DNA from: an uncultured Candidatus Saccharibacteria bacterium
GTDB taxonomy: Bacteria; Patescibacteriota; Saccharimonadia; Saccharimonadales; Saccharimonadaceae
NCBI GenBank assembly: GCA_945872155.1
Contig: CAMBYK010000004.1
Location: forward strand, 1-34,896
Direction: 5' to 3'
Length of the DNA: 34,896 nt
A program made the position numbers and the translations under genes. Positions 1 through 34,896 of the stretch are shown here, piece by piece (position 1 is the stretch's first letter; each line of letters opens with the position of its first letter). The notes under the pieces are model-generated. The model saw only the letters and a list, made by a program, of their open reading frames with translations, was not told the origin of the DNA and did no database searches.

Positions 1-150
1 TAAAAATAGCAATGAACAAGTCCTGCTAAGGGAGGCCAGAGGGTTGGAGAGTAAGACTGGATAGATACTCTGTAGGTAGGCTTGTTTTAAGTGATGTTAG
101 CCCTAAGTTTCTACTTATTTTGCTGCAAAGGCGTTGAGCCTTAATGTAAT
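1..150. other. Non-coding left edge, possibly the end of a structured RNA
   Basis: No convincing reading frame is present. On the + strand a nested fold can be drawn: AACAAG-U-CCU (15-24) pairs with AGGCUUGUU (78-86) around an inner stem AGAGTA (48-53) with TACTCT (66-71). A separate hairpin AAGGC/GCCTT lies at 128-142 and has no U-tract. This could be the 3' part of a structured RNA cut by the window edge, but it matches no RNA family I can name with confidence. A resemblance to tmRNA was considered and dropped because no tRNA-like 3' end follows. Confidence 0.2.
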
Positions 151-152
151 GA

Positions 153-181
153 TTGACTTTAGTGCTGAAGTGTGTTATAAT
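153..181 (+). promoter_or_regulatory. Consensus sigma-70-type promoter for the phosphatidyltransferase gene
   Basis: TTGACT (153-158), a 17-bp spacer and TATAAT (176-181), with an upstream TG (173-174) giving an extended -10. Transcription should start near 188. That leaves a leader of about 24 bases containing the strong Shine-Dalgarno stretch GAGGAGGTGGGG just before the ATG at 212. Confidence 0.8.
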
Positions 182-211
182 GTAAATATTCGGCACGAGG
201 AGGTGGGGATT

Positions 212-784
212 ATGAAAAAATATTACATAGCCGATGCATTGACTACCATGGAAGTGATCTTTGCGGTAGCCATATTAGTTTTAACTTGGGTAAGAGCAAC
301 CGATGCTGGATTGGTTTTAATTTTATTCAGCTTGGGTGAGCTATGCGATGCTTTTGATGGTATGGCTGCTCGGCGCTGGCGCTATCCGCAAGATGGCAAA
401 AAGCGATGGTGGCGAACGTATGCGGTAAGGATTGATCAATTTTCGGATATTTTTCTGGGATTATCGGTCTTGCTGTTTATTATCGTGCACTTAGATACGA
501 ATTTTGGCCTGTTGGTGCTGGGCGTGTCATCGGTAGTAGGCTTTGGCGTTGAACTACTTGTTTATAATTATTTGTACGAGAAAAACGCTGATTTGGCGCT
601 TTTGGTAGTGCTGGCTAGAAGATATCTGTATTTATTTGGTATCGGGGCGTGTATTGTACGCTTGCTGTTTTCAGCGGGCTGGGATTATCGTATCAAGATG
701 GCGGTAATCTTTGTTGCCGTGATTGTAGCGGTGATTTTGTGGTTTGTCAAAGTAGATCGCAGAACCCAGGATAAAACGCTGTAA
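212..784 (+). CDS. CDP-alcohol phosphatidyltransferase family membrane protein
   Basis: Integral membrane enzyme of 190 aa that should transfer a phosphatidyl group from a CDP-alcohol to an acceptor alcohol in phospholipid synthesis. The family signature D-x2-D-G-x2-A-R is visible as DAFDGMAAR (residues 46-54), and the second half of the motif gives D75 and D79 (IDQFSD). The Gly usually found four residues before the first of these is Ala71. Hydrophobic segments flank the motif (about 14-45 and 79-187). The ATG at 212 is chosen over an in-frame ATG at 134 because a strong Shine-Dalgarno site precedes it and the promoter -10 lies between the two. The acceptor (glycerol phosphate, inositol or other) cannot be told from sequence. 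It ends at a bidirectional terminator facing the next gene. Confidence 0.8.
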   Translation: MKKYYIADALTTMEVIFAVAILVLTWVRATDAGLVLILFSLGELCDAFDGMAARRWRYPQDGKKRWWRTYAVRIDQFSDIFLGLSVLLFIIVHLDTNFGLLVLGVSSVVGFGVELLVYNYLYEKNADLALLVVLARRYLYLFGIGACIVRLLFSAGWDYRIKMAVIFVAVIVAVILWFVKVDRRTQDKTL

Positions 785-787
785 TGT

Positions 788-813
788 AAAAGTCCCTGCA
801 AAGGGGCTTTTTA
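788..813. terminator. Bidirectional intrinsic terminator
   Basis: Nine-base-pair stem AAAGTCCCT / AGGGGCTTT (789-797 with 802-810, one T-G pair), loop GCAA, followed by T residues and preceded by A residues. It sits between two convergent genes and can serve both. Confidence 0.8.
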
Positions 814-833
814 ATTTGTTTTGAGGAGTGATT

Positions 834-1625
834 TTAATTCGTTTTGAACAAGGCGGCTGTGGTAGCTTTGAAGGTATTGTTGGGGTTCCAAAAATTAGCG
901 GCTACTATTTGGCAGGCGAGTTGACCTTGCCAGAGCGAGAGTGGAGTGTAGGGGGTGTTTTTGATGTCTGTGACGGCGATTTTGCCGTGATGGGCGACGA
1001 GCAGATGTTCGTTAGTAAAAGTGATGATGGTAAGTGGGTAGCTGAGTGTGAATTTATGCAGTACTTCGGCGACGGTTAGAAGAGGCATGCTAAGGAGTAG
1101 CATTTTAGGGTAGTAAAGAGCTCGAAAAAGTTTTTGCAGCTGAACGGTAGTGGCAAGCATAATAAGGGGCTGGGTGGTAATAGTTTCGGCGTCGCCGGTG
1201 ATAAGGTCGACGGTATCTCCGACTAGAAAAGTCGGTTTGTCTGTGCGGGCGACGATGGAGTCAATGATGGCCAAAGTGGTGGCGGAGTTTTTGGAAAAAT
1301 GACCGGCAAAAAAAGCGAAATCAGTATTTTGTGCGATTTTGATTAATTCTTTTGAATTAGCAAAAGAACCAGAATCAGTGGAGGGGGTGAAGTGAAAGTT
1401 TGGTAGCGGCGGTAGGTGGTTTTTAAGTGAGTCTGGCAGAACGGTTTGGATAGTTTTGAAGGGAAATTGTTTGAGTTGTTCGGAAATTTTGACGATGCTG
1501 GCAAAATGTTGGCTATGTCCGCCGATGACGCTGATTTGGCCGGTTTTCTGTTCGGGAAAATTCCAAAATAATTCTGTGAAAACAGGTTGATCAAATTTTT
1601 GTAGGTATTCTGGGGAGGACGGCAT
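834..1625 (-). CDS. Degenerate ribokinase-fold protein, related to NAD(P)HX dehydratase
   Basis: Protein of 263 aa of uncertain function. The layout resembles the C-terminal YjeF/NnrD domain: an early glycine loop (GQISVIGGHSQ, about residues 28-38), a middle strand-helix block ending FLVGDTVDLI, and a C-terminal helix block (QGQLACQIVAANFWNP) where the family has its GTGD motif. That catalytic glycine/aspartate motif is absent here (WQGQL), so enzyme activity is doubtful. The ATG at 1625 is chosen because it overlaps the stop of the exonuclease gene in a TAATG junction; in-frame codons further upstream lie inside that gene. It is the last gene of a smpB-xth-this gene operon. The fold is inferred from motif order by eye; the protein could be an unrelated Patescibacteria-specific family. 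Confidence 0.45.
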   Translation of the reverse strand: MPSSPEYLQKFDQPVFTELFWNFPEQKTGQISVIGGHSQHFASIVKISEQLKQFPFKTIQTVLPDSLKNHLPPLPNFHFTPSTDSGSFANSKELIKIAQNTDFAFFAGHFSKNSATTLAIIDSIVARTDKPTFLVGDTVDLITGDAETITTQPLIMLATTVQLQKLFRALYYPKMLLLSMPLLTVAEVLHKFTLSYPLTIITFTNEHLLVAHHGKIAVTDIKNTPYTPLSLWQGQLACQIVAANFWNPNNTFKATTAALFKTN

Positions 1626-2416
1626 TAAAACTCCAGTTCGATTGAAACCGGACAATGGTCGGAGCCGGTGATGGATTCGTGGATTTCGGCGGCTTTGAGA
1701 TTTTGAAGTAGTGATCTTGAAACGAAAAAGTAATCGATGCGCCAGCCAACGTTGTTGGCACGGGCATTGCCCCAGTGCGACCACCAAGTGTAGCGTTGCG
1801 TATTTGGATGAAGGTAGCGAAAAGTATCGATGAAACCGGCTTGGATAAGATTGTCGATACCCTCGCGCTCTTGATCGGTGAATCCGGCGCTTCTGTGATT
1901 GGTCTTGGGGCGAGCGAGATCGATTTCGGTGTGAGCAGCATTAAAGTCGCCGCAGACTACAACTGGTTTTTGTTGCTCGAGCTGTTTGAGGTGGGCTAGA
2001 AAAGCTGGGTCCCAGATTTGATGGCGAAGATTGAGGCGAGAAAGATCTGGTTTGCTATTGGGGGTATAAACGTTAACTAGGAAAAAATTTGGAAATTCGG
2101 CGGTTTGGACGCGACCCTCGAGGAGCGGATCGCCGTATTGATCGGAGTGTTCTTGGAATGGGGCAGGGTTTTGAAAGTTATCAAAAGTAGAGAGGGGTGG
2201 AGTTTTGGTGAAGATGGCGGTGCCTGAATAGCCGGGGCGTTTGGCAGAATGCCAAATTTCAGTGTATTCAGGTAGGTCAATTTCGGCTTGATCGGGTTTA
2301 GCTTTGGTCTCTTGGAGGCAAATAATGTCGGGATTTTGAGTTTTGATGAACTCTTCTAGTGCGCCTTTACGAATTACGGCACGTAGTCCATTGACATTCC
2401 AGGAAAAAAGCCGCAT
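1625..2416 (-). CDS. xth: Exodeoxyribonuclease III (AP endonuclease)
   Basis: Base-excision repair nuclease of the exonuclease III / APE1 family, 263 aa, the usual length. It should cut the backbone at abasic sites and trim 3' ends, using a divalent metal. The family residues are all visible: N7 (SWNVNG), metal ligand E36 (LQETK), Y117 (VYTPN), GDFNAAHTEIDLARP with D157 and N159, WRIDYF with D228, and the C-terminal GSDHCP with D253 and H254. Its start overlaps the smpB stop by one base (TAATG), and its own stop overlaps the next start the same way, so translation is probably coupled along the operon. Confidence 0.95.
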   Translation of the reverse strand: MRLFSWNVNGLRAVIRKGALEEFIKTQNPDIICLQETKAKPDQAEIDLPEYTEIWHSAKRPGYSGTAIFTKTPPLSTFDNFQNPAPFQEHSDQYGDPLLEGRVQTAEFPNFFLVNVYTPNSKPDLSRLNLRHQIWDPAFLAHLKQLEQQKPVVVCGDFNAAHTEIDLARPKTNHRSAGFTDQEREGIDNLIQAGFIDTFRYLHPNTQRYTWWSHWGNARANNVGWRIDYFFVSRSLLQNLKAAEIHESITGSDHCPVSIELEF

Positions 2417-2844
2417 TAGCCTCGCCCTCGGTCAAGGTCACGGTGTTTGATAGTGAGGCGTTTATCGTATTTCTTTTTGCCGCGCCCCAGCGCGATGGCG
2501 AGTTTAATATATCGGCTATCACCAAAAAGTTTGACTGGCACGATACTCATGCCGGCAACTTTGGCGCGTTCAAGGCTGTTGATTTGTTTTTTGGTGGCAA
2601 GAAGTTTGATGTTGGCGACGGTCTCGGCGCCCAGGGTGAGGTTTGACAAAAATAGTTCGCCGTTTCGGATGATGACGAAAGAGCCTTTGAGCTGGACGTG
2701 ATGGTCGCGGATAGAACGTACGGCATCCCCTGAAAGGACCATGCCGACGGTAATTTGTTCCTCGAGGTGATAATCAAAAGTAGCGCGGCGATTGACTGCA
2801 ACGTTGGGTTTGGCGTGGTGTTTGGCCGAGGAACTCTTCTTCAT
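2416..2844 (-). CDS. smpB: SsrA-binding protein SmpB (trans-translation)
   Basis: SmpB, 142 aa, binds tmRNA and delivers it to stalled ribosomes. Family hallmarks seen: NRRATFDYHLEE (residues 18-29), the GMVLSGDAVRSIR block, KGSFVIIRNGELFL, IVPVKLFGDSRYIKLAIALG, and the lysine/arginine-rich tail GKKKYDKR followed by IKHRD. The central segment that usually reads RKLLLHKREI is replaced by a divergent sequence. The ATG at 2844 is chosen because homology begins there and an extended -10 box (TGTTAAAAT) lies only 10 bases upstream, leaving almost no leader. It heads the smpB-xth operon. No tmRNA gene was recognised in the window. Confidence 0.9.
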   Translation of the reverse strand: MKKSSSAKHHAKPNVAVNRRATFDYHLEEQITVGMVLSGDAVRSIRDHHVQLKGSFVIIRNGELFLSNLTLGAETVANIKLLATKKQINSLERAKVAGMSIVPVKLFGDSRYIKLAIALGRGKKKYDKRLTIKHRDLDRGRG

Positions 2845-2864
2845 GATATAATTAATTTTAACAT
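2844..2864. promoter_or_regulatory. Compact divergent promoter between smpB and the glycosyltransferase
   Basis: The two start codons face away from each other with 18 bases between them. On the + strand TGATATAAT (2844-2852) ends 10 bases before the ATG at 2863. On the - strand TGTTAAAAT (2864 down to 2856) ends 10 bases before the ATG at 2844. Each TG of an extended -10 overlaps the complement of the other gene's start codon. No good -35 or Shine-Dalgarno site is visible on either side. Confidence 0.7.
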
Positions 2865-4134
2865 GAAAATAGCAATTACTTCTGACATCTACTATCCAAT
2901 GATTAATGGCGTAGCGGTGTTTGCGCACAATTTAGCTAATGGTTTGGCAAAACAGGGGCATGAAGTGATGGTGATTTGTCCGAGTTTCTCTGGTAAAGCG
3001 CATCGCGAAAAAGATCCAGAAACTGGGGTAACGACTGTTTATTTGCGTTCGGTGCGATTCCCTTTTTATCCCGATCAAATTAATACGGTGCCAGACAAAA
3101 GAGAGTTGTTTGGCTTGCCGCTTCCGAGATTGGCGTATCGCCACGGCATTTGGACTTCGCTCTATCCTTACCCGGAGCTCAAAAGGGCTTTGAAACGGTT
3201 TAAGCCTGAAGTTATACATAATCAAACGGCCGAGACAGTGGCGCTTGCGGCGGTGTTTTATGCGCGACGCTATAAAGTTCCGCTTGTTTCTACTGGGCAT
3301 GCTTATCCGGATAACATTACTGGACAGTTTAAGCTTTTGAAGCCAGTTAAGCGACCGATGGACGCAGTACTGAGGACTTATATGGCGAGTTTTTTGAAAA
3401 ATAGCGAATATGCAACCATGCCTACTGAGATGGCAATTGGTGATTTAATTCCAAAAAATCGCAAACATTTTAAGGTGCCAGTAGAGGCGCTGTCCAATGG
3501 GGTCGATTTGACAAAGTTCAAGCCTGGGAAAGCTCCGCGAGAAATTTATCAAAAGTATCATCTGCCAGAGAAAATACCAATTGCGCTCTATGTAGGCAGA
3601 GTAGATCCAGAAAAAAGCATTAGTAAGGTAGTAAAAGCCTTTAGTCAGGTGCTAAAAAAGTCGCCAGAAGCAAAGTTGGTGATAGTAGGCGATGGTACGG
3701 ACAAGGCTAATTTGATGGAGCTGGCGAAAGATTTGAAAATTGAAAATTCGGTGTTATTTTTGGGTAAAATTATGCCGCCAGAGCTGCTGGAAATTTACAA
3801 GGTGGGATCTTTGTTTGTGACGGCGAGCGAGACTGAGACTCAGGGCATTGTGTTGATTGAAGCGGCTGCTACGGGGTTGCCATTAGTAGCGGTGGATGCT
3901 GGGGCGGTAGGTGAAGTGTGCCAGAATCGCAAAAATGGCTACTTATGCAAGTCTGGCGACGTGGATGCTTTGGCGAAGAGCATGGTAAAAATTTTGAGCG
4001 ATCAGGGAACGCGCGAAAAATACAGCGAAAAGAGCCTAGAAATTGCTAAAAAGCATGATCTTGGTCATACTTTGCAACGCTTTGAAGAAATTTACCAAAA
4101 AGCAATTGAAATTAAGCTTCAAGAAAAGGCTTGA
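2863..4134 (+). CDS. Family 4 glycosyltransferase, probably glycolipid-forming
   Basis: GT-B fold retaining glycosyltransferase of 423 aa. The N-terminal domain begins SDIYYPMINGVAVF, a typical acceptor-domain opening. The C-terminal donor domain starts near YVGRVDPEKS (R246, K251), followed by VIVGDGTDK and the EX7E motif SETETQGIVLIEAAATG (E325 and E333), which binds the nucleotide sugar. The overall pattern resembles diacylglycerol glucosyltransferases and PimB-like mannosyltransferases, so a membrane glycolipid product is likely; this is inferred. The ATG at 2863 is chosen because the extended -10 is 10 bases upstream and the conserved MKIAITSD starts there. Its 3' end overlaps the convergent hydrolase gene by 23 bases. 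Confidence 0.85.
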   Translation: MKIAITSDIYYPMINGVAVFAHNLANGLAKQGHEVMVICPSFSGKAHREKDPETGVTTVYLRSVRFPFYPDQINTVPDKRELFGLPLPRLAYRHGIWTSLYPYPELKRALKRFKPEVIHNQTAETVALAAVFYARRYKVPLVSTGHAYPDNITGQFKLLKPVKRPMDAVLRTYMASFLKNSEYATMPTEMAIGDLIPKNRKHFKVPVEALSNGVDLTKFKPGKAPREIYQKYHLPEKIPIALYVGRVDPEKSISKVVKAFSQVLKKSPEAKLVIVGDGTDKANLMELAKDLKIENSVLFLGKIMPPELLEIYKVGSLFVTASETETQGIVLIEAAATGLPLVAVDAGAVGEVCQNRKNGYLCKSGDVDALAKSMVKILSDQGTREKYSEKSLEIAKKHDLGHTLQRFEEIYQKAIEIKLQEKA

Positions 4135-4837
4135 TTAGCTCGGCGATTTTGTGGGGATCTTCATAATTGATGAGATGCCCGGTCTGGGGGATAAATTTGG
4201 TGGTGGCTTGTAGTTTTTTGGCTAATTGGACAGTAGCTTTCTGCGATATCAGACGGTCTTTCGCTCCGGTGATAAAGAGAGCCTGCTTAGAAAAATGGAA
4301 GTCCGCGATGCTGTAATGAGAAGCGAAATTAGTGGCGCGGCGGACGTCGGCCTTGTTGGTATAATGTTTAGAACACTGGTAGGTAGTCTGTAAGGTTTGA
4401 CGAAAAAGCTGACGGTTGTGAGGGATGAAAAGATAGAGAGTCGAAATAAAGCCAACTAGGCGGTTAGGCAGAGCGGTGACTAATGGTTCGAGCGAGGCGA
4501 AGAGACGCGGTGGTTTGTTTGAAATGGGCGATAAAAAGATGATTTTGGAATTTAATAGCTCGGGATATTTATCGGCGGTGGCGGCGGCTATGGTGGAGCC
4601 CATGGAATGCCCAATTAAAATGGGTTGGGCTAGCCGATGTTGCTTGATAAAATTGGCGATAAAATCAGCATAAGTTTGAGGCGTGTAGGACGTGAGTGGT
4701 TTTGAGTGCCCGAAAGGCGGGATATCGGGTGTGAAAATTTGGTAATCAGAAAAATGTTTAGTGAGAGCTTCCAATCCTAACGGGCTGCCGCGAAAGCCAT
4801 GAATAAAGATTAAAGCTGGCTTAGTCTTTTTTGACAT
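4112..4837 (-). CDS. Alpha/beta hydrolase
   Basis: Soluble alpha/beta hydrolase of 241 aa. The catalytic triad is visible: nucleophile S78 in GHSMG, acid D194 in TGAKDRLI, and H221 in QTGHLINYEDP. An oxyanion-hole segment HGFRGSP lies at residues 13-19. A cap region (about 105-180) separates the core halves. It is most like esterases, monoacylglycerol lipases and MhpC-type hydrolases; the substrate cannot be told. The start overlaps the end of the glutaredoxin gene by 17 bases, so the two are co-transcribed from the glutaredoxin promoter. The 3' end overlaps the convergent glycosyltransferase gene. Confidence 0.85.
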   Translation of the reverse strand: MSKKTKPALIFIHGFRGSPLGLEALTKHFSDYQIFTPDIPPFGHSKPLTSYTPQTYADFIANFIKQHRLAQPILIGHSMGSTIAAATADKYPELLNSKIIFLSPISNKPPRLFASLEPLVTALPNRLVGFISTLYLFIPHNRQLFRQTLQTTYQCSKHYTNKADVRRATNFASHYSIADFHFSKQALFITGAKDRLISQKATVQLAKKLQATTKFIPQTGHLINYEDPHKIAELIKPFLEA

Positions 4838-5036
4838 CTTGCAAAGCTTTTAGGATGGCTGGGCGGTCGAAGCCGACAATTTTTTGGCCATTAACCAGTG
4901 ATACTGGTACGGTATTAATCCCTGGCACCATATTGGCGTCGATTACTTCATAAGGGATTTTTTGCTCGTCTAGCCAGTCCATAAGCGCATGGCAATATGG
5001 GCAGGTGTTGGTTGAAAAAACTTGAATTGGTTCCAT
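4821..5036 (-). CDS. Glutaredoxin-like protein (NrdH type)
   Basis: Small thioredoxin-fold redox protein of 71 aa with the CPYC active site at residues 12-15, a cis-proline in NTVPVSLVNG, and GFDRPAIL matching the glutathione/partner groove of glutaredoxins. Length and layout fit NrdH or mycoredoxin-like proteins, which reduce disulfides, for example in ribonucleotide reductase. The partner is not in this window. The ATG at 5036 follows an extended -10 by exactly 6 bases, so the transcript is probably leaderless. It is the first gene of a two-gene operon with the hydrolase. Confidence 0.85.
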   Translation of the reverse strand: MEPIQVFSTNTCPYCHALMDWLDEQKIPYEVIDANMVPGINTVPVSLVNGQKIVGFDRPAILKALQDVKKD

Positions 5037-5042
5037 AGAATT

Positions 5043-5051
5043 AGTTTAGCA
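5043..5051 (-). promoter_or_regulatory. Extended -10 box for the glutaredoxin operon, leaderless spacing
   Basis: TGCTAAACT on the minus strand, ending 6 bases before the ATG at 5036. No Shine-Dalgarno sequence fits between them. Confidence 0.65.
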
Positions 5052-5068
5052 TATTTAGGGGGAAAAGT

Positions 5069-6274
5069 TTATTGCTTTAAAGCAGCGTCAAGTTGAGGAT
5101 CATGATTGGCGTTGATATCCTCGAAAGAACGATGGACGATCTGATCAGGTTTGATGCCTTTTTTGTGGATGGACTTGCCTTTTGGTGTATACCAGTGAGC
5201 GGTAGTGATTTTGAGCATAGCGCCAGAATCCAAATTGAACATAGTTTGGACCACGCCTTTGCCGAAGGTCTTTTCGCCGATGACGGTGGCTTTTTCGTAG
5301 TCTTGTAAGGCGCCTGCAACCATTTCGGAGGCGCTGGCAGTAGCCCCGTTGACGAGCACGATGGTTTTGGTATTAGCCAAAATGGCCTGACCGTGTTTTG
5401 AACTAGCGGTGTCTTCTCCGAAATGTTTGGATTTTTGAACCAGAATTGGTTCGCTGTCGAGCCATAAAGAAAGTAGATCTTGAGCTGCGCTAACATAGCC
5501 ACCGCCATTACCACGAAGGTCTAAGATAACTTTTTTGACGCCCTTTGCGGTAAATTCTTGAGCGTATTTTTGTACGAGCGCACCAGTGTCGCTGTCGAAG
5601 CGGGAAATGGTGATGATGGCTGTGTCGTCGGAGTATTCGAGGATGGCGGAAATGTTGTTGATTTTTTCTCTGGTCATAGTGAAGGCCTGTTCTTTGCCGT
5701 CGCGCACGAACGTGACGGTCACGCTTGTGCCAGCTTCACCACGGATTTTTTGGGCAATAGCTTCGGCGGAGAGGTTATAGACTTCTTCGTCGTTGATTTT
5801 GTAAACGATGTCTCCTGCTAAAACGCCGGCTTTGCGGGCTGGGTTATCTGGCAGAGTGCGTAAGACTCGGACATAATTTTCTCGCAGGCCGATTTCTACG
5901 CCGATACCCGCGCCAATGTCGCCGTGAAGGGATTTCTGAAAGTCAGAGGTCTCAGCCTTATCCATGTAAACGGTGTATTCGTCGTTTAGGGCAGCGGTAA
6001 TGCCCTTTTTGGCTCCTTCTATAAGAGCAGAAGAGTCGATGTCGCCATCATAACTGTCTTTAATGCGACTAATAATCGGGTCAAGCTCATGCCAATTATT
6101 CTGCGTGTTTTTTGTTAGGCCAAAATATGGTAGAACGGAGTTAGAGATATTGATCCAGTTGAGCCCAGCTGACAGACCGATGACTAAAGTAATGAAGCTA
6201 ACAATAATTGTGGTGCCAAGATTGATGGTTTTAGCGTGCCACTGTTTTTTGTTTGAAATTTTGTTTGAACTCAT
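5069..6274 (-). CDS. ctpA: Membrane-anchored C-terminal processing peptidase (S41, CtpA type)
   Basis: Extracytoplasmic serine protease of 401 aa. Layout: cytosolic N-terminus, one membrane anchor (about 19-40), a helical segment, a PDZ domain (about 115-203, with AGVLAGDIVYKIND), then the S41 catalytic core. The Ser-Lys dyad is seen as S314 in ATASASEMVAGAL and K339 in GEKTFGKGVVQ, 25 residues apart as in the family. The carboxylate-binding turn DLRGNGGGY is at 252-260. Such proteases trim or degrade envelope proteins, often cell-wall hydrolases, which fits its place just downstream of the PcsB-like hydrolase gene; that link is inference. It has its own promoter with the -10 ending 6 bases before the ATG. 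Confidence 0.92.
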   Translation of the reverse strand: MSSNKISNKKQWHAKTINLGTTIIVSFITLVIGLSAGLNWINISNSVLPYFGLTKNTQNNWHELDPIISRIKDSYDGDIDSSALIEGAKKGITAALNDEYTVYMDKAETSDFQKSLHGDIGAGIGVEIGLRENYVRVLRTLPDNPARKAGVLAGDIVYKINDEEVYNLSAEAIAQKIRGEAGTSVTVTFVRDGKEQAFTMTREKINNISAILEYSDDTAIITISRFDSDTGALVQKYAQEFTAKGVKKVILDLRGNGGGYVSAAQDLLSLWLDSEPILVQKSKHFGEDTASSKHGQAILANTKTIVLVNGATASASEMVAGALQDYEKATVIGEKTFGKGVVQTMFNLDSGAMLKITTAHWYTPKGKSIHKKGIKPDQIVHRSFEDINANHDPQLDAALKQ

Positions 6275-6280
6275 TTATTT

Positions 6281-6289
6281 AGTATAGCA
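6281..6289 (-). promoter_or_regulatory. Extended -10 box for the S41 peptidase gene, leaderless spacing
   Basis: TGCTATACT on the minus strand, ending 6 bases before the ATG at 6274. No clear -35 and no Shine-Dalgarno site. Confidence 0.65.
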
Positions 6290-6314
6290 TTTTTGCGCTT
6301 ATGTTGGATGGATT

Positions 6315-7448
6315 TTAGTCAAAGTGAATAAAATTGAGACCGCCGCTGACGCGAATGAGTGCGTTGGAATAGCTGAAAGGAATGGCGTTGTATTCGGAGA
6401 CGAGGATGGTACCATCGCCGTAAACTTCTTCTACCCACATGACGTGCCCCCATGGATTGCTGCCAGTAGCTGGCTGAACGGCGACAGTGTTTCTGGCGGG
6501 GATATTGTCGACGCGAGCTCCGCTGGCGGTGTGCGCCCATTGCCAGGCGTTGCCGGTGATACCGAAGGCACGAGGGTGCCTGCCGGTGTATCTGTGGACT
6601 TTCCAACCGGCGTAGTCCGTGCATTGACATTTGACTCCGTAGCGCCCCATCCAGATGTTGTAATAGGCGCTGAGGCCAAAACTGTAAGTACATTCGCCAC
6701 TGAGATAATAATCATTAGGCACGCTGCCATTAGCGCGGGTCCAGATACGGGAGCTGGAACCAGTGATGCTGGCCGTGGCGTTTTCCATTAATCTGAGCTT
6801 TCTTTGACGAGCCTCTTCCGCGTCTTTAGCGTAGGCAGCGGCATTATTACGATATTGGGCGATGAGAGCATTTTTTTCGTTAACTTTTTCATTGGCGGAT
6901 TCTTGTTGGACTTTTTGGTTGATTAGGCTAGTATCAACCTCAGCTTTTTGTTCTTCGAGTTGCTGCTTGAGTTTTTTGACGGCTTGGGTGGAAATAGTAA
7001 TTTGGTTTTTGACTGTGTCGACGCGGGATTGACGTTCGGCGTAGTCGCTGATGGAGCTGCTTCCGGCCAAAATCATAATAGTGTCTGGATTGCCACTAAA
7101 GTGCAAATCAACTAAGAGGCTGGCAAGGACAGATTGCTGAGTGCGGAGTTTGAGTTTATTCTTGGAGATTTGAGTTTCTAAATCTTTAATTTTTGCTTCT
7201 AGGGCGAGGATGCTGGCTTCTAGCGCTTCCACTTCAGCGTTGAGCCGTTCAACTTCGCCTTCAAGAGTTTGAGCGGCGCTGGCGGCGGCGTAAGCTTTAG
7301 CGCGAGCGGCGGCTTCGGCGGCTTCGGCATTTTTGCAGGCGACACTTTTACATTCTGCTGCAGAGACGGTCGAAAAACTATTAAAAACTACGGAGAATAA
7401 CAAAACGGTAATAATAGAGAAGATGGCTAGGGAGCGGAATTTAGGCAT
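6315..7448 (-). CDS. PcsB-like secreted peptidoglycan hydrolase (coiled coil plus CHAP domain)
   Basis: Secreted protein of 377 aa. It has a signal peptide (about 1-30, ending FSTVSA), a long Ala/Glu/Lys-rich coiled coil (about 45-220) and a C-terminal CHAP amidase/endopeptidase domain. The likely catalytic Cys is C276 in KCQCTDYAGWKV, with H335 in WGHVMWVEEV and N354 in SEYNA. Cysteines at 253 and 274 may form a disulfide. This is the architecture of PcsB, the hydrolase that FtsEX activates through its coiled coil during division. The gene lies directly downstream of ftsE-ftsX, which supports the same role here. It has its own promoter: TTTACT, 17 bases, TATTAT, then 6 bases to the ATG. Confidence 0.88.
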   Translation of the reverse strand: MPKFRSLAIFSIITVLLFSVVFNSFSTVSAAECKSVACKNAEAAEAAARAKAYAAASAAQTLEGEVERLNAEVEALEASILALEAKIKDLETQISKNKLKLRTQQSVLASLLVDLHFSGNPDTIMILAGSSSISDYAERQSRVDTVKNQITISTQAVKKLKQQLEEQKAEVDTSLINQKVQQESANEKVNEKNALIAQYRNNAAAYAKDAEEARQRKLRLMENATASITGSSSRIWTRANGSVPNDYYLSGECTYSFGLSAYYNIWMGRYGVKCQCTDYAGWKVHRYTGRHPRAFGITGNAWQWAHTASGARVDNIPARNTVAVQPATGSNPWGHVMWVEEVYGDGTILVSEYNAIPFSYSNALIRVSGGLNFIHFD

Positions 7449-7454
7449 AACTAT

Positions 7455-7483
7455 ATAATAGATGGTTTCAGCATAAAAGTAAA
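7455..7483 (-). promoter_or_regulatory. Promoter of the PcsB-like gene, leaderless spacing
   Basis: On the minus strand, -35 TTTACT (7483-7478), 17-bp spacer, -10 TATTAT (7460-7455), then 6 bases to the ATG at 7448. No Shine-Dalgarno site. Confidence 0.6.
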
Positions 7484-7502
7484 GGAAATAGCTTAAGCTT
7501 GT

Positions 7503-8528
7503 TTAGCGAAGATGTTTACGCAGGGCGAGACGGGCAGAGATGGTGCCGATAAGCATGCCAATGGTAATAGCGATAAGAAAAACGAAAATGAGACGGTAAG
7601 AGAAAAGAGCTTTTGAAATGGAAGAGATATCAATGCCGTAGGCGTCGAACTTTGGGGCCAAGAGTCTAAAGCCATGAAAACCAATTGCAGAGGCGAAGAT
7701 ACCAGAAATAACACCGCACATTTGAGCTTCAACTAAGAATGGCCCACGGATAAAGCTGTTGTCGGCGCCGACCAGCTTCATCATGTAAATTTCTTCACGG
7801 CGACTGAAAATTGCCATGCGCACGGTATTGAAAATGACCAGGATTGAAATTACGAGGAAGACCGCGCCAATGACTAGGCCGCCATTTTTGGCGATATTGG
7901 CCCAAGAGGTGACGGTAGAAATTTCAGTGCTATTAACATCATAGGTAGCCGGCTTGGTGTTATCAATTGCTTTAGAGAAAGTAGAGTTGGTTTTAACAAG
8001 AGTTTTGATCTCATTGATTTTTTCTGGATCGTAAACTTTGATACGCATGGTGGCTTGCATGGATTCAAGCATGATGGTTTCTAGTTCTGAGTCAGTCTTA
8101 ATAGCCTGTAATAGATTGGGGTCGTCGGAATTTTCCTTAAGGAAGCGTTGATATTCGGTTTTGGCGGTGGCGGTTTGAATGCTCTTGATATTAGGGTTTT
8201 CTTTGATGATATTGGTCATATCTGATAAAACGCGTTCACTGGTCTCAGGTTTGAAAAAGATAGTGATGTCGATTTTTGAGCGCATAGCGTCGGCCGTATT
8301 GGTAAGAATGACGCTAGCGATGACGGTGACAAAGAGGATAATAAGAGTGATAGTCATTACTAAAGTGGCGGCAACTGAGAGCCAAATGTTGCGGAAGAAA
8401 CTGAGCATACCATATTTAATGATGCGACGTATGGCGCGCAATCTGTGCCGGTTGCTATTTTTGGTCATAGTGCGAAGACTGTTGCGCGATTTACGAATTT
8501 CGAATTTAGAGAATTTTTTGTTGGCCAT
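7503..8528 (-). CDS. ftsX: Cell division protein FtsX (ABC transporter-like permease)
   Basis: Membrane partner of FtsE, 341 aa. A basic cytosolic N-terminus (1-43) is followed by TM1 (about 48-75), a large extracytoplasmic loop (about 78-215) that in the family contacts the hydrolase partner, then three more TM segments (about 222-248, 270-292 and 312-332) and a short basic tail. The segment IFSRREEIYMMKLVGAD after TM2 is the typical FtsX coupling motif. The start codon overlaps the ftsE stop by one base (TAATG), so the two subunits are probably made in a fixed ratio. With the PcsB-like gene next downstream this forms a complete FtsEX-hydrolase set. Confidence 0.92.
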   Translation of the reverse strand: MANKKFSKFEIRKSRNSLRTMTKNSNRHRLRAIRRIIKYGMLSFFRNIWLSVAATLVMTITLIILFVTVIASVILTNTADAMRSKIDITIFFKPETSERVLSDMTNIIKENPNIKSIQTATAKTEYQRFLKENSDDPNLLQAIKTDSELETIMLESMQATMRIKVYDPEKINEIKTLVKTNSTFSKAIDNTKPATYDVNSTEISTVTSWANIAKNGGLVIGAVFLVISILVIFNTVRMAIFSRREEIYMMKLVGADNSFIRGPFLVEAQMCGVISGIFASAIGFHGFRLLAPKFDAYGIDISSISKALFSYRLIFVFLIAITIGMLIGTISARLALRKHLR

Positions 8529-9316
8529 TAAATTACCTTTCTCTTGAGCTGAGTAGGGTTGTTGCGAGGAGCGGAACGAATAATTTTAGGAGATGTAGCG
8601 AGCTTGGTGGGTGGGACGAAGGTTTCTTTGTCGAGACGATAGGTGCCACCTTGTTTTTGGTCGCTAACGATACGTCCACCTTTGAGCGTAATGACGCGTT
8701 TTTGCAAATCATTTACGATGGACTCATCGTGGGTGGTGACAAGTAGAGTGGTGCCGTAGTCGTTGATTTTTTGAAGTAGCTCGATGATTTCGCGACGAGT
8801 GAGTTTGTCCAGATTACCAGTGGGCTCATCGGCAATGAGGATTTTGGGTTGTCTGGCGACGCTGCGGGCAATGGAAACGCGTTGTTGTTCCCCACCACTT
8901 AGGTTACGCGGAAATTTGTGAGCTTTATCAGCTAGCCCGACTAGGTCGAGGACTTTTGGTACGGTGCGACCAATTTCTTTGTTGCTCATGCCGGCGATTT
9001 CTAACGCGAAGGCGACATTTTCGTAAGTGGTGCGGTTGGGCAAAAGTTTATAATCTTGGAAGACTACGCCGAGGCGACGACGGTAGTGGGGGATGTAGCG
9101 TTTTTTGACGTGGTCAAGATCGATGCCGCCAATAATAATTTTCCCGCCATCGGGAATCTCTTCTTTAGTGATCATTTTAATAAGAGTAGACTTGCCGGCG
9201 CCGGATTTTCCTACCAGAAAAACAAATTCATTCGGGGCGATGTGCAAAGAAACTTGGTCGAGAGCGGGCTTGCTGTCGCCTGGATAAAGTTTTGAGACAT
9301 GGTCAAACAAGATCAT
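8528..9316 (-). CDS. ftsE: Cell division ATP-binding protein FtsE
   Basis: Cytosolic ABC ATPase of 262 aa that drives FtsX. Motifs: Walker [10 protein letters not shown] (36-44), Q-loop [10 protein letters not shown], signature LSGGEQQR (139-146), Walker B ILIADEP (159-165), and H-loop TTHD. The C-terminus carries an extra basic, proline-containing tail of about 40 residues beyond the usual end. The ATG at 9316 is chosen over upstream in-frame codons because homology starts at [13 protein letters not shown] and the -10 box TGTTATAAT ends just 6 bases before it. Confidence 0.95.
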
Positions 9317-9322
9317 AATTTG

Positions 9323-9331
9323 ATTATAACA
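9323..9331 (-). promoter_or_regulatory. Extended -10 box for ftsEX, leaderless spacing
   Basis: TGTTATAAT on the minus strand ending 6 bases before the ftsE ATG at 9316. There is no Shine-Dalgarno site. Confidence 0.7.
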
Positions 9332-9383
9332 TAAACGTAATAATGGGCGAGAAATTAACTTCAAAGAGGGCCAGGTGAGATCA

Positions 9384-9392
9384 TGATATAAT
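9384..9392 (+). promoter_or_regulatory. Extended -10 box for prfB
   Basis: TGATATAAT ending 8 bases before the ATG at 9401. No convincing -35 at 17 bases and no Shine-Dalgarno site, so a leaderless or near-leaderless transcript is expected. Confidence 0.65.
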
Positions 9393-9400
9393 ATACAGAT

Positions 9401-10498
9401 ATGCAGGAATTGTCGAAACAACTAGAAAATTTGCAGCAGGATTTTGAAGAAGCTTGGAATAAGCTGGATATTCTGGCTAAATTGGAACGCTTGAAATTGT
9501 TGGAGTCTCAGACCAATGAGCCGGAGTTGTGGACGAACCCAGAACATGCGCGCGAAGTGCATGCAGAATTAGCAAAGATTGAGTCCGAGACGAGTCCTTG
9601 GGTGTTGTTGCGGACGCAAATTACAGATTTGCATGAGCTACTAGCCTTGCAAGATGAGGAGTTGGCGGAAGAATTGGGCCGTCAGGTGGTTTTATTGCAA
9701 AATACTTTTGCTGAGCTGAAGAAAGCTTTGAAATTTACTGGTCCATATGACGCGGGTGACGCGATTATCCGAATAACATCCGGAGTGGGCGGGACGGAGG
9801 CGATGGACTGGGCGGGAATGTTGGAGCGAATGTATTTGAGATTTTTTGAGAAAAAAGACATGAAACCGACTTGCTTGGAGCGTTCGGCTGGAGAAGAAGC
9901 TGGCATCAAGACAGCAGTATATGAGGTGGCGGGCGTGAACGCATATGGCTTGTTGAAATCAGAGCACGGAGTGCATCGTTTGGTGAGATTGTCGCCGTTT
10001 AACGCGGACAATTTGCGGCAAACCTCGTTTGCTTTAGTAGAAATTCTACCGTTAGTAAAAAATGATAACAGTATCCAGATTGACGAGAAAGATTTGCGCG
10101 TTGACACTTATCACGCTGGGGGCCATGGCGGACAGTCTGTGAACACGACTAATTCGGCGGTGAGAATTACGCATTTGCCAACTAATACAGTGGTAGCGAT
10201 TCAGAATGAAAGGTCGCAGTTGCAAAATCGCGAAAAAGCGATGGAAATTTTGCGAGGCAAATTGCTGCAATTGCAGCAAGAGCAGCACGCGGAGTCAATT
10301 AATAAGTTGCGGGCGGGAGAATCGGCGAAATGGGGGCAGCAGATTAGAAATTATGTGTTGCAACCTTATCAATTAGTAAAAGATACGCGAACAAAATACG
10401 AAGAGACCGATGCGGCTGGAGTGCTGGATGGTAAAATTGATAATTTTATCGATGCTTATTTGGAATTGCAAATTGGACAGGATGTGACGGAAAAGTAG
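9401..10498 (+). CDS. prfB: Peptide chain release factor 2
   Basis: Class I release factor of 365 aa that ends translation at UGA and UAA. The stop-codon-reading motif SPF is at residues 198-200 and the peptidyl-tRNA hydrolysis motif GGQ at 243-245 (in AGGHGGQSVNTT). The N-terminal coiled region is also typical. The reading frame is continuous: the programmed +1 frameshift with an in-frame UGA near codon 25, common in bacterial prfB, is absent, so this autoregulation is not used. The gene is divergent from ftsE, with about 84 bases between starts. Its presence fits the use of UGA as stop in this genome. Confidence 0.95.
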   Translation: MQELSKQLENLQQDFEEAWNKLDILAKLERLKLLESQTNEPELWTNPEHAREVHAELAKIESETSPWVLLRTQITDLHELLALQDEELAEELGRQVVLLQNTFAELKKALKFTGPYDAGDAIIRITSGVGGTEAMDWAGMLERMYLRFFEKKDMKPTCLERSAGEEAGIKTAVYEVAGVNAYGLLKSEHGVHRLVRLSPFNADNLRQTSFALVEILPLVKNDNSIQIDEKDLRVDTYHAGGHGGQSVNTTNSAVRITHLPTNTVVAIQNERSQLQNREKAMEILRGKLLQLQQEQHAESINKLRAGESAKWGQQIRNYVLQPYQLVKDTRTKYEETDAAGVLDGKIDNFIDAYLELQIGQDVTEK

Positions 10499-10548
10499 CC
10501 TCAAAATAAAGCTAGGGTGGCGGAACAATTTTGAGTTGAGAGTGAGTA

Positions 10549-11829
10549 TTATAACGAAAGAGTTTGGTGCGGGCCGAAAGCTTTGTAGTCAAAGTCGGCA
10601 GAGGGGACTTCAAATGGTAATTTGCCGTAGTCGGCCTGACGGAGGTGGTAGGCCGTGCGTAACTCGGCGATTTCGCCGACACACTCTAGTGGCTTCATAA
10701 CGTCATCGACACCAAGTAGGCCTTTGAAAGTGGTTGTAAGCTGAGGATTAGTGAATAAATTTTGTTGGTTAAATAATTGATTGAGTTCTGCGGCCGGTAG
10801 AAATGGCGCAAATAATAGATAAGAATTAGCGCATTTAGGGCATTGGCCGCACCAAGTGAGTTTGGTGGTGTTGTGGTTTTGTTTGTAATTAGCTTGATTA
10901 CAGGAGCTGAAGTCATGGCCGTATTTGTCCCAACATTTTTGGACAAATTGTTTGGCGATGTGGAGTTCGCTCAAAGGGCGTAGAATGGAGCCGACTTGCA
11001 AATCAGCAGAGATATAATGTTTGACGTATTTGGCGAAGAATTGTTCGGCTGGCCAGGTTTTGGACCATTGATGATTGACGGGAAGATCGCCGATATGAGT
11101 GTTTGGCTCGTTCCCCTCTTGCCCAATGCTAGCTAACACGGTGTTTTTGTTTTCTAGGATGGCTTGAATGAGGGCGATGGAGAGATTAATGTAAGTGACG
11201 GGCACGTGGCCGTTTTTGCCACGGGCTTTTTTGAGATTTTTGGTGTCGATTCGGCGGATAAGAGTAGTGAGGGGGTATTTGAGCTTGTCTAAAACGTTTG
11301 GATGCGAGCCGTCGGGAGAAATAAAAAGAGGGGTATAATTAAGGTTTTTTGACTCTAGGATAGTGGCGGTGAGGAGAGAATCTTTGCCGCCGCTTTGAAG
11401 CGCGATAATACCTTGGTGGTTAAATTTGAGAGCGGGTTCGGCTTGAAAATGAGTGGAATACGGGAAAACGGCGAGATTTTTTTTGGTGAGTTGATTCTCG
11501 AAGGCGTATTGAGAAAGCCCAGCTTGATAGACTTGATCGAAGAAAAGTTTTTGGGTTTTGTTTAGTGGGCGAGGCAGGATGACTTCTGTGGTGGGGTGAG
11601 CCTTGTAATATGACGTACCGATGATGATAAAAGCCAAAAAAAGGGCGCGATCGAGTAGGGCAGATTTAATTTTGTCATCTTTGAGCGAGGTTTTGGATTT
11701 TGGCAGTTTGAAATGGATGGTTTCAGTATATTGAATACCGGTAGGGCCTTGATAATGAAAGTCGGCCTGACCAGTTTGGTGGTTGAAATGGTAAGAATGA
11801 AAAATGAAAGATTTTAAAGATTTTTTCAT
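10549..11829 (-). CDS. murL: Probable UDP-MurNAc-L-Ala-L-Glu epimerase MurL
   Basis: Protein of 426 aa with a PP-loop-like ATP site SGGKDS (146-151) and a cysteine cluster WCGQCPKC (326-333), plus C310 and C383. This pattern, the length and tight linkage to murD fit MurL. That enzyme uses ATP to invert the terminal L-Glu of UDP-MurNAc-L-Ala-L-Glu to D-Glu and so replaces glutamate racemase. The start codon overlaps the murD stop (ATGA, 4 bases), so the two are translationally coupled. The assignment rests on remembered family features and context; an unrelated PP-loop ATPase, such as a tRNA-modifying or asparagine-synthase-like enzyme, is the main alternative. It is convergent with prfB; an 8-bp inverted repeat (10500-10507 with 10528-10535) without a U-tract lies between them. 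Confidence 0.7.
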   Translation of the reverse strand: MKKSLKSFIFHSYHFNHQTGQADFHYQGPTGIQYTETIHFKLPKSKTSLKDDKIKSALLDRALFLAFIIIGTSYYKAHPTTEVILPRPLNKTQKLFFDQVYQAGLSQYAFENQLTKKNLAVFPYSTHFQAEPALKFNHQGIIALQSGGKDSLLTATILESKNLNYTPLFISPDGSHPNVLDKLKYPLTTLIRRIDTKNLKKARGKNGHVPVTYINLSIALIQAILENKNTVLASIGQEGNEPNTHIGDLPVNHQWSKTWPAEQFFAKYVKHYISADLQVGSILRPLSELHIAKQFVQKCWDKYGHDFSSCNQANYKQNHNTTKLTWCGQCPKCANSYLLFAPFLPAAELNQLFNQQNLFTNPQLTTTFKGLLGVDDVMKPLECVGEIAELRTAYHLRQADYGKLPFEVPSADFDYKAFGPHQTLSL

Positions 11830-13082
11830 CGGTGCTCCTGGTTTTTGAGTTGCTGCACATAGGCCTGAAATTGCTGGCCGCGGTCTTTGAAATCTATAAA
11901 CATATCGTGGGAGGCAGCGCCAGGTGACATTAGTACTACGGGGCGGAAAGTTTGGTCGACTTGGATAGCAGATTGAAACGCTAGCTGGACGGCCGTGGCG
12001 AGACTGTCGGCAATGACGGCCTGTGGTGTTGCGAGAAGCGGCGCGGTTTCGCCGATCAGAACAAGCTGATGGATTTGGGGAGAGTGGACGAATAAATCTC
12101 GGGTGGCTTTTAGATCGAGCCCACGGTCTTCTCCGCCAGCGATTAGTATTACTGGACGATTAGCAAAGGTTTTGAGCGCGACTTCGAGTGCTGGGTAAGA
12201 GGAGGAAAAATTATCATCATAAAAATCAACACCATTGATATTGGCGACAAACTCAAGGCGGTGCGGTAGTTTAGGGATGGAAGAAAGAGCTTGTTTGAGC
12301 AAGTCGCTGTGCTGGGAGAGAAAATCTTCAAAATTGGTGTTGGGCTTGATGAATTGATGGGCAGCTAGGAGCGCGGCTTCGGCGTTTTCTTGGTTGTGAC
12401 TACCGACAAGCGACAGGGATTGAAGAGTTTGAGCAAGAATGGTTGGGCGATTCGTGACAGGATAGGCAATTTTTTGGGCGGAGGATTGCTGGGCAATTTG
12501 ATTAGTGTGCTGGTTATCGGCAAAATAAATTAGAGCATTAGCGGGAGATTGATGTTTGGTGATATTAGCCTTGGCTTCGAGGTAATCATGAAAATCGTAA
12601 TGGACATTGAGATGCTCAGGCTCAATGCGCAGAAGAATGGCGATGGCGGGAGAGATTTTGAGGTCCCAAGCTTGGAAACTGGAGAGCTCAAAAATTACTA
12701 TATCGGAGGATTGGATTTTGTCTAAGCTATCAAGAGCAGGTGAACCGATATTGCCTAGCAAATGCACTGTCTTGCCGAAGGCATGGAGGGTATGAGCAAG
12801 AATGGTGGCTGTGGTTCCCTTTCCTTTGGTGCCAGTGACGGCAATGATAGGCGCTGGGCAGTGCTCGAAGAAATAGTTAGTGGCGCTGGACCAGTTGGCC
12901 GGAGCAGGAAGAGGAAGTTTGACGCTAGGGCTACGTAAAACCAAATCGAAATGATCTAGCGGGAGGCTTGCCAGTTCTTGGCTATTAAAATGATCAAAAA
13001 TTTGAGTGGTGTGACCATGTTTTTGAAAGTATTTTTCGGCAGATTTTCCTTCTATGCCGTATCCGAGGATGGCAACATTCAT
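11826..13082 (-). CDS. murD: UDP-N-acetylmuramoyl-L-alanine--glutamate ligase
   Basis: Cytosolic Mur ligase of 418 aa that adds glutamate to UDP-MurNAc-L-Ala. Visible parts: N-terminal UDP-binding domain (VAILGYGIEGKSA), ATP loop GTKGKGTT (84-91), FELSSFQAWDL, the linker GSHNQENAEAAL, the LPHRLEF motif, AGGEDRGLD, and the C-terminal SPGAASHDMFIDFKDRG. The substrate-site segment that in classical MurD reads NDSKATN is DDNFSSSYPA (289-298). The lysine is lost, as might be expected for a MurD2-type enzyme that uses L-Glu and works with MurL. That specificity is inference. The promoter -10 (TGGTATAAT) ends 6 bases before the ATG and overlaps the stop codon of the M16 peptidase gene. Confidence 0.92.
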   Translation of the reverse strand: MNVAILGYGIEGKSAEKYFQKHGHTTQIFDHFNSQELASLPLDHFDLVLRSPSVKLPLPAPANWSSATNYFFEHCPAPIIAVTGTKGKGTTATILAHTLHAFGKTVHLLGNIGSPALDSLDKIQSSDIVIFELSSFQAWDLKISPAIAILLRIEPEHLNVHYDFHDYLEAKANITKHQSPANALIYFADNQHTNQIAQQSSAQKIAYPVTNRPTILAQTLQSLSLVGSHNQENAEAALLAAHQFIKPNTNFEDFLSQHSDLLKQALSSIPKLPHRLEFVANINGVDFYDDNFSSSYPALEVALKTFANRPVILIAGGEDRGLDLKATRDLFVHSPQIHQLVLIGETAPLLATPQAVIADSLATAVQLAFQSAIQVDQTFRPVVLMSPGAASHDMFIDFKDRGQQFQAYVQQLKNQEHR

Positions 13083-13088
13083 ATGCTT

Positions 13089-13097
13089 ATTATACCA
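13089..13097 (-). promoter_or_regulatory. Extended -10 box for murD-murL, leaderless spacing
   Basis: TGGTATAAT on the minus strand, ending 6 bases before the murD ATG at 13082. The box includes the TAA stop of the upstream peptidase gene. Confidence 0.7.
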
Positions 13098-14361
13098 CTA
13101 GCTTGGCGGCTAGAGAGTTTATCATGGCTTTTTCGACGGAACCAACGGCGACCAAGGAAAAGATGTTGTTGGCGGCAAATTCACGGGCGGTTTCTACGAT
13201 GGTAGCACGGTCGATGCTCTTGATAAGATTGGGTATATCATCGTATTTTTCGATTTCGTGGCAGTGGAAGTAATGCTCGGCGTAATAATCGGAGATTTGC
13301 CCCACGGTTTGGGCGCTCATTTGATAGCGACCGGTCATGTAGAGTTTGGCAGATTCGATGTCTGATTCGGCGAGCTCGCCATTGAGAATTTTGTTGAGTT
13401 CGGTGTGGATGAGATCAAAAAGCTCCTCGGCATTTTCTACGTTGACTTCGCCATCAAAATCCCAGGAACTGGAATTTGGATTGATGCTAGTGGTGCTGCC
13501 CATGCCATAGACTAGGCCTTTTTTGCGGGCTTGGCCGAAAATGCGGCTATTCATGGTGCCACTTAAAATGTGATTAAGACAGCCCATGGCGTAAGCTTCG
13601 GTGATGGTGAGCTTGCGCGGTGTGATCCAAGAAAAGCCAAAAGTAAGGTTGGCGGCATCTTTGCGGCGGATGAGAATTGGATTAGAAGAATGAAGCTCGT
13701 CAACTGGTATGGAGAACCGTTCTCCTGGCCTAAGTTCCCATTGGTTGAGCATTTCGATGATGGCTTTTTTGCGACGACGGACTTTGCCGGCAATGATAAA
13801 GCGCATATTGTTGGCGGTGTGAGTGCGACGATAATGTTCGCGGATGTCTTTGAGCTCGATGTTGGTGAGAGTTTTGAGGCGTTCCGGAATGGTGAGAATA
13901 GCTTCACCAACGGCCTGTTGGAGACGGGGCCAAATGAGACGATAGTAATCGTTCATATAACCAGTTAGCTCGGTGCGGACATTGCTTTTTTCGCTTTTGA
14001 GCTCATCCTCATTGAAACGAGGCTGGGTGATTGCGACTTTTTTGAGCTCTAAAATGCGGTCCCATTCGAAGTCGGCACATTCAGATTCATAACAAACTGA
14101 ATAGTCGCTGGTCCAGGCGTTGTGATAGGCGCCGTTTTTAGTAAAGTCGGCCTCGTAAGCTTGCTCGTCTTTGTATTTAGCATTAGCGCCGAAGGCTAAA
14201 TGTTCGGTGATGTGGGCGATTTCGTAAAGCTCGGGCTTTTTGGCGTAGCGGATGCCAGCACGGAATTGAATTTTAGTGCTCATAACGCTGGCGTTAGGGA
14301 TGTCAATCAGTAATCCTTTGGCGCCGTTTTTGAGGGAGATTTCTTCGACCGAATGTTTCAT
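13090..14361 (-). CDS. M16 family zinc metallopeptidase
   Basis: Processing-peptidase-like protein of 423 aa with both halves of the M16 fold. The inverted zinc motif HxxEH is HITEH at residues 50-54, and the third ligand E131 lies 76 residues beyond H54, the family spacing, so the site looks intact. The second domain carries SRIFGQARKKGLVYGMGS, the usual C-terminal-domain signature. No signal peptide is seen, so it is probably cytosolic. The ATG at 14361 is chosen because the conserved domain starts there and upstream in-frame codons lie inside secA. It follows secA after 31 bases. A consensus promoter on the opposite strand starts exactly over this start codon. Confidence 0.9.
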   Translation of the reverse strand: MKHSVEEISLKNGAKGLLIDIPNASVMSTKIQFRAGIRYAKKPELYEIAHITEHLAFGANAKYKDEQAYEADFTKNGAYHNAWTSDYSVCYESECADFEWDRILELKKVAITQPRFNEDELKSEKSNVRTELTGYMNDYYRLIWPRLQQAVGEAILTIPERLKTLTNIELKDIREHYRRTHTANNMRFIIAGKVRRRKKAIIEMLNQWELRPGERFSIPVDELHSSNPILIRRKDAANLTFGFSWITPRKLTITEAYAMGCLNHILSGTMNSRIFGQARKKGLVYGMGSTTSINPNSSSWDFDGEVNVENAEELFDLIHTELNKILNGELAESDIESAKLYMTGRYQMSAQTVGQISDYYAEHYFHCHEIEKYDDIPNLIKSIDRATIVETAREFAANNIFSLVAVGSVEKAMINSLAAKLVV

Positions 14362-14389
14362 TGACTTTTTCTGTAAAGTATGATATAAT
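14361..14389 (+). promoter_or_regulatory. Antisense consensus promoter at the M16 peptidase start
   Basis: TTGACT (14361-14366), 17-bp spacer, TGA-TATAAT (-10 at 14384-14389), pointing into the antisense of the secA 3' end. No + strand gene follows. The -10 region reads TATATTATA on the other strand, so it may also fire towards the peptidase gene. Confidence 0.55.
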
Positions 14390-14392
14390 ATA

Positions 14393-17152
14393 CTAACGTT
14401 TGCCTTTTTTCTTGTTTTGGCGTTGTTTTTTCTTGGTTTTGCGCGCTTGATTACGCTTTTTATTAGTTTCGGTGTTTTTAGCAGGAGATTTTTTGAATTC
14501 ACTGTCAAGATTTTTGTCGCCAGCAGAGATCTCATTGACACCTTTTTCGGTGGCACTTTCGGCCATCTTGGTGAGTTCGGTGTCATATTCTTCCCCGTCT
14601 ACTAGGTCGCTTTGCAGGGCTTCTTGTGGTGTGAGGCTGAGGATGATTTTAAGAACTTCTTCGCGTAGGCTGCGTTGCAAGCCATCGAAGAGTTTTTGAG
14701 ACTCGCTGCGATACTCTACTAGCGGATCGCGCTGGCCGACACTGCGCCAGTGAATGCCTTCGCGGAGATGTTGCATATTTTCGAGATGTTGCATCCAGAG
14801 CGTGTCGAGAACTTTGAGGTAGACTTCGCGTTCGATTTTGCGCATGGTTTCGGCGCCAAATTCGGCTTCTTTGTTGCTGTAGGCTTCTTCTACGGCAGTT
14901 AGGGCAAGCTTAATGCGCTCTTTTTCTTTGCGCATGAGACCGATAGATTCAACCAAGTCTTCATCCAGATCAAAGACAGCGAGGAAGTTGGATTTGAAAT
15001 TTTTGTTGACGCGGGAGCTAAACATGGCGAGCTCGGCGGTGGAATCTTTGATGAGGCGGTGAATTTCGGCAAAAATATCTTCGCCTTCGAGGATTTTGCG
15101 GCGCATCATGTAAACTACGCGGCGATGACGGTTGATGACGTTATCGTACTGGACTACGTTTTTGCGTGAATCAAAGTTGAACCCTTCGATACGTTTTTGG
15201 GCGGCTTCGAGAGTTTTAGAGACGGATTTGGTTTGGATGGGGGTGTCTTCATCGACGCCGAGACGTTTCATAAGATTGGCGATGCGATCGCCCTGGAAAA
15301 TACGCATCAGATCATCTTCGCAAGAGACGAAGAACTGAGTAGTGCCTGGGTCGCCCTGACGGCCGCCGCGACCACGCAACTGGTTGTCGACGCGGCGGGA
15401 ATCGTGGCGCTCGGAGCCAATAACTACTAGGCCGCCAAGTTCTTTTACGCCTTCGGCAAGCTTGATGTCGGTGCCGCGGCCGGCCATGTTGGTGGCGAGC
15501 GTAATAGCGCCTTTTTCACCGGCACGAGCTACAATGCCAGCTTCGTGCTCGTTGTTTTTGGCGTTAAGAATTTGATATGGGAGACCAGCTTCATCGAGCG
15601 ATTTCGCAATTAGTTCGTTTTTGACGATTGAAGCGGAGCCTACGAGAACCGGTTGGCCTTTGTCATGGTATTTCTTGATTTCAGCTACGATGGCACGGAT
15701 TTTGCCGGCTTCGGTGCGGTAAATTAAATCATCTTTATCGAGACGGGCAATTGGTCTATTAGGCGGAATTTGGATTACGTCAAGAGAATAGATTTGCTGG
15801 AATTCTTCGGCTTCGGTGAAGGCGGTACCGGTCATGCCAGAGAGTTTGCTGTAAAGGCGGAAAAAGTTTTGGAAGGAGATGGTGGCAAGAGTCATAGATT
15901 CTTCTTGGACGGCTACACCCTCTTTCGCTTCGATGGCCTGATGAAGACCCTCATTATAGCGGCGACCGTGCATGAGACGACCAGTGTGTTCGTCTACAAT
16001 AATAACTTCGCCGGAGTTGGTGACGACATAATCTTTGTCGCGCTTGAAGATGACTTCGGCGCGCAAAGCTTGGTCAAGATGATAAACTAGACGAGTGTTT
16101 TCGACTGAGTAGAGAGTAGAAACGCCAAGGATTTTTTGGACTTTGTCGACGCCGGCATCAGTGAGCGTGACAGAGCGGCGTTTTTCGTCTAGTACGTAAT
16201 CTTCTGGGGTAAGCTTGGAAGTAATTTTGGCGAATTGATAGTAAGAATCTGGGTTGTCGCCAGCAGGGGCAGAAATAATGAGCGGAGTGCGAGCTTCGTC
16301 GATCAAGATTGAGTCTACCTCGTCCACAATGGCGAAATTGAGTTCGCGTTGGCGAAGATATTGAACTTCGTTAACCATGTTGTCGCGTAGGTAGTCAAAG
16401 CCGAATTCGTTGTTAGTGCCGTAGGTGATATCGGCAAGATAGGCCTCTTTACGGGTGGCAGGTTTGAGATGGCGGAAGCGTTCATCCTCGTGTTCTTCGT
16501 TGATATAATCTTTGTCGTAAATGAAGCTGGCGTTGTTGATGATGACGCCAACAGACATGCCGAGGAAGTCAAAAACGGGACCGTTCCAACCGGCATCGCG
16601 TTGAGCGAGATAGTCGTTGACCGTAACTACATGAACGCCTTTGCCAGTCAAAGCATTGAGATAGGCGGGGAGAATAGCAACAAGCGTTTTTCCTTCACCG
16701 GTTTTCATTTCGGCTACGGTGCCTTCATGAAGGGCCATGCCACCTATGAGTTGAACGTCAAAGTGGCGCATCTTGAGAATGCGGTTGGTGGTTTCGCGAA
16801 CTAAGGCGAAAGCATCAGGCAACAAAGTATCAAGCGCTTTTTGGTCTGGGGAGGTATTGGCTTTAGGGCTTTTTTGTTTAGCTTCTTTCTTGTTGAGTTT
16901 GGCTAGTTTGTTCTTAAGTATTTCGGTCTGGGCGGCCAATTCTTTTTTATCCATGGCTTGATATTTTGATTCAAGCTTGTTGATGTCGGCTACGCGTTTA
17001 ATGAGACGTTTTAAGGTTTTCTTTTGGGCGTCGCCAAAAATACCCTGCAAAATTTTAGTGGTAGTAGTTTTGTCTGCTAGCTTATCTGACGGTTTCTTGT
17101 TCTTAACTTGTTTTTTGGGCTGGCCTTTTGCCCCGGACTGACCTGATTTCAT
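14393..17152 (-). CDS. secA: Preprotein translocase ATPase SecA
   Basis: Motor of Sec-dependent protein export, 919 aa. Motifs: the RHFDVQLIGG nucleotide-binding motif (129-138), Walker A MKTGEGKT (149-156), VDEVDSILIDEARTP, the NMAGRGTDI helicase motif, RGRGGRQGDPG, and the helical scaffold and wing domains after it. The C-terminal zinc-binding CxCxS tail of most bacterial SecA is missing and replaced by a lysine-rich, low-complexity tail (from about residue 890). An extra basic low-complexity N-terminus of about 28 residues is also present. The ATG at 17152 is preceded by GGAGG at 17159-17163 and a leader of about 33 bases, unlike its leaderless neighbours. Confidence 0.96.
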   Translation of the reverse strand: MKSGQSGAKGQPKKQVKNKKPSDKLADKTTTTKILQGIFGDAQKKTLKRLIKRVADINKLESKYQAMDKKELAAQTEILKNKLAKLNKKEAKQKSPKANTSPDQKALDTLLPDAFALVRETTNRILKMRHFDVQLIGGMALHEGTVAEMKTGEGKTLVAILPAYLNALTGKGVHVVTVNDYLAQRDAGWNGPVFDFLGMSVGVIINNASFIYDKDYINEEHEDERFRHLKPATRKEAYLADITYGTNNEFGFDYLRDNMVNEVQYLRQRELNFAIVDEVDSILIDEARTPLIISAPAGDNPDSYYQFAKITSKLTPEDYVLDEKRRSVTLTDAGVDKVQKILGVSTLYSVENTRLVYHLDQALRAEVIFKRDKDYVVTNSGEVIIVDEHTGRLMHGRRYNEGLHQAIEAKEGVAVQEESMTLATISFQNFFRLYSKLSGMTGTAFTEAEEFQQIYSLDVIQIPPNRPIARLDKDDLIYRTEAGKIRAIVAEIKKYHDKGQPVLVGSASIVKNELIAKSLDEAGLPYQILNAKNNEHEAGIVARAGEKGAITLATNMAGRGTDIKLAEGVKELGGLVVIGSERHDSRRVDNQLRGRGGRQGDPGTTQFFVSCEDDLMRIFQGDRIANLMKRLGVDEDTPIQTKSVSKTLEAAQKRIEGFNFDSRKNVVQYDNVINRHRRVVYMMRRKILEGEDIFAEIHRLIKDSTAELAMFSSRVNKNFKSNFLAVFDLDEDLVESIGLMRKEKERIKLALTAVEEAYSNKEAEFGAETMRKIEREVYLKVLDTLWMQHLENMQHLREGIHWRSVGQRDPLVEYRSESQKLFDGLQRSLREEVLKIILSLTPQEALQSDLVDGEEYDTELTKMAESATEKGVNEISAGDKNLDSEFKKSPAKNTETNKKRNQARKTKKKQRQNKKKGKR

Positions 17153-17185
17153 CAAAAACCTCCAACGGAATTATTATCTCCCCCT

Positions 17186-17194
17186 AGTTTAGCA
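17186..17194 (-). promoter_or_regulatory. Extended -10 box for secA
   Basis: TGCTAAACT on the minus strand, identical to the glutaredoxin box. Here it lies 33 bases before the ATG, so the transcript has a leader carrying GGAGG (17159-17163). A weak -35-like TTTATC sits 17 bases upstream, inside hpf. Confidence 0.55.
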
Positions 17195-17196
17195 TA

Positions 17197-17559
17197 TTAT
17201 CCTCTCTTGATAAACAGTTTACTGAAGAGGTTTTTGCGTAGATGTGGAGTAGCTTCGAGCTTGTAGCGGCGAATTTGACCCATGAGTTTTGCTTCGATGA
17301 TGTCAATACCGGCAAAAACGTTGGAACATTCATCTTTGGCGGCCAAGACTCGCCCGCCGTGGACTTCCATGGCGGCAGAAATATCATATTTATTATTGTG
17401 AGCACGATTGACCTCTGTGATAACAACCTTGAGGACGACGTCTTTTTTGCTGCCTTTTGGCAAGTAGCGGTCTAGTTTGGCTAGACGTTTGAGGGCGTAT
17501 TTTTTGAGGCTCTCTGAGATTTTATAGTTGTTGCCAGTGAGATCGATTTTTTCAATCAT
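17197..17559 (-). CDS. hpf: Ribosome hibernation promoting factor (short HPF/RaiA)
   Basis: Small ribosome-binding protein of 120 aa that idles ribosomes under stress. It has the S30AE/HPF layout: LTGNNYKISESLKKYALKRLAKLDRYLP, then a strand with lysines, VVITEVN, DISAAMEVHGGRVLAAKDECSN and the AGIDIIEAKLMGQIRRYK helix. The C-terminal dimerisation domain of long HPF is missing, so it is the short type. The ATG at 17559 has the Shine-Dalgarno stretch AAGGAG at 17564-17569, which partly overlies the serS stop. It is translated from the serS transcript, and the secA promoter starts within its end. Confidence 0.92.
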   Translation of the reverse strand: MIEKIDLTGNNYKISESLKKYALKRLAKLDRYLPKGSKKDVVLKVVITEVNRAHNNKYDISAAMEVHGGRVLAAKDECSNVFAGIDIIEAKLMGQIRRYKLEATPHLRKNLFSKLFIKRG

Positions 17560-17570
17560 AAAACTCCTTT

Positions 17571-18815
17571 TTATAATGTTTCTTGGTTGTTAAGATAGGG
17601 TTTGAGAGCAGCTGGTACTCGGAGAGTGCCGTCTGCTTGAGCGTAGTTTTCGATGACCGCGACCATGGTACGGGCCATGGAAATAGCGGTGCCGTTGAGG
17701 GTGTGAGCGGTGACAAGCTCGCCATTTTGACGGCGGATGCGGACGTTGAGGCTTTTGGCTTGGAAGTCAGTGCAGTTGGAACAACTAGTGATTTCGCGAT
17801 ATTTTTGGTCGATCGGGGACCAGTATTCGACGTCGTATTTTTTGGCGGCAGGAGCGCCTAGGTCGCCAGCGGCAATGTTGATAACGCGATAAGGGATGCC
17901 AAGTTCTTGCCAAATTTCTTCTTCGATGGCGAGGATTTCTTCATGGAGGGCTCTGCTTTGTTCTGGAAGGCAGAAGACATACATTTCTAGCTTATTGAAC
18001 TGGTGAACGCGGAAAAGGCCACGGGTATGTTTGCCGGCGGCGCCGGCCTCTTTGCGGAAACAGGCGGAGTAGCCGGCATAGCGTAATGGCAAATCTTTTT
18101 CGTCAAGGATTTCGTCCATATGATAGCCGGTGAGGGGGAGTTCGGCGGTGGCGATCAAAGTGAGGTCTTCCCCTTCTACGGAGTATTCGTCGCTTTGCTC
18201 GCTGGTGCGGGGATTAAAACCACAGCCTTCAAGGACTTTGCTGGAGACTAAATCTGGCACGGTCATAAAAGTGAAACCCTTAGACATGACTTTTTGAAGG
18301 CCGAATTGCAACAGAGCGTTTTCGAGCAGGGCGAGTTCATTTTTGAGGTAATAAAATTTAGAGCCAGCAACTTTGGCGCCACGCTCAAAATCTACCCAGT
18401 CGCGCGTGGTGGCAAAATCTAGATGATCTACGCCGTCAGTTTTTTGCCCGCCCCAGGATTTAACTTCAACGCTGCACTCTTCCCCTCCAAGCGGGACATC
18501 GTCAAAGATAATGTTGGGGATGGTTTTGATGGCAGATTCAATTTGCTGCTCTAGCTCGGTTAGGTTTGGCTCGAGTTCGGCAAGTTTGGCTTTGATTTCT
18601 TTGCCTTTTTGAATGAGCTCTGGGCTGACTTGACCACTTTTCATTTGTGCGGCAGTTTGGTTGCGTTCGGAACGAAGTTGCTCGATAGTTTGCAAGAGGT
18701 TTTTGCGTTGGTCATCGAGAGTAATGACATGTTTAGTGTCGCAGTGATAGCCTTTTTCTTTGGCGCTGTGCTCAACTAATTCTAAATTATTACGAATAAA
18801 GTTAATATCTAACAT
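17571..18815 (-). CDS. serS: Seryl-tRNA synthetase
   Basis: Class II aminoacyl-tRNA synthetase of 414 aa. The N-terminal long antiparallel coiled coil that grips tRNA-Ser spans about residues 30-100. Motif 2 is seen as FRKEAGAAGKHTRGLFRVHQF. Motif 3 is NGTAISMARTMVAVIENY, where bacterial enzymes usually have NGSGLAVGR. The serine-pocket segment TSCSNCTDFQAKSLNVR is also typical. Length is normal for bacteria. The ATG at 18815 is preceded by TGCTATAAT with exactly 6 bases between, so the mRNA is probably leaderless. The hpf gene follows 11 bases downstream. Confidence 0.95.
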   Translation of the reverse strand: MLDINFIRNNLELVEHSAKEKGYHCDTKHVITLDDQRKNLLQTIEQLRSERNQTAAQMKSGQVSPELIQKGKEIKAKLAELEPNLTELEQQIESAIKTIPNIIFDDVPLGGEECSVEVKSWGGQKTDGVDHLDFATTRDWVDFERGAKVAGSKFYYLKNELALLENALLQFGLQKVMSKGFTFMTVPDLVSSKVLEGCGFNPRTSEQSDEYSVEGEDLTLIATAELPLTGYHMDEILDEKDLPLRYAGYSACFRKEAGAAGKHTRGLFRVHQFNKLEMYVFCLPEQSRALHEEILAIEEEIWQELGIPYRVINIAAGDLGAPAAKKYDVEYWSPIDQKYREITSCSNCTDFQAKSLNVRIRRQNGELVTAHTLNGTAISMARTMVAVIENYAQADGTLRVPAALKPYLNNQETL

Positions 18816-18821
18816 GATTCG

Positions 18822-18830
18822 ATTATAGCA
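18822..18830 (-). promoter_or_regulatory. Extended -10 box for serS, leaderless spacing
   Basis: TGCTATAAT on the minus strand, ending 6 bases before the serS ATG at 18815. No strong -35 and no Shine-Dalgarno site. Confidence 0.7.
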
Positions 18831-18875
18831 TAAGACTCTGGGCGCAAGAATAAAAAACGAGACTGCGCCGGCAGA

Positions 18876-20402
18876 TTATGGAGCGGCGAGGCAGCGGATG
18901 GGTAGGCCGTATCCTCTAGGGGAGCTCTTTTGTAGGTTAATAGTGCTGCCGCTGTTCACTAATGAATATGGGAGAGTCCCAGCCCATGTATATCCCTGGG
19001 TGCCACGATCGCTCCATGAGCTGCCGGGGATATACCTGCCAGCACGAACAAATGAGAATGGACTTTGGGTGTCAGTTCCAGCGGCGCTGTTGGGCAGTCC
19101 GTATGCGGTGAGTAGTTCATCGAAAGACCGACTCATGGTGTTTCTTGGTAGCTGCCAACCTTTGGGGCAGAATGAGTCTGCTGCCTTACCGATAGTCGTG
19201 CTGGTTATAGTGCTCCCAGAGAGGCTTCTGGCACCGGCCGAGGCCATTGTCCAGTCGTAATAATTGCCAGCGGATTCGGTAAGTTTGCCGGTGCTTGATG
19301 GTGTAGTACCGTTTCGATAGTATTCGTATCCTGCTTCTGGTTCTACAAAATGCGGTCCATCTTTGCCGTTTATGTCCCAATTTGCTCCTGGTGCGCTCGC
19401 TCCTGGTGCTGTAAAATATCTGCCGCTATTGATGTAAGTGTCGGCAATGCTGAATTCCTGGCCTGCGCTGGGGGAGAAAGCAAGATTTTGTACCATCCAG
19501 CAATTGCCGTCGGCGAGCTTGCGAATAACATATTTTTTGTTGTCGCGGCTGTCTGTTAGGGTTGCCTCCGGCACTAAATTGCGATCTGAGGATGTGGTTT
19601 TGGTAGTGTCTGATACTATTTGATTAGAGGCGTCGCCGTCTTTGAATGCATAAGGAGTGGTTTCGGCGTTGCAGATTCTTGCGGTCATTGATTGCATGGA
19701 GATAATACCATTGAAAGTTGGGGTTTTCCCATTTCGAGCGACGCAACGAATTGAAGCGCCGTTGTTTTTATCATTGTCGTAAGCATAATCAACTTCGCTT
19801 GTGGACACTTTGAGGATGCTGGCTGTGTTTCCTGGGGCGTGGGCAGGAGCGACACAGGAAACTCTGATTTGATTAGTGGTGTGGTCGGTGATAAGTGCTC
19901 TTGGGTTAGCACAGATATTTTCGGCGGTTTCGGTGTCACCGACATAGACTTTTATTTCGTCGAGATCGGAATCTAGAGTGTGCAGGGGTGTGTTAATTTC
20001 TATTTCGGTGTCCGGGCTCGTGATGGTGCTTGGCGTGACGGTAAGTGCTTCTGTGACTGGACCGTTGGATAGTGCGGAATATTTTATGTTGCCGGAATAG
20101 CTACCGGCTGCAAGATCGAAGTTAATGCGAGCTCCGTAATGAACATCTAGGGTGGAGATTTCGGGGACGCCGTATTCTGAAGACATGATTACATTTGGAT
20201 TGTTTGAGAGTGGAACGGACTGGAATTTATAGTTGGCAACCTCTCCGGCGGTTGGAGTAGTGCTACTGACGGAGTATCCCCATTGGTTAGGCGCGAGTGG
20301 CAAGGGGTTTGTAACGGAGCCTGTGGCTGGGGCGATAAAATGAGGGCTGGTTGAATCGCCGTCTTTATAAAGGCGGTTGCCATTTTCGAGATTGTTGTTC
20401 AT
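18876..20402 (-). CDS. FISUMP-domain surface protein, main part after a frameshift
   Basis: Open frame of 508 codons with a C-terminal FISUMP domain (about 285-508). Features of that domain seen here: TLTDSRDNKKYVIRKLADG, NCWMVQNLAF, YDWTMASAG, FCPKGWQLPR and the final GYGLPIRCLAAP. The N-terminal two-thirds is Thr/Ser/Asn-rich beta-type sequence. FISUMP proteins are cell-surface proteins common in Fibrobacteres and Saccharibacteria. The ATG at 20402 has no Shine-Dalgarno site or promoter, and no signal peptide follows it. Upstream in the same frame the sequence stays protein-like back to about 20450, where it joins the frame of the 20416-20655 segment if one A is removed from a run of four. 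So the 508-codon frame is probably not the natural gene. Confidence 0.75.
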   Translation of the reverse strand: MNNNLENGNRLYKDGDSTSPHFIAPATGSVTNPLPLAPNQWGYSVSSTTPTAGEVANYKFQSVPLSNNPNVIMSSEYGVPEISTLDVHYGARINFDLAAGSYSGNIKYSALSNGPVTEALTVTPSTITSPDTEIEINTPLHTLDSDLDEIKVYVGDTETAENICANPRALITDHTTNQIRVSCVAPAHAPGNTASILKVSTSEVDYAYDNDKNNGASIRCVARNGKTPTFNGIISMQSMTARICNAETTPYAFKDGDASNQIVSDTTKTTSSDRNLVPEATLTDSRDNKKYVIRKLADGNCWMVQNLAFSPSAGQEFSIADTYINSGRYFTAPGASAPGANWDINGKDGPHFVEPEAGYEYYRNGTTPSSTGKLTESAGNYYDWTMASAGARSLSGSTITSTTIGKAADSFCPKGWQLPRNTMSRSFDELLTAYGLPNSAAGTDTQSPFSFVRAGRYIPGSSWSDRGTQGYTWAGTLPYSLVNSGSTINLQKSSPRGYGLPIRCLAAP

Positions 20403-20415
20403 AGAAAGAGAGATG

Positions 20416-20655
20416 CTAAATCCAGTACTGAGTTTGGCGGCATATTGAATTTTGTGCTAGCAGAGGGATGACGATAGGAGCAGCATCGGATTCTGCGCTG
20501 TGTGGCAAAGCAATGAGCGTGGCGGTGAAGGCGGAGGCAAAAACTATTAAGGCGGAAATGCTAGTGATTAGGACTGGAGTAGTCTGTTTGTTCCAAGACC
20601 AAATAGTGAAGCGTTGGAATAAGTTAATAAATAATTTACGCAATCGAAATAGCAT
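20416..20655 (-). pseudogene. N-terminal membrane anchor of the FISUMP protein, cut off by a frameshift
   Basis: Frame of 79 codons with a basic cytosolic start (MLFRLRKLFINLFQRF), a membrane or signal segment (about 28-52, VLITSISALIVFASAF) and then SAESDAAPIVIPLLAQ before the frame is lost. It has the promoter that the 508-codon part lacks (TGTTATAGT ending 8 bases before the ATG). Removing one base from the T4 run at 20450-20453 (A4 on the coding strand) reads LLAQIQYAAKLSTGF directly into the downstream frame. The result would be a single protein of about 592 residues with a signal segment, as expected for a surface protein. Confidence 0.65.
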
Positions 20656-20663
20656 ATATAGGG

Positions 20664-20672
20664 ACTATAACA
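20664..20672 (-). promoter_or_regulatory. Extended -10 box for the FISUMP gene
   Basis: TGTTATAGT on the minus strand, ending 8 bases before the ATG at 20655. Confidence 0.55.
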
Positions 20673-20697
20673 TAATCGTATTAGAAATTCTATTTTG

Positions 20698-21612
20698 TTA
20701 TGGTTTGAGTATCGAGGTGATGGCGGATTTGATGATATTGATAGAAGATTGAAGCTTGAGGTTTTCGGATTCGCTGAGTTTGAGATCGAGGCGACGGATG
20801 GCCCCAGCGCGGCCGATGACGGTGGGGAAACCATAGAAAACTTCAGTAAAATCATCAAAAGAAGCAACGGGTAGAGCACGGTGTTGGTCTTCTAAGACGG
20901 CGTTGATAATTTGTGTGATGCAGGCGCCAATGCCGTAGAAGGTGGCGCCTTTGAGCTTGATAATTTCATAGGCTTTGTCTCTGGTGGACTGTTCGATTTC
21001 GGCTTGTTCGGTAGCGGTGAGGAATTTAGCGATAGGCTGTCCGCTGATGTTGGCAGATGACCACAAGCTAAATTCACTATCACCGTGTTCGCCGATTTGA
21101 TGAGCTTGAATGTCTTGAGGAAAAAGATTGAGTTTTTCGGCGATACGGAAACGCAACCTAGCGGAGTCGAGGACGGTGCCAGAGCCGATGATGCGCTCGG
21201 ATGGGAGTCCAGAGTAGTGCCAAGTTAAATAAGTGAGCACGTCCATAGGATTGGAAACGACGATAAAAATACCGTCAAAGCCAGATTTCATGATTTCTTG
21301 GACGATTTGTTTGGTGCTATTGGCGTTTTCAGATAAAAGATCGAGCCTGGTTTGGCCTGGTCTTTGAGCGACGCCAGCAGCTAATACAACAATGTCACAA
21401 TCGGTGGCGTCTTGTAGAGTGGCGGAGTGAATTTTTAGATAATTTGGCGAAACCACGAGCGCGTCGTGTAGGTCCATCGCTTCGCCTTCGGCGTCTGCCG
21501 CGTTGGTATCGACTAATAATAATTCGTTGACATCGGTTTGTTGGTTGATGAGGCAGTAGCCAATACTGGCTCCCACTTGCCCTGTCCCTACGATCATTAC
21601 TTTGTTTGTCAT
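20698..21612 (-). CDS. ldh: L-lactate dehydrogenase
   Basis: NAD-dependent 2-hydroxyacid dehydrogenase of 304 aa that should reduce pyruvate to lactate and regenerate NAD+. The Rossmann loop is VGTGQVGASIGYCL and the NAD-binding acid is in LLVDTNAADAEGEAMDL. The active-site loop AAGVAQRPGQTRLDLL has Gln at the substrate-specificity position, which points to lactate rather than malate (malate dehydrogenase has Arg there). The catalytic His is in QIGEHGDSE. The ATG at 21612 is preceded by AAAGGTGG at a suitable distance. It lies 21 bases after lysS and is probably co-transcribed with it. The product fits a fermentative lifestyle. Confidence 0.92.
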   Translation of the reverse strand: MTNKVMIVGTGQVGASIGYCLINQQTDVNELLLVDTNAADAEGEAMDLHDALVVSPNYLKIHSATLQDATDCDIVVLAAGVAQRPGQTRLDLLSENANSTKQIVQEIMKSGFDGIFIVVSNPMDVLTYLTWHYSGLPSERIIGSGTVLDSARLRFRIAEKLNLFPQDIQAHQIGEHGDSEFSLWSSANISGQPIAKFLTATEQAEIEQSTRDKAYEIIKLKGATFYGIGACITQIINAVLEDQHRALPVASFDDFTEVFYGFPTVIGRAGAIRRLDLKLSESENLKLQSSINIIKSAITSILKP

Positions 21613-21633
21613 TTTTGCCCACCTTTTGCTTAA

Positions 21634-23106
21634 TTATTTGTTGTTAGAATCTAGACGTTTCATGGTTGGGAAAGGCACAGCCTCGCGGCCGGAAACACCT
21701 TCGAGCAACCAGAAATTGCGTTCGCTATTGCCCCAACCACAGGCTGGTGGCATGCCGTATTCGAGCATTTCGACGAAATCACGGTCGAGCATTTGGGCTT
21801 CGTCGTCGCCGGCGTCGCGTTGGGCCTGCTGCTCTTCGAAACGTTTGAGTTGGTCGAGCGGATCGTTGAGTTCGCTGAAGCCATTCCCCATTTCGGTACC
21901 AGCAATGACTGGGTGGAAACGCTCGGTGATTTCTGGGTGATCTGGGCAGGATTTAGCCAGGGGAGAAAGCGCGACGGGTTCATGAATGAGCCAGAACGGA
22001 CCGCCAGATTTTTTGCGGATGAGCTTCCAGACGTTATCAACAAGGCGGCCAACGGAAACTTCGCCGGTTAGCTTGACATTGTTGTCTTTGAGGATTTGGC
22101 GAAGCTGAGCTTCATCTGGGTTGAAAACATCAACACCGTATTCTTTTTGCATGATTTCGGCATAAGAAATACGAGGCCATTTTTGGTCGAGATTGATATC
22201 AAAGCCGTCGATGTGAAACTGCAGGGTACCCCAGGTTTCTTTGGCGACATATTTGATCATTTCTTCGTAGAGGTCCATGCCATCTTCGTAATCTTGATAG
22301 GCGGCGTAAGACTCAAAAGCGATGTGTTCTGGTAAGTGTTCGTCATCGATACCTTCATTGCGGAAACGAGGGCCAATATCAAAGACGCGGTCAAAACCGC
22401 CGCCAAGTAGGCGTTTGAGCGGTAATTCGTGACTAATACGAAGATAAAAATCTTCATCTAGCGCGTCCATGTGGGTGACGAATGGGTTAGCGTCGGCACC
22501 ACCGGTGGTGTGTTCAAGCACGGGGATGTTGATTTCGATAAAGCCATGGTCGAGCATGAATTTGCGAGTGGCTTGCCAGAATTTACTGCGGCGCACGAAA
22601 CGTTCGCGGACTTCTGGGTTGACGTTCATGTCAACGTAGCGGCGACGATAACGTTCTTCTTTATTAGTAAAGCCATCACGGCCAGGGAGCGGGCGAAGTG
22701 ATTTGGTGAGCAGGCGAATGTGATCGGAAAAAACAGAAATTTCGCCAGTTTGAGTTTTGCCAACGATGCCGGTGGCTTCGACGAAGTCTCCGATGTCAAG
22801 CAGTTTGAGATTTTTGATCGAAAAGGTTTGGCTGGAAGCGTCTTTTGACGAAACATCTTTCATAAAAATTTGGATTTCACCGAAGTAGTCACGGATTTTA
22901 ATGAAAGCTAGCTTGCCAAAGCTGCGAATGGCGACAATACGGCCAACGATGGTGACGGTTTTGCCATCATATTCGTCAAAGTTATCGGTGATCTGGCCGA
23001 TTTTGGTGTCACGATAAGATTTGGCCGGGTATGGATCGATACCGAGGGCTTTGATTTCTGCTAGTTTTTTTAATCGCTCGTCGCGATAGTCCGCTAATGT
23101 TGTCAT
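21634..23106 (-). CDS. lysS: Lysyl-tRNA synthetase, class II
   Basis: Class II LysRS of 490 aa. An N-terminal OB-fold anticodon-binding domain (about 45-145, VTIVGRIVAIRSFGKLAFIKIRD) is followed by the catalytic core with FIEINIPVLEHTTGGADANPF, YLRISHELPLKRLLGGGFDRVFDIGP and motif 2 FRNEGIDDEHLPEH. Motif 3 is unusual: where most enzymes read GLGIGIDRLVMLL, this one reads ACGWGNSERNFWLLEG. The class-wide Arg is kept but the glycine pattern is altered. The ATG at 23106 is chosen because TGTTATAAT ends 6 bases before it and homology begins at MTTLADYRDERLKKL; codons upstream would precede the transcription start. Confidence 0.95.
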   Translation of the reverse strand: MTTLADYRDERLKKLAEIKALGIDPYPAKSYRDTKIGQITDNFDEYDGKTVTIVGRIVAIRSFGKLAFIKIRDYFGEIQIFMKDVSSKDASSQTFSIKNLKLLDIGDFVEATGIVGKTQTGEISVFSDHIRLLTKSLRPLPGRDGFTNKEERYRRRYVDMNVNPEVRERFVRRSKFWQATRKFMLDHGFIEINIPVLEHTTGGADANPFVTHMDALDEDFYLRISHELPLKRLLGGGFDRVFDIGPRFRNEGIDDEHLPEHIAFESYAAYQDYEDGMDLYEEMIKYVAKETWGTLQFHIDGFDINLDQKWPRISYAEIMQKEYGVDVFNPDEAQLRQILKDNNVKLTGEVSVGRLVDNVWKLIRKKSGGPFWLIHEPVALSPLAKSCPDHPEITERFHPVIAGTEMGNGFSELNDPLDQLKRFEEQQAQRDAGDDEAQMLDRDFVEMLEYGMPPACGWGNSERNFWLLEGVSGREAVPFPTMKRLDSNNK

Positions 23107-23112
23107 GGGAGT

Positions 23113-23121
23113 ATTATAACA
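23113..23121 (-). promoter_or_regulatory. Extended -10 box for lysS-ldh, leaderless spacing
   Basis: TGTTATAAT on the minus strand, ending 6 bases before the lysS ATG at 23106. Confidence 0.7.
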
Positions 23122-23144
23122 TAGATTACAGAGGTTGGCGAGCA

Positions 23145-23173
23145 TTGACTAAAAGGCAAAAGTGTGATATAAT
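23145..23173 (+). promoter_or_regulatory. Consensus promoter of the unknown + strand gene
   Basis: TTGACT (23145-23150), 17-bp spacer, TGA-TATAAT (-10 at 23168-23173). It is divergent from the lysS promoter. Transcription should start near 23180, at or just after a first ATG (23179) and before the ATG at 23189. Confidence 0.75.
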
Positions 23174-23188
23174 GAGAAATGAGTTTCC

Positions 23189-24109
23189 ATGGGGGAAACT
23201 GGCAATTTAATATCTAATGCAATTGATGTTGATTGTCTTTTTTTGATGATTGAAGAGGTGCAAGAGATGCAAAAAGAAAAAGAAATGGAAATGGAAATGG
23301 AAATGACGGAAAAAGAAAGGATGTTGAAACGCAGGCTGGAGCTAGTGTTAAAAGAAGCTCCGCCGGAGAAGTTTTTACAATTATTTGAAGTATTGAAAAG
23401 ATACGGTATCAACACGGATGTGGATCAATACTTGCTTAGTCAGTCGCCGGAGTTTTTAATTGGCAATGTGAAGCTGGCGCGTGAGCAGGGAGCGGATATT
23501 AAGATGCTGACTAATCACATAGTTAGAACTCGTAATGACGCTCTGCTGGCGGCGAAGAAAATGGAGCTTTTGGAAGCGGGGGCCGATGCGGAGATTTTGG
23601 CAAGAAGATCACTGAAAATATCGCCAGACGAAACTTATGCAATGGCCTGGGTAGAGCCGAGCGGTTATCTGAGTAGTAATTTTGGTGCTGATTTGCAGTA
23701 TCTTGATCTTGATGAGGCCTGTTCGGTGACTATGACGTTTGCACTGGTGATTGAGCGACATCTGAAGGAGCATGAGTTTGATGATGCTCTTCTGCTAGCA
23801 ATACGTCGTTTGCTTGATAGGGGCATGGAAAACTCTTATGTCGAAATTTTACTGCATGACGCGGTGCCGCCGATGATACTGTGGCGAAACAAGGCTAGGA
23901 TAAAAGAAATTCTAGGAATAGAGCTGAATGAAAGTACCATCAGAGAGTCAATGTCTCCACTGGAGCTGATGGCGATTTTTACTAAGCCAGAAGATCTATA
24001 TCTTCAGGATTTAGTGATGAGAGAGGCCCAGGATATTTTCTGCAGCGCCTGCGCCATGGATGAAGAAAATAGTGACGTCGCCGATGAAGGCGCGCTAAAA
24101 TTGCATTAG
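23189..24109 (+). CDS. Hypothetical protein, helical, unknown function
   Basis: Protein of 306 aa that I do not recognise. It has no signal peptide or membrane segment and looks helical and acidic, with leucine-rich helices similar in feel to repeat-type scaffold proteins. A Glu/Met/Lys-rich stretch near residues 26-42 is encoded by four tandem GAAATG hexamers (23282-23305), giving alternating Glu and Met. The C-terminus holds two cysteines (FCSACAMDEEN). The start is uncertain: no Shine-Dalgarno site precedes the ATG at 23189; a 12-codon frame starting at 23179 overlaps it; and an internal Met at 23246 is possible. It stands alone on the + strand between lysS and greA, with its own consensus promoter and a strong terminator. 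Confidence 0.7.
   Translation: MGETGNLISNAIDVDCLFLMIEEVQEMQKEKEMEMEMEMTEKERMLKRRLELVLKEAPPEKFLQLFEVLKRYGINTDVDQYLLSQSPEFLIGNVKLAREQGADIKMLTNHIVRTRNDALLAAKKMELLEAGADAEILARRSLKISPDETYAMAWVEPSGYLSSNFGADLQYLDLDEACSVTMTFALVIERHLKEHEFDDALLLAIRRLLDRGMENSYVEILLHDAVPPMILWRNKARIKEILGIELNESTIRESMSPLELMAIFTKPEDLYLQDLVMREAQDIFCSACAMDEENSDVADEGALKLH
23282..23305 (+). repeat. Four tandem GAAATG hexamers inside the unknown gene
   Basis: Perfect six-base repeat, four copies, encoding alternating Glu and Met. Copy-number change would keep the reading frame and alter only the length. Confidence 0.85.
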
Positions 24110-24111
24110 AA

Positions 24112-24136
24112 AAAGGAGCCGGAAGGCTCCTTTTTA
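24112..24136. terminator. Bidirectional intrinsic terminator between the unknown gene and greA
   Basis: Stem GGAGCC / GGCTCC (24115-24120 with 24125-24130), loop GGAA, preceded by A5 and followed by T5. It works for both convergent genes. Confidence 0.9.
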
Positions 24137-24146
24137 ATAGCTTTGC

Positions 24147-24593
24147 TTAAGCGACGCTGACGATTGTGCCAGTTTTGCCATTTGGCAGGGCGAATTCATC
24201 GCCAGCTTGACGGCCGAGTAGAGCTTGGCCGATAGGAGATTGGTCGGAAATTTTACCATTTAACGGATCGGCTTCTACAGATCCGACGACGTCATAGGCC
24301 TGTTCTTTGCCGCCAAGATTGATGGTAACGTGAGAACCCATAGTGATTTTGCCAGTGCTGGAGCTTTTGATGAGCTTGGCGTTTTTGAGAATGTCCTCGA
24401 TTTCTTCGATGCGATTTTCGACGGTTTTTTGTTCGGCGCGGGCATCGCTGTATTCTTGGTTCTCAGAGAGGTCGCCGAAGGAGCGGGCCGTGGCGAGGCG
24501 TTCTGCGATGGCGGGGCGTTGGGAGATAAGTTCTTGCAACTCTTCTTCAAGCTTGAGCTTGCCAGCTTTGGTGAGGCTGATAGTTTTTTTCAT
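24147..24593 (-). CDS. greA: Transcription elongation factor GreA
   Basis: Transcript-cleavage factor of 148 aa that rescues backtracked RNA polymerase. The N-terminal coiled coil (about 8-75) carries the acidic tip with D41 and E44 (ARSFGDLSENQEYSDARAEQ), which sits in the polymerase secondary channel. The C-terminal FKBP-like domain includes GSHVTIN, SPIGQALLGRQAGDE and the final PNGKTGTIVSV. Upstream on the coding strand, AAAAGGGA lies about 12 bases before the ATG at 24593, a weak and distant Shine-Dalgarno site. A -10-like TATTAT lies 22 bases before the ATG. The start codon lies under the -35 of a promoter pointing the other way. Confidence 0.95.
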   Translation of the reverse strand: MKKTISLTKAGKLKLEEELQELISQRPAIAERLATARSFGDLSENQEYSDARAEQKTVENRIEEIEDILKNAKLIKSSSTGKITMGSHVTINLGGKEQAYDVVGSVEADPLNGKISDQSPIGQALLGRQAGDEFALPNGKTGTIVSVA

Positions 24594-24621
24594 TGACAGT
24601 TTTTCCCTTTTATGCTATAAT
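24593..24621 (+). promoter_or_regulatory. Near-perfect antisense promoter at the greA start
   Basis: TTGACA (24593-24598), 17-bp spacer, TGC-TATAAT (-10 at 24616-24621): full consensus in both boxes plus an extended -10. It points away from greA towards the antisense of proS. A hairpin with a U-tract begins only about 13 bases after the -10. Confidence 0.65.
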
Positions 24622-24626
24622 AAAAA

Positions 24627-24663
24627 GATTGATAGTCGCGGTTCTAAGCGACTTTTTGCAATC
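24627..24663. terminator. Intrinsic terminator after proS, also terminator-like on the + strand
   Basis: Stem AGTCGC / GCGACT (24634-24639 with 24648-24653). On the minus strand an outer GATTG/CAATC pairing is followed by TTTTTATT, a good terminator for proS. On the + strand the inner stem is followed directly by T5, so it would also stop the antisense promoter just upstream after about 30 bases. Confidence 0.7.
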
Positions 24664-24668
24664 ATGCA

Positions 24669-25898
24669 TTAAAGTTTACTTTTGAAATCTTCAATTGTCA
24701 ACCAATTTGTGGTGCCATTTTGGCGGGAGGTGATTTCGAGTTGGTGGTTGGCGAGGGTTTTGTCGCTAATGACAACACGATAAGGTATACCGAGCAGTTC
24801 GCTATCGGTGAATTTTTGGCCAGGTCGAAGGTCGCGGTCGTCTAGCAGAATGAGCTCGGGGTTTTGCTGGTGCAGTTCGGCGGCAATTTTTTCGCCCTGT
24901 TCGCCGATGCCCACTACGTAGTATTGGTATGGGGCGATATTTTCTGGCCAGACGAGACCTTTTTCGTCGGCGAATTTTTCTACGATTACGCCCATGACAC
25001 GAGAGACGCCAATACCATAGCAGCCCATATAAACATTTTGGCGTTGGCCAGTTTGGTCGGTGAAGCTGAGCTCGAGCGGAGCGGAAAACTTATGACCAAG
25101 GGTGAAGATATTGCCGACTTCAGCAGCGCGGGCAGACTGGAGCTCGGAATGCTCGACCCCGAGATCTTGCAAAACGGCATCGTTTAAGACTTCTTCGTTG
25201 ATGACGACAGATTTATCAGCGTTGAAATAGACGGTATCTTCGCCGACTGGCAGTAGAGTTTGATATTCGTGGCTGTATTTTGAGAAGGCACCGCCCGAGG
25301 CGAAGGTCTTGAAAGTGCAGTCGCCGAGGCCGAGCCTTTGGTAGATTTTGGCATAGGCTTGCTCGACTTTTTGGTAATAGGCCTGGTGGCTAGCTTCGTC
25401 GGTAGTGAAACTGTAGAGGTCTTTCATTAAGAATTCGCGAGTGCGCAAGATACCGGATTTGGCACGTAATTCGTTGCGGAATTTGGTTTGGAATTGGTAA
25501 ACGAACAAGGGGAGGTCTTTGTAGCTAGAAATGTATTTGCGCAAGAGGTTGGTGATAGGTTCTTCGTGGGTGGGAGCCAGGCCGAGCTCACCGCCAGATT
25601 TGAGTGGGGTTTTGAACCAAACGTCAATCACTTGATCGTCAAAACGGCCGGTTTTTTGCCAAGGACCAGCATTTTGCAAAGCGGTCATTTGGATTTCTTG
25701 CCCGTCGATGGCGTTGATTTCTTGGCGGATAATCTCAGTGATGCGATTTAAGACGCGTAGTCCGAGTGGAAGATAGCTGTAGACTCCGGCCATTTCTTTG
25801 TTGATGTAGCCAGCTTTAATTAAAAGTTGGGCATTTTTGGCGGTTTCGTCTTGAGAAACTTCGCGGAGAGTTTTGGTGAAGGATTGACTTAATTTCAT
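24669..25898 (-). CDS. proS: Prolyl-tRNA synthetase, short form without editing domain
   Basis: Class II ProRS of 409 aa. The catalytic core is complete: LGLAPTHEEPITNLLRKYISSYKDLP, motif 2 FRNELRAKSGILRTREFLMKDLYSF, motif 3 region YMGCYGIGVSRVMG, and the C-terminal anticodon domain (about 310-409). The insertion domain of about 180 residues that usually lies between motifs 2 and 3 and edits Ala-tRNA(Pro) is missing, so the enzyme is short like alphaproteobacterial ProRS. The start codon overlaps the stop of the CPBP gene (TAATG), and an extended -10 (TGATACAAT) also ends 7 bases before it, so proS may be read both from the operon and from its own leaderless transcript. Confidence 0.95.
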   Translation of the reverse strand: MKLSQSFTKTLREVSQDETAKNAQLLIKAGYINKEMAGVYSYLPLGLRVLNRITEIIRQEINAIDGQEIQMTALQNAGPWQKTGRFDDQVIDVWFKTPLKSGGELGLAPTHEEPITNLLRKYISSYKDLPLFVYQFQTKFRNELRAKSGILRTREFLMKDLYSFTTDEASHQAYYQKVEQAYAKIYQRLGLGDCTFKTFASGGAFSKYSHEYQTLLPVGEDTVYFNADKSVVINEEVLNDAVLQDLGVEHSELQSARAAEVGNIFTLGHKFSAPLELSFTDQTGQRQNVYMGCYGIGVSRVMGVIVEKFADEKGLVWPENIAPYQYYVVGIGEQGEKIAAELHQQNPELILLDDRDLRPGQKFTDSELLGIPYRVVISDKTLANHQLEITSRQNGTTNWLTIEDFKSKL

Positions 25899-26608
25899 TA
25901 AAAGGATTGTATCATAAAGAAGAGGAAATAAAAACCGAGGGCGTTTTTGAGCATATGAAGAAAAATACCGCTATAAACGGTGCCGGTGATTTCGCGTAGG
26001 CCGCACATGATCAAGCTCATGACACAAACGGTGATACCAACATTGAGTTGGCCGTGCAGGATGCCAAAGAGAAGAGAAACTAGTAGAGCGGCAGGGAGGA
26101 AGCTGAGATGGTTGCGAAGCTTGCCGTAGAGCCAGCCGCGGAAGAGAATTTCTTCGACGATGGGGGCGACAACGACTAGGGCGAAGAAAGCGGCGATTTT
26201 GTCAGCGGAGCTGCCGAGATTGGAAAAGCCGACATTTTGGGCTTGAGTGGCGTTGTACCAAGAGAAGAGTGAAAAAAGTGCAGAAATCGCGGTGGAAACG
26301 ACGAGAGAGGCAATGAGGCCGATAGGCGCAAGACCGAGGTCGGTCCAGGTAGGAAGATTGGCGAGGCCGAGCTCTTCCCTGTCGGTCTGAAGCTTGCGAT
26401 TGAGCTTGGTGGGAAGTTTGATGGTGAGAAAAAGCGCTAAGGAAAAAGAGATGGCGATGATGATGGTGGTCCAGATGGGGTTGCTGGCTGATTTGCCTAC
26501 AAAAAAGGTGACAATGAGAGCTACGAGTAGCTGAGCTGCTATGACTATGAATCCAATCCAGAGGGCGAGAGCCAGGTAATGGAGGAAATTTTTGGTGCGG
26601 GTTTTCAT
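25898..26608 (-). CDS. CPBP family intramembrane metalloprotease
   Basis: Multi-pass membrane protein of 236 aa. The CPBP/Rce1 motifs are intact: EExxxR as E152-E153-R157 (VEEILFRG), H185 in LLFGILHGQ, and HxxxN as H218 and N222 (FLHMLKNAL), which together form the metal site. About seven membrane segments are likely. Bacterial members act in protein processing, bacteriocin self-protection or surface-protein maturation; the substrate is not known here. Its start overlaps the rseP stop (ATGA) and its stop overlaps the proS start (TAATG), so it is wedged into the classical rseP-proS pair. Confidence 0.88.
   Translation of the reverse strand: MKTRTKNFLHYLALALWIGFIVIAAQLLVALIVTFFVGKSASNPIWTTIIIAISFSLALFLTIKLPTKLNRKLQTDREELGLANLPTWTDLGLAPIGLIASLVVSTAISALFSLFSWYNATQAQNVGFSNLGSSADKIAAFFALVVVAPIVEEILFRGWLYGKLRNHLSFLPAALLVSLLFGILHGQLNVGITVCVMSLIMCGLREITGTVYSGIFLHMLKNALGFYFLFFMIQSF
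25906..25914 (-). promoter_or_regulatory. Extended -10 box for proS inside the CPBP gene
   Basis: TGATACAAT on the minus strand, ending 7 bases before the proS ATG at 25898. Confidence 0.45.
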
Positions 26609-27825
26609 AGGATTTTTGCGATATCGAGAATAGTAATAATAGCGATTAGCCCGAGTAAGAAAATGAAAGAGCGGCCAACGATTTGATTTTCCTTTTCTTT
26701 GGTGAGGGGCTTTTTGCGTAGGCGAAAAATAGTAATGAGTAACCAGCGGCCGCCATCAAGGGCTGGAATAGGCAGAACATTCATACAGGCGAGCGAGATG
26801 GAGAGAATGGCGGCAAGAAGAGCAAGATTGGTGAGACCAGCCTGGGTGAAGGCGGGGAAAATGATGCCGAGAATGCCGATGGGGCCAGAAACAGAATCAC
26901 CGACGGTCTTGATGTCGCCCCAACCAGCTTGACGAGTTTGGCCGTCGAAACTGATTTGGCGAGCAAGCCCAGAGCCGAGCTTCCAGAGTAAATCACCGAA
27001 GGTTTTGAAGGTTTCGCCGGTGAGTTGAAGAGTAGAAACAGCTCCGACAATTGGCGCGGACCAGGTGGCGCGATAAATGGTCTGGCCAGATGGAACAGTA
27101 GAGACGCCAAGTAGGTATTTTTCGGTGGCGGGATTAAGCGTAACTACAGACATAAATTCGGTTTGATCACGCAGGGCGGTGATGGTGACGTCTTTGCCGG
27201 CACGGGTAGCGTTATAGTCGAGAATATCTTGAGGCGAAGTGATGGTTTGAAATCCGAGTTTGACGATTTTGTCGCCAGGCAAGAGGCCGGCTTTGGCGGC
27301 GGGAGAATCTGGGATGACGTTGACGACTTTGGCCGGAGCGGCTTGGATGGAGAGATCATTTTTGAGGAAAAATTGGTTGTCAATAATTTTTGGCATGCCA
27401 GTGAGTGCGAGAATAGTGAGGACGATAAAAGCAACGAGCCAGTTCATGGCCACACCAGCGAAAAGGATTTTGGTTTTTTGCCAAAAAGAAGCGGCGCCGA
27501 AGGTGTGTTTTTCTTGATTGTCGTCGTTTTCGCCTTTCATGGCGCAGAAACCGCCCAGTGGGAGCCAGTTGATGGAGAAAACTAAGTGTTTTTGCTCTTT
27601 TTGCCAATTGCAGCGAGGAAGCTTAGCCCAGACATAGGATTTTTTGCCGTTTGGCTGGATTTTGGTTTGGATAGTCCAAGCGATAGCACGAGGCGGGAAT
27701 CCGATGGCAAATTCAGTTACTTCTACGCCGGCGCGGCGGGCGGCGATAAAATGCCCTAATTCGTGGGCGAGTACTAAAAGTGTGAGGACAATAAGTCCGA
27801 TAACAACACCTAATAATATATTCAT
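26605..27825 (-). CDS. rseP: Site-2 protease RseP (M50B intramembrane metalloprotease)
   Basis: Integral membrane zinc protease of 406 aa that cleaves membrane-spanning substrates such as anti-sigma factors and signal-peptide remnants. The zinc motif HELGH is at residues 21-25 in TM1. The second metal motif is in VLPIPALDGGRW near residue 352. A single PDZ domain (about 165-235, DSPAAKAGLLPGDKIVKLG) lies between. No anti-sigma factor gene is visible nearby. The ATG at 27825 follows TGCTACAAT with 7 bases between and no Shine-Dalgarno site. In many bacteria uppS is followed by cdsA and dxr before rseP; here both are absent and only 42 bases separate uppS from rseP. Confidence 0.94.
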   Translation of the reverse strand: MNILLGVVIGLIVLTLLVLAHELGHFIAARRAGVEVTEFAIGFPPRAIAWTIQTKIQPNGKKSYVWAKLPRCNWQKEQKHLVFSINWLPLGGFCAMKGENDDNQEKHTFGAASFWQKTKILFAGVAMNWLVAFIVLTILALTGMPKIIDNQFFLKNDLSIQAAPAKVVNVIPDSPAAKAGLLPGDKIVKLGFQTITSPQDILDYNATRAGKDVTITALRDQTEFMSVVTLNPATEKYLLGVSTVPSGQTIYRATWSAPIVGAVSTLQLTGETFKTFGDLLWKLGSGLARQISFDGQTRQAGWGDIKTVGDSVSGPIGILGIIFPAFTQAGLTNLALLAAILSISLACMNVLPIPALDGGRWLLITIFRLRKKPLTKEKENQIVGRSFIFLLGLIAIITILDIAKIL

Positions 27826-27832
27826 AAGTATA

Positions 27833-27841
27833 ATTGTAGCA
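27833..27841 (-). promoter_or_regulatory. Extended -10 box for rseP, leaderless spacing
   Basis: TGCTACAAT on the minus strand, ending 7 bases before the rseP ATG at 27825. Confidence 0.6.
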
Positions 27842-27867
27842 CGGGCCTGGCTGAGTGTCTATGAAAG

Positions 27868-28581
27868 TTATTTGCCAAAACGACGTTGGCGAGATGCGTA
27901 TTCGGTGAGTATGCGGTCGAAATCTTTTTTGGTGATGGCAGGAAAATATTTTTTGAGGAAGAGAAATTCGCTGTAAGCGGCGCGCCAGAGCATGAAGCCA
28001 GAGATGCGCTCTTCGCCAGAGGTGCGGACAATCATGTCGACTGGTGGGACTTCTGGATGATAAATGTATTTATTGAACCCCTGAATGGTAAGCGACTGCG
28101 CTTGATCTTGGATGGCCTTATTGACGGCGTCAACGATTTCCTGTTGGCCACCGTAATTGAAGCAGATGCAAACGGTGCCGCCGGTGCAATCTTGGGTGAG
28201 TTTTTCGGCTTCGAGGAGTTTGGCCCAGATTTCTGCCGGTGCTGGTTCTGGGCGACCAAGGATGAGACAGCGGTAGTTTTTGGTTTGGAGTTTTTTGGCA
28301 AATTTGAAGATATTTTTTTGCACTAAATCCATTAGATAGGCGACTTCTTCCGGGCTGCGACCCCAGTTTTCGGTGCTAAAAAGGAAAAAACTGACGAATT
28401 TGATGCCCTGCTCTAAGGCATAGTCGGCGATCATTTCAACTTTTTTGAAGCCTTTACGATGCCCTTCTAGGGTGGGAAGTAGGCGTTCTTTGGCCCAGCG
28501 ACGATTGCCATCAACGATAAAACCGAGATGGGCGGGCAAATTGGCAGGGATATTTTGGTCAGAGCTAGATTGACTTTTCAT
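27868..28581 (-). CDS. uppS: Isoprenyl transferase (undecaprenyl diphosphate synthase)
   Basis: Cis-prenyltransferase of 237 aa that builds the C55 lipid carrier for peptidoglycan and other envelope polymers. Motifs: VDGNRRWAK with catalytic D24, FSTENWGRSPEEV (69-80), and the diphosphate-binding RTSGEERISGF with R186, R192 and S194, then LWRAAYSEFLF. Length is normal. The ATG at 28581 has no Shine-Dalgarno site; a -10-like TATTAT is 14 bases upstream on the coding strand. The same sequence read on the + strand is a consensus promoter. It sits downstream of frr, the ancestral order. Confidence 0.95.
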   Translation of the reverse strand: MKSQSSSDQNIPANLPAHLGFIVDGNRRWAKERLLPTLEGHRKGFKKVEMIADYALEQGIKFVSFFLFSTENWGRSPEEVAYLMDLVQKNIFKFAKKLQTKNYRCLILGRPEPAPAEIWAKLLEAEKLTQDCTGGTVCICFNYGGQQEIVDAVNKAIQDQAQSLTIQGFNKYIYHPEVPPVDMIVRTSGEERISGFMLWRAAYSEFLFLKKYFPAITKKDFDRILTEYASRQRRFGK

Positions 28582-28598
28582 AGTGTATGTGATATAAT
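28570..28598 (+). promoter_or_regulatory. Antisense consensus promoter at the uppS start
   Basis: TTGACT (28570-28575, inside the first uppS codons), 17-bp spacer, TGA-TATAAT (-10 at 28593-28598), pointing into the antisense of the frr 3' end. No + strand gene follows. Confidence 0.55.
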
Positions 28599-28624
28599 AG
28601 TTAGATTAAAGGTTGTTTTGATAG

Positions 28625-29167
28625 CTAGATTTTCATGATTTCGGCTTCTTTGGCTTTGAAGTCGGTATCGATTTTTTCGACGAATTCTTTGGTGAGGTCG
28701 TCGATTTCTTTTTCGGCGCGAGCTTTAGGATCTTCAGGGAGCTCGGCGGATTTGATGTCTTTTCGGGCATCTTCGCGGACGCCACGGATGGCGACTTTAG
28801 CTTCCTCAACCTTATTGCTGGTGGTTTTGACAATTTCGCGGCGGCGTTCTTCGGTGAGTGGGGGAATAGGCACGCGGATGACGCGGCCGTCATCTGAAGG
28901 GTTAAGCCCGAGCGTGACGTCAGCGCGGATGGCGGCAGAGATGTTTTGGATGGTGGCAGGATCGAATGGGGTGACAAGCAACATGGTGCCATCTTGAGCG
29001 GTGACATTGGCAATTTGGTTGAGCGGCATATATTGACCGTAAGCTTCGGCCTTGACGCTGGCTAGCATGTCTGGGTGGGCACGGCCGGTACGCACTTTGG
29101 CGAGTTCGGATTTGAAGCGAGCAAGGACGGCGTCCATAGCTTCGCGGTATTCAGTGATATCAAACAT
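28625..29167 (-). CDS. frr: Ribosome recycling factor
   Basis: Ribosome recycling factor of 180 aa that, with EF-G, splits post-termination ribosomes. It has the usual two-domain layout: helix I with LARFKSELAKVRTGRAHPDML, the beta domain with QIANVTAQDGTMLLVTPFD, NPSDDGRVIRVPIPPLTEERRRE, and the long C-terminal helices. The ATG at 29167 is preceded by GGAG at about 8 bases and a short leader with TATTAT further up, so this gene uses a Shine-Dalgarno start. Its usual upstream neighbour pyrH is missing; a surface-protein cassette lies there instead. Confidence 0.96.
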   Translation of the reverse strand: MFDITEYREAMDAVLARFKSELAKVRTGRAHPDMLASVKAEAYGQYMPLNQIANVTAQDGTMLLVTPFDPATIQNISAAIRADVTLGLNPSDDGRVIRVPIPPLTEERRREIVKTTSNKVEEAKVAIRGVREDARKDIKSAELPEDPKARAEKEIDDLTKEFVEKIDTDFKAKEAEIMKI

Positions 29168-29228
29168 ATAAATTCTCCATTAATTACCTATAATAATAGC
29201 TTAATTCTAGAATAAAATCCAGTGAAAA

Positions 29229-31391
29229 TTAGGGTTGTAGCCACATGGCTTGGTTGTTCGCGTTCATAATGAGAAATTCGCGCACTTCTTCTAGCGAAAG
29301 ATATTCTGAAAGGATTTTGGCTTCGGCTAAACGGAAACCGTCAAACCATTCGCGTGGGATGATATCGTTGAAGGCGCTATAGTCATAGAGATTGTTGGGG
29401 TCTTTGATGAGCTGTTCGCGGATGGCGGGCCATTTCATCTTGCCTTCAAAGCCGTAAGGATTACCTAGGGCGACTTTGCCGTCGGTGGTGACAAAGCCGT
29501 TAGAGATGATGTTGTGGTATTTGACAGACATGACGTGATAATAATGAACTCGTTGCTTGATATGTTCGATCTTGGTGACCGTTACGGGGACGGCGTCATT
29601 GTTTACGACTTTATAGACGATCATCCCCTCTTTGAATTCGTCCGGGTTAGAAACATCGACATAACGATTTAAATCAACGCTGAAAATACCGTGGTCGCCG
29701 ACTACGCCAAGAGTACTACCATCGGAAAAAGTGATTTTTTGGTAAGAATAGGCGGTGCCGGCTTTTTCAATCCAAATAGGGTCTGCAGCGTCTGTGGTGT
29801 CGGTTTCGTGGTTCCAGACTAGAAGCTTATCATTATAGCCGATTGATTCAATGGGTTTTTCGGTGCCGTTGGCGAGACGAACTATAGTGCCTTCGAGTAG
29901 GCACGAGCCGCCGACAGAAGTAGCTGTGATAGTGAGGTTTCCGGTGACGTTTTGGATAGAAAAGTAGCCGATGTAATTGGTGACGGTATAAGTGTAGCGG
30001 GAGGGCGGAAGAGTGGTGCCCTCCATAGTTACTTCAATACTAGGCGGAGCAGAATAGCGGTTGGAGGTGGGTTTGAGTGTTGAAGAATAATTGGCGCCAT
30101 GGCGCACAGTGTTGCCTCCTGAGCCCGTGAGGCCGCTGAGATTGTGCGTGACTTGATAAAGCCAATTGAACATATCTTGAGGAGATAAAGCAGCTGGCCC
30201 AGGCGCAGTAGTAGCGGCATTGATTTGAGCCTGAGTGGCGGTGTTACCGGCGACATCTTTGCCATAAACCAAGAAAGTGTAAGTCCCGTCGGTGAGCCCA
30301 GTAATGGCGAGGCTGTTGCTACTGCCTGGCGCGGTAAGGGTTTTGACTAGGCTGCGATTGCCATTAACCACGCGATAGACGAGGATGGTGAAATTAGTGA
30401 TGGTGCTGTCGTCGGTGGCCATCCAGTTGAGATTGACTAGGCCATCGGTGTTACCGCGGTAGGCGTAAACTTTGCTGATAATCGGAGCGGTGCTGTCTTG
30501 GTTGGCAGTGTTTTGAGTGACGGTGACAGAGATTGAGCCGCATTTGATATTGCCGCCATTTGCTGGACGGATAAAGACAGTGGCATAAGCGAGATTGGAG
30601 TTAAAAAGGGCGCCGGGAATACGTTGTAATTTAACTGGAAAGGCGGTGGTGGCTCCGGCATTAATATTGAAACTTGAGGTGGCAGAATTGTTGGGATTGA
30701 GAAGCCGGAATTTAGAGCTATCGACAACGGAAACCGTGAAGCTTTTTCCTACAGTGTAAGAATTTACTACGTTGATATTGATGCTGGACTCGGTGGTGTT
30801 GCCACTGAGGTTGGCTGTTGTGGGCTGAACGCTGCAGAGGAGGTTCCCGGTGTTAGTAGTGTCAAGTTCGATGAAATAATCGTTATCAACTATGAATGTG
30901 TAGCCGGCATATTCGGTAGTAGAAAAATTAATATTGACGGTAAAGATTTTGCTGCCGTTTATGGGTAAAGTTTCGCCTTCACTGACGCCGGCTACCGTGT
31001 AATTTAGCGATTCGGGAGCAATTGCTACGTGAACGTTGTTCTGTAGGGCATATATGGTGGGGGTCCAATCAGGTAGAGCAAAAGTATAGTCGGTGAAACT
31101 GTGGTTTTCGACGGTAATTCGAAAAGAGGCATTGCCGGAATTTTGGAGAAATTTAAGATTAAAATCGACGCTCTGGGGTTGCCAAGTGGGCTGAAGAGTG
31201 TTGTCAATGTTGGTACCGCTAATGCGAGCGACGTTGGTGATGCCGACTTCGCCTGGAGCCGCAAGTCCTACGGTGCCATTAAGTTCGAGAATGCGGCCGA
31301 AGATGGCAAAACCAGTGGTCATGCTTGCTAAAATAGCAACCATTATTAAGGAGAGAAGGTTAATTTTATTCCATCTAAACGGCTGTTTCAT
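29229..31391 (-). CDS. Large secreted protein with Fn3-like and Hint (autoprocessing) domains
   Basis: Surface protein of 720 aa. An N-terminal signal/anchor (about 11-32) is followed by TTGFAIFGRILELNGTV, the same pattern as in the 33623-34204 protein and as SipW-dependent secreted proteins. Two beta domains follow (about 45-295), then an Fn3-like domain (302-395, STAPIISKVYAYRG to GTYTFLVYGKDVAGN), a Ser/Thr-rich region, and a Hint domain. Hint features: C497 starting SCLLEGTIVRLANGTEKPIE, H567 in GVVGDHGIF, and block F YYHVMSVKYHNIISNGF (617-633). A unique tail of about 85 residues follows. The normal intein C-terminal Asn plus Cys/Ser/Thr junction is not seen, so cleavage rather than splicing is expected. 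The start at 31391 lies one base after the previous stop. Confidence 0.8.
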   Translation of the reverse strand: MKQPFRWNKINLLSLIMVAILASMTTGFAIFGRILELNGTVGLAAPGEVGITNVARISGTNIDNTLQPTWQPQSVDFNLKFLQNSGNASFRITVENHSFTDYTFALPDWTPTIYALQNNVHVAIAPESLNYTVAGVSEGETLPINGSKIFTVNINFSTTEYAGYTFIVDNDYFIELDTTNTGNLLCSVQPTTANLSGNTTESSININVVNSYTVGKSFTVSVVDSSKFRLLNPNNSATSSFNINAGATTAFPVKLQRIPGALFNSNLAYATVFIRPANGGNIKCGSISVTVTQNTANQDSTAPIISKVYAYRGNTDGLVNLNWMATDDSTITNFTILVYRVVNGNRSLVKTLTAPGSSNSLAITGLTDGTYTFLVYGKDVAGNTATQAQINAATTAPGPAALSPQDMFNWLYQVTHNLSGLTGSGGNTVRHGANYSSTLKPTSNRYSAPPSIEVTMEGTTLPPSRYTYTVTNYIGYFSIQNVTGNLTITATSVGGSCLLEGTIVRLANGTEKPIESIGYNDKLLVWNHETDTTDAADPIWIEKAGTAYSYQKITFSDGSTLGVVGDHGIFSVDLNRYVDVSNPDEFKEGMIVYKVVNNDAVPVTVTKIEHIKQRVHYYHVMSVKYHNIISNGFVTTDGKVALGNPYGFEGKMKWPAIREQLIKDPNNLYDYSAFNDIIPREWFDGFRLAEAKILSEYLSLEEVREFLIMNANNQAMWLQP

Positions 31392-31392
31392 G

Positions 31393-32463
31393 TTAAAAAT
31401 TTTGGCTCCAGTTTTCGCCGCGTTCACTGTGGAGAAAATCGGATTTGCGGATGACGAAGCGCCAAATCATTTCGTCGTTGATGATTATAAAAACACTTTC
31501 ATTGGTTTTTTCGATGTAATTGATGGGGATTTTGGTGGCGGTCCAGACATCAACGAGTTCTTCAAAAGTTTTAACGTCAACAATTTTGGTTTTGGTAATT
31601 TTGGGCTCACTTTCTAGACTGATAATCATCTCGTCGTAATCTTCTAGGATTTTGTTGACGGTGAGGCTATAAAGAAATTTTTTTCTTTCACGACGCATGG
31701 CGAGGAAAATATATAAAATATAGAAAATAGAACAACAGAAGATAGCGATGCCGCCAAATTTAAAGACGAGGAGGATTTCAGCGCGGTTAGCTTTTTCGAT
31801 TAGAAGATTGCCATGGTTGTTTTTAGCGTTGGTGTTGGCTTCGGCTTCGATAGCGAGCTGAGATAGTGGAACGGTAAGAGAGATATTGGAGTTGATAATG
31901 AGAGGTTTCTCGGAGAGGTGATTTTTGACTTCTCCTTTGACGATCATTTTGATATCGAGTTTGCCGTCGGCGGCGAGATTGTATTGTTCTTTGAAATTAT
32001 TGAGTAAGTCATTATATTTTTGATAATCGACTTTGAGATTTTTGGCAATGTTGACTTTTTTGGCATTTTTAACTGGCAGGATTTGCTCGTCACTGAGTGG
32101 AAATTCTTTCTCCCAATAAGTGCCGGAAGCTTCGTTGGCTTTATTGGCGCTAATGTTGGCTAGTAATCGATAGGTGTAGGTGCCGGTCATTTGTTCAGTA
32201 AAGTTGATGTTATAGGTGAAGTCGATGTCAAAATAATCAATCAAATTAGTGATATAGGTTTTATTCATGCCAATTGACGGCGTTTCAAAGAAGTTATTAT
32301 CTTTAAGAAAGACTTGATATTTGAGGTCGTTTTTTTCTTGATATTCGATAGAGATATTTTTGTTACTGGTCCAACTGAAAAAGGAAATAAGTGCGGCTAT
32401 GACTATAAAGAAGCCGGCGATAAGAATTTTGATAGTATATTTTTTACGATTGAAATTTTGCAT
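31393..32463 (-). CDS. DUF5305-like two-TM membrane protein
   Basis: Protein of 356 aa with a short cytosolic start, TM1 (about 11-31), an extracytoplasmic beta/alpha domain (about 32-225), TM2 (about 230-253), and a basic cytosolic domain of about 100 residues. Length, topology and the external part (YRLLANISANKANE, then TYWEKEFPLS) fit the DUF5305 family. Members of that family are found next to SipW-type signal peptidases in archaea and some bacteria. Function is unknown; a helper in surface-protein export or assembly is inferred from context. The start overlaps the signal peptidase stop by one base (TAATG). Confidence 0.65.
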   Translation of the reverse strand: MQNFNRKKYTIKILIAGFFIVIAALISFFSWTSNKNISIEYQEKNDLKYQVFLKDNNFFETPSIGMNKTYITNLIDYFDIDFTYNINFTEQMTGTYTYRLLANISANKANEASGTYWEKEFPLSDEQILPVKNAKKVNIAKNLKVDYQKYNDLLNNFKEQYNLAADGKLDIKMIVKGEVKNHLSEKPLIINSNISLTVPLSQLAIEAEANTNAKNNHGNLLIEKANRAEILLVFKFGGIAIFCCSIFYILYIFLAMRRERKKFLYSLTVNKILEDYDEMIISLESEPKITKTKIVDVKTFEELVDVWTATKIPINYIEKTNESVFIIINDEMIWRFVIRKSDFLHSERGENWSQNF

Positions 32464-33611
32464 TATTTTACCCCCTTAAAAAGGTCGTTGAGCCAAACTG
32501 TGGGATAGCCGATGAACTTACTGATAAGCTGGACTTTGCCAACCACTTCGGATTCTTTGACGAGCGAAGTATCTGGTTTAGGATTGGCGTCTCCTTTGGT
32601 GCGGAACAAGCGATGTTCTCCTTGTTGTTTAATTACTATCACCCGGTGAGTCACGATGATGCGATCGTGCCAAAAGACTAGAACGTCGCCAACTTTTATA
32701 TCGTCAGCAGGAACTTTTTCTAGTAGGACAGCATCGCCTCGACCATAAATTGGGGACATAGAATTGGGCATGACGGCAATGAGTTGATATTTGAAAATTC
32801 CAGAGACTAAGGCTGTGAGCACGATGAGCGTTATGACTACTGGGATGGTAAAAATTCTTGAACTGGTACGGCGTGTTAGATCAACGTCTTCATTATAACA
32901 CGAAATGGTTTTGCTAATTAATTTAAAAATGATGAAGGGGATAAGGACGCCAATGACGGCGAAAATGTAGTTCCCCAGATTGGGGGCGATAGGCAGAATG
33001 TAAAGATAGGTGGCGATAACGATTTTGAAAATAAAGCCTGGTAAGGCACCAAAGTGATAGCAAAGATAGGCAGCGAGTGCCTCGCGAGCGATGATTGGCA
33101 AAGCTAGGACACAGACGAAAACAAACCAATCCTCTGCCCCGGATAAAGTATATGGATTAAAAACAATAATAATATGCGCGATACTCATAAGTAGCGCAAA
33201 AATAATAGCAGGAAGTTTTTTCTCGGTGATTTTGTAAGTGAGCGAGTGTCGGAGGATCTCTTCGAATAGAACCACTAAGACTATTGGCAAAAAAACGACG
33301 AAGATATTGTGTGGGTTGGTGGAAAAATAGGAACGGTTGAATCCTAAAAAAATACCGAGAGTATAAATAATGACTCCGGTGGACATCATGACGATGGCTA
33401 TGGTGCGGATGGTACTCTTGAGTAGAAAATTTTTGTGAGGTCTTTTGAGCCCCAGCAAAGCCATGGCGATGGCGATAAAGACGGCTAGGCCGATGCTGAG
33501 TGCCCAGGTACGACCAGTGGTAGTCAGCTCGGTTGTGGCGAACGCGAAACGAGGGAGCAACAGTGCGATTGCTCCCTCAAGAAGATAGACAAGTTTAAGT
33601 TTGCCCTTCAT
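32463..33611 (-). CDS. SipW-like (ER-type) signal peptidase I with an extra multi-pass membrane domain
   Basis: Membrane protein of 382 aa. The C-terminal part (about 255-382) is a signal peptidase I of the ER/SipW type: S284 in MPNSMSPIYGRGD, H322 in VTHRVI instead of the bacterial Lys, and D341 in FRTKGDANPKPDTS. The N-terminal part (about 1-235) adds seven or so membrane segments. This region holds FEEILRHSL (E117, E118, R121), SIAHIII (H146) and CYHFGALPG (H186), a degenerate likeness of a CPBP protease core (EExxR in place of EExxxR). Bacterial SipW is usually about 190 aa, so this is a fusion or a very long form. It lies between two proteins with SipW-type N-termini, which are its likely substrates. 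Confidence 0.82.
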   Translation of the reverse strand: MKGKLKLVYLLEGAIALLLPRFAFATTELTTTGRTWALSIGLAVFIAIAMALLGLKRPHKNFLLKSTIRTIAIVMMSTGVIIYTLGIFLGFNRSYFSTNPHNIFVVFLPIVLVVLFEEILRHSLTYKITEKKLPAIIFALLMSIAHIIIVFNPYTLSGAEDWFVFVCVLALPIIAREALAAYLCYHFGALPGFIFKIVIATYLYILPIAPNLGNYIFAVIGVLIPFIIFKLISKTISCYNEDVDLTRRTSSRIFTIPVVITLIVLTALVSGIFKYQLIAVMPNSMSPIYGRGDAVLLEKVPADDIKVGDVLVFWHDRIIVTHRVIVIKQQGEHRLFRTKGDANPKPDTSLVKESEVVGKVQLISKFIGYPTVWLNDLFKGVK

Positions 33612-33622
33612 GTTCCTAGTGT

Positions 33623-34204
33623 TTACTGAGCCTGTTCGTATCCTAGAGTGGCGGTGAGACTGACGGTGACGTTTTCGTTTGGCAATTCGGCTTCACTAGA
33701 AGGAGTAATGTAAGTGGCCTTAACTTTGACTGGTTTGATATTGGTGCCGGTGGCAGCTGGTAAGGAGAAGTTTAGTCCGGTTTGGGAAGTGGTATAGGTG
33801 TTGCCTTCATAAGTTAGTTCATAAGTAAGATATTTTGATTGCGCGGTAGTGAGAGAGGAGAGCGTGATAGTTTTGAGCGTGGCATCGAAAGTACCATCAT
33901 TGATGACATTGATGGTGAAGGAATAGAAATCGCCTGGTTTTCTGAGTTCTGCTTTGTAGCTCATAGTGGTGTCGGCGATGGTTTTTTCGCTGGCGACCAC
34001 ACTGCCTGAATCTTCGGCGTAGCTAGAAGTGACAAAATGTACACTCCATTTGCTTTTGTCGACTTGGACTTGGCCGTTGATGCTAAGAGTTTGCGCGTAA
34101 AGGGCGAAACCGACAGACATAGTTAAAACTACTGCAGCGAGTGCGATCAGCAGGAATTTTTGCCGGTTTTGTTGTTGTTTTTTCTGTATTTTCTTTTTAG
34201 CCAT
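33623..34204 (-). CDS. SipW-dependent-type (TasA/camelysin-like) surface protein
   Basis: Small secreted protein of 193 aa. A very basic start (MAKKKIQKKQQQNRQK) precedes a hydrophobic segment (17-35), then SVGFALYAQTLSINGQVQV (30-48). This is the pattern of TasA/camelysin-type proteins, whose signal is cut by SipW. The rest is a beta-sandwich-like domain with FTINVINDGTFDATLKTITL typical of that group. TasA relatives form fibres or coat the cell; the same role here is inference. It is first in the four-gene cassette, has its own promoter, and is followed 11 bases later by the signal peptidase gene. Confidence 0.68.
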   Translation of the reverse strand: MAKKKIQKKQQQNRQKFLLIALAAVVLTMSVGFALYAQTLSINGQVQVDKSKWSVHFVTSSYAEDSGSVVASEKTIADTTMSYKAELRKPGDFYSFTINVINDGTFDATLKTITLSSLTTAQSKYLTYELTYEGNTYTTSQTGLNFSLPAATGTNIKPVKVKATYITPSSEAELPNENVTVSLTATLGYEQAQ

Positions 34205-34233
34205 AAGCTTTCTTTTTAAGAATTATTGCCCCA

Positions 34234-34261
34234 ATAATAACATACATAAACATTTTGGCAA
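34234..34261 (-). promoter_or_regulatory. Promoter of the surface-protein cassette
   Basis: On the minus strand, -35 TTGCCA (34261-34256), 16-bp spacer, -10 TGT-TATTAT (TATTAT at 34239-34234), with a leader of about 29 bases to the ATG at 34204. No strong Shine-Dalgarno site. It separates the cassette from tsf. Confidence 0.6.
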
Positions 34262-34332
34262 TAGATAAATCGATATAAACTTATAGGGCTATAAAATTAA
34301 TAAAAAATATGAGAATATATTTGAGATAAATA

Positions 34333-34361
34333 AAAAATAGAGCCTGGAGACTCTATTTTTT
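34333..34361. terminator. Intrinsic terminator after tsf
   Basis: Stem AAAAATAGAG / CTCTATTTTT (34333-34342 with 34351-34360) around an 8-base loop, with A and T runs on both sides. It ends tsf transcription on the minus strand before the surface-protein cassette. Confidence 0.85.
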
Positions 34362-34375
34362 GTTTGGCAAACAGT

Positions 34376-34896
34376 TTATTCGGTGACGCCAAGCTCAATG
34401 CGTTTGAATTGGCGAACGGTGATGTTCTCGCCAGTTTTTGCGATTTGATCTTTGATAAATTCTGCAACAGTTTTGGTGTCGTCAAGAATGTATGGTTGGT
34501 TCAAAAGAACTTTGTCAGCAAAAGCTTTTTTGACTTGACCACCTAGAATTTGTTCTTTCATGTTTTCTGGACCTTTGAAGTTGGTCTCGAGTTCGCTCAT
34601 TTTAGCAGACATGATATCGGCTGGGATATCTTCTTCAGAAACATAAAGTGGCGCCATGCTAGCAATTTGCATAGCGATTTTGTGGGCCAAATCTTTGAAT
34701 TCGTCAGTTTTGGCAACGAAACTAGTTTCGCAGTTGACCTCAACGATAGCACCGAGGCGACCATCGTGAATGTAGCTTTCGATAACACCCTCACGAGTTT
34801 CGCGATCGCCGCGTTTTTCGGCCTTGGTGAGACCTTTTTTGCGCATAGCGTCGAGGGCTTTGTCGAAATCGCCGTTGGCTTCGACTAGGGCGACCT
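34376..34896 (-). CDS. tsf: Elongation factor Ts, 5' part cut by the window edge
   Basis: Guanine-nucleotide exchange factor for EF-Tu. The frame stays open to the right edge: codons upstream of the Met at 34846 read VALVEANGDFDKALDAM, which is EF-Ts sequence, so that Met is internal. Further features: RKKGLTKAEKRGDRETREG, the EF-Tu-contacting core VEVNCETSFVAKTDEFKDLAH, and IGGQ-like ILGGQVKKAFADKVLLNQPYI. About 173 codons are visible. Usually tsf follows rpsB and precedes pyrH and frr; here a terminator and the surface-protein cassette follow instead. Confidence 0.95.
   Translation of the reverse strand, partial: VALVEANGDFDKALDAMRKKGLTKAEKRGDRETREGVIESYIHDGRLGAIVEVNCETSFVAKTDEFKDLAHKIAMQIASMAPLYVSEEDIPADIMSAKMSELETNFKGPENMKEQILGGQVKKAFADKVLLNQPYILDDTKTVAEFIKDQIAKTGENITVRQFKRIELGVTE

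Follow-up and report, generated by a model that had tools for sequence, protein, structure and literature searches.

Bacillus and Clostridium perfringens have operons, tapA-sipW-tasA and sipW-bsaA, respectively, in which the gene for an archaeal-type signal peptidase dedicated to certain exported substrates lies between or beside the genes of those substrates. BsaA depends on SipW (PMC7395162). TasA polymerizes through a donor strand, and TapA has the same strand after its signal (PMC9674648). The window analyzed here, a 34,896-nucleotide stretch of DNA (contig CAMBYK010000004.1) from an uncultured gut bacterium of the parasitic lineage Candidatus Saccharibacteria, carries a four-gene cassette of similar design, with a dedicated peptidase of the archaeal type and, as in tapA-sipW-tasA, two predicted substrates that have a common strand after the signal. 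Compared to both described systems, the cassette adds a DUF5305 protein and an 8-TM Rce1-like half of the peptidase, and its substrates match no TIGR04088, TasA or BsaA model; compared to tapA-sipW-tasA, the protein at the TapA position is also much larger and ends in a Hint domain and a tail. Type IV pili have so far been the main answer to the question of which surface structures Patescibacteria use for life on other cells, and the cassette is a candidate second appendage type for these ultrasmall bacteria. We consider it fairly probable that the locus is a horizontally shared, tapA-sipW-tasA-like fibre-export operon whose TapA-position protein cleaves itself at the Hint cysteine. A literature search found no paper linking Saccharibacteria with TasA and a signal peptidase.

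Gene layout and distribution of the cassette

All four genes described in the first-pass annotation are present, as open reading frames at 34204-33623 (193 aa), 33611-32463 (382 aa), 32463-31393 (356 aa) and 31427-29229 (732 aa); these and all features below lie on the minus strand. Genes 1 and 2 are separated by 11 bp, genes 2 and 3 overlap by 1 bp, and genes 3 and 4 overlap by 35 bp, the likelier start of gene 4 being the ATG at 31391, which immediately follows the stop codon of the DUF5305 gene. The cassette had also been credited with its own promoter and a terminator in front. A terminator-like hairpin with a 13-bp stem and a T-run, a consensus match only, does lie 3' of tsf and before the cassette (34332..34361), and a promoter-like site, TTGCCA-16-TATTAT with a TG (10/12 matches), is located upstream of gene 1 (34234..34261); the promoter part of the claim is weakened by the 13 such sites found in the region versus 10.5 in shuffles, indicating that they are common by chance. 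The gene after the cassette is frr. The view that the cassette occupies the usual place of pyrH did not hold: tsf and frr are neighbors without pyrH in the relatives having both genes readable, and no pyrH was detected in the window genome (96% complete), with matches in 14/14 control genomes. Replacement of pyrH by the cassette was rejected on these grounds.

Do these four genes form a unit beyond this genome? Complete cassettes with the same gene order were found at 12 other loci, mostly from animal guts and belonging to two phylum-level groups: seven in other Saccharibacteria (L011/L067, L036/L068, L044, L047/L082, L051, L066, and L077) and five in Bacilli or Mycoplasmatota-type genomes (L078, L079, L081, L088, and L114). 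Co-occurrence in relatives, the check proposed in the first-pass annotation, is therefore borne out, and the chromosomal location varies among the 13 cassettes. The four genes form a genuine unit, one that has crossed phyla, since the same gene set is present in unrelated gut Bacilli, and its sharing with them shows gene traffic of surface machines between phyla. Most genus relatives lack it, indicating that it is accessory. The cassettes of Saccharibacteria are interleaved with those of Bacilli in the tree, and a single origin for the former was not adopted, yet one Saccharibacteria clade remains compatible with the AU test (p=0.124). Searches with gene 4 gave no match in a plasmid collection and none in a phage collection.

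The fused signal peptidase and the DUF5305 protein

Gene 2 (32463..33611) encodes a 382-aa membrane protein that joins an 8-TM half and an S26B signal peptidase in one polypeptide. The peptidase domain (32466..32885) scores 98.6 bits against the archaeal-type model TIGR02228 (cut-off 51.85), and its structural model resembles human SEC11 (7p2q, Z 12.0). Ser284, His322, and Asp341 are invariant in 10 sequences, with His replacing the bacterial Lys, confirming a Ser-His-Asp signal peptidase of the archaeal/ER type. The label SipW fits as far as this type is concerned and not at the level of the equivalog, as gene 2 reaches 66.8 bits against NF046067, below the cut-off of 190, and carries the extra 8-TM half. 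Annotated relatives of the peptidase domain are found in operons annotated as TasA or with a SipW-dependent-type signal.

The 8-TM half (32895..33611), absent from the first-pass annotation, is modeled (pLDDT 76) in the fold shared by Rce1 and SpdC of the CPBP or ABI family, with Z 13.6 to SpdC (6u0o) over 222 residues and Z 11.4 to Rce1 (4cad) over 216 residues, versus about 8.8 for unrelated helical rows. It differs from these proteins in having no match to the Pfam Rce1-like family, in lacking the His motifs, and in its fusion to a signal peptidase. An EExxxR-type CPBP protease activity, suspected from the string FEEILRH, was set aside, as relatives do not retain the residues of this motif; single residues, E118 and R121, are kept. 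Since the His motifs are not conserved, this half is probably not a protease.

Gene 3 (31393..32463) encodes the DUF5305-like membrane protein recognized before, with 58.9 bits against PF17231 (cut-off 29). It has two TM segments (residues 7-34 and 228-259), a large part outside, and its C-terminal part inside.

Two exported proteins with a common N-terminus

Gene 1 (33623..34204) encodes a small exported protein of 193 aa, a putative major fibre subunit at the TasA position. Its family comprises 19 sequences with weak DUF11/Ig-like matches and the conserved core L-KPGD-F-N-G-DA. Its N-terminus, made up of the signal and a donor-strand-like segment (..MSVGFALYAQTLSINGQV, 34061..34204), is conserved past the signal peptide and is common to the partner protein encoded by gene 4 (..MTTGFAIFGRILELNGTV, 31269..31391). 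Among 671 proteins, the N-terminal profile of the gene 1 family finds all 17 Hint proteins of the cassette type, with a SipW-type signal, and 0/13 Hint proteins with a Sec signal. The window protein is hit at iE 0.005 and the best member at 9e-9, and 16/17 rank above the first unrelated protein (0.037). An aromatic residue stands two positions past the predicted cut (P2') in 13/15 and 13/17 proteins of the two exported sets. The N-terminal likeness reported in the first-pass annotation thus holds in profile searches; its description as typical of SipW-dependent signals stands for the shared signal and donor-strand motif and fails at the cut-off of TIGR04088, the curated SipW-signal model, which matches neither genes 1 and 4 nor their relatives and does match classic substrates in the same genus (one at 1.9e-9).

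Homology of gene 1 to TasA, CalY (camelysin) or BsaA finds no match among NCBIfam (TasA, BsaA) or Pfam models, and hhalign against the TasA-like set of the genus gives a probability of 1.5%, so TasA homology by sequence, raised as a check in the earlier reading, was dropped as not shown. A match to archaeal AbpX (E=1.3) is at chance level and was set aside.

The proposal of a self-contained system for exporting and processing surface proteins is well supported by the 12 further loci with the same order and by the shared N-terminus. The further step to a surface fibre or coat draws on analogy with tapA-sipW-tasA and sipW-bsaA, and the role in host-cell contact suggested in the first-pass annotation is hypothetical. 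In our preferred fibre-export reading, the membrane peptidase would cut both precursors before the aromatic-rich strand, and the CPBP-like half and the DUF5305 protein may help or place it. The freed strands would then allow the 193-aa protein to polymerize by strand donation into a surface fibre, with the large Ig-like protein at the base or tip, as TapA to TasA. A less probable alternative, to which we still give some weight, is that the exported products are two separate adhesins at the surface and no polymer, the 193-aa protein being a coat or carrier and the Ig-like protein an adhesin shed by the Hint domain. The Ig/FN3-like matches in the gene 4 ectodomain are typical of adhesins, the same Hint domain and tail occur on many non-fibre proteins with Sec signals, and no TasA homology was found for the 193-aa protein, all of which would suit adhesins; however, the N-terminal strand that gene 1 shares with gene 4 is conserved past the signal peptide, the gene order mirrors tapA-sipW-tasA, and the Hint domain and tail are also found on prepilins.

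The Hint domain and tail of gene 4

Gene 4 (29229..31427) encodes a 732-aa exported protein with an Ig/FN3-like ectodomain and, at its C terminus, a Hint (intein/Hedgehog-fold) domain (aa 509-650, 29478..29903) and a helical tail. The Hint domain, the most distinctive feature of the cassette, was absent from the first-pass annotation. Its profile matches PDB 6y75 at E=3e-12, and its model (pLDDT 90.6) aligns with 84 PDB chains at Z of at least 8, the matches listed being bacterial intein-like (BIL) domains, inteins, and Hedgehog, with Z of about 15 to 17 (16.6 for BIL2 6y75, 16.3 for an intein, and 15.1 for the Hedgehog Hog domain 1at0). Model residue 11, the putative nucleophile C509, aligns with residue 1 of the intein and C258 of Hedgehog. 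C509 and the block-B H579 are invariant in 26/26 sequences across phyla, and this Cys and His are likewise conserved in 22/22 sequences of another set, including three divergent ones. The domain ends in T648-D649-G650 (T in 26/26, D in 24/26, followed by G or D), and the His-Asn of inteins with a following Cys, Ser, or Thr is absent from the 26 sequences, so protein splicing is not expected. At aa 575, the block-B Thr is kept in 25/26 sequences and replaced by Val in the window protein, meaning that this Hint domain may be slower or degenerate.

The BIL domains of Tetrahymena BUBL1 (BIL2, 6y75/6tmm) and Clostridium thermocellum (2lwy) likewise have the Hint fold, an N-terminal Cys, and the block-B His and occur in variable secreted proteins, whereas gene 4 has Thr-Asp in place of His-Asn, followed by a conserved helical tail. 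Hedgehog likewise combines a secreted N-part, a Hint domain with Cys 1 and no splicing residues, and an extra C-terminal region; gene 4 differs in being a bacterial surface protein, for which no sterol is expected. The tail (aa 651-732, about 80 residues, 29232..29477) is conserved in nearly all relatives and helical in the model. The same Hint domain and tail are carried by prepilin-like proteins of related Bacilli (type IV prepilins, L084-L086), adjoin a classic SipW-TasA set in L118, and occur on proteins with Sec signals, of which some also have a membrane segment at the C terminus.

For the fibre-export operon, we propose that the Hint domain would activate the peptide bond preceding Cys509 by converting it to a thioester. 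The ectodomain might then be split off from the Hint domain and tail or passed on to a nucleophile, so that the surface protein would be trimmed or anchored with no sortase involved. Secreted fibre and pilin proteins bearing this module are accordingly predicted to cleave themselves, or to be transferred covalently, at a single Cys. It is rather unlikely that the domain is instead a degenerate, inactive fold retained as a structural module, an idea that would account for the lost C-terminal splice residues and the block-B Val of the window protein but is disfavored because a purely structural domain is not expected to keep C509 and H579, both invariant in each sequence set. Far less credible still is a pretoxin-HINT, in which the domain frees the tail as a toxin against neighbor cells. 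PT-HINT is among the Pfam matches in 2/22 members, and polymorphic toxins share the arrangement in which a C-terminal domain comes after the Hint domain. On the other side, the tail is one conserved rather than polymorphic family and is found on pilins as well, the residues for C-terminal cleavage are missing, and frr, not an immunity-like gene, comes next.

A more speculative extension of the fibre-export reading, which we regard as doubtful in its full form, is Hedgehog-like anchoring. After signal cleavage, the Hint domain and tail would link the C terminus of the filament protein through the Cys thioester to a surface acceptor (lipid, glycan, or amine), a covalent, sortase-independent attachment that would serve episymbiotic Saccharibacteria as well as gut Bacilli, both for fibres of the SipW type and for type IV pilins. 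If this transfer is real, bacteria would fix surface proteins by the Hedgehog trick with no need for a sortase. In the literature on Saccharibacteria and inteins, the match found concerns rRNA insertions.

The cassette between tsf and frr and its distribution

The four genes are packed tightly on the minus strand between the end of tsf (34376) and the start of frr (29167): gene 1 (34204-33623; 193 aa) encodes an exported protein, gene 2 (33611-32463; 382 aa) a composite signal peptidase, gene 3 (32463-31393; 356 aa) a DUF5305 membrane protein, and gene 4 (31427-29229; 732 aa counted from GTG) a second exported protein with a C-terminal Hint domain, the self-processing fold of inteins and Hedgehog proteins. 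Translation of gene 4 more likely begins at the ATG at 31391, immediately after the stop codon of gene 3; residue numbers are counted from the GTG, not from this ATG. Only gene 3 (37% GC) departs from the window average, to which the other three genes are close. The first-pass annotation credited the cassette with its own promoter and a terminator in front. A strong hairpin with a T-run does lie 3' of tsf, ahead of the cassette, but the promoter-like site 5' of gene 1 is of a kind found at comparable frequency in shuffled sequence.

The same annotation placed the cassette where pyrH normally stands, which proved wrong. The usual gene order in relatives with both tsf and frr readable is rpsB-tsf-frr-uppS-rseP, without pyrH between tsf and frr, and a pyrH (UMP kinase) model found no match in the window's genome (606 kb, 96% complete), whereas it matched in all 14 control genomes. 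Rather than standing in for pyrH, the cassette is inserted between adjacent housekeeping genes. Elsewhere in the window, a 508-aa protein (18876-20402) has a C-terminal Fib_succ_major-like domain scoring 33.5 bits, just below the curated cut-off of 33.9.

Named genomes of the window's genus are Candidatus Saccharibacteria of ruminant guts, and the window very probably belongs to this group too. Searching 60 relatives with gene 2 gave one full-length match, whose locus (L011) has the complete cassette in unchanged gene order. A profile built from the C terminus of gene 4 was positive in 22 of the 393 genomes from the class; these fall within a single family, and their neighbourhoods yielded cassettes L036, L044, L047, and L051. 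A scan of public genomes added two more from Saccharibacteria (L066 and L077) and, unexpectedly, others from outside this group: L078 (Bacilli, roe deer), L079 (unclassified), L081 (Tenericutes), and L088 (Erysipelotrichaceae). Among 241 genomes from the same order as L088, one more was complete (L114) and another was partly seen (L111). The same gene order thus recurs in 13 complete cassettes, including that of the window, with differing neighbourhoods, bearing out the proposal that the four genes form a real unit. Across the phylum, only 4 of 380 sampled genomes contain DUF5305; they belong to that same family, and DUF5305 is always beside genes 1 and 2. Since L063 carries genes 1 to 3 without gene 4, and L061 and L062 carry two copies of gene 1 along with genes 2 and 3 and another exported protein, genes 1 to 3 are the core and gene 4 is a frequent fourth member.

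This patchy distribution, which extends to Bacilli, points to horizontal transfer of the cassette. Saccharibacteria and Bacilli cassettes are interleaved in the tree, but a single Saccharibacteria clade is not rejected (AU test, p=0.124).

Composite peptidase and shared export signal

The last 140 residues of gene 2 form a signal peptidase of the archaeal/ER type (TIGR02228, 98.6 bits against a cut-off of 51.85); the model of this domain matches the fold of human SEC11 (Z 12.0), and Ser284, His322, and Asp341 are invariant among relatives. The catalytic set of the proposed SipW-like Ser-His-Asp peptidase therefore stands, but the protein is not the SipW equivalog (66.8 bits against a cut-off of 190). 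In annotated plasmids, several relatives of the peptidase domain adjoin genes labelled as TasA family or as having a SipW-dependent-type signal, and one does not. The first ~240 residues comprise eight membrane helices (model pLDDT 76) resembling SpdC (Z 13.6 over 222 residues) and Rce1 (Z 11.4 over 216), against a baseline of up to Z ~8.8 for unrelated helical proteins. Because the CPBP/Rce1 protease motifs are not kept among relatives, we read this half, from its model, as a putative non-catalytic CPBP-like platform or substrate-handling part. A few kilobases downstream of the cassette, behind frr, uppS, and rseP, the window also encodes a separate membrane protease of the Rce1-like type (PF02517; 25898-26608).

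The suggested common N-terminal pattern of the two exported proteins was upheld. The N-terminal ~54 residues of the gene 1 family served as a profile against 671 proteins of cassette-related loci; it recovered all 17 Hint proteins of the cassette-type or SipW-signal kind (iE 0.005 for the window protein and 9e-9 at best), 16 of which outranked the first unrelated protein (0.037), and matched none of the 13 Sec-signal Hint proteins in this set. Both exported proteins have GFAx(Y/F) and, after it, a beta-type strand. They thereby share the aromatic residue at P2' which, in TasA, goes with SipW and not with the general peptidase (PMC10269814). Each TasA subunit donates its post-signal strand to the next one, and TapA has a similar strand (PMC9674648). 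Gene 1 would, by analogy, supply the polymer, with gene 4 as a TapA-like partner; in sequence tests, gene 1 showed no homology to TasA. TIGR04088, the curated model of the SipW signal, matches neither gene 1 nor gene 4, whereas it matches TasA-like proteins of the classic type in this genus, so the cassette signal is a distinct class. Other genomes of the genus hold a classic set (L003-L008), in which a SipW-like peptidase accompanies two TasA/CalY-like proteins; two such proteins from L004 scored above the TIGR04088 cut-off, and one tested from L003 fell below.

The closest known systems are the tapA-sipW-tasA and sipW-bsaA operons, and the cassette is a variant of these, to which it adds DUF5305, the composite peptidase, and a Hint-bearing partner protein. 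What the data show is the unit with its families, its spread across phyla, the common signal, and a Hint fold that keeps its N-terminal catalytic residues; a fibre, self-cleavage or transfer, and any cell-contact role are inferred.

The Hint domain and its tail

Single gene 4-type proteins gave only weak Hint/intein matches; a 22-sequence profile matches the BIL2 (bacterial intein-like) domain of Tetrahymena BUBL1 (3e-12). The model of residues 499-732 is confident (pLDDT 90.6), and the PDB matches listed are structures of BIL domains, inteins, and Hedgehog proteins (6y75, Z 16.6; 4o1r, Z 16.3; 2lwy, Z 15.8; 1at0, Z 15.1). C509, placed at intein position 1, is invariant together with H579 and N639 in 26 sequences; residue 575 is Thr in 25 of these and Val in the window protein. 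Inteins end in His-Asn plus a nucleophile, whereas the gene 4 Hint ends in T647-T648-D649-G650, followed by a conserved helical tail of ~80 residues. As Cys1 and the His are kept and the intein C-terminal ending is replaced, the residue pattern predicts a thioester at the N-terminal Hint junction, which would lead to release or transfer rather than splicing.

Hint plus tail also occurs on ~1000-aa proteins that carry a Sec signal, some of which have a membrane segment at the C terminus. In the Sec-signal Hint proteins of L038-L043, a hydrophobic, membrane-segment-like stretch lies near the C terminus, after the tail, so Hint cleavage would free the ectodomain from the membrane. In RF39-like Bacilli, Hint plus tail is fused to proteins that begin with a type IV prepilin N terminus (GFTLIELLAVIVIL; L084, 8542-9900; L085, 8224-9897; L086, 2145-3806), a predicted self-cleaving pilin. 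Because it recurs on proteins exported in different ways, Hint plus tail looks like a portable C-terminal processing module of surface proteins.

At a Bacilli locus (L118, 2095-4969), the gene for a Sec-signal Hint protein adjoins those for a BsaA/TasA-like protein and a SipW peptidase of the classic type, which is a third way in which Hint is linked to SipW systems. Just upstream of the complete cassette in L066, a 241-aa protein (3769-4494) is nearly all Hint plus tail, possibly a stand-alone or leftover copy.
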